Part shown: one piece after another, positions 1-64,000 of the stretch | How positions within the stretch are numbered: position 1 is the first letter of the stretch | Layout: every line of letters starts with the position of its first letter | Assembly (NCBI RefSeq): GCF_014651675.1 | Contig: NZ_BMXI01000001.1 | Span: 499,968-563,967 of the forward strand | Origin: Roseibacillus persicicus | GTDB lineage: Bacteria; Verrucomicrobiota; Verrucomicrobiia; Verrucomicrobiales; Akkermansiaceae | Reading direction: 5' to 3' | DNA: 64,000 bases | Translations under genes and position numbers: made by a program | Notes under the pieces: model-generated | The model's input: the letters and a program-made list of their open reading frames with translations, nothing else | Databases searched by the model: none | What the model was told of the DNA's origin: nothing

Positions 1-1714
1 AGGCAGCTTCGAAACTTTCCGCATAGGGCAAAGACTCCGCCACCAGAGCCGCGGTCGTCGCTGCAGTAGCCGCCGACTCCACACTCTCATTCTGATTGGC
101 GGAGAGATCCCGAACCTTCACCGTGTATTCATAAGTCGTGGCGGGGTCCAAGCCGGTATCGGTATAGCTGGGGCTGACTTGCCATCCGCTGTCGTGGGAC
201 CCGTCCGCGACAGTCTTGTTAGAGAAATAATACTGAACCCCACCAGAGTCCGCCACCCACTCCGCCTCCATGCTCACCTCGCAAACAGCGCTTTCCTGTG
301 GAGGGCTGACCCACTCGAGGGGCTCGGCCGAAGGAGAGGCAAAGTCATAGGTCACCCAGATGCCCGGATGGTCCGACAAACCTGCCGCCACGGCCGCATA
401 GAACCCACTGTTGCTCTTGCTTTCCACCGAGGCCACATGGTCCAACCCGTTGCTCGTCAGAACCGGCGGATCGAGAACCTCGGTCACATCCAGATAGGCC
501 GCGCCATTGCGGAGATTGAAGTCCCCCAGCATCACCACATTGTCGTCCTCAGCCTCGGACCACTGCGTGATGTCGAGTCGGTCGAAGACGTAATCCTTGA
601 ACTTGCTCATCCCCGCCTTTTCCGAGGCATAGTCATCATCGCCGAAATTGTAGGTATTGTGAAAATTGAATATATTGATTTGTTCGCCCCCAACCTCAAT
701 CACCACGTGCTGCGCGAAACGGGACCACTCGTCACCCTGCGGATCGATCTGGATGAGCTGACTGTGCGTGTCCACAAAGGGATAGCGCGAAAAGATTACG
801 AGTGAAGACTCCAGCGCAGACTGATACCACGCGCGGTCGGTGGCCTCATAGATCGTTTGATAGGAGTAAGGGTAGTCCGCCGAAAAGACATCCTTCGCCG
901 CTTGATACTCATCGCTGGCCGAAGACCCTTCTCCCACTTCCTGCAGGCAAAGGACATCCTCCCCTTGCATGAAATCCTCGTAAAAATCGCCCAGATTGTC
1001 CGCCGGGGTTCCCTGGCCATTTGGGCCGTAGCCTCCGTGGATATTGTAAGTCAGCACCGCGATCTCATCGACGGTTCCAGTCACCGCCACATTGTCGAGA
1101 AAGAGGGCCTGCGTCGGATTCGACGCCGTATCCCCCTCCAGAAGAAACCGGGCCGTTTCCCCCACCCCCAGGCACCGGTCCGTGAGCGCGGTCAGGTCGA
1201 TCTCCACGTCCTCGTAATCTGCCGAAGCCGAAATGCCATTGTGCACCGCGCTTCGACTCCAAATCACGGTCCCGTTGGCATTGCTCAGGTCTCCCTGCTG
1301 ATAGGTCAGGGTCAAGTTCTGCGGCGAGTTTCCATTGATACTCGCAAAGTCGAAAAGAATGCGCTGCAAGCCAATCGCCCGCACACTGTTGTTGGTGACG
1401 GTGAAGGAGATGCCCGCACTATCGGTCCGCACGCTCATGGCACCATCGATCGCCGCACTCCCTACCGGAAAGCTCTCGCCAAAAGTCCCATCGTTGCATC
1501 CCTGCGCCGACACCCGCGCCCCGTCTCCACCCCAGAGCGATCCGCTCACTTTGAAATAGGACGCATCCGCCTTCTTGGCCGACCCCTGGTTTCGAAAGGC
1601 TCCATAGCTCCCCGAAAAATCGTGCCAGCCGGCCAGAATCATTTCTTCGGCCGAAGCACCGACGCTCGAAATGAGTAAGACAACAAAGGGAAATGATCGG
1701 AAAGGAGATATCAT
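1..1714 (-). CDS. Secreted endonuclease/exonuclease/phosphatase-family protein (3' end cut by window edge)
   Basis: The minus frame is open from an ATG at 1714 to the window edge (571 codons, no stop), so the C-terminus is missing. A signal peptide (about residues 1-23, ending near VGASAEE) is followed by about 190 residues of beta-rich sequence that may be a jelly-roll module. An endonuclease/exonuclease/phosphatase (EEP) domain comes next: it opens with AVLTYNIHGG and contains LCLQEVGEG (metal-binding Glu), VMLGDFNLRNG (GDFN) and GLSDHPGIW (SDH). These are the classical EEP motifs shared with DNase I-like nucleases and secreted phosphodiesterases. A fibronectin III-like segment follows (SYTDTGLDPATTYEYTVKV). 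The family cleaves phosphodiester bonds, and an exported member could scavenge phosphate from extracellular DNA (inference). The gene is divergent from the next one. Confidence 0.85.
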   Translation of the reverse strand, partial: MISPFRSFPFVVLLISSVGASAEEMILAGWHDFSGSYGAFRNQGSAKKADASYFKVSGSLWGGDGARVSAQGCNDGTFGESFPVGSAAIDGAMSVRTDSAGISFTVTNNSVRAIGLQRILFDFASINGNSPQNLTLTYQQGDLSNANGTVIWSRSAVHNGISASADYEDVEIDLTALTDRCLGVGETARFLLEGDTASNPTQALFLDNVAVTGTVDEIAVLTYNIHGGYGPNGQGTPADNLGDFYEDFMQGEDVLCLQEVGEGSSASDEYQAAKDVFSADYPYSYQTIYEATDRAWYQSALESSLVIFSRYPFVDTHSQLIQIDPQGDEWSRFAQHVVIEVGGEQINIFNFHNTYNFGDDDYASEKAGMSKFKDYVFDRLDITQWSEAEDDNVVMLGDFNLRNGAAYLDVTEVLDPPVLTSNGLDHVASVESKSNSGFYAAVAAGLSDHPGIWVTYDFASPSAEPLEWVSPPQESAVCEVSMEAEWVADSGGVQYYFSNKTVADGSHDSGWQVSPSYTDTGLDPATTYEYTVKVRDLSANQNESVESAATAATTAALVAESLPYAESFEAA

Positions 1715-1905
1715 GGGAGGTGGGTTAGTCTCGCGACGAAAGCACGCTAGGTCAGTTTCGTGAAAGACGCCACCAACTTTACAGAATCTCTTTCGAAGCA
1801 GGTCCCTTCTCGGGTGATGGGATCGCCGTGAAAAGGGCCTTCATCTCACCTCTTTCTCGATTGACTTCGCGAACCCTCATCTGAAAGATTCGCGAGGGAA
1901 CACCA

Positions 1906-2409
1906 ATGAAAAAGTTCATTTCTACACTCGCTGTTGGACTTCTTCTTACCGCCACTTCTTGGGGAGAAGAAGCTGCTGTCACTTCGAACATCGAAGCCAA
2001 GGTCAAAGCCGCCACCGTCATCGATGGTAAGGGTGGGATCTATGAATGGCTGGCCAAAGGAGCAGTCAAGGGGTCAAGCGAATGGAAGAGCATGGGCCAA
2101 GTACTCATGATGCCCAAGACCATGTTCATGGTCGAACTGAACCTCATCTACAGCAAAGACGGAGGAACTCCCTCCGCAGTCTTGGGTCCCAAGCTCGGGT
2201 CCGATCTGAAATTCACCGAAGTCGAGGCAGGCGAAGGCAAGACCATTCAGACCTTTGAAGTGAACGAAAGTCCGGCCGCGGTGCGGGTCTTCGACGACAA
2301 CAAGTATCTCTATCTCACCGTCACTCGCATTGGGAAGATGGAGAAAGATGCTGCTCGCAAAGAGTTGCTTGCCATCATTCAGGCCATTGACCTCGAGAGG
2401 GTCAAATAG
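1906..2409 (+). CDS. Small secreted protein of unknown function
   Basis: This is a 167-residue protein with a clear Sec signal peptide (MKKFISTLAVGLLLTATSWG, then EEAAV). The mature part is a single small mixed alpha/beta domain rich in Lys and Glu, with no Cys and no membrane segment. I do not recognise the family. A short purine stretch (gaggga) sits just upstream of the ATG, supporting this start. The gene is convergent with the next one, with a gap of only 12 bases, so the two share a transcription end. Likely periplasmic or secreted. Confidence 0.75.
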   Translation: MKKFISTLAVGLLLTATSWGEEAAVTSNIEAKVKAATVIDGKGGIYEWLAKGAVKGSSEWKSMGQVLMMPKTMFMVELNLIYSKDGGTPSAVLGPKLGSDLKFTEVEAGEGKTIQTFEVNESPAAVRVFDDNKYLYLTVTRIGKMEKDAARKELLAIIQAIDLERVK

Positions 2410-2421
2410 GCGGGATTCGCT

Positions 2422-3957
2422 CTAACGCTTGCGCGTCGCTTTCAAGCGCAGAAAAGCTCGCGGCGTCGCAAGCGCGCTTTCCCGCAGAGTCGTTACGAAG
2501 ACAGGCGGGCGACCTGATATCTGGAAGAGGTCGGTGTCCACTTCTACCACTGCCTCCCGCCAGAACGAGAGGTTCGTCGAGTATTGCACCTCCAAAGCAA
2601 TTTCTTTCTCGGCGGAGTAAAAGTAACTGTCGCTCGTGTTGACCCGAGCCAGATCGCCAGTGACCAGGCAGGAGAGGCTGGCCATCGAGGAGGCGGACAT
2701 TCCAAAGGTCAGCGCCTGCGGATTCGGGACATCGGGGTCGGTGCCCAAGACCTCCTCCAGAACGTAGGGCAAGCCATCTCCGTCGAGATCAGTGACATCT
2801 TTCGGACGGTAGCTGACGTATCCGTTGCGGATTTCACCCCCCGGCAGTTCGACCGCAATCGGACCCGCAAAATGAAGGTAGCCTCCCCGGTCGGTGGCGA
2901 AGCTGGTGAAATTCGCGATCGACAGATTCTCGCTCACTCCCCAGACATTGTCCGTCAAGGTCCGGTAACTCGAACTCGCATTACTGAGATTATCCCAAGC
3001 TGCGGTCAAAGTTCCAAGCTCATCAGGAGCGATGAACAACTTGCCGATATTGGCAGAACTCACGAGGGTCTGGAACTCCCATCCGGAAGGCGTCTTGCGA
3101 GCACTCCGGAGCTTTCCCGAATCCCGGTCAGCATAGACAATCACCGTCTCGTTCGTCACTGCAATCGCATGGTGATCCGCAACTGCCTCTCCCGACAAAG
3201 CCGACACTGCACTATCGACAATTTCCCAAGGAGAAGCGATGGCCAGATTGTTGAACTCGAACCGGCGGTAGATCAATTGCGATAGATACCCTCCCCCATC
3301 AGCCGCCTCGCGGGTTGACGCGGCGAGATGAATCGTCTGGTCCTGCTCCACGAACGCGCTGAGGGCGGAGAACTCCTGAGAGGATGACCCCACCGTCGCG
3401 CCGAAGCGCCCCATCTCCGCATACTCATAGGCGCCCGGGCTCAGACGTCCGATGATCACCTGGCTCGCATCACAGGTCGCCAGCAGCACGCTCCCGTCTT
3501 CCATGGGAGCAACCACCGCACCGGGTGTGGAGGTGGTGGGGAGAATCAAGCGTCCCTCTGTCGGGTTCGGGCCATTCAAGTGATAGAGCACGCAGCCCCG
3601 CGAGCTGTCCCCAATGAGATAGGTTATGAGCAAAACATCACCGCTGGCAGTGGTCGTCATCGCTTGCAAGCGTTGGGTCGTGCCACCTGCCGGGAGGTCC
3701 AAGAGCCGGGTGAGATTTCCTCTTTCCTGCTCATAGACGAGATACACCTCCGGGCCAGTGAGAGTTCCCGTGAGGGAGACAAAGTGATGATCCCCTTGGG
3801 CATCTACCGCCAGGAGATTGTCCCGCACAACGTTCTCCCCCGGCGACGGGTAAAAGGCATTGATCCCGAGCGAGCGCACAAAGGGCGCGCCCTCGAGCAA
3901 GCTCACGAAGAAGAAAAGAACTACCAGCGAGAGAGGAGTGCGGGATCGATGATTCAT
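2422..3957 (-). CDS. Secreted protein with thrombospondin-3-like calcium motif and Verrucomicrobial C-terminal domain
   Basis: I chose the ATG at 3957 because it begins a good signal peptide (MNHRSRTPLSLVVLFFFVSL, then LEGAP); the frame stays open 48 codons further upstream without a better start. The protein has 511 residues. The body is beta-rich with repeating short strands and could be a beta-propeller; I cannot assign a named family. Near residue 390 is DLDGDGLPYVLEEVLGTDPD, the Asp-rich calcium-binding type that often links domains in exported proteins of this phylum. The last 90 residues contain LEVQYSTNLSFW and end with RAFLRLKATRKR, resembling the C-terminal domain of several other exported proteins in this window. 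No enzyme motif was seen. Confidence 0.7.
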   Translation of the reverse strand: MNHRSRTPLSLVVLFFFVSLLEGAPFVRSLGINAFYPSPGENVVRDNLLAVDAQGDHHFVSLTGTLTGPEVYLVYEQERGNLTRLLDLPAGGTTQRLQAMTTTASGDVLLITYLIGDSSRGCVLYHLNGPNPTEGRLILPTTSTPGAVVAPMEDGSVLLATCDASQVIIGRLSPGAYEYAEMGRFGATVGSSSQEFSALSAFVEQDQTIHLAASTREAADGGGYLSQLIYRRFEFNNLAIASPWEIVDSAVSALSGEAVADHHAIAVTNETVIVYADRDSGKLRSARKTPSGWEFQTLVSSANIGKLFIAPDELGTLTAAWDNLSNASSSYRTLTDNVWGVSENLSIANFTSFATDRGGYLHFAGPIAVELPGGEIRNGYVSYRPKDVTDLDGDGLPYVLEEVLGTDPDVPNPQALTFGMSASSMASLSCLVTGDLARVNTSDSYFYSAEKEIALEVQYSTNLSFWREAVVEVDTDLFQISGRPPVFVTTLRESALATPRAFLRLKATRKR

Positions 3958-4143
3958 GGGACAAGTGGGAGCAGCAGACTTTTCGCGGGAAGACCATTTG
4001 CCCGGGCACCCTCCGAGAAAGCGCGCCCTGACCCTGCCCGACTCTTCCAACCGCAGCTTCGGCGAAAGATTGTTACGATAGTTGCTCCTTTTCACCAGCA
4101 CGGAATGGACAAGCTCTTCGCCTGCCCTCCGCCCTCACCCAAT

Positions 4144-5145
4144 CTATTCCTCCAAGACCTTCTCGAACACTTCGTCAAAGGCCGGGTAGTCCTCGAACTG
4201 AGGCATGTGACCGAGGCCCTCCAGCTCGTAGAGTTTTGAGCCTTTGATGAGCGATTGGGTGTGCTTGCCCAACTCTTTGTAGTCCCCCAAGGTTCGCGTC
4301 ACCCCCTCTTTTTTCCATCCCCGTCCAGGTCCGGTGGTGTCGCGAGTCCCGATGATGAGAAAGGTCGGGTTCTCGATGAGCGGGAACTTTTCCACAATGC
4401 TCTCTGAGAAAATCGGTCCATAGGTCAGGGCGTTGTTCCAAGCCACAATCTCCCATTCTTCGCCTGCCAACTGTCCCTTCAACGGAGTGAGCAACTCCTC
4501 ATAAGCCTCCGCCCACTTGCCGTCGTAATAGTTCTTCTGCTGATAAGCCCTCGCGCCATCGACAGTCTTGGCCAACTCGTTCTGATAGAAAAACTCGATG
4601 TCCTTGAAGTCGACATACTTCCCGTAGGACTCCAGTCCGATGGGATTGATGAGAATCAACTTCTTCACCAACGCGGGATAATCGGCGGCGAAGGTGGTGG
4701 CCACCATTCCGCCCATGGAATGACCGACCAGGTCGAACTCTTTGAGCTCCAGACTCTCTAACAGACTCTTGGTGTTCAGGGCCAACTGGCGCAGACTGTA
4801 TTGATAGGACCGGGGCTTGGAGGATTTGCCGAAGCCGATTTGGTCGGGAATGATCACCCGGTAGCCTCGCTTCACCAAATCCTTCGCTACCCGCTCCCAA
4901 TAATAGCCCGAGAAATTCTTGCCGTGCAGAAGCACAATCGCTTTATCGGAACCCTGGTCCCCCACGTCCATATAGCGCATCTCCAGCTTCTGATTCTGCG
5001 ACGCCAACTGGAAAGTGCTCACCTCGAAGGGATACTCGAATCCCGTCAGCTCCTTGTCGTATTGCACTTCAGGTGATTTGGGGTCCGCGAGAGAGGCTCC
5101 CCCCAAAGCAAATATCAACGAAACGACGGCTAGGTAATTCTTCAT
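4144..5145 (-). CDS. Exported alpha/beta hydrolase
   Basis: This is a 333-residue alpha/beta hydrolase-fold enzyme. The start at 5145 gives a signal peptide (MKNYLAVVSLIFALGGASLA). Fold landmarks are in order: the oxyanion-hole strand IVLLHGKNFSG, the nucleophile elbow GHSMGG (Ser nucleophile), the acid loop IIGTRDTTG (Asp), and the final GLGHMPQ (His). Length and motif order match small-molecule esterases or C-C hydrolases of the AB hydrolase-1 family (PF00561-like). The substrate cannot be told from sequence. The gene is divergent from the FAD-dependent oxidoreductase 126 bases away, so the two may share a promoter region. Confidence 0.88.
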   Translation of the reverse strand: MKNYLAVVSLIFALGGASLADPKSPEVQYDKELTGFEYPFEVSTFQLASQNQKLEMRYMDVGDQGSDKAIVLLHGKNFSGYYWERVAKDLVKRGYRVIIPDQIGFGKSSKPRSYQYSLRQLALNTKSLLESLELKEFDLVGHSMGGMVATTFAADYPALVKKLILINPIGLESYGKYVDFKDIEFFYQNELAKTVDGARAYQQKNYYDGKWAEAYEELLTPLKGQLAGEEWEIVAWNNALTYGPIFSESIVEKFPLIENPTFLIIGTRDTTGPGRGWKKEGVTRTLGDYKELGKHTQSLIKGSKLYELEGLGHMPQFEDYPAFDEVFEKVLEE

Positions 5146-5271
5146 GCTTTGGACTGGAGCAATCAGAATGCCTTTTATTCCCAGCAATTTCGAAATCGCT
5201 CCTCGCCCTTGGACCTCGACCGGAAATCTTGCTGTAAAAAAACTCCAGCCTTCGTCGTTGATACCCTTTAC

Positions 5272-7326
5272 ATGCCATTCAAACCCATTGCCTCGCTTCT
5301 CTTCCTATTCGGGGGTCCTACCCTCGCAGAAACTCATCAAGCCGACCTCATCGTCTATGGCGGCACCTCCACCGCCGTAATGGCCAGCGTGCAAGCCAGC
5401 CAGATGGGCAAGAGCGTTATCATGGTCAGCCCCGACAAGCACCTTGGGGGCTTGAGTAGTGGCGGACTCGGCTGGACCGACAACGGCCACGCCGCGGGTA
5501 TTGGCGGGCTCTCCCGCGAGTTCTATCAGCGCATCAAGGCCTACTACGACAATCCCGAAGCCTGGCGCCAGCAGACCCAGCAAGAATTCCGTGCCATCCC
5601 CCGCAGCCAGAGCCGTAATCGCCCCGGTGACGATGCCATGTGGATCTTCGAGCCCCATGTTGCGGAAAAGACCTTCGACCAATATGTCACCGAAAACAAA
5701 GTCACCGTCGTGCGCGATGCCTGGCTCGACCGCGAAAATGGGGTGGAGAAAGACGGCCCCCGCATTGTCTCCATCACCACCTTGGATGGGGAGAAGTATG
5801 TCGGCGAGGTGTTCATCGATGCCACCTACGAGGGCGACCTCATGGCCGCCGCAGGAGTCAGCTATCATGTGGGGCGGGAGGCCAATAGTGTCTACAACGA
5901 AACCATCAACGGAGTGCAGAAAGGCCGGCGTGATCATCCCCACCACTTCGACATCACGGGACTGAAAATTTCCCCCTACAAGGTGCCGGGCGATCCCGAG
6001 AGCGGACTTCTCCCCCGCATCAGCGCGGAGGATCCCGGCGAAGACGGGTCCGGCGACCACCGCATCCAAGCCTACTGCTTCCGCGCATGCCTCACCAACG
6101 ATCCCGACAACCGCATCCCTTTCCCCAAGCCCGAGAACTACGATCCCGAACAATACGAAGTTCTCCTGCGCGTCCTCCAAGCGGGCTGGCCCGAGTTCTT
6201 CCGCAAATTCGATCCCGCTCCGAACAAGAAGACGGACCAAAATAACCACGGACCATTCAGCACCGACAACATTGGCAAGAACTACGACTACCCCGAAGCC
6301 AGCTACGAGCGCCGTCGCGAAATCATCAAGGAGCACGAGGACTACCAGAAGGGCCTCATGTACTTCGTCGCCAACGATCCCCGCGTCCCCAAGGATGTAC
6401 AGGATGAGCTCAAGCAATGGGGACTGCCCAAGGATGAATTCGTCGACAACGGTCACTGGTCGCACCAACTCTACATTCGCGAAGCCCGCCGCATGATTGG
6501 CGAACACGTCGTCACCGAGCACGACGTCAACGGGCTGACCGACATCACCGACAGCATTGGCATGGGCGTCTACACCATGGACTCCCACAACACCCAGCGC
6601 TACATCACCCCCGAAGGTTACCTCGAAAACGAGGGCAACGTGGGCTCCCACATCCGCAAGCCCTACCCCATCGCCTTCGGTTCCATTCTGCCCAAGAAAG
6701 AAGAGTGCACCAACCTTCTCGTGCCCGGAGCGATCTCTTCGTCGCACATCGCCTTCGGTTCCCTTCGCATGGAACCGACCTTCATGATCCTTGGCCAAAG
6801 CGCTGGCACCGCAGCCTCCTTTGCCATCGAGCAAGACATCCCGGTGCAAGAAGTTGATTACGAAAAGGACCTGCGTCCCCGCCTCCTCGCCGACAAGCAG
6901 CGTCTGGAATCAGGCCGCAAACTCAAGGGGCTCATCTTCGACGACAAAGTCGCCGAGTTGACCGGCGAGTGGGTCCCCAGCAGCAAAGTAGGCGCCAAAG
7001 TCGGCTCCAGCTATCTCCACGACAAGGGTGCCCGTGACGGCAAAAGCAGCGCCGTCTATCAGGTCACCGTCCCCGCCGCCGGAAAGTATGAGGTCCAGGT
7101 CAGCTACTCCGCCTCCAGCAACCGCGCGTCCAAAGTGCCGGTCACCATCTCTCACGCCGCCGGTCTGTCCGAAGTCTTCGTCAATCAGCAAAAAACTGGC
7201 GAGATTGAAGGGCTCTTTACCACGGTCGGCCAGTATTCTTTTGAGAAGTCGGGGACCGTTTCCATCACCAATCAAGGAGTCGATGGTCACGTTGTCATCG
7301 ACGCGGTGCGACTCCTGAAAAAATAG
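5272..7326 (+). CDS. Secreted FAD-dependent oxidoreductase with golvesin/xanthan-lyase-like C-terminal domain
   Basis: The 684-residue product starts at the ATG at 5272, which opens a signal peptide (MPFKPIASLLFLFGGPTLAE). The N-terminal dinucleotide-binding fold reads DLIVYGGTSTAVMAS...GGLSSGGLGWTD, the pattern of the PF12831 FAD-dependent oxidoreductase family that is abundant in Planctomycetes and Verrucomicrobia. The second FAD-contacting segment near the end of the catalytic part reads LVPGAISSSHIAFGSLRMEP...GQSAGTAAS. The last 125 residues (from about LTGEWVPSSKVG to HVVIDAVRLLKK) look like the golvesin/xanthan-lyase-type C-terminal carbohydrate-associated domain. The role is probably oxidation of an extracytoplasmic sugar-type substrate (inference). 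An inverted repeat follows the stop codon. Confidence 0.87.
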   Translation: MPFKPIASLLFLFGGPTLAETHQADLIVYGGTSTAVMASVQASQMGKSVIMVSPDKHLGGLSSGGLGWTDNGHAAGIGGLSREFYQRIKAYYDNPEAWRQQTQQEFRAIPRSQSRNRPGDDAMWIFEPHVAEKTFDQYVTENKVTVVRDAWLDRENGVEKDGPRIVSITTLDGEKYVGEVFIDATYEGDLMAAAGVSYHVGREANSVYNETINGVQKGRRDHPHHFDITGLKISPYKVPGDPESGLLPRISAEDPGEDGSGDHRIQAYCFRACLTNDPDNRIPFPKPENYDPEQYEVLLRVLQAGWPEFFRKFDPAPNKKTDQNNHGPFSTDNIGKNYDYPEASYERRREIIKEHEDYQKGLMYFVANDPRVPKDVQDELKQWGLPKDEFVDNGHWSHQLYIREARRMIGEHVVTEHDVNGLTDITDSIGMGVYTMDSHNTQRYITPEGYLENEGNVGSHIRKPYPIAFGSILPKKEECTNLLVPGAISSSHIAFGSLRMEPTFMILGQSAGTAASFAIEQDIPVQEVDYEKDLRPRLLADKQRLESGRKLKGLIFDDKVAELTGEWVPSSKVGAKVGSSYLHDKGARDGKSSAVYQVTVPAAGKYEVQVSYSASSNRASKVPVTISHAAGLSEVFVNQQKTGEIEGLFTTVGQYSFEKSGTVSITNQGVDGHVVIDAVRLLKK

Positions 7327-7406
7327 AGTCCTTCCCTAGTTGGCTACGCTCAATTCAGCAACGAACCGACGCAGAACAAGCCCCCCGATCGGGGCGTAAA
7401 GGACTC
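7326..7406 (+). other. Inverted repeat enclosing a GC-rich hairpin after the oxidoreductase gene
   Basis: The 8-base arms GAGTCCTT (7326-7333) and AAGGACTC (7399-7406) are perfectly complementary, and the self-complementary CCCCGATCGGGG lies inside them near 7383-7394. The first arm begins at the last base of the stop codon. There is no T-run, so this is not a textbook intrinsic terminator. It could be a 3' processing or stability structure, or a small structured RNA. Confidence 0.45.
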
Positions 7407-7453
7407 GTTCCCTTCCTCCCACCTCTGGCATCTCTTCTGCTCACGAAGAGGTT

Positions 7454-8299
7454 ATGACCTTGCCATCATTCTTTTCCTTTTCAGCAACGTCCTTTCTTCT
7501 TGTTTCCTCCCTTACTGCGGTCGAGGACGTCCCGCAAAGCCTGGATTTCGCCAAATCCAACGAAGACTCTCTCTACAATGGGGTCGGCCTGGAGTTTCTA
7601 GCAGACTCACAGTTTTTCACCGCCTCTTTTGAGCCATTCGACGCCTCGCTGGGAACTCTGGTTTCTATCACCGTCCGTTGCGAAATCAACGGTCTATTCG
7701 ACGGTGCCGTGGCTGACGGATCTGATTTTGCGGCAGCCTACGGCTCCCTGGGAGGTTCATTCGCCATGAGCGGTCTCACTTTCGATGGCACCGGAGGCAA
7801 CCAAGGTGTAGAAGCCGAATCCGGAGAGACCCTCACTGGAAACTTTGGCATCTCACCCTACCAACGCACCCTCCAGGTCGCTGATGCCGGGGTCACCTAT
7901 CATCCCGGACTCATCGACCTCTTCCTTGGCGAAGAAGCATTTGACTTCACCTACAACAGCCCCGTGATGATCGATTTCGACAGCGTGCAAGACCTGCAGG
8001 CCAGCTTCAATGCGACCCTGTCGATCACCTACAGTTACGAGCCTGCCGAACCGGGTTCTTCCCCACTGTCCATCGTCCAGCTCGTGCGCAACAGCGCCGA
8101 GGGTGAGGTCATGATTGAATGGAATTCCTCCCCGGACGAAAGCTACCGGGTCCTGGCGGCCGAGCGTCCCGAACCTAACCTCTTCGAAGTCGTCGCGACC
8201 TCGGTTTCTGGAGAGAGCGGTCAAACAACCCGCTTCACCGAAAGCGTTCCTGCCACCGTGGCAAAGCGCTTCTACCGGGTGGAAACGGTCACGGAATAG
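7454..8299 (+). CDS. Secreted protein, choice-of-anchor E-like, with FYRV-type C-terminal domain
   Basis: The 281-residue protein has a signal peptide (MTLPSFFSFSATSFLLVSSL). The central part includes ASFEPFDASLGTLVSITV, which resembles the strand pattern of choice-of-anchor E modules found in PEP-CTERM-type exported proteins, but no PEP-CTERM tail is present. The last 75 residues read VMIEWNSSPDESYRVL...KRFYRVETVTE and match the recurrent C-terminal domain of this organism's exported proteins. No catalytic motif is visible, so it is probably a structural or binding protein of the cell surface (inference). Confidence 0.68.
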   Translation: MTLPSFFSFSATSFLLVSSLTAVEDVPQSLDFAKSNEDSLYNGVGLEFLADSQFFTASFEPFDASLGTLVSITVRCEINGLFDGAVADGSDFAAAYGSLGGSFAMSGLTFDGTGGNQGVEAESGETLTGNFGISPYQRTLQVADAGVTYHPGLIDLFLGEEAFDFTYNSPVMIDFDSVQDLQASFNATLSITYSYEPAEPGSSPLSIVQLVRNSAEGEVMIEWNSSPDESYRVLAAERPEPNLFEVVATSVSGESGQTTRFTESVPATVAKRFYRVETVTE

Positions 8300-8352
8300 G
8301 TGGGACCGAATCCACATTCCCAACGGCTTCATGGGCAGCCGACAGTGAAATC

Positions 8353-9294
8353 CTACGCCAGCACGGGCTTGCGATAGCAAGCCTTAATGACTGCCAACAG
8401 GAGCAACTCGACAACGATTTGAATCGCCCGCCACAGAATCGCGGCCGTTGCCACCTCCGCTCCGATGCCCAGCGGAGCAAAAACGAGATAGAGAACCCCC
8501 TCGCGCACCCCCATGCCTCCGGGAGCCCCGAAGGCCAGAAAACCAACGATCCAAGCCAAACCGTAACTACCCGCTGCATCCAAAAGACTAGGGAGAGGGT
8601 CTACTCCAATAGCCTGGAGGCAAAGTAGAAAACCGACTCCGTAGAAAAGCGACAGAGTCAAATACTCGCAATAAGCACGCAGCGTGATTCGCCATTGCAT
8701 TAAGCCGCGCAAAATCTCTCGCGATGCATTATAGATCCTGGTGCGCAGCTTGAAGAGGTCCAGGAAAAGAACAATTCCAGCCGCAAGAATTCCCAATCCC
8801 ACCACCAGGAAAAAACCGGTGGGCGGAATCTGAAAGCGCTCCAAGTAGACCAAGCCGGCCGCTCGCAATTGCGGCGACAAGAGAGTTCCGACCAATCCCA
8901 AACTGGCCCAAGCGGCCACCGTGAGAGCGAGTTCAACCGCCAGGCTCAGCGCGGCTGGCCCTTTGGCTGCACCCACTTGTTTGGCCTCCACCACACGGGA
9001 CGCGTATCCCCAGACTCCACCCGGTAGCCAGCGCATGGACTCGCATTCAATCCACAGCCGGGCTGCCCGCCAGCGACTGACCTCGATGCCAACCAGGCGG
9101 AGAATCACTCCCCAAACGGAAGCATTGAGAAAGAGGTAGACCGCCGCCAAAAGCCCAGCCCCTAACAACATGAGATGATTCGCGGACGCCAGTGCCTCCC
9201 CCAATTGCTCACGCAAAGCCCACAGCCCCCAAGCCATGAAGGCCAGGACCGCGACGAAACAGAAAGGCTTGAGCCGCTTGAGAATAGCTTTCAT
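8353..9294 (-). CDS. Flippase-like membrane protein (UPF0104 / LPG-synthase transmembrane family)
   Basis: The 313-residue protein has about eight predicted membrane helices and no large soluble domain. The conserved GAPGGMGVREG motif near residue 255 is the hallmark of the UPF0104/lysylphosphatidylglycerol-synthase transmembrane family, whose stand-alone members are thought to move lipid-linked substrates or accompany glycolipid synthesis. It is the last gene of a minus-strand operon: only 3 bases separate it from the glycosyltransferase upstream, which indicates cotranscription. A role in exporting or flipping the glycolipid made by the two glycosyltransferases is an inference from this context. 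Confidence 0.85.
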   Translation of the reverse strand: MKAILKRLKPFCFVAVLAFMAWGLWALREQLGEALASANHLMLLGAGLLAAVYLFLNASVWGVILRLVGIEVSRWRAARLWIECESMRWLPGGVWGYASRVVEAKQVGAAKGPAALSLAVELALTVAAWASLGLVGTLLSPQLRAAGLVYLERFQIPPTGFFLVVGLGILAAGIVLFLDLFKLRTRIYNASREILRGLMQWRITLRAYCEYLTLSLFYGVGFLLCLQAIGVDPLPSLLDAAGSYGLAWIVGFLAFGAPGGMGVREGVLYLVFAPLGIGAEVATAAILWRAIQIVVELLLLAVIKACYRKPVLA

Positions 9295-9297
9295 CGC

Positions 9298-10512
9298 CTA
9301 TTGCCCGGGCGTCCCGGCCGTCCCATCATAGACGGCGACGGTGGCATCCACGATGCGGTTCCAGTCGAAGACTTCCTGCGCATAGTCGAAGCCTTGATTC
9401 GCCAAGCGTTTGGCGAGTTCCTGGTCATCGAGAATACGGAGAATGGCCGCGACGAGCGCTTCCTCGTCTTTTTCGGGAACGAGGAGTCCGGTTTCCTCGT
9501 CCTTGATCACATCCACGATTCCCCCCACCCCGGAAGCCACCACTGGCTTGCGATGGCGCAGGGCCTCAATGAGAACCACTCCCAGGCCTTCCGTATCGCC
9601 CCGGTCATCGAAGATGGCAGGATGCACGTAACAGGTGCAGGTGTGGTAGAGCTCGGCCAGTCGCTCACTACTCACAAAGCCAGCCCATTCCACCACCTCG
9701 TCGAGACCGAGCTCGGTGGTCAACTTCATCCACTCCTCCTTGCAGTCCCCTTCGCCCGTGATGACGACCTTAACCTTTCGTTTTTCCAGAATCTTCGGCA
9801 AAGCGCGCAGTAGCACATGAAGGCCCTTGCGCTGAATCAAGCGACCACAGTTCAGCAGAAGCGGTGGATCCGAGACCGGATATTCTTTGCCTACATCGGC
9901 TGCCTCGACTGTCGCGCCATAGGGCAGGATGTGGATTGGCCGGTCACAGAGTTTGCGGATCTCATTCGCGGTGTGGGAACTGTTTGCGCAAAGCGCGTCT
10001 CCTGATTTCAACAGCGCGGCCAAGGCCTTGCGCACTCCTCCGCTATTACGCGCCAACGCCAATTCCGCGCCATGACAAGTCATCACCACCCGCGTCCCGA
10101 AAACCTTGGCCGGCAGCCAGCTCATGAAGCCATGGGGAAAAGGCCAGTGCACGTGCAGCACATCTAACTTTTTCCGCCAGGTCCACCAGAACACTGCAAT
10201 CATCCCGCAAGCAATATAGCTCAGGGCAAATACCTTGAAGAGCGGCGACCCCTGCTTGTTCGGCGCCCCTTCATCATGGGTCAGGGTCTCCCACTGCTTG
10301 GGCGCATAACGCCAGCGCAGCACGGGCACGCCATCAATCTCATGATTCGGCAAGGCGCGCCAGGAAGGAGCCAGCACCGTGACGTCGTGACCGGCTGCGG
10401 CAGTGCGGTTCACGATCTCGCGCTGCCAGGGTACCCCGGGGTCCTCCTGATTGCGGGGATAGGTCGAACCCAGAACTGCAATGCGCAGTTTCTTCGTTTG
10501 CTTCTTTTCCAT
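9298..10512 (-). CDS. Family 4 glycosyltransferase
   Basis: The 404-residue cytoplasmic enzyme has the GT-B fold. The N-terminal half starts RIAVLGSTYPRNQEDPG, with the glycine-containing acceptor loop VPWQREIVNRTAAAGHDV. The C-terminal half carries LLLNCGRLIQRKGLHVLLRA and the nucleotide-sugar site GLGVVLIEALRHRKPVVAS followed by GGIVDVI, which contains the E-x7-E pattern of GT4 retaining enzymes. Donor and acceptor sugars cannot be read from sequence. It lies 22 bases after the GT2-receiver gene and 3 bases before the flippase-like gene, so the three probably build and export one glycan or glycolipid. Confidence 0.9.
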   Translation of the reverse strand: MEKKQTKKLRIAVLGSTYPRNQEDPGVPWQREIVNRTAAAGHDVTVLAPSWRALPNHEIDGVPVLRWRYAPKQWETLTHDEGAPNKQGSPLFKVFALSYIACGMIAVFWWTWRKKLDVLHVHWPFPHGFMSWLPAKVFGTRVVMTCHGAELALARNSGGVRKALAALLKSGDALCANSSHTANEIRKLCDRPIHILPYGATVEAADVGKEYPVSDPPLLLNCGRLIQRKGLHVLLRALPKILEKRKVKVVITGEGDCKEEWMKLTTELGLDEVVEWAGFVSSERLAELYHTCTCYVHPAIFDDRGDTEGLGVVLIEALRHRKPVVASGVGGIVDVIKDEETGLLVPEKDEEALVAAILRILDDQELAKRLANQGFDYAQEVFDWNRIVDATVAVYDGTAGTPGQ

Positions 10513-10534
10513 CTCTTCGTTGGTCTGGATCGGG

Positions 10535-11962
10535 CTAGCCTACTTTTTCACGCGAGATAGGTCGCAGCGAACGGCTGGCCTGAATCGCCCGCCCCAAGGT
10601 CTCCACCAGTTCATCCTTCTGAATCGGCTTCGACAGGAAGTCGAAGGCCCCCGCTTTGATCGCGTCGGCCCCATCCTTGGCCAAGTCTGAGCCTGAAAGC
10701 ACCACCACCTGGGTGAAAGGAGCCATCGCCTTCAGCTTGGGCAAAACCTCAATTCCCGAAAGTCCCGGCAAATAGATATCGAGCAACACCGCATCGAACT
10801 CCGGCCCGATCGCCGCCATCGCCGCTTCAGCCGTATCGACCGCCACGATCTCCCATCCTTCTTTGCCCAACATCAGCGTGCTCAATCTGCGCAGCGTGGA
10901 ATCATCATCCGCTACCAGAATCTTGGCTTTGTCCTCGCTCTCCTCCTCATTGCCGAAGCTGGTAATCGAGGTCACCTTCTCCCTCACCTCCGCATTGAGC
11001 GGTTCGATGCGGTCCACGATGGGAAGAGGATGCTCCTTGGAGTAATGGCGGTTGGTGATCATCTCCGCTAGAAAGCCGAGCATGACCAGGACCGGAGCCG
11101 CGAACAGCGCCGCCGGGGCAGCCGCGAGAAGTCCCCCGCGCAAGCCGTCGGGAAACAACGGAATAAGGGCCAGCAACCACATCAATCCAGCCGCCATCGC
11201 ACAAAGCATCGCCACTCCACCCATCAGGTGCAGCGGACGCTCGCGGAAATTCTTAATAAAGTAGACTGACCACATGTCCATGAAGCCCCGCACGAAGCGC
11301 TTGACGCCATACTTCGAAACCCCATGCAAACGCGGGTGGTGCTCCACTACAATCTCGGTGGTGCGGAAGCCTTCGATGGAAGCCAGCGAGGGCACCATGC
11401 GATGCATCTCACCATACATGGGCAAAGCCTTCACAACCTCCAGGCGATAGCACTTGAAGCCACAGTTGTGGTCGTGCAGCTTGACCCCATTGACCTTGCT
11501 CAACATCAGGTTGAAGACCCGGCTCGGCAAAACCTTGTGCCAAGGATCGTGGCGCTTCTCTTTGTAGCCCGAAACCACGTCCCAACCTTCCCCTTCGTTC
11601 AACTTCTCCAAGAAGCGCGGAATCTCTTTCGGATCGTCCTGAAGATCCGCGTCGAGGGTAAAAACGATCTCGCCGGAAACCTCGGCGTATCCAGCGGAAA
11701 GAGCCGGGGCCTTTCCCTGATTGTTCCGAAAACGTATCGCCCGCACATGCTCCGTATCGTTCTTCGCCAGCTTCTCGACCACTTCCCACGAGGAATCCGT
11801 GCTGCCATCATCAATAAAGATGATTTCCCACCCTCGGGACAGTTCATTGGCCTGCTCGGCAATACGATCATACAGCTCTTGCAGGGTCTCCTGCTCGTTC
11901 ATCAGAGGGATGATGAAGCTCAGCGTTGGCTTCTCTGATTGGCTTTGGGATGTGGTCTTCAT
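10535..11962 (-). CDS. GT2 glycosyltransferase fused to a response-regulator receiver domain
   Basis: The product has 475 residues from the ATG at 11962; a GTG at 11977 would add five. Residues 13-175 form a GT2 domain of the polyprenyl-phosphate sugar transferase type (dolichol-phosphate mannose synthase/GtrB-like): FIIPLMNEQETL, FIDDGSTDSS, the metal site TLDADLQDD (DAD at 104-106), and HNCGFKCYR. Two membrane helices follow (about 246-271 and 280-303), as in GtrB-like enzymes. After an acidic linker, residues 346-465 form a complete receiver domain: acidic pocket ADDD (352-354), phospho-acceptor Asp395 in VLLDIYLPG, Ser423 in VLSGSD and Lys445 in LSKPIQ. The reading frame is continuous through the linker. 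It is the first gene of the glycan operon. Phosphorylation-controlled sugar-lipid synthesis is an inference. Confidence 0.9.
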   Translation of the reverse strand: MKTTSQSQSEKPTLSFIIPLMNEQETLQELYDRIAEQANELSRGWEIIFIDDGSTDSSWEVVEKLAKNDTEHVRAIRFRNNQGKAPALSAGYAEVSGEIVFTLDADLQDDPKEIPRFLEKLNEGEGWDVVSGYKEKRHDPWHKVLPSRVFNLMLSKVNGVKLHDHNCGFKCYRLEVVKALPMYGEMHRMVPSLASIEGFRTTEIVVEHHPRLHGVSKYGVKRFVRGFMDMWSVYFIKNFRERPLHLMGGVAMLCAMAAGLMWLLALIPLFPDGLRGGLLAAAPAALFAAPVLVMLGFLAEMITNRHYSKEHPLPIVDRIEPLNAEVREKVTSITSFGNEEESEDKAKILVADDDSTLRRLSTLMLGKEGWEIVAVDTAEAAMAAIGPEFDAVLLDIYLPGLSGIEVLPKLKAMAPFTQVVVLSGSDLAKDGADAIKAGAFDFLSKPIQKDELVETLGRAIQASRSLRPISREKVG

Positions 11963-12249
11963 AGTTAAATGGGGCACTTATTGATAATTAATAATGACAA
12001 ACTATTCAATTTTAAAAAATGTTTTTTTAGCTACTGCGCACAAAGGACGCTCCTAGCCCGGCAAAGCCTTCCCGCTTCTACTCGAGAAAAAAACCGCGCT
12101 GTAACTTCCTGTAATCCACTCGTGAGCAGCGACTCGCTCATTCTTCCCCCAAATAGAATCTCGCTCGGACACTTAATGAATTCGACAGTTCCCCGACTTT
12201 GCGACAGTGCTCTCCAAACGCGAATCCGAGAACCGAACCACGCTCTCCC

Positions 12250-14022
12250 ATGCTTTCACCCTACTCCGCCACACCCGCAAGCCCTCCCTCGGCTAAAACA
12301 CGCTCTTCCCGCATTCTCAAATTTGCCTCCACTGCCATGTTCGGACTCACCGCAACTCTCTCAGCTCAAATCGATCGCGTCGCCAGTCAGTCCTTTGCCA
12401 CACGGGCCGAGGTCATCGCGCAAAACGGCATGGTGGCGACCAGCCATCCTCTTGCCGCTCAGATCGGGCTCGATATTCTCAAGAGCGGCGGCAACGCCAT
12501 CGACGCCGCTATCGCCACCAATGCCGCCCTCGGCTTGATGGAACCCACGGGCTGCGGCATCGGCGGCGACCTCTTTGCAATCGTTTGGAGCGCCTCCGAC
12601 CAGAAGCTCTATGGCCTCAACGCCTCCGGTCGCACCCCCCTCGGCCTTAGCTATGACCAACTGCGGGGCGAACTCGACCAGCTCGCAACCGACACCATCC
12701 CCTCCCTGGGTGTCCTTCCCGTCTCAGTCCCCGGAACCGTCGATGGCTGGTATGAACTGCACAAGAAGTTCGGCTCGAAACCCATGCCGGACATTTTAGC
12801 TCCAGCTATTCGTTATGCCGAGGAAGGCTTTCCGCTCACCGAACTGATTGCCCATTACTGGAAATACGGAGCAGCCTTCAAGAAGGTCCCGGGCAACGCC
12901 TACCAGACCTGGATTCCCAACGGAGTCGCTCCCAGGAAAGGCGAAATCTTCAAAAACCCCGACCTGGCAAAAACCTATCGCCGCATCGCCCAAGGAGGCC
13001 GGGATGTCTTCTATCGCGGCGAAATCGCGGACGAGATCGATGCCTTCATGCGAGCCAACGGGGGCTATTTGCGAAAGGCCGATTTGGAAGCGCACACCTC
13101 TACCTGGGTCGAACCCGTATCGGTCAACTATCGCGGCTACGACGTCTTCGAACTCCCGCCCAACGGCCAGGGCATCGCCGCCTTACAAATGCTCAACATT
13201 CTGGAAGGCTATGATCTACGCGGCATGGGACGACAGTCGGCAGAGACGCTTCACCTCATGATCGAAGCCAAGAAACTCGCCTTCGAAGACCGCGCCAAGT
13301 TTTACGGCGATCCGGATTTCTCCCAAATCCCTCTCGCGGGCCTCCTTTCCAAGGAGTATGCCGCCCAGCGCCGCGCCCTGATCGATCCCGACCGCGCGGC
13401 CCGGCGGGTTAATGCCGGCAACCCGGCCTTGGAGGAAGGCGACACCATCTATCTCACCACCGCCGACTCGCAGGGCAACATGGTCTCACTCATCCAGAGC
13501 AACTACCGCGGCATGGGCAGCGGGGTCATGGTCCCGGGTCAAGGCTTTGGCTTCCAGAACCGGGGTGAAATGTTTGTCTTGGAGCCACGCGACCACGCCA
13601 ATGTCTACGCCCCGGGCAAGCGCCCCTTCCACACCATCATCCCAGCCTTCGTGATGAAGGATGGTCTGCCGTGGATGAGCTTTGGGCTGATGGGCGGGGC
13701 CATGCAACCTCAGGGCCATGTGCAAATCATCACCAACCTCGTCGACTTTGATCTCAATCTGCAAGAGGCCGGAGACGCCGCCCGCTGGCAACACCACCGC
13801 TCCACCGACTACAATGTCCCCCAGATGACCGACGGCGGTTTTGTTTCGCTGGAATCAGGAATCCCCTTCGACTCGGTGCGTGGCCTTGAAAAGCGAGGTC
13901 ACGATCTCCGCACCCGCACCGGCTCCTATGGCGGCTACCAAGCCATCATCTGGGATTCGCAAAACAAAGTCTATCTCGGCGCCAGCGAAAGCCGGAAAGA
14001 TGGTCACGCCGTGGGATATTAG
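12250..14022 (+). CDS. ggt: Gamma-glutamyltransferase
   Basis: The 590-residue product (start at 12250; the frame is open 17 codons upstream) has a probable signal sequence ending near TATLSAQ. It belongs to the N-terminal nucleophile hydrolases that transfer or hydrolyse gamma-glutamyl groups of glutathione and related compounds in the periplasm. Family landmarks are NGMVATSHPLAAQIGLDIL, GGNAIDAAIATNAALG, GCGIGGDLFA, and GDTIYLTTADSQGN. The Thr of GDT (residue 399) is at the self-cleavage and nucleophile position. GMGSGVMVPGQGFGFQNRG matches the Gly-rich substrate loop. Length is normal for a precursor that splits into two subunits. It is divergent from the glycan operon across 287 bases of AT-rich sequence. 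Confidence 0.93.
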   Translation: MLSPYSATPASPPSAKTRSSRILKFASTAMFGLTATLSAQIDRVASQSFATRAEVIAQNGMVATSHPLAAQIGLDILKSGGNAIDAAIATNAALGLMEPTGCGIGGDLFAIVWSASDQKLYGLNASGRTPLGLSYDQLRGELDQLATDTIPSLGVLPVSVPGTVDGWYELHKKFGSKPMPDILAPAIRYAEEGFPLTELIAHYWKYGAAFKKVPGNAYQTWIPNGVAPRKGEIFKNPDLAKTYRRIAQGGRDVFYRGEIADEIDAFMRANGGYLRKADLEAHTSTWVEPVSVNYRGYDVFELPPNGQGIAALQMLNILEGYDLRGMGRQSAETLHLMIEAKKLAFEDRAKFYGDPDFSQIPLAGLLSKEYAAQRRALIDPDRAARRVNAGNPALEEGDTIYLTTADSQGNMVSLIQSNYRGMGSGVMVPGQGFGFQNRGEMFVLEPRDHANVYAPGKRPFHTIIPAFVMKDGLPWMSFGLMGGAMQPQGHVQIITNLVDFDLNLQEAGDAARWQHHRSTDYNVPQMTDGGFVSLESGIPFDSVRGLEKRGHDLRTRTGSYGGYQAIIWDSQNKVYLGASESRKDGHAVGY

Positions 14023-14053
14023 ATCGGTCGACCACCCGCCCGACGCACGCGGC

Positions 14054-15658
14054 CTACCGGACAGCCCCATCCGAAAACGAAAGCACGATCTTATCCAGCA
14101 TCGGCTTGGACTTGTTAGCGGTCGTATCGGTGAGACGAACTTCATATTGAAAACCGTATCCCTTGGGCAGTCCGGTCAAGTCCATCGCTGCGGGAGCCTT
14201 GCGGATCTGTTTTGCAAAGCCGGGAATGCAGTCATAACCCTCCTTCACTTCCCGCCACTCGGTCCACTGATCGATCCGAGCATCTTGGTTTGTATCAACA
14301 CCCACCCGCACCTCCACGGTGTCCACCCAGGGGCCGGGACTCGCGAAGTCTTTCGCGGTTTGCGTGACGAGATAGAAGCGCCCTTCGGCAAAGATGATAT
14401 CTGGATCAGGGTGCCCCTGTCCAATGTTGCCGCACCACTCGAAGGGGCCATCGATGCTCCCGGCCGTGAACCACCCGACACTCATCGCCTCCTTGCCATG
14501 GCCACCTACCGGATCGAAATCGCAGAACAAATACTGCTGCTCCCCTATCGCAATGGAAGCCCAATCGCCATAGGCATTCTGCTCCGGCTCGTGGACTTCA
14601 TACTCTCCCCAGGCCACCACTTGGCCCTCCTTGATCCGGTGCTGGGACACAACCGCTGGCGCAGGCTTTCCAGGGTAATTCTCAGGATCATCCCGGTGCC
14701 AGTGAGGGTGAGGATATTCCGCGAATGTGCCCGTGGGCTTCGTCCGCTCATCAACCGGTGGAGCTAAAATTTGAAAATCTCGAATGCCATCCTCACTAAC
14801 CGCATGCATCGCCAAGGGCGAATCCCACGCATGGGTCGAGGCATCGATGGGACTCCAGTCCTCAAGAATGAGGTGAAACCTTCCATCCAATCCGCGGATG
14901 ATGGCAGAGTCCGATCCATGGCTCGGATCTTTGAAAGCCATCCCCAAGTCTTCTCCCGGAAGACCGTCGGTGAGGTCGCTGTCGATCACCAGATGAGGAT
15001 CCTGATCATTGGGAAAGTCAGAGTAGATGTAGGTCTTACCATCGACATGCTCCGCCGAGGTCACCCAATTCCTATCCTTGCCCGTAACCGAGCCATGATG
15101 GACCCAATTCACCATGTCGCGACTCTGCCAAGCGTGATAACCTCCCGCATTTTTCTGCAGCCCACCCGGCGCCGTAAACTCATTGGCCAAGGGAGTGGTC
15201 AGTAACGGAACCTCAAATCCCTCCACAGTGGCAGACTTGGCTTCGAACGGCGGCGAGCCCGCGCCCTTCCTTCCCTGTTTCGAGGAAGGGTCCCGATAAG
15301 CTGCAAACATCCAATAGTTGTCAGGCCCCAAGCTCAACATCACCGGTGCCCCCACCATACTCGCGGTGCCAATATTCGCAGTGCCAATATTCGAAGTGGG
15401 CTCCCAATTCAGCCAAACTGGTGACTGCTCCAAGCGAATCGACTCCGCCGACCTCAACTCATCAAAACTCCGCATCACGCTCCGAAAAGTCGCCTTCTCC
15501 CCCACCGGCGAAACCATCCCCCCTTTCACCTCCAGCTCATCCTGCGAAGCCAGCCCCTGCTCCCACTCCTCCTGACTATCGACCGTCCAAGCATTAGGAT
15601 CCGCAAAGCCCACAAGAGATGCTGAAAAAAGAAGAGGGAAGATGAGAGTCGTTTTCAT
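14054..15658 (-). CDS. Putative secreted five-bladed beta-propeller glycoside hydrolase (GH43/GH117-like)
   Basis: The 534-residue product is exported: the start at 15658 begins MKTTLIFPLLFSASLVGFAD. Trp/Asp-rich blade-like segments recur: NYWMFAAYRD, HAWQSRDMVNW, KTYIYSDFPNDQDPH, RFHLILEDWSP, QQYLFCDFDPVGGHG and GHPDPDIIFAEGRFYLVTQT. This pattern, with short [Y/F]-L-[Y/V]-[Y/W/C] strands and catalytic-type Asp/Glu at blade starts, fits the GH43/GH117 clan of propeller glycosidases, but I cannot fix the family. The stop lies 31 bases from the stop of the gamma-glutamyltransferase on the other strand. The role is probably cleavage of a plant or algal polysaccharide (inference). Confidence 0.6.
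   Translation of the reverse strand: MKTTLIFPLLFSASLVGFADPNAWTVDSQEEWEQGLASQDELEVKGGMVSPVGEKATFRSVMRSFDELRSAESIRLEQSPVWLNWEPTSNIGTANIGTASMVGAPVMLSLGPDNYWMFAAYRDPSSKQGRKGAGSPPFEAKSATVEGFEVPLLTTPLANEFTAPGGLQKNAGGYHAWQSRDMVNWVHHGSVTGKDRNWVTSAEHVDGKTYIYSDFPNDQDPHLVIDSDLTDGLPGEDLGMAFKDPSHGSDSAIIRGLDGRFHLILEDWSPIDASTHAWDSPLAMHAVSEDGIRDFQILAPPVDERTKPTGTFAEYPHPHWHRDDPENYPGKPAPAVVSQHRIKEGQVVAWGEYEVHEPEQNAYGDWASIAIGEQQYLFCDFDPVGGHGKEAMSVGWFTAGSIDGPFEWCGNIGQGHPDPDIIFAEGRFYLVTQTAKDFASPGPWVDTVEVRVGVDTNQDARIDQWTEWREVKEGYDCIPGFAKQIRKAPAAMDLTGLPKGYGFQYEVRLTDTTANKSKPMLDKIVLSFSDGAVR
15367..15396. repeat. 15-base tandem duplication inside the propeller gene
   Basis: Two adjacent 15-base copies (tgccaatattcgcag and tgccaatattcgaag) differ by one base and encode the repeated pentapeptide in NIGTANIGTASM of the minus-strand protein. 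The duplication is in frame and looks like a slippage product. Confidence 0.8.
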
Positions 15659-16132
15659 GCGATATTGAGGGTAGGTGAATGGTGGTTGGAAGAAGAGTGA
15701 CAGCAAGCTCTAATCCGCGAATCTATCCTATTTCTACCACCCTAAAAAATCCACCACTTTCCTTAACTCCATTAACTTGTTAGAAAACATTTCGGTAGGG
15801 AGGGTATCGAAAAAAGTCCGGACGCGAATCGAAACGCGCTGAAAGTCGAGCCCTCCATCCAGCAGCGCACACCCACCCCGGAATGTCAGCCAGACCTTGA
15901 TTGACCACATGCCCGACAACCGACAACCTGCACAAAGCGAAGAGCAATCGACAAACCTGATTTCATTGCCCAGGCACAGGACAAACAGGAATCTTCAGAA
16001 TTTTCTCCAACGAATTGAAAGCCCACACACTGAGCAAATTCATTCTCAAACTCTAAGATTTCCGCCTCAAAAAAATCTCTGTGATAGCTCAGAAACTCCG
16101 CGTCAAAAAAAACCAGCCTATCAAACAACGCA
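15659..16132. other. AT-richer intergenic region with no supported gene
   Basis: About 475 bases separate the start of the propeller gene from the terminator of the small basic protein gene. The stretch is AT-richer than its surroundings and must hold the propeller gene promoter. Open frames here have no signal peptide, ribosome-binding site or recognisable domain. A TGTTAGA heptamer lies at 15778-15784. Confidence 0.6.
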
Positions 16133-16161
16133 CAAAAAAAAGACCGCATCAAGTGCGGCCT
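16133..16161 (-). terminator. Intrinsic terminator of the small basic protein gene
   Basis: Read on the minus strand, a CCGCA...TGCGG stem with an internal G-U wobble and a 5-base loop is followed by seven T residues. The wobble pairs only in the minus-strand transcript, which fixes the direction. It lies about 30 bases beyond the stop codon at 16194. Confidence 0.88.
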
Positions 16162-16193
16162 CTTTGAAAATCTGAAGAAGTGTCCAACTGGGA

Positions 16194-16400
16194 CTACTTT
16201 TTGTCGGCGAACTCTTTGGCCACTTTAGCAGGGCGCTTGAGTTTATCGCGGACGTCTTTCGAGCTCATGAGGGCGACGACAGCTTCGTCCATTCCCAAGG
16301 CGACAAGCCGCTTACGGTGGACAGCTTGACGCTTTCTTCTTTCTGAGTTCGACTTAGTGGGACGGCTTCTGTTTTGGTTACGTTCTTGGGTAGTGGCCAT
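16194..16400 (-). CDS. Small highly basic protein of unknown function
   Basis: The 68-residue protein has about one third Lys/Arg residues, starts MATTQERNQNRSRPTKSN and continues SERRKRQAVHRKRLVALG. It has no signal peptide, membrane segment or Cys. The second half is probably helical (EAVVALMSSKDVRDKLKRP). The composition suggests nucleic-acid or ribosome association (inference). A strong intrinsic terminator directly behind it, and 190-240 bases of non-coding sequence on either side, support a real single-gene transcription unit. I do not recognise a named family. Confidence 0.65.
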   Translation of the reverse strand: MATTQERNQNRSRPTKSNSERRKRQAVHRKRLVALGMDEAVVALMSSKDVRDKLKRPAKVAKEFADKK

Positions 16401-16642
16401 GATGGTAGATTGGTGCTAGCTGTCGGGAAACGAAGTGGTCCCTTTGACAAGCTAGATCAATCGCAAGAACGTCACCTGCATAGGGACGAAGATACGCCCG
16501 GTCAACTGGATTCCGGTTTTTAGCTGGTTCGTCCCTTCGCCCAAGCCTCCAACGTAGGTGGATCTTTGCAAAACTGTAAGCCGGAAACATCTCCGTTCCC
16601 GTTCTCAAACTGCGAGAGCAAAATCAGCACTGCCGATGAAGG

Positions 16643-18205
16643 CTACTCTTCCGGAGCTTCGTAATTGAGCAAGTATTCCCGCCGTTCTTCGACAAAGCGC
16701 TGCAGCGAGCCTTCGGGACCGTGTTCCCCCGCAGTGTCGTCTGTGATGGTGGCTTTTTGAAAGGCCTCGTAGGAGGCAAGCTTGCGGGTATCCTCTTTAA
16801 CCGCCTCTTCGATCAGCTTGCGATACTGGTTCACCTTGGCTCCGAACTCATCCCACGCCAACTGCTTCTCCGCTATCTCGCGCACGAAACCCAGATAGCG
16901 CTCACGGAGAGCCGGCACCTTGAGCAAGCGACTGCGAAGCGGCTTGCGGGCATCATCGAGACCAATCAAGGGGTCGAGCTCAGCCCCGCTGTTGCCGCGA
17001 TGTCCTTCACGAAAGGCCTCGTTCATGTCATGCGGAATGGTGTGAAAGACGTCGTCCTTGTCGCGAAAGAGATAGTAGTCACTTGCCCTGGTCCAGTATC
17101 CATCACTATTGCCCAGCACCACATCGTAGGCCAGAAACCAAAGGGTCTCATCGATCGCGAGCAGCGGAGCGAGTTTTTCCTCCAGCTTCTCCAGCGGGGT
17201 CTCGTTGAGTACTTTGCAAAGCTCCACCAGTGCCTCCCACTCCTTGGTCCCGTCGTTGGACTTCATATCGTAGCGGGTCTTGTAGGGGGCTAGCTCCTCT
17301 CCATCGTAAGCCAAGCCCCCGTCACCGCGCGGACTCCCCGGCACCTTCCAACGGGTACCCGATGATGCTCCGTAGTTGTCTTTGGTGAAGACTTTGTCGA
17401 ACTGCTCCACATTGACGTAGACCCCCCAATACTCGCCATTGACCACCACCTTCACAAAGTTCGCCTTAGGTGCGGCGATGTGTTCGCGAGCCAGCTGGGA
17501 ATAAAGAACGGTGCTCATCAGGGAGGGGTCACCATTTCCGTTAAGCAGGTTCAAGGACTTGTGCCCATAGAGCCGCTGTCCCTTATCCACGAGGTCGAGC
17601 GAGAGATTAAAGGAACGCTTGTGACCGGCCGGAATCCTGAAGTAGGAAGACGCGCCGCGGAAGGAAACGCCCACGCCGGAATAGCTCTTTCCGTCCACCA
17701 CCATGGTCGCGGGCACCTCGACATCCGTCGCCTTAAACTCCTGCAACTCCTCCTCCCAGTCCTCATTGGGAAAGGTTAGAAAAATCGTTCGCAGGGTCTC
17801 GGCATCGTAAAGCGGCGCATCGGGATAGCTCTCAACCTCCTCGGGAGAAATCTTGGGGCCGGCACTTGCCGGGGGGAAATTGCCATTGCCTGGCCCCCGT
17901 CTTCCGCCCTGCCTACCTTGGGCTCCGGCACCATCCCGCTTTTCTTTGAGCGCTTCTCTGGCTTCGGCCCGCTCTTTGGCATTGAGCCAGCCATCCTCAT
18001 TGCGGTCATGCTCTGCGAGCAGCTTCACGTCTTCCTCTTGAGGCCCGCCCGGCCCCCGCCCCCCACCTCCTGGTCCCCGTTCACCGCGAGGCTCTCCCTG
18101 GGGAGGAGGACCAGCTTCGGGACGACGGTCTGGACGTTCTTGCGCTGTTAGAGAAACCGTTAGGCCCAGCACGCTGAGAGATAAGATCAGAATTGAATGA
18201 CGCAT
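16643..18205 (-). CDS. Secreted CotH-type protein kinase with EF-hand-like motif
   Basis: The 520-residue product has a signal peptide (MRHSILILSLSVLGLTVSLT, then AQE). Residues 25-130 are low-complexity Gly/Pro/Arg sequence (GERGPGGGGRGPGGPQ) interrupted by an EF-hand-like loop, EHDRNEDGWLNAKE. From about residue 140 a CotH kinase domain follows, with GVGVSFRGASSYF, KRSFNLSLD, NLLNGNGDPSLMST, EYWGVYVNVEQFD and the D-containing HTIPHDMNEAFREG. CotH proteins are atypical kinases known from spore coats, and exported versions are common in this phylum. It lies 380 bases downstream of the two-component system on the same strand, with a gap that makes cotranscription uncertain. Confidence 0.87.
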   Translation of the reverse strand: MRHSILILSLSVLGLTVSLTAQERPDRRPEAGPPPQGEPRGERGPGGGGRGPGGPQEEDVKLLAEHDRNEDGWLNAKERAEAREALKEKRDGAGAQGRQGGRRGPGNGNFPPASAGPKISPEEVESYPDAPLYDAETLRTIFLTFPNEDWEEELQEFKATDVEVPATMVVDGKSYSGVGVSFRGASSYFRIPAGHKRSFNLSLDLVDKGQRLYGHKSLNLLNGNGDPSLMSTVLYSQLAREHIAAPKANFVKVVVNGEYWGVYVNVEQFDKVFTKDNYGASSGTRWKVPGSPRGDGGLAYDGEELAPYKTRYDMKSNDGTKEWEALVELCKVLNETPLEKLEEKLAPLLAIDETLWFLAYDVVLGNSDGYWTRASDYYLFRDKDDVFHTIPHDMNEAFREGHRGNSGAELDPLIGLDDARKPLRSRLLKVPALRERYLGFVREIAEKQLAWDEFGAKVNQYRKLIEEAVKEDTRKLASYEAFQKATITDDTAGEHGPEGSLQRFVEERREYLLNYEAPEE

Positions 18206-18586
18206 TGTAAAAAGAATTCGGTTTGGAAAGATGAGAGAGCCTGAAAAATCTTCCAGCTGAACGCAAGCTCACCCCCAAGGTCCATCTGTGAGGAGCTATC
18301 AACCCCTCGATTCCAAAAAGGTTGCGGGAAAAATCGGGAAAAAGAAGACCGCTCTTCGCTCCCCCATTCTCCCTTTCGGCCCCTCCCGACCCCCGGCCCA
18401 GCGATGCACCCATGTTCCACCCCGACCGTCGCCAAAGCGTCATTCGATTCGGCCCCACCGCCGAACTGCAAGGTCTCGCCAATCCCGGACTGTTTCACCA
18501 CGATCTGAATACCCGCTTGGAAGCCACAATTGCCGCGAACTCCCTCTTGAAAATTGTTTCGACACGGAATCCTTGGCGGCCCCTTT
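18206..18586. other. Intergenic stretch between CotH and histidine kinase genes
   Basis: This 381-base stretch lies between the kinase stop (18587) and the CotH start (18205), both on the minus strand, so it should hold the CotH promoter. A plus-strand frame from the ATG at 18412 to 18603 (63 codons) has coding-like codon choice but no domain, and it overlaps the kinase 3' end; I do not call it a gene. Confidence 0.5.
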
Positions 18587-20044
18587 TCACGAGGAGGAGT
18601 TGAGCGGGAAAGTAACGAGGAAGGTCGAACCCCGGCCTATCTCGCTTTCGACCTCAATGCGTCCCCCATGCTGCCGCACGAAAGCATCACAAATCGATAG
18701 ACCCAAACCAGAATTCCCCACCCCCGACCGCCGGGACCTCGCGGTATCGACCCGATAGAAGCGCTCGAAAAGATGCTTCTGCTCTTCCTGACCGATTCCC
18801 TCCCCCGAGTCTTGCACTCCAAGCTCAACCTCACGCTCTCCTTTCCGAGTCCAAATCCTGATCGAAACCCCGGTGGGGTTGTGCTGAAGGGCATTGCCTA
18901 ACAGATTGGCCACCACCCGCACGATGGCATCCCGGTCTCCCATCAATGGCGCGGGTTGCAGGTCCAGCTTCAACTCGGCATCCCGCTTGGCCACCAGTCC
19001 CCGCATCTCACTCGCGACCGTTCTCACCACGTCCGCCAGATCCATCGGGTCGCGCTTGGCGTGCCGTGCTTCATCCAAACGCGCCAGCAACAGGAGCTCC
19101 TCCACCAACTTCTTCATCCGCTGTGCCGCGCGCTCGGCGGTGAGCAGGCCCTCGCGATACTCCTGTCCGGGGCGCTCGGCCGAAAGCAGTTGCTGAATCT
19201 GCCCAATGACCACTGTTAGAGGAGTCCGCAACTCATGAGAAGCGTCCGCCGTGAACTGCTCCCGCTCTTTAATCCCGGCCTCAAGCTTGGCAAAGGTTGT
19301 ATTGAGCACCTCGGCCAATCCATGCAGCTCCCTGCTCGCGTGCGCGGAGTCGATACGCTTGCTCAAATCCCCCTCGGCGATCTCCGTGGCCGTTCGACCA
19401 ATCACCCCAATCGGCCGCAATCCCCAACGCACAATCAACCATCCTACCAAGAGCCCTCCACCGAAGAGACCCAACCCCACCCCGATCAACTTGCGCGTGT
19501 GCTGGCGCAATTGGGGCTCGATGAGAGTCAGGGGAGCCCCCACCACGATGACCCGTCGCCCGGGTCCCATGAATCTCATCATGCGATGCCCTTCGCGAGT
19601 GCGCAGTTCATCCGCAATACGTCCTTCCTCATAGGCGACAAAGTCCGGCGCGGGCCGCCCCGCCCGATAGACAATCTCGCCCTGCGGATCCCAGGCGACC
19701 GCCCAATAGGACTCACTCAACCACTCGGGCACTTTCCGCCCCGGCATCTCGGGACGCCCCTCTCCACCCGGCCCTCGCGCCCTTCTTTCGGCCCCCTCTC
19801 CCCGCTGTCGGGGTGGCGGAGGCCCTTCGCGATTGCGCGCTCCCCCCGGAGCGACCTGCGGTAGAATCGGTCTCACCAAGTCTGCCAAACGCGCATCCAG
19901 CCGGTCCAACTGGTGCTCTCTCTCATATCGATAAAAGGCAATCGTCATCGCCGCGATGGCCAGGGCCAAAGCCACTCCATACCAGAGCTGAATCCGCCAG
20001 GTGATGGACTTCCACCAGGGCAGGAATGGTTTCGACGACTTCAT
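18587..20044 (-). CDS. Sensor histidine kinase
   Basis: The 485-residue inner-membrane kinase has TM1 at about 18-36, a periplasmic sensor region at 37-185, TM2 at 186-206, then a HAMP linker (LRPIGVIGRTATEIAEGDLS). The dimerisation/phospho-acceptor domain has His270 in ADASHELRTPLTVV. The ATPase domain has the N box NLLGNALQHNPTG, G1 VQDSGEGIG, the F box HLFERFYR and G2 GNSGLGLSI. The periplasmic part contains Pro/Arg/Gly-rich low complexity at residues 67-103 (GPPPPRQRGEG). Its ATG overlaps the stop of the response regulator gene by four bases, so the pair is translationally coupled. The signal is unknown. Confidence 0.95.
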   Translation of the reverse strand: MKSSKPFLPWWKSITWRIQLWYGVALALAIAAMTIAFYRYEREHQLDRLDARLADLVRPILPQVAPGGARNREGPPPPRQRGEGAERRARGPGGEGRPEMPGRKVPEWLSESYWAVAWDPQGEIVYRAGRPAPDFVAYEEGRIADELRTREGHRMMRFMGPGRRVIVVGAPLTLIEPQLRQHTRKLIGVGLGLFGGGLLVGWLIVRWGLRPIGVIGRTATEIAEGDLSKRIDSAHASRELHGLAEVLNTTFAKLEAGIKEREQFTADASHELRTPLTVVIGQIQQLLSAERPGQEYREGLLTAERAAQRMKKLVEELLLLARLDEARHAKRDPMDLADVVRTVASEMRGLVAKRDAELKLDLQPAPLMGDRDAIVRVVANLLGNALQHNPTGVSIRIWTRKGEREVELGVQDSGEGIGQEEQKHLFERFYRVDTARSRRSGVGNSGLGLSICDAFVRQHGGRIEVESEIGRGSTFLVTFPLNSSS

Positions 20045-20706
20045 TCCGCCACATAACCCGCCCCCCGTCGGGTTTTGACAAAGTCGCGTCCCAGCTTTTG
20101 CCTCAACTTATAGACATAGACATCGAGCATATTCGAAAGCGACTCGTCATCTTCGTCGAAAAGGTTTTCGTAAATAAAGTCACGGGACACCACTTCGCCC
20201 CGTCTCCGCATCAACATCTCCGCCAGAGCAAACTCCCGTGCGGTCAGCTCGACCGGCTTGCCGTCCACGGTCACCCGCATCGCCATCGTGTCGAGCTCCA
20301 CCGGACCGAGAGTCAGCTGACGCTCAAGACTCAGCCCCCCTCGTCGAATCACCGCCCTCACCCGCGCAAGGAATTCGGGATGGTCAAAAGGCTTGGTGAG
20401 ATAGTCGTCCGCCCCTTCGTCCAAGCCCCTTACCCGATCCGACACCGCGTCTCGTGCCGTCAACATCAGGACGGGAATCTTCTTAACCGCGCGCAGCCTG
20501 CGCAACACCTCGAAGCCATCCAACCCCTCCAACATCACATCCAGGACGATGGCATCGTAGTCCCAGTTGGCAGCGCGATAGAACCCCTCCTCCCCATCGC
20601 TGCAGGAGTCTACCACATAGCCCTCGTCCCGTAGCATCGAGACGAGAAGAGCACGCAGGTCTTCGTCATCCTCGACTACCAGAATCTTCACTCGAACAGA
20701 CGACAT
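20041..20706 (-). CDS. OmpR-family response regulator
   Basis: The start at 20706 gives 221 residues, the normal length for this family; the frame continues 42 codons upstream without family similarity. The receiver domain has acidic Asp13-Asp14 (VVEDDED), phospho-acceptor Asp56 (VLDVMLEG), Thr83 (MLTARD) and Lys105 (LTKPFDHP). The C-terminal winged helix includes ELTAREFALAEMLMRRRG, VVSRDFIYENLF and NMLDVYVYKLRQKLG. It is coupled to the histidine kinase by an ATGA overlap. A long inverted repeat and TTCAGGTTC copies upstream are candidate binding sites, which would mean autoregulation (inference). Confidence 0.95.
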   Translation of the reverse strand: MSSVRVKILVVEDDEDLRALLVSMLRDEGYVVDSCSDGEEGFYRAANWDYDAIVLDVMLEGLDGFEVLRRLRAVKKIPVLMLTARDAVSDRVRGLDEGADDYLTKPFDHPEFLARVRAVIRRGGLSLERQLTLGPVELDTMAMRVTVDGKPVELTAREFALAEMLMRRRGEVVSRDFIYENLFDEDDESLSNMLDVYVYKLRQKLGRDFVKTRRGAGYVAE

Positions 20707-20803
20707 CACCATCAATGGAAAAAGAAAAACATAAAATCCCCCGCCGGAACGTTCCTCCTTCGAGTTCTCCAGCACGAGCACATCAAAGGTGTTTGTGACC
20801 GCT

Positions 20804-20909
20804 CGAACCTGAACAGGAGATGAATCCGACACTCAGCTGACAACCTTCAGGTTCCTTTCGGTGTCTTTTCCCCCTTTTGCATAGGCGATTCATCTCCGGT
20901 TCAGGTTCG
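20804..20909. promoter_or_regulatory. Candidate operator: 23-base inverted repeat with three TTCAGGTTC copies
   Basis: Arm 20804-20826 and arm 20887-20909 are inverted copies matching at 22 of 23 positions. Each contains the nonamer TTCAGGTTC (minus strand at 20805-20813, plus strand at 20900-20908). A third plus-strand copy stands alone at 20846-20854. The element sits between the response regulator start (20706) and the divergent PEP-CTERM gene (20932), where a regulator controlling both would bind. Direct or inverted repeat binding is normal for OmpR-type regulators. Confidence 0.6.
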
Positions 20910-20931
20910 CCTTGATAATCTGGACTCTCAA

Positions 20932-21675
20932 ATGAAAACAACCCGCTCAACCTTAATCCAAGCCGCGCCCTTCTTTTTCTTTTTCAACACTCTCATCAAT
21001 GCCCAGACCATCATCGTGTCGGAGTGGCACGTTCCCTCCGGCAATCCCTACACTACCGGCAGTGCAGGTTCGATTGTGGTCGGCGATGGAAGTATGGATA
21101 GCGCCAACAGCGCCACCTTCTACGGAGTCTTTGACGAAATCCTTCTCGCCGATGGCATGACCATCTCCCTCAATGCCGATCTCACCCTCGCCGGGGGAAG
21201 CATCCATAGCAACCAGATGCGCTTCGGCGTCTATGACTCCGACGGTTCGTCCACAGACATTGGCTGGCTGGGCTATTTCTCACAAAACAATCTCCTCCGC
21301 GAACGCAACGATCCCAATACGAACAGCTTCGCCTCCACCGGTGGAACCCAGACCCTGGGAACAGGCTCAGAGCAGAACACTTTCGGCAACGGGAATTACG
21401 ATTTGGCGTTCAGCATCACGCGGGACGGCAACCTTGTGGATGTCCTCGCCACCCTGACTGGAGTCGGCTCAACGACCTACAGTTCGATGAGAACCGTATC
21501 CGGCGACACTCCGAACACCTTCACCTTCGACCGCATAGGCTTTCTTCTGGGCTCTTCACTCGGGGTCGACCAAGCGACTCTATCGAACGTGACCATCAAC
21601 ACCGTCCCCGAGCCCTCGGCTCTTGCAATGTCCCTTCTCAGCCTACTGACCCTTCTGAGAAGACAACGTCGTTAG
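20932..21675 (+). CDS. PEP-CTERM sorting-domain protein
   Basis: The 247-residue exported protein has a signal peptide ending near FNTLINAQ. Its C-terminus has the three-part sorting tail: VPEPSALAMS, a hydrophobic helix, and the basic end LLRRQRR. The body is beta-rich and contains many Ser, Thr and Gly residues; it may be a jelly-roll (GSIHSNQMRFGVYDSDGS). In known systems an exosortase recognises the tail and cuts it; no exosortase gene is in this window. It starts 23 bases beyond the candidate two-component operator, so it may be a target of that system (inference). Confidence 0.83.
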   Translation: MKTTRSTLIQAAPFFFFFNTLINAQTIIVSEWHVPSGNPYTTGSAGSIVVGDGSMDSANSATFYGVFDEILLADGMTISLNADLTLAGGSIHSNQMRFGVYDSDGSSTDIGWLGYFSQNNLLRERNDPNTNSFASTGGTQTLGTGSEQNTFGNGNYDLAFSITRDGNLVDVLATLTGVGSTTYSSMRTVSGDTPNTFTFDRIGFLLGSSLGVDQATLSNVTINTVPEPSALAMSLLSLLTLLRRQRR

Positions 21676-21762
21676 ATTGTCCTTTCTCCTACCGTTCATT
21701 TTTTAACTTCTTAATTTTGTTAGAAATGCACGCATCACATTCTCTTGGGGGAACAAGGGAGC

Positions 21763-21784
21763 CGGAATCATTCACCTGATTCCG
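21763..21784. other. 8-bp hairpin downstream of the PEP-CTERM gene
   Basis: CGGAATCA and TGATTCCG form a perfect 8-bp stem around a 6-base loop, 88 bases after the stop at 21675. There is no T-run on either strand, so termination function is uncertain. Confidence 0.4.
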
Positions 21785-21872
21785 AGAAAGTAGCAAAAAC
21801 CGAGACCCCGGGGTGTCCCTTTCTTTTCCATGCGAATGAGGATGCCCCGGGGAACCTCTCTCCATCGACTTC

Positions 21873-23378
21873 TCAATTTTCGAGCGTAGAACTGGGAGGC
21901 AAAGGCACCTTGTTTTCCTTCCTCCACGCCACTAGTTCCGCAAGCAGCTCTGTGGCTTTTTCGGGATGGCTCGCAGAGAGATTCTTGCTCTCTTTGAGAT
22001 CACTTCCGGTGTTGTAGAGCTCGATGTTTCCTTTCTTGAGAAACTGAATCAGCTTCCAATCGCCCTTCCGGATGATGGAACAGGGAGGATTCTTATAGGT
22101 GCTTGCAATGTGCCAAAACAGCGCCCGTTCGGGCAAAGGCTCACCCCGCAAAAGCGGCCCCCAGCTCTCCCCATCCAGCACTCCACGGTAATCAGAAACA
22201 CCGGATAGCTCCAGAAAGGTAGGAAAGAGATCGAGTCCACAGACTGGCGTGGAGTTCTTGCCGGGCTTGACCACCGCCGGCCAGTTCACCAAGGCAGGCA
22301 CGCGGAGTCCACCATCATAGACATGACCCTTGGCGGCCCTGAGGTGACGATTCACGCTCTGCAATCCGTTGAAACCATTGTCCGAGGAAAAAACGATCAG
22401 GGTCTCGCTCCGCAAATCCTCCTCTTCCAAGTACTTGAGGATCCGGCCCACGTTGTCATCAATTGACTTCACCATGGTGGCATAGGCTGCGATCTTTTTC
22501 TTTTCCTCTCCTTCCGCAAGACCTTGTCCAGTCGAGGGGTCCCCATCCTTGGCGATAAAGTGCGCCAGCGACTCCTCACTCCGCGCGATGGAAGGGAGAT
22601 GAGGGGCGTAGAAATGAAGATTCACGAAAAAGGGAGCCTCCTTATGCCGGTCCATGAAGTCGATGGCCTCTGTCGTCAAGCGATCGGTCAACCACTCATC
22701 ATCCTCCTTCTCAGGAATGAAGGGGTTATTGAAAGGCGCGACATAACCACCACTAGGCGCCCGATACCCTTGCTCATATCCCCGCGCCGGATCCCCCCAC
22801 CAGGTTCCGCCCACGTTCTCATGGAAACCCCGCCCGGTGGGATAGAACCTTTGGAGGGCTGGGGTGCGATGTTTGTCCAGCCAACTCCAATCCGCGTTCT
22901 TGGGCTGGCTCAACTTCTTCTTGAGCGGAAGATCGGTTTCCAGCTCGGGATGCGGTCCCACGATGTGCCACTTGCCCAGATGTATCAATTGATAGCCAGC
23001 ATCGCGCAAGGGCTTGGAGTAAACGGTATGCTCCTCGCCCACCGTCCATCGCGAAAAGATATTGTCCCTGCTGTTTCCCCGCTCCAGCACTGGCACGGTA
23101 TAGCATCCGGTGCGGAAAGACTGCTGCCCGGTGAGAAGGGCTGCCCGCGAGGGAGAGCAAGTGGGATACATAAAGGCATTTTCAAAGACGAGACTCTCCT
23201 GCGCGAGGGCATCCAGATGCGGAGTCTCGAAATAACGGCTGCCCATGAAGCCCACATCCTGCCACCCCAGATCGTCCGCCAGAATGAAGACAATATTCGG
23301 CTGGCTGGGCGCGGCCTCGAGAATGGTCGTGGCGGCCAGCACACAGACTGAGAGAATAGACTTTAACACTCTTTGCAT
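21873..23378 (-). CDS. Secreted sulfatase
   Basis: The 501-residue exported arylsulfatase-type enzyme has a signal peptide ending near LEAAPSQ. The N-terminal metal site is IVFILADDLGWQDVG (Asp35-Asp36). The active-site motif is YPTCSPSRAALLTG, in which Cys74 of C-x-P-x-R must be oxidised to formylglycine. Other family marks are GKWHIVGP, PFFVNLHFYAPHLP and IVFSSDNGFNG. Length is typical. No formylglycine-generating enzyme is visible in the window. It probably desulfates an algal or animal polysaccharide (inference from family). The upstream neighbour is insulated by an intrinsic terminator at 23456-23491. Confidence 0.95.
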   Translation of the reverse strand: MQRVLKSILSVCVLAATTILEAAPSQPNIVFILADDLGWQDVGFMGSRYFETPHLDALAQESLVFENAFMYPTCSPSRAALLTGQQSFRTGCYTVPVLERGNSRDNIFSRWTVGEEHTVYSKPLRDAGYQLIHLGKWHIVGPHPELETDLPLKKKLSQPKNADWSWLDKHRTPALQRFYPTGRGFHENVGGTWWGDPARGYEQGYRAPSGGYVAPFNNPFIPEKEDDEWLTDRLTTEAIDFMDRHKEAPFFVNLHFYAPHLPSIARSEESLAHFIAKDGDPSTGQGLAEGEEKKKIAAYATMVKSIDDNVGRILKYLEEEDLRSETLIVFSSDNGFNGLQSVNRHLRAAKGHVYDGGLRVPALVNWPAVVKPGKNSTPVCGLDLFPTFLELSGVSDYRGVLDGESWGPLLRGEPLPERALFWHIASTYKNPPCSIIRKGDWKLIQFLKKGNIELYNTGSDLKESKNLSASHPEKATELLAELVAWRKENKVPLPPSSTLEN

Positions 23379-23455
23379 CTGCCTATTAAACTCGCTCTTT
23401 CCCGCTGGTGTTTCACTTCGCTGGCCATTCTGGAATTTTTTCTGCGATGAAGAAT

Positions 23456-23491
23456 AAAAAAGGCCTTCCGCACCGTGTGGAGGAAGGCCTT
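23456..23491 (-). terminator. Intrinsic terminator of the AIM24 gene
   Basis: AGGCCTTCC (23461-23469) and GGAAGGCCT (23482-23490) form a perfect 9-bp stem with a 12-base loop. On the minus strand the stem runs into TTTTTT. It lies 25 bases after the stop at 23516. Confidence 0.92.
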
Positions 23492-23515
23492 CTCAAATCA
23501 ATTGCTAGTTCAGCC

Positions 23516-24541
23516 CTAGTTGTCGCCGTCCAGCAAACCACCCAGTGCACCTAAGACCGAGCCCTCCCCTTGGCGACTGCCACCCGCGGAAGGAGCGCTC
23601 TTCACGATGCGGTCCGCCATCCGGCTGAAAGGCAGGCTCTGCAACCAGACTGTCCCCGTTCCCCGCAAGGTGGCGAGAAACATTCCCTCACCGCCAAAGA
23701 ACATACTCTTCAGGTTGCCAGCGCGCTCGATGCCATAATCAATTCCCGGGCTCAGTGCTACGAGACAGCCGGTATCAACCCGAAGGGTTTCACCTTTCAG
23801 CTCCCTCTTGATCACAGTGCCTCCGGCGTGCATGAAGGCCATGCCGTCACCCTCAAGCTTCTGCATGATGAAGCCCTCTCCCCCGAAGAATCCCGTCCCG
23901 AGCTTTTTGTTAAAAGCAATGGACACTTTCGTTCCAAAGGCGGCACAGAGAAAGGAGTCCTTTTGACACACAATGGAGCCTCCGATCTGATTGAGATCCA
24001 CGGGGATAATCTTCCCGGGAAATGGAGCGGCGAAAGAAACCCGCCGCTTGCCACTGCCTCCCTGATGGGTGAAGTGGGTCATGAAAATGGACTCCCCTGT
24101 TAGAGCCCGTTTGCCCACCGACAGAAGCTTGCCCATCACCCCTTCATTCGCAGTAGAGCCGTCTCCCATCTTGGCTTGGAAAGAGATATCTTCCTCCAAG
24201 TAGTTCATCGCTCCCGCTTCAGCAATGACCGTCTCGCCCGGATCGAGCTCGACCTCGACGATCTGCATATCATCTCCGAACAATTCATAATCGACCTCAT
24301 GGCACTTCTGCCCGGGATTCGGCCCCTGCACCAACCCGGCGGGAAGCGGTGGTGGCGCCGCCCCTCCCTCATCGGTAAAGAGCGCGGTCAAGGTTTCCGA
24401 CGCTGGCTTCCAACCATCCTGTCCCTCGGTCCAGGTCATGGTCCCGGGAGCGATCTCACCCGAGTTTGCCAATGGAGCCAATTCATCTTCGCGCACTTCT
24501 TTGCGCTGATTTTGCTTATTGAGATAGAACCACGTTTTCAT
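23516..24541 (-). CDS. AIM24-family protein with N-terminal GYF_2-like domain
   Basis: The 341-residue cytoplasmic protein has no signal peptide. Residues 1-57 ([20 protein letters not shown], then [13 protein letters not shown]) match the GYF_2 domain often fused to bacterial membrane or stress proteins. A Pro-rich linker leads to an AIM24/TIGR00266-type double-stranded beta-helix domain at about 84-300 ([64 protein letters not shown]). The function of bacterial AIM24 proteins is not established. The Gly-rich tail ([14 protein letters not shown]) is flexible. It stands alone between two intrinsic terminators. Confidence 0.88.
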
Positions 24542-24578
24542 TCCGCACGGATTTAGGCAAAACTACTTGGCGGGGGAA

Positions 24579-24608
24579 AGAAAAAGTCCTCCGAATGAGG
24601 AGGACTTT
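24579..24608 (-). terminator. Intrinsic terminator of a PEP-CTERM gene
   Basis: AAAGTCCTCC (24583-24592) and GGAGGACTTT (24599-24608) form a perfect 10-bp stem around a 6-base loop. On the minus strand the stem ends in TTTTT followed by CTTTC. It lies about 25 bases after the stop at 24633. Confidence 0.92.
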
Positions 24609-24632
24609 CCAATTCATCTCATTGGCTGTTCC

Positions 24633-25256
24633 CTATCCCCTGCGACGAGTCAGGAGTGCTCCGAATCCCAAGAGTCCTAAAACCATCACGGAAGGCTCCG
24701 GCACGGCTACCAAGGTCAAGGAATTGGAAATCAGCTCCAAGTTGTTATTCGTCATAAAGATTTGCGCACTCGTGAAGTCCGGAACCAAAGGAATACTGTC
24801 TCCCTCAAAGATGTAAGTCCCCGCCGATAAGGTGACGGCTGAATTCGCGGCAATGTAGAGTGATTGGTCGTTGTTGACCGTTTCGAACGTAATCAGCAAA
24901 TCTCCCTTATCAAATTCAGCAACACTGAAGTCTCCGTAGCCTGCCATCGATCCTGAAAAGCCGGGAGTCGCACTTCGCGCTCCATTCGCATCGGGCGCGT
25001 TGGTTCCATCATCGGAGAGAGTCATCGTGCCTCGTTTACTTGTCGTGACATAATCCGCTCCAATCCCGAGTGGGTCTAGAGCATCCTCGATGATGAGATA
25101 GAGGTGTTGACCAGCCACATTCACTGTCGGAGTGAAGACAATCTCTTCAGTGAGCGTCATTGTGAGCTCATTCCCAGAACTGCTAAAAGACACTGCTGCA
25201 GAGGCAGACAAGGGAAGAAGAAGAACGAGGGAGCATACGGTGTTGTTCAGAGACAT
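24633..25256 (-). CDS. PEP-CTERM sorting-domain protein
   Basis: The 207-residue protein has a signal peptide (MSLNNTVCSLVLLLPLSASA) and a C-terminal tail VPEPSVMVLGLLGFGALL ending in TRRRG. The body is a beta-rich domain with no catalytic motif (NVAGQHLYLIIEDALDP, SAVTLSAGTYIFEGDS). It is bounded by its own terminator and by the aldo/keto reductase gene 103 bases away. The function is unknown; it is probably a surface or matrix protein. Confidence 0.82.
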   Translation of the reverse strand: MSLNNTVCSLVLLLPLSASAAVSFSSSGNELTMTLTEEIVFTPTVNVAGQHLYLIIEDALDPLGIGADYVTTSKRGTMTLSDDGTNAPDANGARSATPGFSGSMAGYGDFSVAEFDKGDLLITFETVNNDQSLYIAANSAVTLSAGTYIFEGDSIPLVPDFTSAQIFMTNNNLELISNSLTLVAVPEPSVMVLGLLGFGALLTRRRG

Positions 25257-25359
25257 TCTTCCCTTTATCGGTCCAAAAACATATTGTCTACCCTAGACGA
25301 AAGATAAATAAACCTATTATTTTTTATTAAGTAAAAATCGTGAAATTTAGTAACCAGAA

Positions 25360-26541
25360 CTAGACCGGCCGCACCTCGACTGTCTTTCCAACGACCTGAG
25401 AATTGTCCAAGACAATCTCGGGAGTCTCCATCTGCGACACGCAGCAAGACAGGTTGGAGTTCTGCAAAGCCCAGAGATAAGATTTTGCGAAAATTGACAG
25501 GTCCTTTTCTGGAAGTGCCAACTCCAGCTTCTCCTTCCTCCAATCCGGTTGGTTTTCCAAGGCAAAGAGCTTGGCGACCTTCATCGCAATCATTCCCACC
25601 CCCGCTTGCTTGCCTTGGAACATGAGATTTTCCAGCGCAGCATGGTTGGCAATATTGTAGGCGAACATGGTGACATCGTAAAACCCTCCCTTAATCGCGG
25701 CTGAGAGATTTGCGGCAACGTCATTGTGGAAGGAGACCCCGGCAGCGCGTATCATCCCCTTCTTCTTAAATTCCGCAAAGACCTCCGACAACAAATCGTC
25801 CTCCAGCAGCTCAGGCATGGCAACTCCGTGGGGGCAATGCAGGACATCCACGTGGTCAGTCTGCAGGCGCTTGAGAGATTCCTCTAACAGGACATGTGCC
25901 CGCTCCTTGATCTTTTTGCGCCAACCCGCCTGATAACCATGCTCCTGCAACATCAAGTGTCGAAAATAGGCTTTGCCAAACTGGGCACTCTGGCCTCCAA
26001 AGTAATCCATATGATAGCCAGGCTTCAGCACATCCCGCTCGGCTATCATCTCGTCGGCCTTTTTGCGAATGGCCTCGACTTGTCCTGAACTCATTCCTTT
26101 CGCTACCTCTTTGAGGGCGTTCTCCAGAAAACCGTAGTAACCACTGATCTTGGTGGCGAGAAACACCTGGTCGCGATTCTTCTGCTTTTGAAAATAAGAG
26201 CCAATAGTCGCCTCGACCTGACCATTGCTGTAGGCTGAGGCCGTATCGATATAATTCATGCCCTTCTCGATCCCTTTGTCCAAAGCCGGAAAATATTCCG
26301 CGCTGGTAAAGGGGAAAGTGCCCATCACAATCTCCGATACCATCATGCCGGTTCTGCCCAACATCCGGTAACTCATGCCCTCCTGCCTGTTCCGCCACTC
26401 GGGTTCGACCTGATGGGCCTTCCCCGCCGCCACTTGAGCTGCCAGCCCCTCGGCTAAAAGCGCGGGTGCGAGAGCCAACTCTGCGGACACCACGGCTGAT
26501 TTCTTGAAAAAACCTCTTCGGGATTCGTTTGTATGCGACAT
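25360..26541 (-). CDS. Tat-exported aldo/keto reductase
   Basis: The 393-residue protein begins with a twin-arginine signal (SRRGFFKKS at residues 7-15 and an Ala/Leu-rich segment), so it is folded before export to the periplasm. The aldo/keto reductase barrel shows the catalytic tetrad: Asp99 and Tyr104 in YIDTASAYSNG, Lys131 in LATKISG, and the His of VDVLHCPHG. MLGRTGMMVSEIVMG is the usual first strand. The family normally uses NADPH, so an exported member raises the question of its cofactor supply. The C-terminal part ends with a Cys pair region (NSNLSCCVSQ). It is divergent from the 877-residue protein. Confidence 0.88.
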   Translation of the reverse strand: MSHTNESRRGFFKKSAVVSAELALAPALLAEGLAAQVAAGKAHQVEPEWRNRQEGMSYRMLGRTGMMVSEIVMGTFPFTSAEYFPALDKGIEKGMNYIDTASAYSNGQVEATIGSYFQKQKNRDQVFLATKISGYYGFLENALKEVAKGMSSGQVEAIRKKADEMIAERDVLKPGYHMDYFGGQSAQFGKAYFRHLMLQEHGYQAGWRKKIKERAHVLLEESLKRLQTDHVDVLHCPHGVAMPELLEDDLLSEVFAEFKKKGMIRAAGVSFHNDVAANLSAAIKGGFYDVTMFAYNIANHAALENLMFQGKQAGVGMIAMKVAKLFALENQPDWRKEKLELALPEKDLSIFAKSYLWALQNSNLSCCVSQMETPEIVLDNSQVVGKTVEVRPV

Positions 26542-26772
26542 AGCAACAGGGATTTAGGAAAAACAATTTGTTCAGCTCCCGACCGCACAACTTCCTGCTG
26601 ATGAAGAAATGATGATCCGGCGACTGACCACTTTGTCTTTCTCCCATCCTCTTTGAACAGACCTCCTCCGGCAATCTGAAAACGATCTGAAAGGGCCGCC
26701 CGCGAGCTTCCTCGCCCCCTCCTCCGGAGAAAAAATATTGCTATATGACTCAATATATTATTTACAGCCAAC

Positions 26773-29406
26773 ATGTCACGAAGCCTGAAGAGTCTAGTCC
26801 TACTTCTTTCTGCCACCTCATGGACTCAGGCTGGAGAGAACCTGCCGCCCACGGTGTCCTTCCCACTAGAGTCCTTCGAGAGGGTCTCCCCCCACGTCCT
26901 CGAAGTTCAGGCAAGTATTGACGATGACGGTTTGCCGGCAGACGGAAACAAGGACACCGCTTGGCAACTGATCTCAGGCAGCCCGGAAGGCGTGAGCATC
27001 TCGGGTGGCAATTCTTCGAAAGGAAGCTTCGAGTTTCACGCCCCGGGCTCCTACATCCTCCGATTCATCGCCTCCGATGGCGAACTGGAATCATCGCGGG
27101 ACTTCTACGTGGGCGTCGGCGATGCAGGAATTACGGACTTCCGCAGCTTTGAGGTTCTCGACAGCTCCTACCGCGCGGCCAGACAAGCCTGGGCCGCGCT
27201 TCGGGAAAAAGCCTACCCCAACGGCCAAGTCAGTCCCCACGCGATTAGCTTTGACGAGGATGACTACGAGCTCGAGGAAGCGCGCGAGGTGATCGTGACC
27301 TTGCTGCACGATGGCGCTAGCTTGAGAAACTCGCTCGCTTGGTTCGATGCCAGTGATACGGGCGAAAGCAATGGCCGCCTGATTTGGTCGGACGTGGCAA
27401 CAGGTCCCGCCGCTCCACTGGAGACCGGCGCGAGGACCAGTCTCGGCCTGCTGCCCGCCGGAACCAAGCTCCGCTTCTACCTCATCCAAGACGGAGCCGG
27501 GCACGGCACCACCATTCTCTCCCAAGACTCGCAAGCCAACGAGGGAGGAAAGGTGATGGTCGCTGGACGATTCTCCACTGGTGGGGATTCCACCCACTAT
27601 CTTGCTTTCGAAGATCGTCTGCAGGGAGACGACAGCTACGACGATGTGGTTTTGCAAATTGAATACGTTGAGCCCGCTCACGAAGTTCTCCAAATCCCCC
27701 GAAATCTGGAGAATGAAGAAGTCATCGCCAGCGACCGGGGCTCCCGTGGAGTCCAGGCGCTCTTGAGCCGGGAGGCGATGGACGGGAGTGACTGTGAAGT
27801 GCTGGGTGGAGTCTTCCAAATGCCCGCGGAAGATATCTCGTATACCTTCGAGTTTCTCGACGATCGCTCTTCGATGAAGTTTACCCTGGGGGTTGTGGCG
27901 CTGGACCGGATTTGGGACCTCTGCGCGCCCTCTCTTCTTTTTCGCGAACAGGCGATTACCGACGCGGTGACCATCATGGATGATCGCAGTCTCAACCCGG
28001 GCGACTCCGTAACCTTCGAGCCCGCAAACTACGGACTGTTGGGGAAGCGCGTGATATTCTTCATCATCCCTAACAACACGAAGGAGGTTTATCTCCGGAA
28101 CGCTTGGCGATACACCCCGCGTGGCAATGGAGAACGAACGAAGCGCCAACCCCTTTTCACCATCGGAGAAGCCAACCCGAACGGAGTGGATCAATTTCTT
28201 CTCTTCAGCAACGAAACCCAGACCCTGATGACCATCGAGGATTATTGCCGGGCTGAATCCAGCGGAGAAGCTGGAGAGCCAAGCGACAGCTCCTTCGACG
28301 ACATTCAGATCAAGATCACCCCAGCCTTGGTCGAGACCGAATTGAACGGAGCCTACTATGGCAGCACGATCGATTACACCCTCGGCTACGGCTCAAGCGA
28401 CGGCCTGTCGCCCTCGATCCTGAACTACGACCTTCGTGCCATTATGCGCAACGCCCGTGGCTCCTCCCGCTGGGATTTGCTCTTCAGCACCCTGCTGCAG
28501 CCGGACGGAGCATTTCTAACAAGTGAGTTCGGAGAGTCCCTGCCTATCTCTCCCTCCGGCGCGCTTTCGGTCAACATCGCTTGGGAAAACGGGGAACGGC
28601 CGGACTACTTTATCGAACAACAACGCTATGGCGCCGACCTCATTGAAACTGGTGTGATTCTGGAAGATGCCGCTCTGATCGCAGACGGCATCAAGATGAT
28701 CAACTGGGGCTTCGACCAACAGGCCAGTGACGGTTCCTTCCCCGGAACCGGCGATGCCGTGCACAGCACCTCCTTGTTTCTTGAAGCCGCAGCGAGGGCG
28801 GGATTGGCTTTGAGGAACTACAAGCCACGCGCCTACCGGAGGACCATTCGCCAGTGGCGACGCAAAGTCCACCTCACCGCCCACTGGTTCGCATCGGCAG
28901 ATTCCGCCGGCAGGGACGTCAACCTCGAGCCCTTTGGCCACCGCTATTTCTTGCGGGCCGCAGCTCTCGAGCAGTCTTCCCGTTTCACCCGGGACCGAAC
29001 CCTTTCGACCTTCGCTGAAGAGTATATCAGTGAGGCCATTTCCCTGCAGGATGCCGATGGAACGTTCTACGAGAGAGGCGAATTCGACGCGAGCTATCAG
29101 ATGGTGGGAATGGCTTTCGCCAGCCGGTATTTCTCCGTAGGACGCAACTACAGTCTCCGGCAAGATCTCTCCCTCACCATCTGGAACGGGATCTCCAGGT
29201 TCCTCGACGAGGTTAGCTCCGAAGGGGAAATTCATATCGGAGAAAATTCCCGCACTGCGACGGAGACCTCTCGCTCCGGAGCTGCCAAACGCTTCGATTA
29301 CAAACACGCGACCAAGGCTCTGGTTTTTGCAGAAGAAGGCCTCCTCATGCCGGGAGCCGAGGAAGCCGCTGCGTTGATTCTAAACTACAACGAAGTCCTC
29401 GACTAG
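26773..29406 (+). CDS. Large exported protein with PKD-like and DUF4114-like domains and a helical C-terminal half
   Basis: The 877-residue product has a signal peptide (MSRSLKSLVLLLSATSWTQA). Residues 25-115 form an immunoglobulin/PKD-like domain (LEVQASIDDDGLPADGN, SYILRFIASDGE). Residues 170-300 match DUF4114: LRFYLIQDGAGHG and YLAFEDRLQGDDSYDDVVLQ. A related strand set recurs at about 330-430. The last 400 residues are helical with paired Trp/Tyr-rich segments (GRLIWSD is earlier; EDAALIADGIKMINWGFDQQ, GDAVHSTSLFLEAAARAGLA), suggesting an alpha/alpha toroid as in polysaccharide lyases (inference). An ATATTG/CAATAT inverted repeat at 26735-26756 lies just upstream. No PEP-CTERM tail. Confidence 0.7.
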   Translation: MSRSLKSLVLLLSATSWTQAGENLPPTVSFPLESFERVSPHVLEVQASIDDDGLPADGNKDTAWQLISGSPEGVSISGGNSSKGSFEFHAPGSYILRFIASDGELESSRDFYVGVGDAGITDFRSFEVLDSSYRAARQAWAALREKAYPNGQVSPHAISFDEDDYELEEAREVIVTLLHDGASLRNSLAWFDASDTGESNGRLIWSDVATGPAAPLETGARTSLGLLPAGTKLRFYLIQDGAGHGTTILSQDSQANEGGKVMVAGRFSTGGDSTHYLAFEDRLQGDDSYDDVVLQIEYVEPAHEVLQIPRNLENEEVIASDRGSRGVQALLSREAMDGSDCEVLGGVFQMPAEDISYTFEFLDDRSSMKFTLGVVALDRIWDLCAPSLLFREQAITDAVTIMDDRSLNPGDSVTFEPANYGLLGKRVIFFIIPNNTKEVYLRNAWRYTPRGNGERTKRQPLFTIGEANPNGVDQFLLFSNETQTLMTIEDYCRAESSGEAGEPSDSSFDDIQIKITPALVETELNGAYYGSTIDYTLGYGSSDGLSPSILNYDLRAIMRNARGSSRWDLLFSTLLQPDGAFLTSEFGESLPISPSGALSVNIAWENGERPDYFIEQQRYGADLIETGVILEDAALIADGIKMINWGFDQQASDGSFPGTGDAVHSTSLFLEAAARAGLALRNYKPRAYRRTIRQWRRKVHLTAHWFASADSAGRDVNLEPFGHRYFLRAAALEQSSRFTRDRTLSTFAEEYISEAISLQDADGTFYERGEFDASYQMVGMAFASRYFSVGRNYSLRQDLSLTIWNGISRFLDEVSSEGEIHIGENSRTATETSRSGAAKRFDYKHATKALVFAEEGLLMPGAEEAAALILNYNEVLD

Positions 29407-29623
29407 GGCTTCAATCACCCGGCGCGATCTGCACCCGAAACAGTTGGGAAGCGATCCCGAAGAACGGAGCCTGAAGCTTATTGAAAAACTTGAGCTAATC
29501 CGTAGGGCAAATAAACCCGCTGCCAGCCAACGCAAACTAAGACTGGCGAGTCGGGCTCGACCGTCCAACGCCCCTTCCCCTCCGTTTTCGATTAAACTGT
29601 TAGAGACAAGCGGTCCGTTTCCA

Positions 29624-30340
29624 TCAAGACCTTGCTCTTCGCCGGCGCAAAAGTCCCGCCAATCCTAGCAGCGAGAGAATCGCCACACCCGGCTCCGGAA
29701 CAAAGGTGTGGGTCCGAATGATGAAATCGGAAGAACCATCCGTGAATTCTCCCCCTCCGACAATGCTGCCATTGATTCCACCCCACACCGCAGTATCTGC
29801 TTGAGCCACAAACCAGCTCAGGGGAGTGGCTGGCTGACCTCCACTCACCGAAGGAAACTCCCACGCGGCATCACTGCTCCGCGTGTAAAGAGACCACTCT
29901 GAATTCACCCCGGGCGCATCGCTATTGCGAATGAATATGTAAGCGGATTCGGAGGGCCCGAATGTGTCGAGACCATTGGAATCCTCCGAGGCGGACGTTT
30001 GATCGGCTTGCAGATAGTCTGTCCCCACGAAGCGTGATTCCGTCGATCCGATGCCCACAGACGAAAAGTTGTCCGAGGAATCAGTATCTCCCGCTGTCAC
30101 GGCATCAAAAACCCGCCAATTGGAAACCCAATCATCGACATTTGCTTCAGTCGGCACAAAGCCACTGGCGAAACCTCCAAGCTCGATACTGAATTCGTCC
30201 AAGCTAACACCGGAACCATTACTAGTGATGATCTTCTCGTTCACGACCGAAGTTCCCCAGTCAATTTGCAATTGCTGGGCACGCGTCGCCTTGGTGAGAA
30301 TTGGGGCGACAAAAAGAAGGGCAATATATCTTGTTTTCAT
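29624..30340 (-). CDS. PEP-CTERM sorting-domain protein
   Basis: The 238-residue product has a signal peptide (MKTRYIALLFVAPILTKATR) and the tail VPEPGVAILSLLGLAGLL ending in RRRRARS. The mature body (about 190 residues) is beta-rich with Asp/Ser-rich loops and no recognisable enzyme motif. It lies directly downstream of the giant repeat protein gene on the same strand (35 bases between its start and the giant gene's stop), so the two could be cotranscribed. If so, a sorted small protein accompanies the unsorted giant protein (inference). Confidence 0.82.
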   Translation of the reverse strand: MKTRYIALLFVAPILTKATRAQQLQIDWGTSVVNEKIITSNGSGVSLDEFSIELGGFASGFVPTEANVDDWVSNWRVFDAVTAGDTDSSDNFSSVGIGSTESRFVGTDYLQADQTSASEDSNGLDTFGPSESAYIFIRNSDAPGVNSEWSLYTRSSDAAWEFPSVSGGQPATPLSWFVAQADTAVWGGINGSIVGGGEFTDGSSDFIIRTHTFVPEPGVAILSLLGLAGLLRRRRARS

Positions 30341-30375
30341 AGGTATTGGGGTTGGTACTCTTGGCCGAATCCTGC

Positions 30376-33300
30376 TTAGAAGTTGGGTTGGGGTACTATA
30401 TGCGATTGCTTGCTCTCTCCATCGACCAGCTTCAAGAAAGCCGCCCGATGGGACTCAAGGATGAGCAACTCATCCAGATCCTGGAGGGTGAAGTCGTTGA
30501 TATCGACCCACTGCTGCATGCCGCCTCCATCGAGAAGCATGTAGTTGTCATAGCCTTCGGAGTAGGTGGAGACCGATTGTTCGTCGACGACCAGATCCCC
30601 GTTCCAGAACATCCACTCGGTCGACCTTGTCGGATCGATGGAACCTGTGAAGTCGGCAGGAGCTTCCACGCGGATATTCAAGCCATTGGTCCCAGCGACC
30701 GATTGATCGAGCGGCCATAGCGCTCCGACCAAATTGTATCCTTCATTCAGCAGCAGGGCCTGATCGTAGTCGGCGACAACTCCGTAGCTGAACATCTCGA
30801 CTGGAGTAGCAGCGGGAGTGACCGCGTCACCGGAACTCTTCGGATGCACCCAGGTTCCAGCTCCCGGCTCCAACCGCATTCCACCTTGATTGTTCTGCCC
30901 ACCCAGATCGTTAGTGAAGACCCACTTGGAATCTGCAGTGCTAGTTCCAATGAGACCTAAAACAGCAAAGCCCGGGGCGCTGCTACGAGCATCATAGAAA
31001 AGAACTCTCGTGAAGTCACCAGGTTGCGTATCCTCTTCACCCGCGAAGGTATTGAGGCGGTCATATTGTTCGTCAACGGTCTGGTATCGGATGATTTGAT
31101 AAGAGGCCGAATAGAATTCGCTATCGGCTGGCATCCTCGCCAATGTGTTGAGGCTATCAATCGTCCTCTCAAAGAGATCGGGGTCGTTGATCAAGGTGAG
31201 TTGATTGACGCCTCCGCTGAGAATATCGAAGCGATGTCCCTCGAGAAGACCTCCAGTGATTTGCAAATAGTGGGTGCCACTTCCATCTATCAGAGATGAA
31301 ATATCCGCTCCATTGGCAGAGTCAGACACGTCAAGGGTCAGGTTCCCGTTTGCATCAGTGCCCAAGCCCAATGTCCCGCTAGCGGGGAACGTTCCGCTGA
31401 AGACAGGCTTTTCTTTGAAGGGATTGCTGAAGGTCGCGCACTGATAGTCGTTGTAGCCCACACACTGCCAACCGAAGACCTCGGTATAGTAGGTCTGGCC
31501 GGAGACTTCCACCGCCATCCGAATCACTCCCCGCTCCGCACCATTGGTCAACTCGGTCGCGGTCTGGAGGTTACTATAGGTCACTTTTTCTGCGTCGTTC
31601 GGCACATCCGGATCGGTTGTGTTAGTCACGGGAGCAATGCTCGTGATCTCCGTCCATACGGTAGGCGTGGCGAGAGTGTCCGCGCCCTCCAGCGTGTAGG
31701 TCACATCACTAAGCCCTCCACGGCGTCGGAAGAAAGTAACGGAAACAGCTCCCGTTGCCGGGTCTTTCAGGAGACAGAATTCGCCTTCACCAGCAGCTCC
31801 ACTTCCAGGAGACTGATAGAATGCATACTCGAGCGCATTCGGATAGTAGTCCCCATCGGGATTATCCCCCGGTTCGTTCTCAGACCCTAGCACGGGGGCA
31901 TAGGTGGTTTGGAATTCCGTGAAAGAATCAGGAGAATCCAGATATTCGACAAAATCGTTTCCATCATCCGTTTCGTTCGCCACTACGCTAACGGGAATGA
32001 AGTCGTCCAAGGTGTCTGCATTCGCGTCGTCGTCCCCAGGTATCGTGCTATCTCCATCAAGGACATCGAGGTAGCCGCTTGGTTGAGTTTGCAACACTCC
32101 ATAGTCCCCGGGAGGAACATCCGTGAACGTATAAACTCCATTCGCATCCGTGGTAGCAGTGATGGGCTGCACACCGGCCGTGACGGGATCTTCGTCAATC
32201 GGCTCTCCTGCCGCATTGGTCAAAGTGACCACTACACCCTCGAGGTCCGTGTCGCCGATGTTGTCGTTGTCCGTATCGACAGTGACGGTTCCGCTGATGA
32301 CGCCGGGTTGTTCTTCGATAAAGTCGTTTCCGGAATCGGTCTCACCCGCATCGACGGTAACGGGGATTTGATTGTCGGTGAGAGACGCGTTGGAGGCGTC
32401 TGCGGTGGCGCCCGTGTCAGCAACACTATCTCCATCGGAGACCGTCAGGTAACCACCGGGTTGTGTTTCCACAACGACATAGGAGCCAGCAGGCAAGCCG
32501 GTGAAGCTATAAGTTCCATCCGTGGTCACTTGGGTCGCAACCAAGACTCCATCCGCAGGGTCGCCATCCCCATTCGGATCGCTGAAGAGCTCAATCGTCA
32601 CAACGTCGATCGCGATGTCTCCATTGTCATCATTGTCGGTGTCAGCGAAGATACTACCCGAGATTATTGCGGGTAACTCTTCAACAAAGTCGTTGCCGTC
32701 GTCCGTCTCGTTCGCGGAGATGCTAACGGGAATGAAGTCATCCAAGATATCAGCATTGGCCGCGTCGTCTCCGGGCGTCGTGCTGTCGCCGTCGAGGACG
32801 TTGATGTAGCCGCTCGGTTGACCTTCCGAAACTCCATAGTCCCCGGGAGCGAGATTCGTGAAAGAGTAGACTCCATTCGCATCCGTGGTAGCGGTGATGG
32901 GCTGCACACCGGCCGCGACGGGATCTCCGTCAATCGGCTCTCCTGCCGCATTGGTCAAAGTGACCACTACACCCTCGAGGTCCGTGTCGCCGATGTTGTC
33001 GTTGTCCGTATCGACAGTGACAGTTCCGCTGATGATGCCGGGCTGCTCTTCGATAAAGTCGTTTCCGGAATCAGTCTCACCCGCGTCGACGGTGACGGGG
33101 ATTTGATTGTCGGTTACAGACGCGTTGGTGGCGTCTGCGGTGGCGCCCGTGTCGGCAACACTATCTCCATCAGAGACAGTCAGGTAACCACCGGGTTGTG
33201 TTTCCACAACGACATAGGAGCCAGCAGGCAAGCCGGTGAAGCTATACGTTCCATCCGTGGTCACTTGCGTCGCAACCAAGGCGCCATCCGCAGGGTCGCC

Positions 33301-36300
33301 ATCCCCATTCGGATCGCTGAAGAGCTCAACCGTCACAACGTCGATCGCGATGTCTCCATTGTCATCATTGTCGGTGTCAGCGAAGATACTACCCGAGATT
33401 ATTGCGGGTAACTCTTCAACAAAGTCGTTGCCGTCGTCCGTCTCGTTCGCGGAGATGCTAACGGGAATGAAGTCATCCAAGATATCAGCATTGGCCGCAT
33501 CGTCTCCGGGCGTCGTGCTGTCGCCGTCGAGGACACTGATGTAGCCACTCGGTTGACCTTCCGAAACTCCATAATCCCCGGGAGGGAGGTTCGTGAAAGA
33601 GTAGACTCCATTCGCGTCCGTTGTAGCGGTGACGGGCTGCACACCGGCCGCGACGGGATCTCCGTCAATTGGCTCTCCTGCCGCATTAGTCAGGGTGATC
33701 ACCACACCCTCAAGGTTGGTTTCACCAACATCATCATTATTGGTGTCCGCAGTGACAGTTCCGCTAATGATGCCGGGTTGTTCTTCGATAAAGTCATTGC
33801 CGGAATCAGTCTCCCCCGCATCGACGGTAACGGGGATTTGATTGTCGGTGAGAGACGCGTTGGAGGCATCTGCGGTCACACCCGTGTCGGCAACACTATC
33901 TCCATCAGAGACAGTCAGGTAACCACCGGGTTGTGTTTCCACAACCACATAGGAGCCAGCAGGCAAGCCGGTGAAGCTATAAGTTCCATCCGTGGTCACT
34001 TGGGTCGCAACCAAGACTCCATCCGCAGGATCGCCATCCCCATTCGGATCGCTGAAGAGCTCAACCGTCACAACGTCGATCGCGATGTCTCCGTCGTCGT
34101 CATTGTCGGTATCGGCGAAGATACTCCCCGAGATTATTGCGGGTAACTCTTCAACAAAGTCGTTGCCGTCGTCCGTCTCGTTAGCGGAGATGCTAACGGG
34201 AATGAAATCATCCAAGGTGTCCGCATTCGCCGCGTCGTCTCCGGGCGTCGTGCTGTCGCCGTCGAGGACACTGATGTATCCACTCGGTTGACCTTCCGAA
34301 ACTCCATAGTCCCCGGGAGCGAGATTCGTGAAAGAGTAGACGCCATTCGCGTCGGTGGTAGCGGTGACGGGCTGCACACCGGCCGCGACGGGATCTCCGT
34401 CAATTGGCTCTCCTGCCGCATTGGTCAAAGTGATCACCACACCCTCAAGATTGGTTTCGCCAACATCATCATTATTGGTGTCCGCAGTGACAGTTCCGCT
34501 AATGATGCCGGGTTGTTCTTCGATAAAGTCATTGCCGGAATCAGTCTCACCCGCGGTTACGCTGACAGGAATGAAATTGTCCAAGGCGTCCGTATTCGCG
34601 GCGTCGTCGCTCGGAGTCGTGCTATCTCCATCGAGGACATCGAGGTAGCCACTTGGTTGAGTTTGCAACACTCCATAGTCCCCGGGAGGAACATCAGTGA
34701 AGGTATAGATTCCATTCGCATCGGTGGTAGCGGTGATGAGCTGAACTCCCACCGCGACGGGATCACCGTCAATCGGCTCGCCTGCCGCATTAGTCAGGGT
34801 GATCACCACACCCTCAAGATTGGTTTCACCAACATCATCATTGTTGGTGTCCGCAGTGACGGTTCCGCTGATGATGCCGGGTTGTTCTTCGATAAAGTCG
34901 TTTCCGGAATCGGTCTCCCCCGCATCAACGGTAACGGGGATTTGATTGTCGGTGAGAGACACGTTGGAGGCGTCTGCGGTGGCGCCCGTGTCAGCAACAC
35001 TATCTCCATCAGAGACAGTCAGGTAGCCGCCGGGTTGTGTTTCCACAACCACGTAGGAACCTGCAGACAAGCCGGTGAAGCTATAAGTTCCATCCGTGGT
35101 CACTTGGGTCGCAACCAAGGCGCCATCGGCCGGGTCGCCATCCCCATTCGGATCGGTGAAGAGCTCAACCGTCACAACATCGATCGCAACATCTCCATCG
35201 TCATCATTGTCGGTGTCAGCAAAGATACTCCCCGAGATTGTTGCTGGTAACTCTTCAACAAAGTCGTTTCCAGAATCAGTCTCACCCGCGTCAACGGTGA
35301 CGGGAATTTGATTATCTATAGCCGAGGCGTTCGACGCATCAGCAGTGACACCGGTATCGGTGACACTATCCTCATCGGTGACTGTGACATAGCCATTTGG
35401 TTGAGTTTCCACGACGACATAAGCGCCTGCTGAAAGGCCCGTGAATCCATAGGTCCCGTCGGAAGTCACTTGCGTGGCAACTAATGCACCATCTACTGGG
35501 TCGCCGTCCCCGTTCGGGTCGGTGAAGAGCTCAATCGTCACAACGTTAATTGAAACGTCTCCGGCATCATCGTTGTTGGTATCGGCTAAAATACTACCGG
35601 AGATCGTCGCAGGCGCTTCTTCGACAAAGTCGTTGCCATCGTCCGTCTCGTTCGCAGAAATGCTGACGGGAATAAAGTCATCCAAGATATCGGCATTGGC
35701 TGCATCGTCTCCGGGCGTCGTGCTGTCGCCGTCGAGGACGTTGATGTAGCCGGTCGGCTGGGCTTCCGAGACCCCATAATCACCGGGAGGGAGGTTGGTG
35801 AAAGTGTAGACTCCATTCGCGTCCGTCGTAGCGGTGATGGGCTGCACACCGGCCGCAACAGGGTCACTATCAATCGGCTCGCCTGCCGCATTGGTCAGAG
35901 TGATCACGACACCCTCAAGGTTGGTTTCACCAACATCATCGTTGTTGGTGTCCGCAGTAACGGTTCCGCTGATGGTGCCAGGTTGTTCTTCGATGAAGTT
36001 GTTGCCATCATCCGTTTCCCCTGCCGCTACGGTGACGGGAATTGAGTTGTCGAAGGTATCAGTGTTCGCGGCATCATCCCCCGGCAGAGTCGCGTCGCCA
36101 TCCGAGACGGTGAGGTAACCACTGGGCTGAGTCTGAGCAACTGCATAAGTCCCTGCGGGAACGTCCTCGAAGATATAATCTCCATCTCCGTTCGTGACCG
36201 CGGTTACGGTCTGGACCCCTGGCGCATCGGGGTCTCCGTCTATCGGATCACCCGTTCCATCAACGAGTGTGAGGGTCACGCCTTCGATCCCGACTTCCGC

Positions 36301-38715
36301 ATTGTTATCGTTGTTGGTATCTGCTCCGACGTTGCCACTGATGGTCGCGCTCTGTTCTTCCACGAAATCGTTTCCACTATCGGCCTCGCCGATTTCCAAG
36401 CTTACGGGAATGCGATTGTCGTAGATGCTCGCATTGGCGGTATCGTCACCTGCGTCCGTGGAATCGCCATCGGAAACGGTTACGTAGCCCGTGGGTTGTG
36501 TCTCTACCACCACATAGTCGCCGGCTGCCAATCCCGAGAAAACGTAGTTCCCGCTCGCATCAGTGGTGACAACATAGTCCTGTGCTCCAGCAATGTTCGG
36601 ATTGTCAACGATAGCCCCATCGCTCGGGTCACCATCTCCATTCGGGTCCGTGTAGAGCGTCAGGGAGACCCCGGCCAAATTATCCTCTCCCAAATCATCC
36701 CCATCGGTATCCTCACTTACGTTACCAGTGATCGAGGCATCATCCGCCACCACGAGCCCGAACCCATTGATCCGGATCGCCTGGTCATCACTGACTCCAT
36801 TGGTCGCACCGTTCGCAGCAGTCCACCAAGAATAGATGTTCGGTTTCTCTTTCTCGCCCGCCGCATCATCTCCACCATTCGAGTAATAGATATCCAGTTC
36901 CGTAATGCCGAAATCCGAGGAGACAGTTGTCGTACCCAAGGGGTCAGTCGGCTCGAGGTTTCCTGCTACGTAACTATCATATTCGTAGAACACGGTTCCG
37001 TTGTAAGAGCCAAGCTGAGCACCGGACGCGACCGTCATCTGGACAGGGACATCCCCGTTCCGGCCATAGAACTCGACCCGATCCTGAAAGGAGTTTCCGG
37101 GAAGCTCATACTGAGAAACAGTTCGAAAATCATTGTCAATTCCACTCCCATCGATATCGCCCACTTCCAAGTCGATGATCCGCACAGGCTTTGAGAAGCT
37201 GAAGCGATAGGCCACCCGCTCATCGGATGTCGCTGTTTTGACCCCCATTGTGAGGAATCCCAATCCGTAGGCCCCGTTGGTTTTAGTCTCAAGAAAGGTT
37301 GTATCGGAATCCCAAGGGTCAATGATGCTTCCGTCACCAGGAATATCATCAACCGCAGTCGAGCCTGGCCAAGGAGCGGCTCCACCCGCTGGGTCGAAGG
37401 GGTGGCTTGCCACCGAGTGGGTGTCAGCCGCATCATCTCCGTTTCGGTTGTCTGGATCGACAATTGTCATCGTCACGGTCAGCGTCTGGGCGTTCCCGAA
37501 CGAATCCGTGTAGTCAATATCGTATGTCGCGCTGGTGTCCGTGGCATTCCAGACCGCACCGTCTAGACCGTCAAACCATTGGAAGGTGGGCGCACTGTTG
37601 AAGGTGTAATCAAAGGTTGGTGATGGTACCAGACCGAAGTCCAGCGTCTCGTCGTTCTCCGCTCCCGTGAGGTTGATCACCGGGGAAAAGACTTCACCAC
37701 CCCGCACGTCTTGAATGCCGTTGTCGTCGTTGTCCTGCTGATTATCCGCCGTATCGGTATCAGCCGAAGACGTGCCGTATGCTCCAGGGGGGGTCGCGAT
37801 CTTCACCTTATAGTCGCCAGGAAGAAGATTGTTGAATTCGTAGTTCCCGAAAGAATCAGTCGCCACAACGTAGGCCCTGTCACCGGGTAAGTTGGGATTG
37901 ATTTCGGCGATGTTGTTTGAGTCGAGAAGCTCGACCAGAACTCCTTCTAGTCCGGACTCTCCCCCCTCAAGAATGCCATTGTCGTTTGCGTCGTTCCAAA
38001 CCGTTCCCCCAAGGCTGGACGGCATCATCACTTGCACACTGTCAATGGCGGCCTCCACGATTGAGGCCGTGGTCGTCGTCACCTGAAAGGCAAGCTGGAG
38101 AGTTTCTCCTTCATAGTCGGATAGGTCGAGACTGAGGCGGGAATATTGAGGAAGGCGCACAGTCCCTACGCCTGTCTCCTGAAAAACAACCAAGTTACCG
38201 GCAGTTCTCAGCAGTATGACTTGAAACAGATCGGTCGCTGCTGCCGCATTACTATGGGAGAAGTAATAGTGCATCTCCAACCGTGCATCGGCTGTGGCAC
38301 TACTTGGAACGGTAAACGCTGGTGAAATCGTGAACGTCGATCCGGTATCAACGTCATCCCCTCCGTCGGTGCCACCTGCCAAGCCCGTCACGAGCGCTCC
38401 TGTCCCATCCCAAGTGCGTGAGAGCTGGTGGTTGTCAGTTGCCGCCGGCGTTCCAATCGCGAAGTTTCCGTCCACGGCTCCACCTCCAAATGTCCAAGCA
38501 TTGCTGCCGGTTGTATTTTCGAAGTCTGCTTCGAATACGATCTGAGCCTGAGCCGCGCCCAAACCGAACAAAACGAATACCAATAATGCTAACGCGTTAT
38601 TTTTCTTTCGTTGAATAGAACGGAGGTTTTTTTGCTTTAGCTCGTCATTGTATCGAGCTGATTTCGTAAACTGAGTCTGAACGAAGCGGGGAAAAGAGAA
38701 AGGGGTGCTCTTCAT
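30376..38715 (-). CDS. Giant repeat-rich surface protein with SdrD B/Cna B-like domains
   Basis: The 2779-residue product has an unusually long basic N-region (about 40 residues) before the hydrophobic core ALALLVFVLFGLG and the cleavage site AQA. Residues 58-233 resemble a jelly-roll lectin-like domain. Residues 234-358 are a canonical SdrD B domain (GGTVWNDANDNGILEGGESG, LEGVLVELLDSNN). Residues 359-658 are a separate beta-rich module. Residues 659-2259 are 13 tandem domains of 122-130 residues. The remaining 520 residues include a Trp/Tyr-rich beta domain (VTYTLEGADTLATPTVWTEI) and a C-terminal region of unknown type. The protein is very rich in Asp and probably binds calcium. There is no LPXTG or PEP-CTERM anchor. 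Such proteins usually work as adhesins or stalks; that role is an inference. Confidence 0.9.
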   Translation of the reverse strand: MKSTPFSFPRFVQTQFTKSARYNDELKQKNLRSIQRKKNNALALLVFVLFGLGAAQAQIVFEADFENTTGSNAWTFGGGAVDGNFAIGTPAATDNHQLSRTWDGTGALVTGLAGGTDGGDDVDTGSTFTISPAFTVPSSATADARLEMHYYFSHSNAAAATDLFQVILLRTAGNLVVFQETGVGTVRLPQYSRLSLDLSDYEGETLQLAFQVTTTTASIVEAAIDSVQVMMPSSLGGTVWNDANDNGILEGGESGLEGVLVELLDSNNIAEINPNLPGDRAYVVATDSFGNYEFNNLLPGDYKVKIATPPGAYGTSSADTDTADNQQDNDDNGIQDVRGGEVFSPVINLTGAENDETLDFGLVPSPTFDYTFNSAPTFQWFDGLDGAVWNATDTSATYDIDYTDSFGNAQTLTVTMTIVDPDNRNGDDAADTHSVASHPFDPAGGAAPWPGSTAVDDIPGDGSIIDPWDSDTTFLETKTNGAYGLGFLTMGVKTATSDERVAYRFSFSKPVRIIDLEVGDIDGSGIDNDFRTVSQYELPGNSFQDRVEFYGRNGDVPVQMTVASGAQLGSYNGTVFYEYDSYVAGNLEPTDPLGTTTVSSDFGITELDIYYSNGGDDAAGEKEKPNIYSWWTAANGATNGVSDDQAIRINGFGLVVADDASITGNVSEDTDGDDLGEDNLAGVSLTLYTDPNGDGDPSDGAIVDNPNIAGAQDYVVTTDASGNYVFSGLAAGDYVVVETQPTGYVTVSDGDSTDAGDDTANASIYDNRIPVSLEIGEADSGNDFVEEQSATISGNVGADTNNDNNAEVGIEGVTLTLVDGTGDPIDGDPDAPGVQTVTAVTNGDGDYIFEDVPAGTYAVAQTQPSGYLTVSDGDATLPGDDAANTDTFDNSIPVTVAAGETDDGNNFIEEQPGTISGTVTADTNNDDVGETNLEGVVITLTNAAGEPIDSDPVAAGVQPITATTDANGVYTFTNLPPGDYGVSEAQPTGYINVLDGDSTTPGDDAANADILDDFIPVSISANETDDGNDFVEEAPATISGSILADTNNDDAGDVSINVVTIELFTDPNGDGDPVDGALVATQVTSDGTYGFTGLSAGAYVVVETQPNGYVTVTDEDSVTDTGVTADASNASAIDNQIPVTVDAGETDSGNDFVEELPATISGSIFADTDNDDDGDVAIDVVTVELFTDPNGDGDPADGALVATQVTTDGTYSFTGLSAGSYVVVETQPGGYLTVSDGDSVADTGATADASNVSLTDNQIPVTVDAGETDSGNDFIEEQPGIISGTVTADTNNDDVGETNLEGVVITLTNAAGEPIDGDPVAVGVQLITATTDANGIYTFTDVPPGDYGVLQTQPSGYLDVLDGDSTTPSDDAANTDALDNFIPVSVTAGETDSGNDFIEEQPGIISGTVTADTNNDDVGETNLEGVVITLTNAAGEPIDGDPVAAGVQPVTATTDANGVYSFTNLAPGDYGVSEGQPSGYISVLDGDSTTPGDDAANADTLDDFIPVSISANETDDGNDFVEELPAIISGSIFADTDNDDDGDIAIDVVTVELFSDPNGDGDPADGVLVATQVTTDGTYSFTGLPAGSYVVVETQPGGYLTVSDGDSVADTGVTADASNASLTDNQIPVTVDAGETDSGNDFIEEQPGIISGTVTADTNNDDVGETNLEGVVITLTNAAGEPIDGDPVAAGVQPVTATTDANGVYSFTNLPPGDYGVSEGQPSGYISVLDGDSTTPGDDAANADILDDFIPVSISANETDDGNDFVEELPAIISGSIFADTDNDDNGDIAIDVVTVELFSDPNGDGDPADGALVATQVTTDGTYSFTGLPAGSYVVVETQPGGYLTVSDGDSVADTGATADATNASVTDNQIPVTVDAGETDSGNDFIEEQPGIISGTVTVDTDNDNIGDTDLEGVVVTLTNAAGEPIDGDPVAAGVQPITATTDANGVYSFTNLAPGDYGVSEGQPSGYINVLDGDSTTPGDDAANADILDDFIPVSISANETDDGNDFVEELPAIISGSIFADTDNDDNGDIAIDVVTIELFSDPNGDGDPADGVLVATQVTTDGTYSFTGLPAGSYVVVETQPGGYLTVSDGDSVADTGATADASNASLTDNQIPVTVDAGETDSGNDFIEEQPGVISGTVTVDTDNDNIGDTDLEGVVVTLTNAAGEPIDEDPVTAGVQPITATTDANGVYTFTDVPPGDYGVLQTQPSGYLDVLDGDSTIPGDDDANADTLDDFIPVSVVANETDDGNDFVEYLDSPDSFTEFQTTYAPVLGSENEPGDNPDGDYYPNALEYAFYQSPGSGAAGEGEFCLLKDPATGAVSVTFFRRRGGLSDVTYTLEGADTLATPTVWTEITSIAPVTNTTDPDVPNDAEKVTYSNLQTATELTNGAERGVIRMAVEVSGQTYYTEVFGWQCVGYNDYQCATFSNPFKEKPVFSGTFPASGTLGLGTDANGNLTLDVSDSANGADISSLIDGSGTHYLQITGGLLEGHRFDILSGGVNQLTLINDPDLFERTIDSLNTLARMPADSEFYSASYQIIRYQTVDEQYDRLNTFAGEEDTQPGDFTRVLFYDARSSAPGFAVLGLIGTSTADSKWVFTNDLGGQNNQGGMRLEPGAGTWVHPKSSGDAVTPAATPVEMFSYGVVADYDQALLLNEGYNLVGALWPLDQSVAGTNGLNIRVEAPADFTGSIDPTRSTEWMFWNGDLVVDEQSVSTYSEGYDNYMLLDGGGMQQWVDINDFTLQDLDELLILESHRAAFLKLVDGESKQSHIVPQPNF
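31939..36741 (-). repeat. Array of 13 tandem SdrD B-like domain repeats
   Basis: In protein order the units R1 to R13 occupy 36352-36741, 35983-36351, 35614-35982, 35248-35613, 34882-35247, 34513-34881, 34144-34512, 33778-34143, 33409-33777, 33043-33408, 32674-33042, 32308-32673 and 31939-32307. Two classes occur. Class A is 369 bases (ISGTVTADTNNDDVGETN core): R3, R6, R7, R9, R11, R13. Class B is 366 bases (ISGSIFADTDNDDDGD core): R4, R5, R8, R10, R12. R1 and R2 are divergent. Unit lengths are exact at the codon level, so the array grew by in-frame duplication. Confidence 0.93.
32308..34512 (-). repeat. Three head-to-tail 735-base A-B higher-order units
   Basis: R7-R8 (33778-34512), R9-R10 (33043-33777) and R11-R12 (32308-33042) are each exactly 735 bases and nearly identical at the protein level, differing by a few substitutions per unit. 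Open frames on the opposite strand also recur at 735-base spacing, which shows high DNA identity. This is the youngest part of the array. Confidence 0.92.
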
Positions 38716-39475
38716 GTGTTAGGGGTGTATTGGGGTGATGGAACGCTGACCAACATTCGGCTCGAAAACCGAACTAAATCACCTTGAAGATAAACACTTC
38801 TCAAATATTTTTACAACAATTAAATATCTATAAAAACAATACCCTAATTTTAATAATGCATAATGCAACATCTTACTACCTTCATCTTAAAAATTATAAA
38901 ATCAGACTGTTTTTAGACTGTTCCACGATAGTTCTCTCTGGAAACTAGACCAGTAGCTCTGGCGCTACCTCACGGCGAAATCGAACCCTGTAAACACAAC
39001 GAAGTTTTGCAAAAATGCAACTGCCACCGTGGTTCAAGCGCCATTAAGAAACACCTTAGATCAGTCTAGAAAGCTAGACTTACGGGAGGACCTGCACCTT
39101 GGAGGCCCAGCAATGGCTACGCTGCAGGGAGCTTCGCGATCGAGCCATCTTCGTAACGATGCCAGATAGCGAACCGTTGTCCAAATCGCTCTTTTCATGA
39201 CCCGGTTGATAAAGTTTTCCCATGGAACGAACTTTGCGCCATCCTGTTTTTTTTCGGGTCGTCAGTCGTGTCGTTTCCTTGCCTCCATACTTATCAGGTA
39301 TCCTATCTTCACCTTTGATTCTTTCGTCAAATAAGGGCCTCAGAGGGGTGACGCTTTGGTCTTCAGCAAGGCGTTTACTCCCCAAAAGGGAACAGTTCTT
39401 TTTTCGAAAAGACACTTGTTTGCTTGAGCATGAAAACTTGAAGTGAAACAGAGAGGATTGCGCGCCGCCAACATC
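38716..39475. other. AT-rich gene-free region upstream of the giant repeat gene
   Basis: About 760 bases separate the divergent starts of the giant gene and the acetylesterase-like gene. Positions 38790-38930 are strongly AT-rich, with direct repeats (taatgca twice near 38866; agactgtt twice near 38914), and probably hold the giant gene's promoter. A perfect hairpin AGTCTAG-AAAG-CTAGACT occupies 39063-39080. The open frames here look non-coding. The long regulatory space fits a tightly controlled surface gene (inference). Confidence 0.6.
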
Positions 39476-40768
39476 ATGATTCTCCCTGCCTGCCTTCGAC
39501 ATCCCGCCCTTTTTATCGCTCTAGCCTTGAGTTTTTCTACCTCAGGACACAGCGAAACCGCGACGAAACCTCTCCGCGTTTATATCCTGGCAGGGCAATC
39601 CAATATGGTCGGAAGCGGCGCACTTTCGACTCTGGATGCCATCGGGGATGACCCCGCAACCGCTCCCCTGTTAGAACGAATGCTCAACGCGGAAGGTAAG
39701 CCACGCACTTGTGAGCAGGTGTGGATTTCTTCCCTCAATGGCAAGTATCGCACTGCGGGGGGCGAAGGATTCGGAAAGCTCTCTCCCGGCTATGGCCTGC
39801 GGAAAGAAGACCCTACCCTGCCAGGCGACTGCATCGGCCCCGAATACACCTTTGGCCTGACTATGGATGAACACTACGACGGCCCCACTCTCCTCATCAA
39901 AACCGCGTGGGGAGGGAAAAGCCTCCACCTCGACTACCGCCCGCCGAGCGCAGGCCCCTATGTTCTCCCCGATGAGAAAAGAGAGAAGCTGGTCGCCAAT
40001 GGCAAGCTCGAGAAAGTCTTGGCGGACAACGCGGAATACTCCGGAAAATATTACGGGCTGATGATGAACCACGTTCGCAAGGTTCTCAGCGACATCCCGC
40101 GAGTCTATCCTGATTACGATGAAGCCGCGGGATACGAACTCGCAGGCTTTGTTTGGTTTCAAGGATGGAATGACTACGTGGCCCTGGCGGACTACCCCCT
40201 CAGCAACGGGGATGAGCAATACGCCCCTTATGGTGAGCTTCTCGCGCACTTCATTCGGGATGTTAGAAAAGATCTCGAAGCTCCGGAGCTGCCCTTCGTT
40301 ATCGGGGTCATGGGCACCAATGGGAACCACACTCCCGGGCTATTCAATGAAGGGGGCCAGTCTCAACTCCGTATGGAACGCTTCCGCAAGGCCATGGCCG
40401 CGCCGTCTCTGCTCCCAGAGTTCGAGGGAATTGTCATCGCCGTCCCCACCGCCCCTTTCTGGGACGATGAAATCGCCGCTCTCGGGATGAAACAGCTCGA
40501 AATCAAGCGCATGAGATCCCTCATCGACAAGAAGTCGCCCCAAGGACCGAACGCCGATGGGAGCATGAGCCAGGAGGAAAAGAAAAAGTTTCTCGAAGAC
40601 TTCACCGCCGAGACCTTTTCTCCGGAAGAACTCGCCCTCAAGGCACGCGCCACCGCAGCAGGAGGGTTCGTTCACTACTATGGTAGCGCCAAGTTCTATG
40701 CGCAGGCAGGAGAGGCCTTTGCACGAGCACTGCTCCAGGCAAACGAACAACAAGAAGAATCTAAATAG
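39476..40768 (+). CDS. Exported sialate O-acetylesterase-like (SASA/CE6-type) esterase
   Basis: The start at 39476 gives 430 residues and a signal peptide (MILPACLRHPALFIALALSF); a GTG at 39443 would add 11 residues. The SGNH-type serine hydrolase block I is VYILAGQSNMVGSG, whose Ser is the nucleophile. GFVWFQGWNDYV carries the conserved QG-x-x-D element. A late GGFVHYYGSAKFYAQAGEAF supplies the His-containing C-terminal block. This matches the sialic-acid O-acetylesterase / carbohydrate esterase family 6 domain (PF03629-like), which removes acetyl groups from polysaccharides such as xylan. It is convergent with the LysR regulator. Confidence 0.87.
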   Translation: MILPACLRHPALFIALALSFSTSGHSETATKPLRVYILAGQSNMVGSGALSTLDAIGDDPATAPLLERMLNAEGKPRTCEQVWISSLNGKYRTAGGEGFGKLSPGYGLRKEDPTLPGDCIGPEYTFGLTMDEHYDGPTLLIKTAWGGKSLHLDYRPPSAGPYVLPDEKREKLVANGKLEKVLADNAEYSGKYYGLMMNHVRKVLSDIPRVYPDYDEAAGYELAGFVWFQGWNDYVALADYPLSNGDEQYAPYGELLAHFIRDVRKDLEAPELPFVIGVMGTNGNHTPGLFNEGGQSQLRMERFRKAMAAPSLLPEFEGIVIAVPTAPFWDDEIAALGMKQLEIKRMRSLIDKKSPQGPNADGSMSQEEKKKFLEDFTAETFSPEELALKARATAAGGFVHYYGSAKFYAQAGEAFARALLQANEQQEESK

Positions 40769-40810
40769 CTCGAACGCTTTCAATCTCTCCCTCTGAAAGG
40801 GACGATTCTG

Positions 40811-41701
40811 TTAGAGAACCAGCGGCGGCATTTTTCGGCGAACAAGCGCCATGATTTGGGCCAGTTCAGCATCGTGTTTGCTGTTCTTGTGACGGGCAAA
40901 GTGAAGCTGATTGACCAAGGGCTGATAGCCTTCCCAGAGAACCGTCACCTCGGGCACTTGCCGGCAAAGAAAATCCGGGATGATGGCCAGTCCGGGTGCA
41001 CGCGACAGGTTGCGCAGGATGGAGTGAAAGTTCGGCACGATGTAGTTGGGCCGAAAGCCGGGGGACTGCCGGAAATTTTGCTTCCAGAAGCGCAGCATGT
41101 GGTCGTTGTCACCCGCGATTCCATACCAAGGCTGCTCCTGGAGCCACTCCCGCAGACCATCGGGAGCCGCTGGGTCAAACCCGCTCACGTCCAAACCCTT
41201 CCCCGCCGCAAGGACGATCGTTTCCTGCGAAAAGCGCTCGTAGCGCACCCCACCCAATTCCGGACTTTGCGGTGTCACCACCAGGTCGGTCACCTGGTTT
41301 TCCAGCTTCTTGAGCAATTGCCGGTATTCGCCAAACTCCAGAATCAAGTTGAAGGGCAGCTCGGGAACGGCTTCTTCCAGGCTGAGCTGAAAGGTCTCGA
41401 AGCACATTCCCAAGGTGATGGTGGGTCTATCCTCGAAGGTGCTGCGCTGGCTTTTGACTTCGATTTCTTCCAGTCGGGAAATCGGGTCCACAATGGCGTT
41501 ATAGAGCTGCTTCCCCCGCTCGGTCGGCACGAGTTGCCGGGGCCGACGCTCGAAGAGCTTGTAGCCCACATGGTTTTCCAAAGAGCTCAGGTGCAGGCTC
41601 ACCCCGGGTTGCGAGACCAAGAGGTGTTCTGCAGCGGCGGTCATGCTGCCCCGCTCGTAAATCGCCTTGAAGGTGCGGAACCACTCCAGATTAACCATCA
41701 T
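40811..41701 (-). CDS. LysR-family transcriptional regulator
   Basis: The 296-residue regulator is of normal family length. The N-terminal winged helix-turn-helix is WFRTFKAIYERGSMTAAAEH followed by LLVSQPGVSLHLSSLENHVG and YKLFERRPRQLVPTERGK. A co-inducer binding domain occupies about 90-296 (PTITLGMCFETFQLSLEEAV). It is divergent from the short-chain dehydrogenase gene with 125 bases between, the classical LysR arrangement, so that gene is its likely target. A perfect 7-base inverted repeat overlaps its own start codon. The last stop codon lies inside a TGTTAGA heptamer (minus-strand TCTAACA). Confidence 0.93.
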   Translation of the reverse strand: MMVNLEWFRTFKAIYERGSMTAAAEHLLVSQPGVSLHLSSLENHVGYKLFERRPRQLVPTERGKQLYNAIVDPISRLEEIEVKSQRSTFEDRPTITLGMCFETFQLSLEEAVPELPFNLILEFGEYRQLLKKLENQVTDLVVTPQSPELGGVRYERFSQETIVLAAGKGLDVSGFDPAAPDGLREWLQEQPWYGIAGDNDHMLRFWKQNFRQSPGFRPNYIVPNFHSILRNLSRAPGLAIIPDFLCRQVPEVTVLWEGYQPLVNQLHFARHKNSKHDAELAQIMALVRRKMPPLVL

Positions 41702-41723
41702 AATTATAATCCGTCGTTATGAT
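41697..41723. promoter_or_regulatory. Candidate LysR-type operator overlapping the regulator's start codon
   Basis: ATCATAA (41697-41703) and TTATGAT (41717-41723) are perfect inverted 7-base arms around a 13-base AT-rich spacer. The regulator ATG begins at 41701, inside the left arm. Position and dyad symmetry fit autorepression together with control of the divergent SDR gene at 41827. Confidence 0.6.
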
Positions 41724-41826
41724 TTGCATCATTTGAGTAATCACTCCTTCTTCCCTATGGTCAAGCCCTCAACCGCTCGCGCTTTTGGAATCGCGGGCAA
41801 AAAAACAGAACCTCACAACAAGTATT

Positions 41827-42615
41827 ATGAATCTAGAACTGAATGGAAAAACCGCCCTCGTCACCGCTTCCTCTGGTGGAATCGGACTCGAAATCGCCCG
41901 CTCCCTCGCCGCCGAAGGCGCCCGCGTGATCGTCAACGGACGCAGCGCAAAGCGGGTGAATGAAGGCATTGCCGACATCCAATCTCAATTGCCCGACGCC
42001 GACCTGCAAGGCTTGGTCGCCGACAACTCCACGCTGGAGGGCTGCGAGAAAACCCTGAGCGAGGTCCCGACCGTCGACATCTTGGTCAACAACCTCGGCA
42101 TCTACGAAGCGGTCGGCTTTTTCGACGAAACCGATGAGGACTGGCAGCGCCTGTTCGAGACCAACATCATGAGCGGGGTCCGGCTGGCCCGGCACTACTT
42201 GAAGGGGATGCTCGAGCGCAAAGAAGGCCGCGTCATCTTTATCTCCAGCGAATCCGGCATCACCCCGGCTCCAGAGATGGCCCACTACAGCGCGACCAAG
42301 ACCATGCAGCTGGGCATCTCGCGCGCTTTGGCCGAGATGACCAAAGGCACCCAAGTGACCGTCAACAGCGTCCTCCCCGGGCCGACTCTGACCGAGGGCG
42401 TCAGCAAGTTCATTGCCGACGTCTTTCCCGACCTGCCCCAAGAGGAAGCCGAGACACGCTTTGTGAAGGAGAACCGGCCTTCCTCCCTCATCGAGCGCCT
42501 CATCAAGCCCGAGGAAATCGGCGACATCGTCGCCTTCGTCAGTAGCGCCCGGGCCTCGGTCATCAACGGAAGCAACATCAAGGCCGAAGGAGGAATGGTG
42601 GGCACCGCCTTCTAA
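41827..42615 (+). CDS. Short-chain dehydrogenase/reductase
   Basis: The 262-residue product starts at the ATG at 41827, which places the cofactor motif where expected ([12 protein letters not shown], residues 13-24). It is a classical SDR: NNLG near residue 88, structural Asn113, Ser141 (FISSESG), Tyr154 and Lys158 (HYSATK) complete the catalytic tetrad. The C-terminal [14 protein letters not shown] and [10 protein letters not shown] are typical. The small-residue pattern suggests NADP(H) or NAD(H) use, but the substrate is unknown. Its divergent LysR neighbour is the likely regulator. The stop codon lies inside TCTAACA, and a strong hairpin follows. Confidence 0.92.
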
Positions 42616-42630
42616 CAATCCCAGCTCATT

Positions 42631-42660
42631 CCGCCGCAGACCCATTCGGTTCTGCGGCGG
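42631..42660 (+). terminator. Hairpin terminator candidate after the SDR gene
   Basis: CCGCCGCAGA (42631-42640) and TCTGCGGCGG (42651-42660) form a perfect GC-rich 10-bp stem with a 10-base loop, 16 bases after the SDR stop. No U-run follows, so it may be a weak or factor-assisted terminator, or protect the 3' end. Confidence 0.5.
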
Positions 42661-42701
42661 AGAAACATTGGCTTGGCGTCCTCTTCCTGCGATAAGCAGC
42701 C

Positions 42702-43190
42702 ATGCCCATTCGACCCAGCTATTGGCCGGAACGCGGACAGCCCGAGCGCACCGAACCTTTCACTTGGATTGTAGAAGGAGTCATCGCCGCCTCCTGGTGG
42801 CCGGACCCCTACGTTTTCGACATTTTCGAAGAAAAGCGCATCAAGGCCGTGGTCAATGTCTGCGAATTCGACAATCGGAAAGACGTCCCCAAGCGCTTCG
42901 ACTACCACTTCATTCACGTGCCGGATTTTGGCGTGCCCACCGAGCAACAGATCGACCGTTTTCTGGACATCATGGACCAGCACCATGCCGCCAAGGAACC
43001 CGTGGTGGTGCATTGCGTGGCGGGGTGCGGACGGACGGGTCAGTTCATCATCGCCTGGTGCGCCAAGGTCGGCTTCATCCCCAAGGGCACGGACCCCGTC
43101 CAATGGATTCGCGCCCGCCGCAAGTGTTGCTTGGAAACCGGAGCCCAGATCGAGTGCGCGAAGCGATTGACGAAAAAGTTTCGTGGGTAG
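42702..43190 (+). CDS. Dual-specificity/tyrosine-type protein phosphatase
   Basis: The 162-residue cytoplasmic protein has the cysteine-phosphatase signature HCVAGCGRTGQF: Cys105 nucleophile, Arg111 in the C-x5-R loop, and Thr112. The general-acid loop is HVPDFGVPT, with Asp75 the likely acid. Length matches a compact single-domain dual-specificity phosphatase. It has no signal peptide and no membrane segment, so it acts on cytoplasmic phosphoproteins or possibly phosphoinositide-like or nucleotide substrates (inference). It lies 171 bases upstream of the LysM/L,D-transpeptidase gene. Confidence 0.9.
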   Translation: MPIRPSYWPERGQPERTEPFTWIVEGVIAASWWPDPYVFDIFEEKRIKAVVNVCEFDNRKDVPKRFDYHFIHVPDFGVPTEQQIDRFLDIMDQHHAAKEPVVVHCVAGCGRTGQFIIAWCAKVGFIPKGTDPVQWIRARRKCCLETGAQIECAKRLTKKFRG

Positions 43191-43361
43191 CGCGCCAACA
43201 GTGTGTCGAGAGGCTGTCCAATTTTCCCCAAAAGTCTCAGCAAGCCGCACATTGCCCCTTGCCAGCGCGCGAAAACAGCACGAGATTTCGCTAGACCAGC
43301 GAGCTACCTTTTCTGGCACTTTTTTTGATGAAAAGGAGCTCGCGACGCGTCCCACTTGCAC

Positions 43362-44546
43362 ATGACTGCTCTTCGTTTTCTCGCCATCTTCCTGTTCACT
43401 ACGGTCGCTTTCCTTGGGCCTCCACTGGCAGCGCAGTCCGTCCATCTCATCAAGGACGGGGAAAGCCTCTGGACTATCTCCAAGAAAACAGGCGTCTCCA
43501 TCGAGGCCATCAAGGAGGCCAATGGGCTGACCAGCGATGTCATCTGGGAGGGCTCCAAGCTCATCATCCCGGCTCCCTCCGCTGCCCCCCCAACACCCAC
43601 TCCCCCGCCCGTAGCCCAGCCTCTCCCTACGCCCGCTCCCACCACTCCGAGGAAGGCCGCCACCGGCCCGCTGTCTGCAAAAGGTCAGGACATTTTACGC
43701 CAACAGGTTCTCTTGGACCGAGCCGGATTCTCCCCGGGAAAGATCGATGGCTACGATGGCAAGTTCACCCAACTGGCCCTCACTCTTTGCGAAGCCTGGA
43801 ACCCTGCCGCACTGCGCACCACCATTCCCACCACCACTGTCGCGCAAGTGCCGGTCACTTGGATTGAATACGTGAACCCGTCCCTCCCCGGCTCGGGCAA
43901 AGCCCCAGACTTCAAGGCCCTCACCAAGAACAAGCAAGTCCTGCACTACTACTCGGGACTGGAGTATCTGGCCGAGCGCTATCACTGCAACGAGGACCTT
44001 TTGCGAAAACTCAACCCGGGCTACGACTTCAAGAAACTGCGAGCCGGTGATTCCCTCGTGGTCCCCAATGTCGAGCCCTTCAAAATCGAAAGTTTCTTCA
44101 AGGCCGACGGAACCGGAATTTGGTCGAGCGGTTTGGGAAAGGGTGACACCGAGCACACCATCTACATCTCCGCCTCCGAGCTCATGCTCACTGTTTGGGA
44201 GGGCTCCAAGCTGGTTCGGGGCTACCCCATCACCCTGAACGAGGACGACAGCCCCCGCGGGCAACGCGAGCTAGGCATCATCTCTCCCGGCCCCGTCTAC
44301 ATGCGCAAGAAGACCGGCCTCGATCTACTCGCTGGACCCAATAGCCCGGTCGGCATCGTCTGGTGCCCCCTCGGCAACGGCTTCGGAATCCACGGCACCA
44401 GCAATCCGGATTCCATCGGGCGCGCCACCAGCTCCGGCTGCATCCGCCTCGCCAACTGGGATGCTGTTCGCCTCGCGGCCTTGGTTCGCAAAGGGACAAA
44501 AGTGATCATCAGCGAGCCGGACAAGCCCTACATCCCCAAAAACTAG
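43362..44546 (+). CDS. LysM and peptidoglycan-binding L,D-transpeptidase (YkuD domain)
   Basis: The 394-residue periplasmic enzyme has a signal peptide ending near GPPLAAQ. LysM spans about 26-70 (DGESLWTISKKTGVSIEAIK). A Pro-rich linker leads to a peptidoglycan-binding helix domain at about 105-145 (LLDRAGFSPGKIDGYDGKFT). A second LysM-like segment is YHCNEDLLRKLNPGYDFKKL with DSLVVPNV. The C-terminal YkuD domain has FGIHGTSNPDSIGRATSSGC then IRL, carrying the conserved His and the catalytic Cys of the HG-x-SSGC motif. It cross-links peptidoglycan stems or attaches proteins to peptidoglycan. A second, lipidated YkuD enzyme is at 62063-62632. Confidence 0.95.
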   Translation: MTALRFLAIFLFTTVAFLGPPLAAQSVHLIKDGESLWTISKKTGVSIEAIKEANGLTSDVIWEGSKLIIPAPSAAPPTPTPPPVAQPLPTPAPTTPRKAATGPLSAKGQDILRQQVLLDRAGFSPGKIDGYDGKFTQLALTLCEAWNPAALRTTIPTTTVAQVPVTWIEYVNPSLPGSGKAPDFKALTKNKQVLHYYSGLEYLAERYHCNEDLLRKLNPGYDFKKLRAGDSLVVPNVEPFKIESFFKADGTGIWSSGLGKGDTEHTIYISASELMLTVWEGSKLVRGYPITLNEDDSPRGQRELGIISPGPVYMRKKTGLDLLAGPNSPVGIVWCPLGNGFGIHGTSNPDSIGRATSSGCIRLANWDAVRLAALVRKGTKVIISEPDKPYIPKN

Positions 44547-44738
44547 ACCGTTTCCAGGAAGCCCGCGCGCTACCAGCTGAACGTGTAGCGCCGGTCGTCA
44601 AAGGTCAGCTGACTCGTCACCCTTCTCCCCCTTAAGAGACATGCTGAGGGCTCGGTCCAACTGAGAACTCGTTTTCGGCAAACGAGCGCCAGTCACCGGA
44701 GAGGTGAGAGGCAACACTAGCGCACGAACAGATGCACT

Positions 44739-46067
44739 ATGTCGACCCCTTCTCTCTCTTCCAAAACCAAGTTATCCTCCCTTCTCCTCGCTTGCGCCAG
44801 CTCTGTCACCCTCGGCTTCGCAATCGGAAGGGCCTCACTCCCCGAGCAGACCGCCTACAATCTCAATAGGACAGATAAAAAACTCACTCCTTCTCGAGAA
44901 ACTCGGTCCGCAAGCGCCCGCGAGCGGAGCTACTGGCACAGTCGAGACCTTACCTCCACCGAGCTGTTAGCACTCGACCCGCGAGAGAAGTTTGCCTCCC
45001 TGATGAATGACTTCGATCGCTCCCCGCTTTCGGGCTTGGATTTCGAAAGTCTGTTTCAAATTTGGGAGTTGTCTTCGAGTCTTGAAGCGCCCGAGTTCGA
45101 GTCTCTCCTTGTAACTTTAAATTCTCAACATCGGGGACCCGAGGGCCTGATGGCAGCCTCCCTACTCGCCCATCAGTTTGGCTCCTCCGCTGGCGACAAA
45201 GCTCTCGAACACTTTCTTTCTCAAGGAAAATCGACGACGCGGAATACCGGTTTCACCAGTGCGATGTCCGGCTGGATGAAAGAAGACCCTGAAGCAGCCT
45301 ACCACTGGCTCCAGCAGAATCGTAGCCGACTCGGCCGCGACATGAAAGGAGACGAATTCGTGGCCATGTATATTTCCCTGAAGTCGCAACAAGACTACTC
45401 CGGAGCACTCAACGAGGTCCTCCTGTTGGATGGAGGAGCCAGAAACCTCGGACTGAAGACCTTGACCGAGAAGGCCGCAACAGACCCTTCTCAGCGTGAG
45501 TTGCTCCTTGCTACCTTGCGAACGCAGAAGGACAGCAGGCTCCTTCAACGGGCTGAGCACGAGTTGGTCGATCATCTTTCTTGGCAAGATCCAGCCCACG
45601 CCCTGGAAGTTCTGGAAGAATTTGAGGTATCGTCAGAGCGGAAAGGCGAGCTGACCCACGATGTCCTCAAAACCTGGATTGGGAACGACCCTCAAGGTGC
45701 TCTCGAATGGCAAAGTGAGCGACTCACCGAAACAGACGGCGCCGGCGACCAGATTGCCGACAGCTTCCGGAATTGGGTCGGTCAAGACGAGGCCGCAGCC
45801 AGCGAATGGCTTCGGTCCCAGGGAGACGAATTTCAAACCGATCTGGTCTTTCAAAAAGCTGGAGAAACCCTCCAACACCGAAGCCCCTCTCGAGCGGCGG
45901 AATGGCAAGCCCAAATCTTTGATGACACCACACGGCAGGCCGGCTACCGAAAACTTTACAATCGGTGGCAACGCCAGGATCCCGTCGCGGCAGAGAACTG
46001 GGCCCGGTCTCTTCCAGATGCCGACCGCACCGCTCTTCTGAAGAACGATGTGGACTCAACCCGATAG
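44739..46067 (+). CDS. Exported helical DP-repeat protein
   Basis: The 442-residue product has a signal peptide or single anchor (LSSLLLACASSVTLGFAIGR). The body is all-helical and built from repeats with the pattern W-x(4)-D-P-x-x-A-x-x-W: GWMKEDPEAAYHWL, LSWQDPAHALEVL, TWIGNDPQGALEW, NWVGQDEAAASEWL and RWQRQDPVAAENWA. Such repeats occur in several uncharacterised Verrucomicrobial envelope proteins. They are likely protein-protein interaction scaffolds comparable to tetratricopeptide repeats (inference). No catalytic motif is seen. Confidence 0.68.
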   Translation: MSTPSLSSKTKLSSLLLACASSVTLGFAIGRASLPEQTAYNLNRTDKKLTPSRETRSASARERSYWHSRDLTSTELLALDPREKFASLMNDFDRSPLSGLDFESLFQIWELSSSLEAPEFESLLVTLNSQHRGPEGLMAASLLAHQFGSSAGDKALEHFLSQGKSTTRNTGFTSAMSGWMKEDPEAAYHWLQQNRSRLGRDMKGDEFVAMYISLKSQQDYSGALNEVLLLDGGARNLGLKTLTEKAATDPSQRELLLATLRTQKDSRLLQRAEHELVDHLSWQDPAHALEVLEEFEVSSERKGELTHDVLKTWIGNDPQGALEWQSERLTETDGAGDQIADSFRNWVGQDEAAASEWLRSQGDEFQTDLVFQKAGETLQHRSPSRAAEWQAQIFDDTTRQAGYRKLYNRWQRQDPVAAENWARSLPDADRTALLKNDVDSTR

Positions 46068-46246
46068 GGTATCCACTTCTTCTCGACACCATCAGAAAAC
46101 GAAGCTTCCCAAACAGATAATCCGTCTTTTCAGAGCCACTATAGAGCAAAGGATCGCAAGAATCTTATCGCATATAAGTGATAACTTAAAATCTCATCAG
46201 AAACTAAAAGAAATACTTTTAGATCTGCTGTGAACAAAACAACAAA

Positions 46247-46975
46247 ATGAAAAAGACACAAAATCCACTGATTCTAGGAATCCTCTCTTTGGCATCACTT
46301 CAGATTGCGACTGCGGGGACCTACGTCAGTGAAGGGGTTTACGGAAATCCATTTTCCGCTGTTTCCGGAGCAGTTGCCACCAGCATATGGAGTGACGTTT
46401 CAGACAGCGTGCACACAGGGTTTCCCGGCTGGCCGGGAAGCTCCAGTTGGGGAGCAACCATCTCACCCAACAGCGCGACGGGAACCAGCACGGACATTGA
46501 GCTAGAGAGGATTGCAGGCACCGGACACTGGTTTTGGGTAGGTGGCCCATACCCAGCAGATGACACCATCTATTTCGGAGGTTTTGCCTCAAGCCGCAAC
46601 GTGGGAGGAACACTGGCAGCAGAAGAAGTCGCTCCTATCTCCAACCTGACGGAGGTCATTTTCCAGATCCAATTGGGCGAAGCCGACGGGGAAGATTTTT
46701 CCTCATCAGCGGCACCAACCCTCACCTACACCACCTCATCCGGAACCTTCACCGCGACCTTGACCAGCGGAGACGCTACCAATCCTGACGACTCGTTCAT
46801 CAACGGAACATATAGCAACGGAGAATACGATGTGGATGAAACGGTCACCCTGAACGAATACGAATTCACTTGGGACCTGAGCACCGTTAGCGAGACTATA
46901 CTCAGCTTCAAAGTTGAATGGAATCAAGCGATGCACTCCCAGCTCTACGGATTCCAGGTCGATCAAAAAGACTGA
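46247..46975 (+). CDS. Secreted paralogue of a PEP-CTERM protein, without a sorting tail
   Basis: The 242-residue product has a signal peptide (MKKTQNPLILGILSLASLQI). It aligns from end to end with the product at 47810-48601: SIWSDVSDSVHTGFPGWPGS matches AIWNGLSSDDHPGFPRFPGS, FQIQLGEADGEDF matches LQVQIGAAFGYDF, and HSQLYGFQVDQKD matches HSQLYGLRLDQSD. It stops exactly where the paralogue continues into its PEP-CTERM tail, so this copy is predicted to be released while the other is sorted. The stop at 46975 is clean, and an intrinsic terminator follows. Confidence 0.8.
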   Translation: MKKTQNPLILGILSLASLQIATAGTYVSEGVYGNPFSAVSGAVATSIWSDVSDSVHTGFPGWPGSSSWGATISPNSATGTSTDIELERIAGTGHWFWVGGPYPADDTIYFGGFASSRNVGGTLAAEEVAPISNLTEVIFQIQLGEADGEDFSSSAAPTLTYTTSSGTFTATLTSGDATNPDDSFINGTYSNGEYDVDETVTLNEYEFTWDLSTVSETILSFKVEWNQAMHSQLYGFQVDQKD

Positions 46976-47012
46976 TTGGAACGCTCTCCAGCGACCTTTT
47001 CCACATCAATTC

Positions 47013-47042
47013 AGGCCGTCCGCAGTGCGTGGCGGCCTTTTT
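47013..47042 (+). terminator. Intrinsic terminator of the tail-less paralogue gene
   Basis: AGGCCG (47013-47018) and CGGCCT (47033-47038) form a GC-rich stem with a weakly paired interior, followed by five T residues on the plus strand, 38 bases after the stop. Confidence 0.82.
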
Positions 47043-47056
47043 GGGTTGCTGAGATA

Positions 47057-47086
47057 AGAAAAGCCCTCGATGGCGATCGAGGGCTT
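47057..47086 (-). terminator. Intrinsic terminator of a PEP-CTERM gene
   Basis: AAGCCCTCGAT (47061-47071) and ATCGAGGGCTT (47076-47086) form a perfect 11-bp stem with a 4-base loop. On the minus strand it is followed by TTTTCTTATC. It lies 30 bases after the stop at 47116 and faces the neighbouring plus-strand terminator, so both convergent genes are closed. Confidence 0.85.
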
Positions 47087-47115
47087 GCGGAGAACCGGAT
47101 GCAAAAGATTATTTC

Positions 47116-47781
47116 TTATCGGCGTCGACCAACCAACAATCCGATGCCAGCCAAAGACCCAAGAAGGAAAACCGAGGGCTCAGGGACTGACGAGACGACA
47201 AGCTGCAACGCGCCTTCATCCCCCGCTGCCACTGACGCCTTCCAAATATCAACCGGGACATCCTCAGGATGGTGGCTCAGTCCCATCGACTCGAAGGTTT
47301 GCCCACTAAACACGGACGTCGCGTCGACATTGTAGACCGTGTGACTGGCCCCGCCTCCCAAGAGAATAGTTTGACCAAAGTCACCGAGAATTAGAATCCC
47401 ATTGCTGATGACTCCAAAGTTGCTAGGTCCGACCGTCGTGCCTCCAATTGAAATGCTCCCCCCACTCAACTGTTCGGGAGCAAAGCTGAACATCTCATTC
47501 ACGATCACTCCAAAGAAGTATTCAATAGGATGTTCGACTTGGGAGTCCCCGATCTGGATGAACTGAACGATTGTTCCAAAGTCCGCCTGTCCCAGATCGG
47601 TGACTGAACTATTCTCAACTTCCTGTGTGAGAGCCGCACCGGTCACATCAATGCTTCCAGTGGCCACCATCACAACATCTCCTCCGATTTCAGAAAAAGT
47701 CATCGTGACAGCTGCCGGGCATAGACCCGATGACGCAGCGAACAAGCAGATGGTTCCAAGACAATTCTTTGATAATTTCAT
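47116..47781 (-). CDS. PEP-CTERM sorting-domain protein
   Basis: The 221-residue exported protein has a signal peptide (MKLSKNCLGTICLFAASSGL) and the tail VPEPSVFLLGSLAGIGLL with a basic end VGRRR. The body is beta-rich and includes the Gly-rich NGILILGDFGQTILLGGGAS. No catalytic motif is visible. The neighbour 47810-48601 on the same strand also carries a sorting tail; the 28-base gap suggests the two are in one transcription unit. Confidence 0.82.
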   Translation of the reverse strand: MKLSKNCLGTICLFAASSGLCPAAVTMTFSEIGGDVVMVATGSIDVTGAALTQEVENSSVTDLGQADFGTIVQFIQIGDSQVEHPIEYFFGVIVNEMFSFAPEQLSGGSISIGGTTVGPSNFGVISNGILILGDFGQTILLGGGASHTVYNVDATSVFSGQTFESMGLSHHPEDVPVDIWKASVAAGDEGALQLVVSSVPEPSVFLLGSLAGIGLLVGRRR

Positions 47782-47809
47782 TTTTTGTGTGTGTATTTTA
47801 GCTGTCTAT

Positions 47810-48601
47810 CTAACAAGTGCGTCTTCTGCTGGTGACAAATCCAGAGAAGGCGAATGCACAAAGGAAAAGTCCGCTGGGCTCGGGAATAGGGAGGATGCTG
47901 GATGGAATTACGGAATCACTCTGGTCCAATCGGAGACCATACAGTTGACTGTGTTGCACGACATCGAATGAAATCTCCAAGTCGATTACCGGATCTGAGA
48001 ACCTACTCAAGTCCCACTGCAATCCATAGGTATCCACATACACCGGAAGTCCCAGATAGAAGCCGTTCTGAGCCTGATGGGTCACTTCGTCCCCGAGCAA
48101 AGAAACGGGGGTTCCATTGACGGAAAGAACAGGCAAGGCGCCATCAACGAAGTCATATCCGAAGGCCGCTCCAATCTGCACCTGCAGAACAATTGAACTC
48201 ACATTCGCGAGAGGAGAAAAGCTTAGGTCGAACGTTGCTCCATAGCTGTTCGAGTCACCTGAGGTTCCTCCCCCATAGAGACTGTCACTCGAGGGATAGG
48301 CGTTCCCTGATACTTTGTCGAACTCCACAGACATCGGTTCTCCCAGCGTAGCATTGGGGGACATCGCATTCGGCCATGGCTCGGAACCCGGAAACCTGGG
48401 AAAACCGGGATGGTCATCACTCGATAGCCCGTTCCATATTGCGGTAGAGCCAAGACCGCCAAGCAAACTGGAGGCGTCAAAGAATGGTTCTCCTTTTGTC
48501 GTGGTGGTAACCGTTGCGGCTCCGATATCTCCAATCGCCCAATGGGTCGCAGAAATCCCTATAATACCCAGCAGGCAGGGCCTTATTTTGCTTCTATTCA
48601 T
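47810..48601 (-). CDS. PEP-CTERM sorting-domain protein, paralogue of the 46247 product
   Basis: The 263-residue product has a signal region ending near ATHWAIGDIGAA. The body shares FPG-rich and HSQLYG motifs with the tail-less paralogue on the other strand. After LDQSDSVIPSSILP the chain continues into the tail IPEPSGLFLCAFAFSGF with the basic end RRRTC. The Ile-Pro-Glu-Pro variant replaces the usual Val-Pro-Glu-Pro. Its start faces a 291-base intergenic region shared with the putative polysaccharide lyase. Confidence 0.82.
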   Translation of the reverse strand: MNRSKIRPCLLGIIGISATHWAIGDIGAATVTTTTKGEPFFDASSLLGGLGSTAIWNGLSSDDHPGFPRFPGSEPWPNAMSPNATLGEPMSVEFDKVSGNAYPSSDSLYGGGTSGDSNSYGATFDLSFSPLANVSSIVLQVQIGAAFGYDFVDGALPVLSVNGTPVSLLGDEVTHQAQNGFYLGLPVYVDTYGLQWDLSRFSDPVIDLEISFDVVQHSQLYGLRLDQSDSVIPSSILPIPEPSGLFLCAFAFSGFVTSRRRTC

Positions 48602-48892
48602 ATTCGTTATTTTCAGATTGGAATCAGTAAGCTCTCAGCCACTGTCCTCGTTGTTGTTCGCTCTGAACTTCCAGATTCAAAGGACCGCTTTAATTATCAC
48701 TAGGTTCAGAAAACAAATGGCCATGACTTGCCAATTTTTAGCGATAGAACAGCCCGAGAACTTCCTGCCTCCGATTAGAAAGGGCCTCGACCAAATCTTG
48801 TGAGAAACATAGAAAAAGTTCGTTGCATCCCAAGTTTTTGCTACGAATCAAGAAGGTGCTCGAATGCGGAAAAAAGGCCCTCTCTAGTGAAC

Positions 48893-49852
48893 ATGATTAA
48901 AAACTCGTCCTCAAATCATCTGGGCATCAACGCGCCTTCGAGAAATCATGCCAACGATGACCTCTTACTGTCCCGGAGTTCAATTTTCCTTCTGTTCCTA
49001 TCCTCTCTAGCAGCACAGGGTGAAAGTCCGGCAGAGCTTCAGCGGGAGATAGTTCTCAATCCGGATCCCCACAGCGAAGAAACGGCCTACGCACAAATAA
49101 GGAAATCGTTTGGTAAAAAATCAATTGAGTCCCCCGACTTGTTCGCCGGCAATCATCAGAACTTCACTCACATTCAGATTAGAGACGATCACGAAGCCGG
49201 AGGGTGCTTCGATTTTTTTCTCCATCGTGACCTCGACGGTGATCGCAACAAAGAGTGGCCATTAGGCAAGAGCAGACAACGCAACGAAATCAAGGGATAT
49301 GGAGGATCTGACGAGGGGCTCAAGGCGACAGAGGGACAAGTGACTCGTTACACTTGGCTCTTTCGAGTCAACGAAGGGATGACCCTCACTCAAAAGTTCT
49401 GCCATTTCTTTCAGCTCAAGGCAGTGGGCGGGAACGACATTGCGACTCCCCTTTTCACAATTTCGGGAAGTCGTTCGGGGGAAAGGGACCAACTCGAGCT
49501 GCGGCTACAGACATCGGATCATGCCTCTTGGCAAAGAATCCCTGTATGCGATTGGAAGGTCTGCCAAAACCAATGGCTGAGTTGCGAAATCATCGTTCGC
49601 TTTCATGAAGAAGGATATCTCCGGGCACGAATTGAATCCCGCGATGGCTCCATTTCCTTTATGAAAGAATTCCCCGAGATCGACACTTGGCGCGAGGGTA
49701 GCGAGTTCGTTCGTTCAAAGTGGGGAATTTACCGAAGCTTGGAAGACCGCGAGTCGATCCTGCAAAAGGAGGATGTGGTCTCCTTCAGCCAATTTCGAAT
49801 TCAAGAGTGGAGCAAGCTGAGCTCCGTTCCGTCGCTCAAAAGGCAGGAATGA
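48893..49852 (+). CDS. Putative exported polysaccharide lyase, heparin lyase I-like beta-jelly roll
   Basis: The 319-residue product starts at the ATG at 48893; the frame is open 31 codons upstream. The N-terminus has a hydrophobic stretch (SSIFLLFLSSLAAQG) preceded by a long polar region, so the signal peptide is atypical. Family-like features are FFLHRDLDGDRNKEWPLG, RQRNEIKGYGG, TRYTWLFRVNEG, FFQLKAVGGN and VRSKWGIYRSLED. The pattern (R-x-E near the N-terminal third, conserved Q-x-K, and KWGIYR) resembles PF14099-type polysaccharide lyases. I cannot confirm the family from sequence alone. It would cleave a uronic-acid polysaccharide (inference). Confidence 0.6.
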   Translation: MIKNSSSNHLGINAPSRNHANDDLLLSRSSIFLLFLSSLAAQGESPAELQREIVLNPDPHSEETAYAQIRKSFGKKSIESPDLFAGNHQNFTHIQIRDDHEAGGCFDFFLHRDLDGDRNKEWPLGKSRQRNEIKGYGGSDEGLKATEGQVTRYTWLFRVNEGMTLTQKFCHFFQLKAVGGNDIATPLFTISGSRSGERDQLELRLQTSDHASWQRIPVCDWKVCQNQWLSCEIIVRFHEEGYLRARIESRDGSISFMKEFPEIDTWREGSEFVRSKWGIYRSLEDRESILQKEDVVSFSQFRIQEWSKLSSVPSLKRQE

Positions 49853-49927
49853 GACTCTTGAGTCATCTGCGCGCCGGGAACTCCTCTAAGACTTTGCAAG
49901 CCCATGGGAAGATGTTTCAGTAGCGCT

Positions 49928-50356
49928 ATGATCACTGATAATCCCACTGCTTGGCTCCAAGGCATTTTGACCGAACGGCAGTGCCAGACCGGAACTCTCC
50001 ACCGCACAAATTCCGACGGCTTGTTAGAATTGGTGGCGACGATTGGAGTGCCCGATCACTTGCTGCCGGTCATTTCCAACATCCCTTTTGGAAAAGGCAT
50101 CGCGGGAGCAGCCGCCGAAAGTCGCGAACCGGTCGAGCTGTGCAACCTGCAGCAAAACCTGGGAGGGGTGGCTAAGGAAAAGGCGCGCGACACCAAGGTT
50201 TCCGGGTCTCTCGCCGTGCCTATCTTTTCATCGGACGGCGAGCGCGTTCTCGGGACTCTCGGCGTGGGAATGATTCAGCCTCACGACTTCAGCGAGGAAG
50301 AGAAGAAGTCCCTTGCCGAAGAAGCGATCAAGGTGGCGCAGGCTTGGGAGAGCTAA
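49928..50356 (+). CDS. Stand-alone GAF-domain protein
   Basis: The 142-residue cytoplasmic protein is one GAF domain. Landmarks are TERQCQTGTLHRT, IPFGKGIAGAAAESREPVEL, GSLAVPIFSSDGERVLGTLG and the final helix FSEEEKKSLAEEAIKVAQAW. GAF domains bind small ligands such as cyclic nucleotides or sense redox state, and stand-alone forms of this size include methionine-R-sulfoxide reductases of the fRMsr type. The key Cys residues of that enzyme are not clear here (Cys19 and Cys67 are the only two). It lies 54 bases upstream of the BON-MscS gene. Confidence 0.72.
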   Translation: MITDNPTAWLQGILTERQCQTGTLHRTNSDGLLELVATIGVPDHLLPVISNIPFGKGIAGAAAESREPVELCNLQQNLGGVAKEKARDTKVSGSLAVPIFSSDGERVLGTLGVGMIQPHDFSEEEKKSLAEEAIKVAQAWES

Positions 50357-50410
50357 GCCCTTCGTCAGGGCCCACTTCGGCAACCGGAATACCGTTTGCT
50401 AAGAGGTGGT

Positions 50411-51733
50411 ATGCTCTTACGAAATCTCCTCATCCTCATCATCGCCTTGTCCGGGGTGCTGGCAGCGCAATCGCCGCTGACCGAACCCGAAACGAATATC
50501 CCGGAGGGTGTGGTCATCGATGCTGATGCCCAGCCCACCGACGAGAAAATCCAAACGCGTCTGGAGAGCATCTTCGGCGAGTTAGATGGCCTGAAGGAAG
50601 TGGAAGTCAGCGTGAAATATGGAATCGTGACGCTGAAGGGTTCCGTCCCCAATGGAGAGGCGGCCAACGAGGCGGTGGCCCTCACCGAGCATACCAAGGG
50701 AGTGGTCTACGTTCGCAACCAACTGGAAGACAGCGCCTTAATCTCTTCGCGTCTACAACCGGCAAAAGAAAAGGCCGCCAAACTGGGACGCGAATTTGTC
50801 CGGAAGCTGCCTCTCATTCTCATCGCGGCAGTTGCCTTTGCCCTCTTTTGGCTACTTGCGAAGTGGTTTGGGATGCGAGAAAACTGGTTTCGAAAATGGG
50901 GAATGCATGAGCTGTCTGCCAAGCTTCTCGCGCGCACTGGCAAGCTGGTGATCATCGCGCTGGGCATTCTCATCGTGCTGGAAATTCTCGACGCCACGGC
51001 TGTTGCTGGTGCGGTCCTCGGGGTCGCGGGAGTGGCGGGAATTGCGCTCGGCTTTGCATTTCGCAATATTGTAGAGAACTACCTGGCGGGCATTTTGCTC
51101 GGTTTGCGAAATCCCTTCAACACCGGCGACGCCATCTCGGTGGAAGATTATAGCGGTAAAGTGGTGCGACTGACCTCCCGCGACACCGTCCTCATGACTC
51201 CGGATGGCAACCACATCCGCCTCCCGAACAGCCTCCTGATGACCTCGCCGCTTACGAACTTTTCCCGCAATGCGCTGCGCCGTTTCGAGTTCGCGATTGG
51301 GGTGTCCGTGGAGCTCGATCTCAATTCCGTTCGCGAACTAGGGCTATCCGCATTGCAGGAGGTTAAAGGAATTCTCACCGACCCCGCCCCCCTTATCGTC
51401 ATTGAAGAGTTGGGCGACAGCACGGTGAACATGCGCTTCTTCGCCTGGATCGACCAGCGCGAGAGCGATTACCTAAAGACCAAGAGCGAGGCGATTCGCC
51501 GTGTGAAAGTGGCCTTCGATGACAACGACGTCGAGATGCCCGAGCCCATCTATCGAGTGGTGATGAAAAGAGATTCAGCCCCATCGAAGGAGCCCGCGAA
51601 TCGCCCCGTCATCGAGAGCACTCCTTCTGCCGACGAAGAGCAGGATACCGCGGTCGACAAGACCATCGACAAGCAGTTGCAGGAAGAGCTGAGCCAAGAC
51701 GACGAAGCCAACCTCCTCGCTGCCAAATCATAA
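50411..51733 (+). CDS. MscS-family mechanosensitive channel with N-terminal BON domain
   Basis: The start at 50411 follows an AAGAGG ribosome-binding site; 440 residues. A signal peptide (MLLRNLLILIIALSGVLAAQ) leads to a periplasmic BON domain at about 40-110 (LDGLKEVEVSVKYGIVTLKG). Two membrane helices (about 133-151, 175-195) and the pore-lining TM3 (GAVLGVAGVAGIALGFAFRN) follow. The beta domain reads NPFNTGDAISVEDYSGKVVR, then RDTVLMTPDGNHIRLPNSLL and PLTNFSR, as in MscS. The tail is acidic. The channel releases osmolytes under hypo-osmotic shock; the BON domain may contact the outer membrane or peptidoglycan (inference). Confidence 0.92.
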   Translation: MLLRNLLILIIALSGVLAAQSPLTEPETNIPEGVVIDADAQPTDEKIQTRLESIFGELDGLKEVEVSVKYGIVTLKGSVPNGEAANEAVALTEHTKGVVYVRNQLEDSALISSRLQPAKEKAAKLGREFVRKLPLILIAAVAFALFWLLAKWFGMRENWFRKWGMHELSAKLLARTGKLVIIALGILIVLEILDATAVAGAVLGVAGVAGIALGFAFRNIVENYLAGILLGLRNPFNTGDAISVEDYSGKVVRLTSRDTVLMTPDGNHIRLPNSLLMTSPLTNFSRNALRRFEFAIGVSVELDLNSVRELGLSALQEVKGILTDPAPLIVIEELGDSTVNMRFFAWIDQRESDYLKTKSEAIRRVKVAFDDNDVEMPEPIYRVVMKRDSAPSKEPANRPVIESTPSADEEQDTAVDKTIDKQLQEELSQDDEANLLAAKS

Positions 51734-51760
51734 GGTCGGTGCCACGTTCTCACGCTAACA

Positions 51761-52660
51761 ATGCGCTATCAACTAGTCATCAACCGCGCTTCTGGTTCAG
51801 GCATCCTGGACAATCAGGAAGGTCAGGAACGTCTGGTCTCCATCTTTGCCGAAGCCGGGCATGAGGTGACGGTCCAAGTGGTCGATCCGTCCCACCTCGA
51901 CCGCGCTCTCACCGATGCGCTAGCCAGCGATTGCGATGGCATCATCATTGGCGGGGGAGATGGGTCCATCACCTCCACCGCCGACCGAGTGGCGCAATCC
52001 GACAAAGTGCTCGGGGTGCTCCCGCTCGGCACCTTCAATCTGGAAGCCCGCGACCTCGGTATTTCGCTCGACCCCTTCGAGGCCGCGCGGGAACTGGCGA
52101 CTGCCGAGGTGAAAAAGATCGACCTGCTACGGGTCAACGAGTTCCCCTGCCTTTGCACCATGGTCATCGGCTTCTACCCCATCGCGGCGAAGATGCGGAA
52201 GGATATTCACGGGTCAGCGTGGTGGAGAAAGTCTCTTCAAATCCCTCTCCAAATGACCCAGATCGCCACCCGCTGTCCGGTGTTGGATCTCACTTTACGA
52301 ACAGACGGTCAGACCGTCCGACGCAAGACCCGGGCGACGGCTTTCTCCCCAGGTGAATACGTCGACGAGTTCGGCCTCATCCCCCGACGCGAGAATCTCG
52401 CTTCGGGAAAACTCTTTACCTACATCTCCGAACATCTCACCCGCGCCCAGTTGTGGAAGCTCTCATTGGACTTTCTAACAGGTCGTCTATTTTCCACGGA
52501 AGGAATGACTGTGCTGGATTGTGAAGAGCTCACCTTGAACGCGGGAAAAAGGGGCCAAATTCCCGCGATGATTGACGGCGAAATCGTCCGTCTCCAGCTC
52601 CCTTGTCAAATCCGGGTGGAGCCTGCTGCCCTTTCTATTCTAGTCCCCTCTCAACCATGA
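51761..52660 (+). CDS. Diacylglycerol-kinase-family lipid kinase
   Basis: The 299-residue product has the nucleotide-binding motif IIIGGGDGSITSTA (GGGDGS at 64-69) and the second family motif LPLGTFNLEARDLGI. The N-terminal strand is YQLVINRASGSG. This is the DAGK catalytic family (PF00781), whose bacterial members phosphorylate diacylglycerol, undecaprenol or ceramide-like lipids. The C-terminal half is beta-rich (LIPRRENLASGKLFTYI, MIDGEIVRLQLPCQIRVEP), as in YegS-like proteins. It overlaps the metallophosphoesterase gene by four bases (ATGA), so the two are coupled. Confidence 0.92.
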   Translation: MRYQLVINRASGSGILDNQEGQERLVSIFAEAGHEVTVQVVDPSHLDRALTDALASDCDGIIIGGGDGSITSTADRVAQSDKVLGVLPLGTFNLEARDLGISLDPFEAARELATAEVKKIDLLRVNEFPCLCTMVIGFYPIAAKMRKDIHGSAWWRKSLQIPLQMTQIATRCPVLDLTLRTDGQTVRRKTRATAFSPGEYVDEFGLIPRRENLASGKLFTYISEHLTRAQLWKLSLDFLTGRLFSTEGMTVLDCEELTLNAGKRGQIPAMIDGEIVRLQLPCQIRVEPAALSILVPSQP

Positions 52661-53475
52661 GCTTCACACTCCTCCACTACTCAGACCCTCACTTTGGAGC
52701 CTCGGATTCGCGCATTGCCAGTGCCGCCGTGCGGCAAGCCCTCACTCTGGACCCGGACGCAACGGTCGTTTCGGGAGACTTTTCCATGCGGGGTCGGCGG
52801 CGGGAATTTCTCGCTGCCCGAATCTGGTTGGAAGAACTCCCCGGCTCCCCCATCGTTTTTCCAGGGAATCACGACGTGCCCGCCTTCAACAACTTGTGGG
52901 AACGCTTTACCGCTCCTTTCCAGAACTACCGAAAGCACCTAAGCGAAGAAGAAGAGCCCCAGGCCGAATTGGGCACCTTGGGAAAAATCGTCACCGTCAA
53001 TTCCTGCACCCCGTTTGGCTGGCACCGGGACTGGTCACGCGGATTTCTCAGTCCCATGCAGGGGACACACATCGCGAATTCCTTCGAAGGTTTGCCTCCG
53101 GAAAAACTCCGGATTCTCGGCATGCATCACCCCCTCCTGGCCTCCGGCGAAAAGAAGCGCGCCCTCGTCTCACCCCTCCCCCTTATCAGCAACATGCTGC
53201 AGGATAATCAAGTGGACCTCGTGCTGGCGGGCCACTTTCACCAGTCCAAGGTTGGGGTCTTTCCAATGGATAATGCCAAACGCCCGCTCGTGGTTTCGCA
53301 AGCCCCCTCCATCTGCTCAACCCGGTTGAAGGGCGAGCCAAATGGATTTCACTTTCTTCATCTCTCACCCGATGAAATTACCATCGAGGCCTGGCAATGG
53401 GATGGCCACCACTTCAGAGAAACCTCATCCACTCGTTTTCTGAAAAAAGACGAAGGCTGGCAGAGCGAGACTTGA
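52657..53475 (+). CDS. Metallophosphoesterase
   Basis: The 272-residue product starts at the coupled ATG overlapping the kinase stop. The five calcineurin-type metal-binding blocks are in order: LHYSDPHFGA (D-x-H), ATVVSGDFSMRG (GD), IVFPGNHDVP (GNHD), GMHHPLLA (GxxH) and LVLAGHFHQ (GHxH). Fusion to other domains is absent, and there is no signal peptide, so it is cytoplasmic. It probably hydrolyses a phosphodiester or phosphomonoester related to the lipid kinase product or a nucleotide second messenger (inference from coupling). Confidence 0.93.
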   Translation: MSFTLLHYSDPHFGASDSRIASAAVRQALTLDPDATVVSGDFSMRGRRREFLAARIWLEELPGSPIVFPGNHDVPAFNNLWERFTAPFQNYRKHLSEEEEPQAELGTLGKIVTVNSCTPFGWHRDWSRGFLSPMQGTHIANSFEGLPPEKLRILGMHHPLLASGEKKRALVSPLPLISNMLQDNQVDLVLAGHFHQSKVGVFPMDNAKRPLVVSQAPSICSTRLKGEPNGFHFLHLSPDEITIEAWQWDGHHFRETSSTRFLKKDEGWQSET

Positions 53476-53506
53476 AGGGCCTCGCCCGATCCCATGCTGG
53501 CTTCCG

Positions 53507-55549
53507 TTAGTTCTGTGAACGCACGACCTTGAAGAATCGTTTGCCCGGACTGTCCGACGGAGCGAGCACAAGGTGATTGCGGCTATCGTTCTCGGCGCGT
53601 TCGGTGGAGCCCACCATGGTGAAGGCGCCGAGGTCAACCGACTCATAGAGGGTGTAGAACATGCCGCGATGCTGGTTCCAGGCGACCTCCACAGAGCCGT
53701 CAGCCATCTCTGTGATTTGGATAGGAATCTCGTCAGTGGCCACGCTACCGTCGTAGTATTTGATCGCCATTTCCCAAGCTGAGATTCCGCACTGCGAACC
53801 AAGGATGCGGCCCGGACCATCATCGGGAGCCACGTGAATGCCTCCATAGAGCCGGGAGATTCCCGCCTGATCGGCCGCATCGTAGTAAGTTGCCCACTCC
53901 AGGGTCACGTCGGCACTCGGTCCATACTCAAACTCCAAAGACCCGGCCGGAGCCGTGTAGCTGGCGAGTCCCCCGGGGAAGTAGGGAGAGCCAGTCATCG
54001 AGGTCAAGACCTCCGCTGCCGCCCGACTAAAGGCGCTATGACCAGAGACATAGCCTGCGAAAGCTGGAGTGACGAAGGTGTCACGCTGATAGGGAAGCCA
54101 GTCGCGAGCGAGAATCCACTCCGCTCCACTATACTCGGTCTCAGGATCCGAGGGCTCCCCAGGCCATGTGTAGATGGCGGTCTTGCCCACGTGGGAAGAA
54201 AGATGGGCATGGCGCTCGCCGGGGGCGGAAGAGCTGACCGTGATTTCCTCAATCAATCCCGGCTCGAAGGGCAGAAGATTGTTTTGTCCCAGATGACGGA
54301 TGCTGGAGATGGGCCGCACATAGTCGTAGTGCCGCTTGCAACCCCAGACCGCAACCGCGACATCGTGGAGAGAACCGTTGAGAGCGAGATACATCTTCAC
54401 ATCCCACTCCAGGTCATCCACCAGTGGTCCGACTCCGCCGATCCGAGGCTCGAAGTCAGGATGCTCAACCACTTCGTTAGCCAAGGTATTCCAGTGCCCG
54501 GGAGGAGTTTCCGAGTGCGGCCCGTCCGCCCAGAACTCGGCCAACACCCGGCCCAGATCAGCACGCTTTACCAAATTAGATGCATAGGGTTGTCCGGTGG
54601 CAGGATTGACGGAATGCCCGTTCCCGTCGTTGGCGCCCAGACTATTGTTGAAAGAGAGCGTGCTATTGGCAGTCGCCCCCGGAGAACACTCGACATAAAC
54701 ATTGTCGTCTGGATCCAGCCAGCTGCTGAAGCGGATGACCTCCACGTTGTTCAGCTTGTATTCAAAGTCTCCCTCCCCGTCGAGATACGGTGGGTCACCG
54801 GGATCGAAGTAGAGCTTTTCTTCTCCTTGGTAATGGAGACCGAAAGGACGGACCGCTCCCCAGTGAGCACCCACGAAGGTTTGGATATCGTCAGCAACGA
54901 TACCGTTCTGAGTAACGCGGGTATCAAAGGCCAGAGGCTGCCAGCGATTGGGATTGCTAAGACTGGTTCCCGAGCTTTCGAGAATGAGAGGGCTATTCAC
55001 CGGAAAGTAAGTGGGGTCATTGTACCCATTGGCCTCCCGCGAACCATCCGTGGCGGCGAAGGCAAGAACGGCTTCCGCCACCCGGTTCCCCACTGCCGCA
55101 GGACTATCGCCCACCGTGGTGGTCACCGCCGTCGAATAGCCCAAGGCCCCCATTTCCGCATCGAAGGAAGCCTTCGCCGCAGACGCTGAGGAAGCCGGAG
55201 TATTGGGATGAGGGGTGGTGAAGTAGCGTTTCACCAGGATTCGATAGGCCGCGTAGCTGATCGCCTCGCGCCGGGCATCAGCCAAAGTCGAGCCCTCGGG
55301 AACCGGGGCGACTTCGCGGTGCACATATCCCACTGCGGTAGAATCGTAGGCCGCCCAAGCATCATAAAGAGCAACCGAGAGATGAAAGAGATTGCGGGCA
55401 TGGACTGGTGGGTCTGGAAAGGCCGTCCGGATGGCCGCCAGATTTTCCTCGTTCCAGTCACGTGCAATGGTACTTGCCGAAAGAACTCCCGAATTCGACC
55501 CCACGGACGAGATCAAGAGGAGGAGGGACATGCGAAGCGAGATTCTCAT
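53507..55549 (-). CDS. Exported vanadium-dependent haloperoxidase-like protein (PAP2 superfamily)
   Basis: The 680-residue product has a signal peptide (MRISLRMSLLLLISSVGSNS). The N-terminal half (WNEENLAAIRTAFPDPPVHA, RNLFHLSVALYDAWAAYD) matches the helical region of vanadium haloperoxidase-related proteins. The vanadate/phosphate pocket motifs are KRHYDYVRPISS (Lys and Arg), YVSGHSAFSRAAAEV (SGHS) and RLYGGIHVAPDDGPG (Arg and the final His). The last 60 residues (VEVAWNQHRGMFYTLYESVD ... GKRFFKVVRSQN) are the recurrent exported C-terminal domain. These enzymes oxidise halides with peroxide or act as acid phosphatases; which one cannot be decided by sequence. Confidence 0.87.
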   Translation of the reverse strand: MRISLRMSLLLLISSVGSNSGVLSASTIARDWNEENLAAIRTAFPDPPVHARNLFHLSVALYDAWAAYDSTAVGYVHREVAPVPEGSTLADARREAISYAAYRILVKRYFTTPHPNTPASSASAAKASFDAEMGALGYSTAVTTTVGDSPAAVGNRVAEAVLAFAATDGSREANGYNDPTYFPVNSPLILESSGTSLSNPNRWQPLAFDTRVTQNGIVADDIQTFVGAHWGAVRPFGLHYQGEEKLYFDPGDPPYLDGEGDFEYKLNNVEVIRFSSWLDPDDNVYVECSPGATANSTLSFNNSLGANDGNGHSVNPATGQPYASNLVKRADLGRVLAEFWADGPHSETPPGHWNTLANEVVEHPDFEPRIGGVGPLVDDLEWDVKMYLALNGSLHDVAVAVWGCKRHYDYVRPISSIRHLGQNNLLPFEPGLIEEITVSSSAPGERHAHLSSHVGKTAIYTWPGEPSDPETEYSGAEWILARDWLPYQRDTFVTPAFAGYVSGHSAFSRAAAEVLTSMTGSPYFPGGLASYTAPAGSLEFEYGPSADVTLEWATYYDAADQAGISRLYGGIHVAPDDGPGRILGSQCGISAWEMAIKYYDGSVATDEIPIQITEMADGSVEVAWNQHRGMFYTLYESVDLGAFTMVGSTERAENDSRNHLVLAPSDSPGKRFFKVVRSQN

Positions 55550-55784
55550 AATTTAATTAGCAAAGTTTAAATATTATCTTCTTTTCTCCGATTTGGCGAG
55601 AGCAAGAAAATGGGTATGAGTCAGTCAACCGGACATCAGGGGTCCGATTTCACACAAAAATCCTACCAAAATCGTCACCCTGCGAACAGTTCTTCTTCTC
55701 TTCGGTTCCCTGACCGGTGCCGACGGCCCCTGTCGCATTTCTCGCTTTCGCTTTTGGGTAGCTGGGCTTTCTTTGGAGCCCGTG

Positions 55785-56648
55785 ATGCGCTCTATCCCTC
55801 TTTTCCTTTTCGCCATAGCCTTGGTCTCTTGCGCCCCGGAGCCAACCGCTCCCGAGCCCGTCAACCAGCCTGCCACCCTCCCAGTGCGGGCCCAGCACTA
55901 CCCTGGCAATAGCCAACCCATCACCCCCGACGGCACCACTCCGGCCGACACCAGTCGCCATCCTCTGCGAGTTCGCACTGGCGAAGTGGCCGGTGCCAGC
56001 ATCACCTACCTGACCTTTGACACCCGGACCCATACGCTGGAAGTCTTTGACCAAGGCGGTGTTGGGACGAAACACCAGACCGCCGGAGAAGTCACCCGCT
56101 CCCAGGGTGCCTTGGCCGGCATCAATGGAGGATTCTTCACCCCTGAAGGCAATCCTCTGGGAGTGCTGTATCATCAAGGCGAGAAAGTCGGCTCCCTCAA
56201 TACCGCCTCCTCACTGGGAAGCGGCGTTCTCTATGTGGATAAAAAGCTCGCTCAGCCGGTCCTCGCCCGTCGGGAAAGCTTTCAGAAATGGCTCAAGGAC
56301 CCCGCCTTTGACCCCAAGGAAGTCCTCCAAACCGGCCCCTTCCTCGTCGAGAGCGGGAAAGCCGTTTCAGGTCTTTCCAATGACGAAGCCCGGGTGCGCT
56401 CGCTGCTGCTCTGGGATGGCAAATATCACTTTGCCATCGCCCAATGCGAAGCCATCACGCTGCGCAATCTCGCTGGTGGGCTCGTCAATCAGCCCCTCGG
56501 CGACTTTCGCGTCGCGGTGGCTCTGAATCTGGATGGTGGCCGGTCCTCGGACCTCAGCATCTCCTCGAAAGTCGCTGGCGGACCCCGCGATCTTCGGCGC
56601 TGGTGGAATAAACCGGTCCGGAACTACGTTTTACTGAAGCCCCAATGA
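55785..56648 (+). CDS. Lipoprotein of the phosphodiester glycosidase (NAGPA-like) family
   Basis: The start at 55785 begins a lipoprotein signal (RSIPLFLFAIALVSC), with Cys16 as the lipidation site. The 287-residue product has the fold landmarks of the phosphodiester glycosidase / exopolysaccharide-associated family: ALAGINGGFFTPEGNPLG, LQTGPFLVESGKAVSGLS and ALNLDGGRSSDLSI. The family removes N-acetylglucosamine-phosphate-type groups (human NAGPA) and, in bacteria, acts on wall polymers such as teichoic acid. Its TGA overlaps the next gene's ATG by four bases, so the two are translationally coupled. The mature N-terminus is Pro-rich. Confidence 0.9.
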   Translation: MRSIPLFLFAIALVSCAPEPTAPEPVNQPATLPVRAQHYPGNSQPITPDGTTPADTSRHPLRVRTGEVAGASITYLTFDTRTHTLEVFDQGGVGTKHQTAGEVTRSQGALAGINGGFFTPEGNPLGVLYHQGEKVGSLNTASSLGSGVLYVDKKLAQPVLARRESFQKWLKDPAFDPKEVLQTGPFLVESGKAVSGLSNDEARVRSLLLWDGKYHFAIAQCEAITLRNLAGGLVNQPLGDFRVAVALNLDGGRSSDLSISSKVAGGPRDLRRWWNKPVRNYVLLKPQ

Positions 56649-57364
56649 TCCGTCTCGTCCCCAGCTTACTCTTTCTCTTGGTACTCCCGCTGTTCCCCCA
56701 GTATCAGCGAGCTGAACTGCAGGTCTCGGCCGATGGTCGTGCGGGGGCGATGCACTTCTATCGCTTCGACGCGAAAAGTGTCGCGCTCAAAGTCATCCCC
56801 CGCGGAACTCATCGCAATCTGGGGGCCGCGATGAGCGCAAACAAGTGCATCGCGGGATGCAATGGAGGATTCTTCGATCCCCGCTACCAGCCTCTGGGTG
56901 AGGTGATCGCCTCTGGTCAAAAGTCGGGGAAACGCAACCTCACCTCCTCCCTGACTTCCGGGGTTCTCTACCAAAAAGGCGGCGTCCTCGCCATTGAGCG
57001 CTCCAAAAGCTTTTATCAAAAAAACATCGCTGCTCCTGAGCTCATCCAGACAGGTCCCTTTCTCATCGAAAGCGGTAAAGTAGTGAGCGGCCTCTCCAAT
57101 CGCAAGTTTGCCCGCCGCACCTTAATCGCCACCGATGGCAAGGGACAGTGGTTCATTGCCTATACTCCACCCACAACGCTCGCCCAGCTGGCGCAATCCC
57201 TTCATGCTGCGGGTCATCAATACGGGTTCAAGATCCAGACCGCGCTAAACTTCGACGGGGGCTCATCTTCCGCTTTGTGGGTGGGCAAGGGGGAAGGGAA
57301 AAACCCTTTTTACCTTCACGAAATCAAGCCGGTAGCGAACTACATCGGCCTCGTTGCCAAATAA
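56645..57364 (+). CDS. Second phosphodiester glycosidase-like protein, secreted
   Basis: The 239-residue product is a close relative of the upstream lipoprotein: CIAGCNGGFFDPRYQPLGE, LIQTGPFLIESGKVVSGLSN, and TALNFDGGSSSALW. It has a signal peptide (MIRLVPSLLFLLVLPLFPQY) but no lipobox Cys, so it should be periplasmic or secreted rather than membrane-anchored. The ATGA overlap couples the two genes. The pair probably acts on the same class of glycan from two locations (inference). Confidence 0.87.
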   Translation: MIRLVPSLLFLLVLPLFPQYQRAELQVSADGRAGAMHFYRFDAKSVALKVIPRGTHRNLGAAMSANKCIAGCNGGFFDPRYQPLGEVIASGQKSGKRNLTSSLTSGVLYQKGGVLAIERSKSFYQKNIAAPELIQTGPFLIESGKVVSGLSNRKFARRTLIATDGKGQWFIAYTPPTTLAQLAQSLHAAGHQYGFKIQTALNFDGGSSSALWVGKGEGKNPFYLHEIKPVANYIGLVAK

Positions 57365-57602
57365 CTGTCCTGCCCTGCCGATGGGCACTTTTCAACGCGT
57401 TGCCCCCCCTGCGGCGAGTCACGGGGAATTCGGGCGCTATCATCTTGAAAAGGTCAAGAAAACCATATATTCTGCCTTCTCATGAGATAAAGTTTGCAAA
57501 ATTTTATAAATTTTTTAAAATTATCGCAATTACCCCCCTCCTGTTCACCTCGAACCTGCTGCATATCAGCTGGTTCGATGGAGGAAATGAAGACCCTGCA
57601 TC

Positions 57603-58397
57603 GTGGCTGACCGCATTCTAGTTCTATTGATCTTATTGACCTTCCCCCCCCAATTGGGCGCGATGGAAGGCACCGCTTTCGCTCTTTCCAAGCGCTCCAC
57701 GCAAACTCACCGCGACTATTTGGAGTCTCGTCGGGAGCTCTTCTCCGAACTCTCGGACCCCTTCCAGGTCGCCTCCAAGGCCAAGGTCATCGAGGAGGAG
57801 CCAGAACCTTGGGAAAACAAGCGGAGCTTTTGGCGTCGGGGAATTCTTGCCACCATTTTCTGGGTGGGTGAGCAGCCGACTCCCCGCAACCCCACTCCCA
57901 ATGACAAGAGCTCATGGGATCCCCAATGGCAGGAGAACTTTGGGGGTATTGATCGCCCCGAGAGCCGCAACGGCTTTCTCCCAACGGGTTTTGTGCCCAA
58001 GCAAACCCCTTTCTACATCGCCCTGCCCTACAACGACCTCGTTCCCGGGGGCGGTCATCAGCCCGAGGCCTCGGAGGTCATTCCGTGGTTCTGGAAGCTT
58101 CATCAGGGCCCAACCACCTCCGTCTGCCATGGTCGATGGGTAGCCATCCATCGCGAAGGCCGAATCTGCTACGCGCGCTGGCGCGACTGTGGACCCTTCA
58201 GCACCGATGACTGGCGATATGTCTTTCTAGGAGAACGCCCGAAACCCAATCCCAACGGCAATGCCGGAATCGATATCTCGCCTGCAGTGAGAGACTATCT
58301 GCAACTCGATGGGAACCGACGGGTGGATTGGAAGTTCGTAGAGGACTTTGAAGTCCCGGATGGACCCTGGAAAAATTGGACCCCCACCTCACAATGA
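57603..58397 (+). CDS. Exported protein with a possible double-psi beta-barrel C-terminal domain
   Basis: The 264-residue product begins at a GTG at 57603; that start supplies a signal peptide (MADRILVLLILLTFPPQLGA), whereas the next Met (57663) would not. The C-terminal half includes TGFVPKQTPFYIALPYNDLV, then CYARWRDCGPFSTDDWRYVF and NGNAGIDISPAVRDYL, with the layout of double-psi beta-barrel (RlpA/expansin-like) domains. A full catalytic Asp pair typical of lytic barrels is not obvious. Two Cys near residues 192-198 could form a disulfide. Its position after two glycosidase-like genes suggests an envelope role (inference). Confidence 0.65.
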   Translation: MADRILVLLILLTFPPQLGAMEGTAFALSKRSTQTHRDYLESRRELFSELSDPFQVASKAKVIEEEPEPWENKRSFWRRGILATIFWVGEQPTPRNPTPNDKSSWDPQWQENFGGIDRPESRNGFLPTGFVPKQTPFYIALPYNDLVPGGGHQPEASEVIPWFWKLHQGPTTSVCHGRWVAIHREGRICYARWRDCGPFSTDDWRYVFLGERPKPNPNGNAGIDISPAVRDYLQLDGNRRVDWKFVEDFEVPDGPWKNWTPTSQ

Positions 58398-58417
58398 TCT
58401 TCCCCCTCCTACAGAAG

Positions 58418-58996
58418 CTATTCCTTTTTCGGCAACACCCCTGGTCGGGGCGGGGCCAAGCGCCCATTGTGATAGAGCAGGGAGTAACTCCCCTGTCCCT
58501 TCTTACGCAACGTATCTTCCACCGAACTGTAGGCCATCAGGAGAAAGACTCCGGGGGAAGGTTCGAAGTGATACGACTCCTCCCGGGTGAGGAATCCGTC
58601 GTCCGCGTTTTGCCCCCTTCCGTTGAGTCGAAACTTGCCATGCCTTTTCTCCAAAGCGTCCTTCATCTTGTGAAAGCTGGTTCGAACTTCATCTGGCGTC
58701 CGGCCCGGGAACTCGTAATTGACCGTCACCTCGTAGAGCTTCCCATTGTGGTATCTCGCTTCCAGGGTATCGGCCGTATGCCCGGGAATTCCTCCTTTTT
58801 TCTTAAAGGTGAAAATCTCAAGACCAGGTCGATCAGCAGGCAGCTCGACAAAAACATCCATCTTCAACTCGCCAGCCCATTGCAACAGGGCGGTCGGCTC
58901 CTCGCCCCAAGTCCGGCCAAAGGGAGCCTTCAAGAGAACTTGTCCCCCGAGGGACTGCAAAAGCAAAACAAGAACCAGAAGACCTCCAAAACGCAT
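58418..58996 (-). CDS. Secreted protein of unknown function
   Basis: The 192-residue product has a clear signal peptide (MRFGGLLVLVLLLQSLGGQ). The mature protein is alpha/beta, without Cys, and includes KLYEVTVNYEFPGRTPDEVR and SVEDTLRKKGQGSYSLLYHN. I do not recognise the family. It lies between the double-psi-barrel gene, which it faces with 20 bases between stops, and the pilin-like operon, which starts only about 20 bases from its ATG on the other strand. Confidence 0.7.
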   Translation of the reverse strand: MRFGGLLVLVLLLQSLGGQVLLKAPFGRTWGEEPTALLQWAGELKMDVFVELPADRPGLEIFTFKKKGGIPGHTADTLEARYHNGKLYEVTVNYEFPGRTPDEVRTSFHKMKDALEKRHGKFRLNGRGQNADDGFLTREESYHFEPSPGVFLLMAYSSVEDTLRKKGQGSYSLLYHNGRLAPPRPGVLPKKE

Positions 58997-59014
58997 AAGA
59001 AGAAGTTATCTCTT

Positions 59015-59494
59015 ATCAAAAGATCCCGCAAGAAGGCACAGTGTCGTGGCAGCATGTTGGTTGAGCTAAGTCTGGCCGTGGTCCTCCTGCTCTTTGTCTC
59101 CCTCTGGGTCTTCCGCACCAACCTGCAAACGGTCCGGCCGAGGAATTGGGCCATGGTGCAAGCCATCTCGGATGCCTACATGACCGAGCACCTCGCCCGG
59201 GCAGAAGCCATCGAGTTCGAGGTTCTCGTCTCCGGCACCTCACCTTGGCCAGCCTATCCTGATTCCACCACGACTGACGTTAACATTGGGACCCTGCCTA
59301 ACAACCGGGTCATTACCGGCACCTTGGTTCAGACCAGACAACCCGCCCCTAACAATCTCCCCTCCGCCGGCGGCACCGGCACCACCCTCACCAACCCAGC
59401 TCGGGTGGAGTCATGGCTAGTACAGAGCCACCTCACCTACACTGTCGGTGGGCGGAACTACGTCAAATCCCGAAGCACTGTGAGAACGCGATGA
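59015..59494 (+). CDS. First gene of the pilin-like operon (minor pseudopilin; start unresolved)
   Basis: The frame encodes a type IV pilin-like N-terminus: basic leader KRSRKKAQCRG, then SMLVELSLAVVLLLFVSLWV, with Gly at -1 and Glu at +5 of the prepilin-peptidase site. The C-terminal part (about 130 residues) is beta-rich and Pro/Asn/Thr-rich. No ATG, GTG or TTG lies between the divergent gene's start (58996) and the leader; the first ATG (59054) is inside the hydrophobic segment and would delete the cleavage site. I place the start at the ATC at 59015, which gives a normal 12-residue leader; a TTG at 58940 is the alternative. The stop overlaps the next ATG. Confidence 0.7.
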   Translation: MKRSRKKAQCRGSMLVELSLAVVLLLFVSLWVFRTNLQTVRPRNWAMVQAISDAYMTEHLARAEAIEFEVLVSGTSPWPAYPDSTTTDVNIGTLPNNRVITGTLVQTRQPAPNNLPSAGGTGTTLTNPARVESWLVQSHLTYTVGGRNYVKSRSTVRTR

Positions 59495-60036
59495 AAACTG
59501 CCAACTCTTCCCCCCCTGTCCGGAAAGGCTTCACCCTCGTTGAGATGACGGTGGTCATCATGTTCGGCCTGGCTCTCGCCAGTGCAGGCATGATGTTGCT
59601 CAACCAACAGGTCAACACCGTCCGGATATACAACGAACAAGACTTTATCCTCAAAGAAGCCCCCCGCATCAACAACACCCTCACTTCGCTGCTCAGCCGG
59701 GCCGATGCCATTCGCCTCCACGAGAACTTCACCGATGCCGTCCAGGATCAGAATCCGGTAATCGCGGACGCCAATGTGCTGGTAGCCGCCTTTCGCGAAG
59801 TCGATAACTCGGTAACCTTCGGTATCATCAGCTTCGAGACCATCGCCGGAGAAGATTTGCTCAACTACTACTTCTTCGACCCGACCCAGACTGCACCTGT
59901 GCAGGGCACCCCTTCGTGGACCATTTCGCGGGTGGTGGATGATGCCAACTTCAACCTCGTCCAAGGCCTGTTCCAGGGCACTTTGACCGGCCCCAATGCG
60001 GAGCAGATCACCTACACCATTTCCCCCAACCAGTAA
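59491..60036 (+). CDS. Type IV prepilin-like protein (minor pseudopilin)
   Basis: The start at 59491 overlaps the previous stop (ATGA); 181 residues. It has a textbook prepilin signal: leader MKTANSSPPVRKG, then FTLVEMTVVIMFGLALASAG with Glu at +5 and a long hydrophobic helix that would form the pilus core. The C-terminal part is a beta-rich globular domain (NPVIADANVLVAAFREVDNS, VTFGIISFETIAGED). It is one of three coupled genes and probably forms the tip complex of a type IV pilus or type II secretion pseudopilus (inference from homologous systems). Confidence 0.88.
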   Translation: MKTANSSPPVRKGFTLVEMTVVIMFGLALASAGMMLLNQQVNTVRIYNEQDFILKEAPRINNTLTSLLSRADAIRLHENFTDAVQDQNPVIADANVLVAAFREVDNSVTFGIISFETIAGEDLLNYYFFDPTQTAPVQGTPSWTISRVVDDANFNLVQGLFQGTLTGPNAEQITYTISPNQ

Positions 60037-62066
60037 TGAAGATTCGCAACAGTTCCAGACTCCCCAAGCGAGGCTACGCCGCCCTCCTGACGACGGTGAC
60101 GCTATCGCTCACCATTATGGCTTTCGCCATGACGGCCTTCCGTGGCACTCGTCAGGCCCACCGGGTACAGAGCGTCAATCAAGTGCGATTGGACTATAGC
60201 CAGAAAGAACGCGCCTTCCTTCGCTCTCTGCTGCAAATCGTTCCCAACGCCGCGATGACCGCCATGATGGAGAATTCGCAATCCTCCGTGGATGACATCT
60301 CCTGGGAGGGCATCTTCGAGGATGCCTTGGTTCAGGCCCGCGTGGACCAGGCGCTTGACCCCGCAATCTCCGCCGACTTGGGAATCTCCGCAACAGTCAT
60401 TTCAGCCAATACAGGAGACGCCACTTTTCTCCCCTCCAATCTCGTGACCGCGCCGAACGGCAGTGGAAACTTCGTCCTACCTTCGACCGCCTCGTCCTTC
60501 CCCACCGGGATGACCCTTCCTCCAGGGCTGACCTGGACCGGAGCTGGCTCGGGAACTGACCTGACCCACCCGGTCGTCACTTTCCGCAAAGCTCTCCCCG
60601 GAAGCTCCGAACTCTATACCGAAATGCCCTATCCCCAGATTGCATTCGGCTACACTGAACAGGGATCCACCTTCATCGCCAAACGCAACTGGTGGGCCTT
60701 TACCCTCAACTTCGGAGCAGATACCGAGGCCATCACGGGAATCGCTCCCACACCGCGGACTTATGTCCTCTCGATTTACGAAGTTCCGACTCAGCTCGCA
60801 GTCTCCAGCTCGGGCTTCACCACTTCTCTTGGTAAGTTCAATGACGGTTCCGACTGGGATCCGGCCAAAATTTCCATCACCGGAAGCGTCTACGCCTCCA
60901 AGGCCAAGGTGGAAGACCTCAGCCAGTTTACCAATGTGGCCAGCCGCGAAGGAGTCTTTTTAGGTTCGTCGGCTCCCGCAGGCCAATCGATTGGAGGCCT
61001 GGCCGAGCGCCGCGAGCTCGAGGCGACCACCAATACCTTCTACCCCTACTCTTCATCATCCGATTCGGGCATGGTTTCTTTCACCGCTGTGAACCGGGGC
61101 TGGGATTTCTTCGACTACTTCGCAGACACGACCTTGGCGGACCGAACGCAGGCTTACTTCAGCGACCCCGTGTCTTCCAGCACTCGCCGGGACTACTTCT
61201 CTGACCCTACTGCCATGAATAGCGTCAGCCCCACTGGCTGGAATGAATATTCTCTGGGAGCCCGGCAAACCCAGATGCAGGTGGAAATTGGCCGAGCCAC
61301 TTCCTCAAGCAACCAGATGCCCAATCGCCTGTTTGTGAGCGCCCGCTTTGATAGCGACACCATCACCCGGAGACAGCAGACTTCTCGAAATGCCTGGTGG
61401 CGCTTTGAGGGAGAAGATGGTTACTCCCAGGGCGGACAGAGCTGGCCCACTACTCCCGACGGGGACGACTGGTTCGTTCAAACCGAATACCTCCCCAATG
61501 GCCGCCCTTGCCTAACCCTCGATCTGGAGAAACTTCCCGCTTTCCTAACAGAAATCTCAGCCGATGACTGCACCATCAACAACTCGATTTGGATCGGTCC
61601 CAAGTATGGTGTCGGAGACGTCGCCAAGCCTTCCTTTCCCAGCGCCAATGACGATGTCGCCTTGTTGATTAAAGCTTCCGAAGATCTCTCGGCCTACACC
61701 AATGGACTCACCATCATCACTCCGTTGCGGGTTTACTTTGCCGATAACTTCAACGCCGTGCCCACTACCCCGCCAGCTGGCAGCGGAATCACTGGCGACT
61801 GGTATCCACCAGTCTCAGTCTATGCTCCCGAGAAGCGCTTTGGTATTCAGGACACCTCCGGCGCGATCGACATTCAAGGTCAGATCGGGGTCTTGCCCTC
61901 CGACTCGGTGAGCTCGGAGGTCCACCCTCTCGACCTCAAGGACGGCGGCACCGACACCGTCGACTCGAACTCGATCAACGTGAATCTGACCTCGATTCAG
62001 CAAGTGGAAGACCTCCCGCCCGTCAACTCCATGAGCTGGCTGACTGTTATTCAAGAAGTCCACTAG
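60036..62066 (+). CDS. Large pilin-like protein, possible pilus-tip adhesin or GspK-type minor pseudopilin
   Basis: The 676-residue product starts with a TAATG overlap of the upstream stop. The N-terminus has a basic leader, then RGYAALLTTVTLSLTIMAFA, a PilX/GspK-type hydrophobic segment lacking the usual Glu at +5, as GspK-like tip subunits do. The C-terminal 600 residues are beta-rich with Ser/Thr/Asn and a PEVP-free composition; no named domain was recognised. As the largest product and last gene of the operon it is a candidate tip protein that contacts substrates or surfaces (inference). Its stop codon overlaps the convergent L,D-transpeptidase stop by four bases. Confidence 0.8.
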   Translation: MKIRNSSRLPKRGYAALLTTVTLSLTIMAFAMTAFRGTRQAHRVQSVNQVRLDYSQKERAFLRSLLQIVPNAAMTAMMENSQSSVDDISWEGIFEDALVQARVDQALDPAISADLGISATVISANTGDATFLPSNLVTAPNGSGNFVLPSTASSFPTGMTLPPGLTWTGAGSGTDLTHPVVTFRKALPGSSELYTEMPYPQIAFGYTEQGSTFIAKRNWWAFTLNFGADTEAITGIAPTPRTYVLSIYEVPTQLAVSSSGFTTSLGKFNDGSDWDPAKISITGSVYASKAKVEDLSQFTNVASREGVFLGSSAPAGQSIGGLAERRELEATTNTFYPYSSSSDSGMVSFTAVNRGWDFFDYFADTTLADRTQAYFSDPVSSSTRRDYFSDPTAMNSVSPTGWNEYSLGARQTQMQVEIGRATSSSNQMPNRLFVSARFDSDTITRRQQTSRNAWWRFEGEDGYSQGGQSWPTTPDGDDWFVQTEYLPNGRPCLTLDLEKLPAFLTEISADDCTINNSIWIGPKYGVGDVAKPSFPSANDDVALLIKASEDLSAYTNGLTIITPLRVYFADNFNAVPTTPPAGSGITGDWYPPVSVYAPEKRFGIQDTSGAIDIQGQIGVLPSDSVSSEVHPLDLKDGGTDTVDSNSINVNLTSIQQVEDLPPVNSMSWLTVIQEVH

Positions 62067-62632
62067 AGCCGCACCGTCACCGGCATTCCCAACCGGCTTC
62101 TCTCATAGATCAATGGCTGGACCTCTTCGGGCATTCGAATGCATCCGAAACTGGTGCGATAACCTTTGGGAAATTCACCCACGTGAATCCCAACTCCATC
62201 CCAAGTCAATCGCATCCAGTACGGCATCGCGATTCCCAGATACTCGGTTCCGGGAGGCTTTTGCGAAACCTCCCAGCTCTTCTCGACGATCACTTCGCCG
62301 GTCTCCTTCGAGACATACTTCCCGTATTTGTTAGACCGCTTGTCCACGATCATTTCCTTAATCCGGAACGTTCCGGTTGGGGTCTCCCGCCCATCGATCC
62401 CCGTCGAGCAATCGGTTTCGATCACCGTCCTCCCCTTGTCATCCCTCAGGGTCAGTCGCTGATCTTGCAAGGAAATCTCTATAGCGCCTTTTCCTCTCTC
62501 CATCGTTTGATAAACTTCCTCATCAACCCGCCAACCGGGCTCTGGAGAAGCCAATCGAGAGCCGGACTGCACGGAACCACACGAACACAGGCCGGCTCCC
62601 GCCAGACACCCCAAAACCCAGATAGCTTTCAT
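62063..62632 (-). CDS. L,D-transpeptidase lipoprotein (YkuD domain)
   Basis: The start at 62632 gives 189 residues beginning MKAIWVLGCLAGAGLCSC, a lipoprotein signal with Cys candidates in AGLCSCG. The YkuD domain has GIHVGEFPKGYRTSFGCIRM, in which His and the final Cys are the catalytic residues of the H-x14-S/T-x-G-C motif. The N-terminal strand GAIEISLQDQRLTLRDD is typical. Unlike the soluble enzyme at 43362-44546, it carries no LysM or peptidoglycan-binding domain and is membrane-tethered. Lipidated YkuD proteins can attach lipoproteins to peptidoglycan. Convergent with the tip-like pilin gene, whose stop shares the CTAG palindrome. Confidence 0.92.
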   Translation of the reverse strand: MKAIWVLGCLAGAGLCSCGSVQSGSRLASPEPGWRVDEEVYQTMERGKGAIEISLQDQRLTLRDDKGRTVIETDCSTGIDGRETPTGTFRIKEMIVDKRSNKYGKYVSKETGEVIVEKSWEVSQKPPGTEYLGIAMPYWMRLTWDGVGIHVGEFPKGYRTSFGCIRMPEEVQPLIYERSRLGMPVTVRL

Positions 62633-62742
62633 GAAGGAAAAGCTGCCGAGTGAAGGCCGCCACTTCAAGTGCTAAATTTTCAGCATATGAAACGAAGAGC
62701 CTCCAAGGGTCAGAAGTTTATGGTCGAGAGCTGTCTCTCCGC

Positions 62743-64000
62743 CTAACGAGCCTCAACGCTCACGTCGTCGATATACCACCCGAGGAAATCGTTGGTCGGA
62801 CCGCCATCTCCACTGAAGCGAAACTCAATACGGACAGCCTGCCCCAAAGCTTCAGCCGGCAACTCGATACCGGAGACAGTTTCCCAGTCAGTCTCGTTCA
62901 CATCCATGTCTTCAGCCTGGAAGATGGCACCGGTCCCGATAACTTCCCCGGTGGTATCGCTAACGACATAGACCTCCGCAGTATCATCTGCCGGAAAGTC
63001 CATGTTTTGAGAGAAGCCAAGAGTCGCAGAAATCGTGAATCCGGTGAGATCGAGCACTGGCGTACTTAGGCACGTCGAAGTGCCAACTTCATAGAATCCT
63101 GCGCTCCCTGACTCCGGGGTGGAGGCATCGCCCAAGGAGGTTCCCCAGGCAGTCGTCCCACTGCTACCGCCCGCCACGACTCCCCCGGGTCCTTCCGAAT
63201 CAGGAAGGCCGAATTCCCATGGCGACCCCGTCCCCTTGTTCGTCATCGTGAAACTGCCATCACTTGCTTCGAAGTCCGCTGTCAAAAGAACCGTGGGAGC
63301 CACTTCCTCCTCTCTCAAGGTGAAAAACCGTTGCTCGCCCGAGAGAGCGACTCCAACGAGACTGTTGCTTCCTGTCCCCGAAGCGGCGATATCCTCCAGA
63401 AGACCAGCGCCATCATCATGAACCAACCATTCCGAAGGTGGCGTGCTGAGATCAGTCGAACTCAAGAGGTCATATTGATATCCCGCAGTGCTTTCCCAAG
63501 AGAAGTCGAGCGCTCCTGCCACTTGACTCACGGAAAGAATAACAGGATCGACCGTATCTGCGGTAATCAGAATATTATCAAAGATATGGAAAGTCGGATT
63601 GCTGTTACCTGTGGGAGTATCGGGATTCCGTCGAATCATGAAATAGGCATCGTCAGTAAAGACAACCCCGTCAACCCCATCAGTGATGGTCACCCTCTCA
63701 CCCAGCAGATACCCCCCGTTGTCAGTCCCATCCGAGGTATAAGTCGCCAGCGTCACTGGTTCTGTGAAAGCCGCATCTGCCGAATATTGGATCGCGATTG
63801 AGTAGGCGTGATCGTCATCCAGATTAACGTCGAACTCCATCACTACAGTATTGGCACCCAAGGTCGCGAGTGGCATCGGACTGTCCAATGTCGCCGCTCC
63901 CGTATTCGCTCGCACTCGCATTCCAGAGCCCCCATCCCCGCTCCCGAGCTGATCCCAACGCGCGTTGCTATTGACTGAGTCTCCGGCAGTGGCATTGAGA
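62743..64000 (-). CDS. Large secreted protein, C-terminal part (5' end beyond window)
   Basis: The minus frame is open from the right window edge to the stop at 62743 (about 419 codons); an internal Met at 63921 is not a convincing start because similar sequence continues upstream. Visible modules are a jelly-roll-like domain (SIAIQYSADAAFTEPVTLAT, NPTFHIFDNILITAD), then DFSWESTAGYQYDLLSSTDL ending in QRFFTLREE, which is the recurrent exported C-terminal domain but here internal, and last a MAM/jelly-roll-like domain (DFEASDGSFTMTNKGTGSPW, GWYIDDVSVEAR). No PEP-CTERM tail. Probably a carbohydrate-binding or degrading surface protein (inference). Confidence 0.72.
   Translation of the reverse strand, partial: LNATAGDSVNSNARWDQLGSGDGGSGMRVRANTGAATLDSPMPLATLGANTVVMEFDVNLDDDHAYSIAIQYSADAAFTEPVTLATYTSDGTDNGGYLLGERVTITDGVDGVVFTDDAYFMIRRNPDTPTGNSNPTFHIFDNILITADTVDPVILSVSQVAGALDFSWESTAGYQYDLLSSTDLSTPPSEWLVHDDGAGLLEDIAASGTGSNSLVGVALSGEQRFFTLREEEVAPTVLLTADFEASDGSFTMTNKGTGSPWEFGLPDSEGPGGVVAGGSSGTTAWGTSLGDASTPESGSAGFYEVGTSTCLSTPVLDLTGFTISATLGFSQNMDFPADDTAEVYVVSDTTGEVIGTGAIFQAEDMDVNETDWETVSGIELPAEALGQAVRIEFRFSGDGGPTNDFLGWYIDDVSVEAR

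Follow-up and report, generated by a model that had tools for sequence, protein, structure and literature searches.

The window, that is, the whole 64,000-nucleotide stretch of Roseibacillus persicicus DNA that was analysed, carries an operon of three genes on its minus strand. The first gene (10535..11962, −) encodes a GT2-receiver fusion protein of 475 aa in a single ORF, stop-free from the ATG at 11962 and extended to 480 aa if an upstream GTG is used. Pfam matched this protein to PF00535 at residues 15–178 (E 1e-31) and to PF00072 at residues 348–455 (E 6.3e-23). The second gene (9298..10512, −; PF00534/PF13439) encodes a GT4 glycosyltransferase and the third (8353..9294, −; PF03706, E 5.2e-16) a flippase-like LPG_synthase_TM membrane protein; they belong to families c1 and c2, respectively, of the gene module defined below. 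Gaps of 22 bases between the GT2-REC and GT4 genes and of 3 bases between the GT4 and flippase-like genes bear out the operon order given in the first-pass annotation, which had also stated correctly that these three genes do not include a partner kinase.

Within the fused protein, the GT2 catalytic domain of ArnC/GtrB type (residues 13–235; 11258..11926, −) is followed by membrane or juxtamembrane helices (residues 243–310; 11033..11236, −), a disordered linker (residues 313–342; 10937..11026, −) and the receiver domain (residues 345–466; 10565..10930, −), in which the codon of D395 occupies bases 10778–10780. An AlphaFold2 prediction made with 23 aligned sequences gave a mean pLDDT of 85.5 and a pTM of 0.59. 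The glycosyltransferase, the membrane helices (243–265 and 272–310) and the receiver were predicted confidently, with high confidence for the receiver elements at 347–466, and the linker had a pLDDT of <50 and low identity among fusions. For the search for structural relatives, a profile was built from 15 fusions. The best solved relative was ArnC (9hwj; profile positions 9–298, E 1.3e-56), along with GtrB (5eke; positions 7–297, E 5.8e-33) and next DPMS (5mlz, E 1.3e-25), and the top match of the receiver part was the NtrC1 receiver (1zy2, E 4.6e-26). In Foldseek, the best 25 matches were all ArnC, GtrB and DPMS entries (ArnC 9asc, E 5.7e-25). The homology to ArnC and GtrB spans their length, the GT2 domain and then the membrane helices, as in polyprenyl-phosphate GT2 synthases. 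ArnC (the undecaprenyl-phosphate L-Ara4FN transferase) and GtrB share these parts with the fusion; they have no receiver. The NCBIfam ArnC model NF007986, whose cut-off is 529 bits, scored the protein at 167.2 bits, which makes it ArnC-like and not an ArnC equivalog; PF13641 reached 25.4 bits, below its cut-off of 27. Judged by these homologies, the output of the window protein is probably that of a polyprenyl-phosphate sugar synthase.

Relatives were then sought in several genome sets. In the sample of the window's order (386 genomes; match threshold E <= 1e-100), 21 genomes matched and 12 of these carried the fusion, at 15 loci (two each in G050, G126 and G053). A named collection, holding 84,980 species genomes by its description, was scanned with two peptide patterns and the best 80 of 557 relatives were taken. 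Fusions were present in 17 of these 80, 16 labelled as Verrucomicrobiota groups and one (L081) as an uncultured bacterium; 13 were contigs already known, and L081, L083, L084 and L087 were added. In the phylum sample (387 genomes), 20 genomes had a match at E <= 1e-70, with the fusion in G000 (the window's genome) and G003 only; in the remaining 18 the match ended at query residue 335 at most. One Planctomycetota candidate, L105 (query range 10–430), was rejected as a fusion, no receiver being present. In total, 19 distinct fusions were found in 16 genomes, 12 of these genomes lying in the window's order. The 18 other fused loci are 43–76% identical to the window protein, align with it throughout and come from 15 other genomes, G050, G126 and G053 holding second copies elsewhere in the same genome. 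These 18 further distinct loci exclude chance and assembly error, and the GT2-receiver fusion is real. The claim of the first-pass annotation that both domains lie in one chain therefore stands (one unbroken ORF with both Pfam domains), and its reservation that the chain might be an assembly error was removed by the further loci; the first part of its second reservation, restriction to this genome, was removed by the 16 genomes.

Residues D51, D52, D104, D106, H163, D164, C167, R188 and V190 are identical in all 19 fusions. D104 and D106 form the acidic DxD zone, and catalytic roles are presumed for these residues. A second fused copy in G126 (L024 / L062) has LRDD for LQDD, HKCDF for HNCGF and SENRV for SKYGV with an intact receiver; it is perhaps regulatory rather than catalytic. 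In the window receiver D352, D353, D395, S423 and K445 are all present, in agreement with the acidic pocket, Asp395, Ser423 and Lys445 reported earlier. The same pocket (acidic pair, phospho-Asp, Ser/Thr and Lys, with ED for DD in one case) is kept in 16 of the 19 fusions, at a mean identity among these 16 receivers of only 39%. With the phosphorylation residues in place in 16 of 19, the other part of the second reservation, a receiver that cannot be phosphorylated, also fell away. In the other three the pocket is degenerate: L083 and L087 have ER in place of the acidic pair and no Ser/Thr, and in L084 the phospho-Asp is replaced by Asn and Ser/Thr is missing. These three belong to one group of Verrucomicrobiota MAGs and form a natural pseudo-receiver set for comparison. 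Across eight close fusions, mean identity was 82% for the glycosyltransferase, 59% for the membrane part, 35% for the linker (residues 311–344) and 61% for the receiver. In the receiver, pN was lower than pS in 10/10 pairs tested; synonymous sites were saturated in most of them, and the dN/dS ratio was set aside for that reason.

To define the module, ORFs were called and clustered in 26 stretches and the recurring clusters were identified on representatives; HMMs built from these clusters were run on the window and loci L052–L153, then on 20 further stretches. The signalling genes of the module encode an H-NOX protein (PF07700), a PAS-HisKA-HATPase-receiver hybrid kinase, an Hpt (PF01627) or REC-Hpt protein and a sigma-54 NtrC-type regulator. 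The glycan genes encode a GT2 (fused or receiver-less), a GT4, a PF03706 flippase-like protein and c7 with PMT_2, and the other genes an HlyD/RND adaptor, a NodT-type outer-membrane protein, c3 and, in several loci, a DUF4114 protein. Ahead of its PMT_2 region, c7 has a part similar to a rhamnosidase entry (E 3e-8), and c3 returned just weak TPR-like matches (best E 0.011). LuxO is an NtrC-type regulator, and the NCBIfam LuxO model matched the NtrC-type regulator of the H-NOX locus with a score under its cut-off. Of the 18 H-NOX rows taken from the loci, 17 have YxSxR; the remaining one, L104, is cut off by its contig end and may have diverged. H-NOX, hybrid kinase, Hpt and NtrC-type regulator were found together in L067 (in the window's genome), L068, L070 and L071. 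Fusion-free, less complete modules with H-NOX and weak kinase scores were found in the Planctomycetota loci L102, L120 and L140, where the module HMM did not find the outer-membrane protein. By gene content, a module joining an H-NOX phosphorelay to glycan synthesis and export is common to Verrucomicrobiota and, less completely, Planctomycetota.

The GT2 gene of the module is either the fused one or a receiver-less homologue. In the receiver-less loci L070 and L071, the GT2 gene lies between the outer-membrane protein gene and the GT4 gene, and the fused gene of L055 is in the same place; in L056, L059 and L061 the fused gene lies between the GT4 gene and the relay side. Beside GT4 and relay genes, the GT2 is fused in L055, L056, L059 and L061 and receiver-less in L070, L071 and L093–L099. 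Three isolates with the receiver-less module and H-NOX are Haloferula rosea (L094), Roseibacillus ishigakijimensis (L097) and Rubritalea profundi (L099). A relay gene (kinase, Hpt or NtrC) was on the fusion stretch in 8 of 19 loci (L053, L055, L056, L057, L058, L059, L061 and L064) and H-NOX in four (L055, L056, L059 and L061). The full H-NOX relay was present among fusion loci only in L059 and L061, both with REC-Hpt. A stand-alone REC-Hpt near hybrid kinases with two receivers was seen in L059, L061 and L064, a possible extra relay step. For the other 11 fusion loci, the window included, no relay gene was found on the stretch seen, five of them being contigs of <12 kb. In the module HMM scan of the window and L052, both with long flanks, no module relay gene was found near the fusion.

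In the window's genome the module is split. Locus L067 (contig 12:146000-165900) holds genes for Hpt, NtrC, H-NOX, hybrid kinase, outer-membrane protein, receiver-less GT2, adaptor, c3 and PMT, and no GT4 or flippase-like gene was found within the 19.9 kb examined. When 10 genomes were searched, GT4 (E <= 1e-60) and the flippase-like gene (E <= 1e-10) each gave a single match per genome. For G000 both single copies lie in the window operon; in G003 the fusion has the GT4 gene as its neighbour, and the flippase-like gene is carried by the H-NOX contig. Our best reading of the window operon is therefore as a piece displaced from the H-NOX module, carrying the single-copy GT4 and flippase-like genes that L067 lacks. 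Since no relay gene lies near the fusion, the link between fusion and relay in this genome consists of family membership and single-copy complementarity. The one Pfam Hpt of G000 at E <= 0.01 is in the contig-12 H-NOX locus. Two receiver-less GT2 homologues, 54–56% identical to the fusion, are also encoded in this genome, one within the H-NOX locus (L067, contig 12) and the other alone on contig 5 (L066).

The first-pass annotation had put forward the kinase encoded at 18587–20044 as the partner of the fused receiver. Its gene overlaps that of an OmpR-type regulator (20041–20832) by 4 bases, so the kinase looks like that regulator's own partner, and it was ruled out as the best candidate. The module-kinase HMM likewise found a single kinase in the window, at 18590–20107, overlapping a regulator gene. 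The H-NOX / hybrid kinase / Hpt relay, located on another contig, is more plausible as the partner. Further along the window, an 885-residue DUF4114 protein (PF13448; 26749–29403, +) belongs to the same family as the DUF4114 proteins of several H-NOX/glycan module loci and is a possible substrate or surface partner of the module. A 247-residue protein without a Pfam match (20932–21675, +) ends in what we take to be a PEP-CTERM-like C-terminal tail.

At the level of whole genomes, PF07700 was detected in 84 of the 386 genomes of the order, namely in 11 of the 12 fusion genomes vs 73 of the 374 others (Fisher p 3e-7, a value that ignores shared ancestry and assumes that both samples are the same 386 genomes). 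The exception, G030 (85% complete), has the fusion, kinase and Hpt, with no H-NOX detected by Pfam. G053 has three H-NOX proteins, all divergent, with module-HMM scores of 32–45 vs about 220–330 in Verrucomicrobiota module loci. Module-type H-NOX is thus present in only 10 of the 12. For G290 and G126, no GT2 was found in the stretch around H-NOX (12,000 and 17,001 bases, respectively); their GT2s at E <= 1e-100, among four candidates scored per genome, are all fused and located elsewhere, so that these two genomes show a split resembling that of the window's genome.

The regions before the fused genes were inspected for sigma-54 promoters. None was found before the window fusion, where the best site (9/15) was equalled in about 0.7 of shuffles. 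Sites of at least 13/15 precede the fused gene in three of 19 loci, L059 (15/15), L061 (13/15) and L081 (14/15), at a distance of 27–45 bases, and are consistent with regulation by an NtrC-type protein. When the scan was extended to 44 loci, some overlapping, it returned 23 sites of at least 14/15; seven of these stood no more than 300 bases from the start of a module gene (four at GT2), and the other 16 lay farther away. With 16 of 23 sites away from module gene starts, the sigma-54 evidence is weak. Given the sites before the fused gene in those three loci, which do not include the window, transcriptional and direct levels of control may both operate.

The kinship of the receiver was examined in a tree of 99 receivers and 120 columns, much of it unresolved. 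The fused receivers lie on the NtrC side of a branch (96/85) that separates them from the hybrid-kinase receivers, and derivation from the receiver of the hybrid kinase was accordingly not supported. Joining the fused and module-NtrC receivers was not rejected (AU p 0.104); the NtrC clade taken as module-type includes one row of G015, a genome without detected H-NOX. Eighteen of the 19 fused receivers group without L081 (80/92, not starred), and holding all 19, L081 included, as one origin gave AU p 0.031. Just before the fused gene of L081 is a short receiver-like ORF (396–755, +; about 119 codons), possibly a single-domain regulator. When the window receiver was matched against the non-fused receivers of each fusion genome, the best match was a module-type NtrC in seven of 12: that of the H-NOX or module locus in G000, G003, G026, G290, G008 and G235, and in G341 one on another contig that groups with the module NtrCs. 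For G024, G030, G050, G053 and G126 it was not a module NtrC, the module NtrC of G050 coming second.

In the GT2 tree (54 rows, with L026 uncounted as its contig ends within the gene), the receiver label needs at least two changes, and placing all 19 fusions and L026 in one clade gave AU p 0.042. Nested among the fusions are 15 receiver-less rows (99/95 together with three fused rows); of the receiver-less rows, L031 at least lies outside any module locus. This nesting suggests either gain then loss of the receiver or two gains; one gain followed by loss in the receiver-less Akkermansiaceae clade is preferred but unproven.

The reading that we favour, with modest confidence, is that the window protein is a receiver-regulated polyprenyl-phosphate sugar synthase which acts, through Asp395, as a second output of the H-NOX phosphorelay. 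The ArnC/GtrB-type part would use a nucleotide-sugar to glycosylate undecaprenyl phosphate on the inner side of the membrane, the GT4, flippase-like and PMT-type proteins would use or move the lipid-linked intermediates, and the adaptor and outer-membrane proteins would export or anchor the product. The H-NOX protein would sense a gas ligand, probably nitric oxide, and control the hybrid kinase, from which phosphate would pass to the Hpt (here that of contig 12) and on to both the NtrC-type regulator and Asp395 of the fused receiver. If the relay Hpt does phosphorylate the fused receiver, the relay has two outputs, a transcription factor and an enzyme. The C-terminal receiver would be held to the enzyme by the flexible linker, and phosphorylation would most likely alter receiver-receiver contacts in the enzyme oligomer and hence activity. 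Phosphorylated NtrC-type receivers form dimers, and both ArnC and GtrB form oligomers; a receiver-driven change of oligomer contacts is preferred but unproven. The more specific proposal, that an H-NOX relay sensing nitric oxide feeds two receivers, on a sigma-54 activator and on a sugar synthase, such that the gas gates a lipid-linked sugar by transcription and by direct phosphorylation, is tentative and in our estimate falls a little short of an even chance.

Alternatively, the receiver could be regulatory but phosphorylated by another kinase, the shared neighbourhood reflecting only a shared glycan pathway. This would sit well with the separate contigs of the fusion and the H-NOX locus in the window's genome, with the five of 12 fusion genomes in which something other than a module NtrC is the closest non-fused receiver, and with the fusion in G030, where H-NOX was not detected. 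It is harder to reconcile with the Hpt, REC-Hpt, hybrid kinase or NtrC genes adjoining the fusion in eight of 19 loci, and the window's single module-kinase-HMM match overlaps a regulator gene of its own; we consider this alternative unlikely. We also judge it improbable that the receiver serves mainly as a structural part or scaffold (for dimerisation, localisation or as a phosphate sink of the relay) with enzyme activity unchanged by phosphorylation. The retention of the domain in the three fusions that lost pocket residues would be expected of a scaffold, and these degenerate pockets, together with the 15 receiver-less rows within the same enzyme clade, indicate that the enzyme family can do without the receiver; the disordered linker and low pTM support no packing of the domains. 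The five pocket positions kept in 16 of 19 receivers that have diverged so far speak against a scaffold. An assembly or annotation artefact merging two genes, which could be raised since all 17 fused loci from the named collection come from metagenome-assembled genomes, is refuted by the independent recurrence of the fusion at 19 distinct loci in 16 genomes and has a negligible probability.

Receiver-regulated glycan synthesis by a relay-fed synthase, as favoured here, has several partial precedents. Passages of PMC5847659 describe chains in Methanobacteriaceae (MTH_548), narrow in taxonomic spread, that combine one or two receivers with a BcsA-like glycosyltransferase. Like the window protein, as far as that account goes, these are response regulators with an enzymatic output, a glycosyltransferase; compared by domain description, they are archaeal and of the PF13641 cellulose-synthase-like type, whereas the window protein is bacterial, of the PF00535 ArnC/GtrB type and tied to H-NOX. 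For Myxococcus xanthus, EpsW~P is reported to activate EpsZ, an undecaprenyl-phosphate sugar enzyme, post-translationally (PMC12802240, in part). There, the regulator is a separate single-domain protein, the enzyme has a phosphoglycosyltransferase fold and the input is the Dif chemosensory system, in contrast to the covalent GT2 fusion of the window. The same article mentions, via another paper, small monotopic phosphoglycosyltransferases with receiver domains, which are lipid-linked glycan enzymes like the window protein but of a different enzyme family. For the relay, the H-NOX - HqsK - LuxU steps of Vibrio parahaemolyticus have been followed in vitro, NO-bound H-NOX lowering kinase activity (PMC6759604, in part). 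The parts of that relay, H-NOX - HqsK - LuxU(Hpt) - LuxO, are the same as those of the module; from what is described its output is transcriptional, and the module adds a receiver on a membrane enzyme. Among the matches listed in the open-access literature, judged by title and start of abstract, neither a bacterial ArnC/GtrB-type GT2-receiver fusion nor an H-NOX with such a glycan module was seen, a weak negative in each case. A receiver-glycosyltransferase fusion and receiver control of a phosphoglycosyltransferase were thus already known, and the tie to H-NOX was unexpected.

Undecaprenyl phosphate is common to several envelope pathways, and its post-translational gating is described as incompletely understood in the portion of PMC12802240 consulted. 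If the favoured reading is correct, attaching the receiver covalently to a GT2 synthase would be a compact way to gate undecaprenyl phosphate use, and the tie to the H-NOX module would supply a concrete input (nitric oxide or another haem ligand), a relay and an output. Receiver control would then extend from EpsZ and the archaeal BcsA-like enzymes to bacterial ArnC/GtrB-type synthases. The module is a candidate gas-controlled glycan pathway common to Verrucomicrobiota and Planctomycetota, in which nitric oxide or a similar signal might act on a surface sugar directly as well as by way of gene expression.
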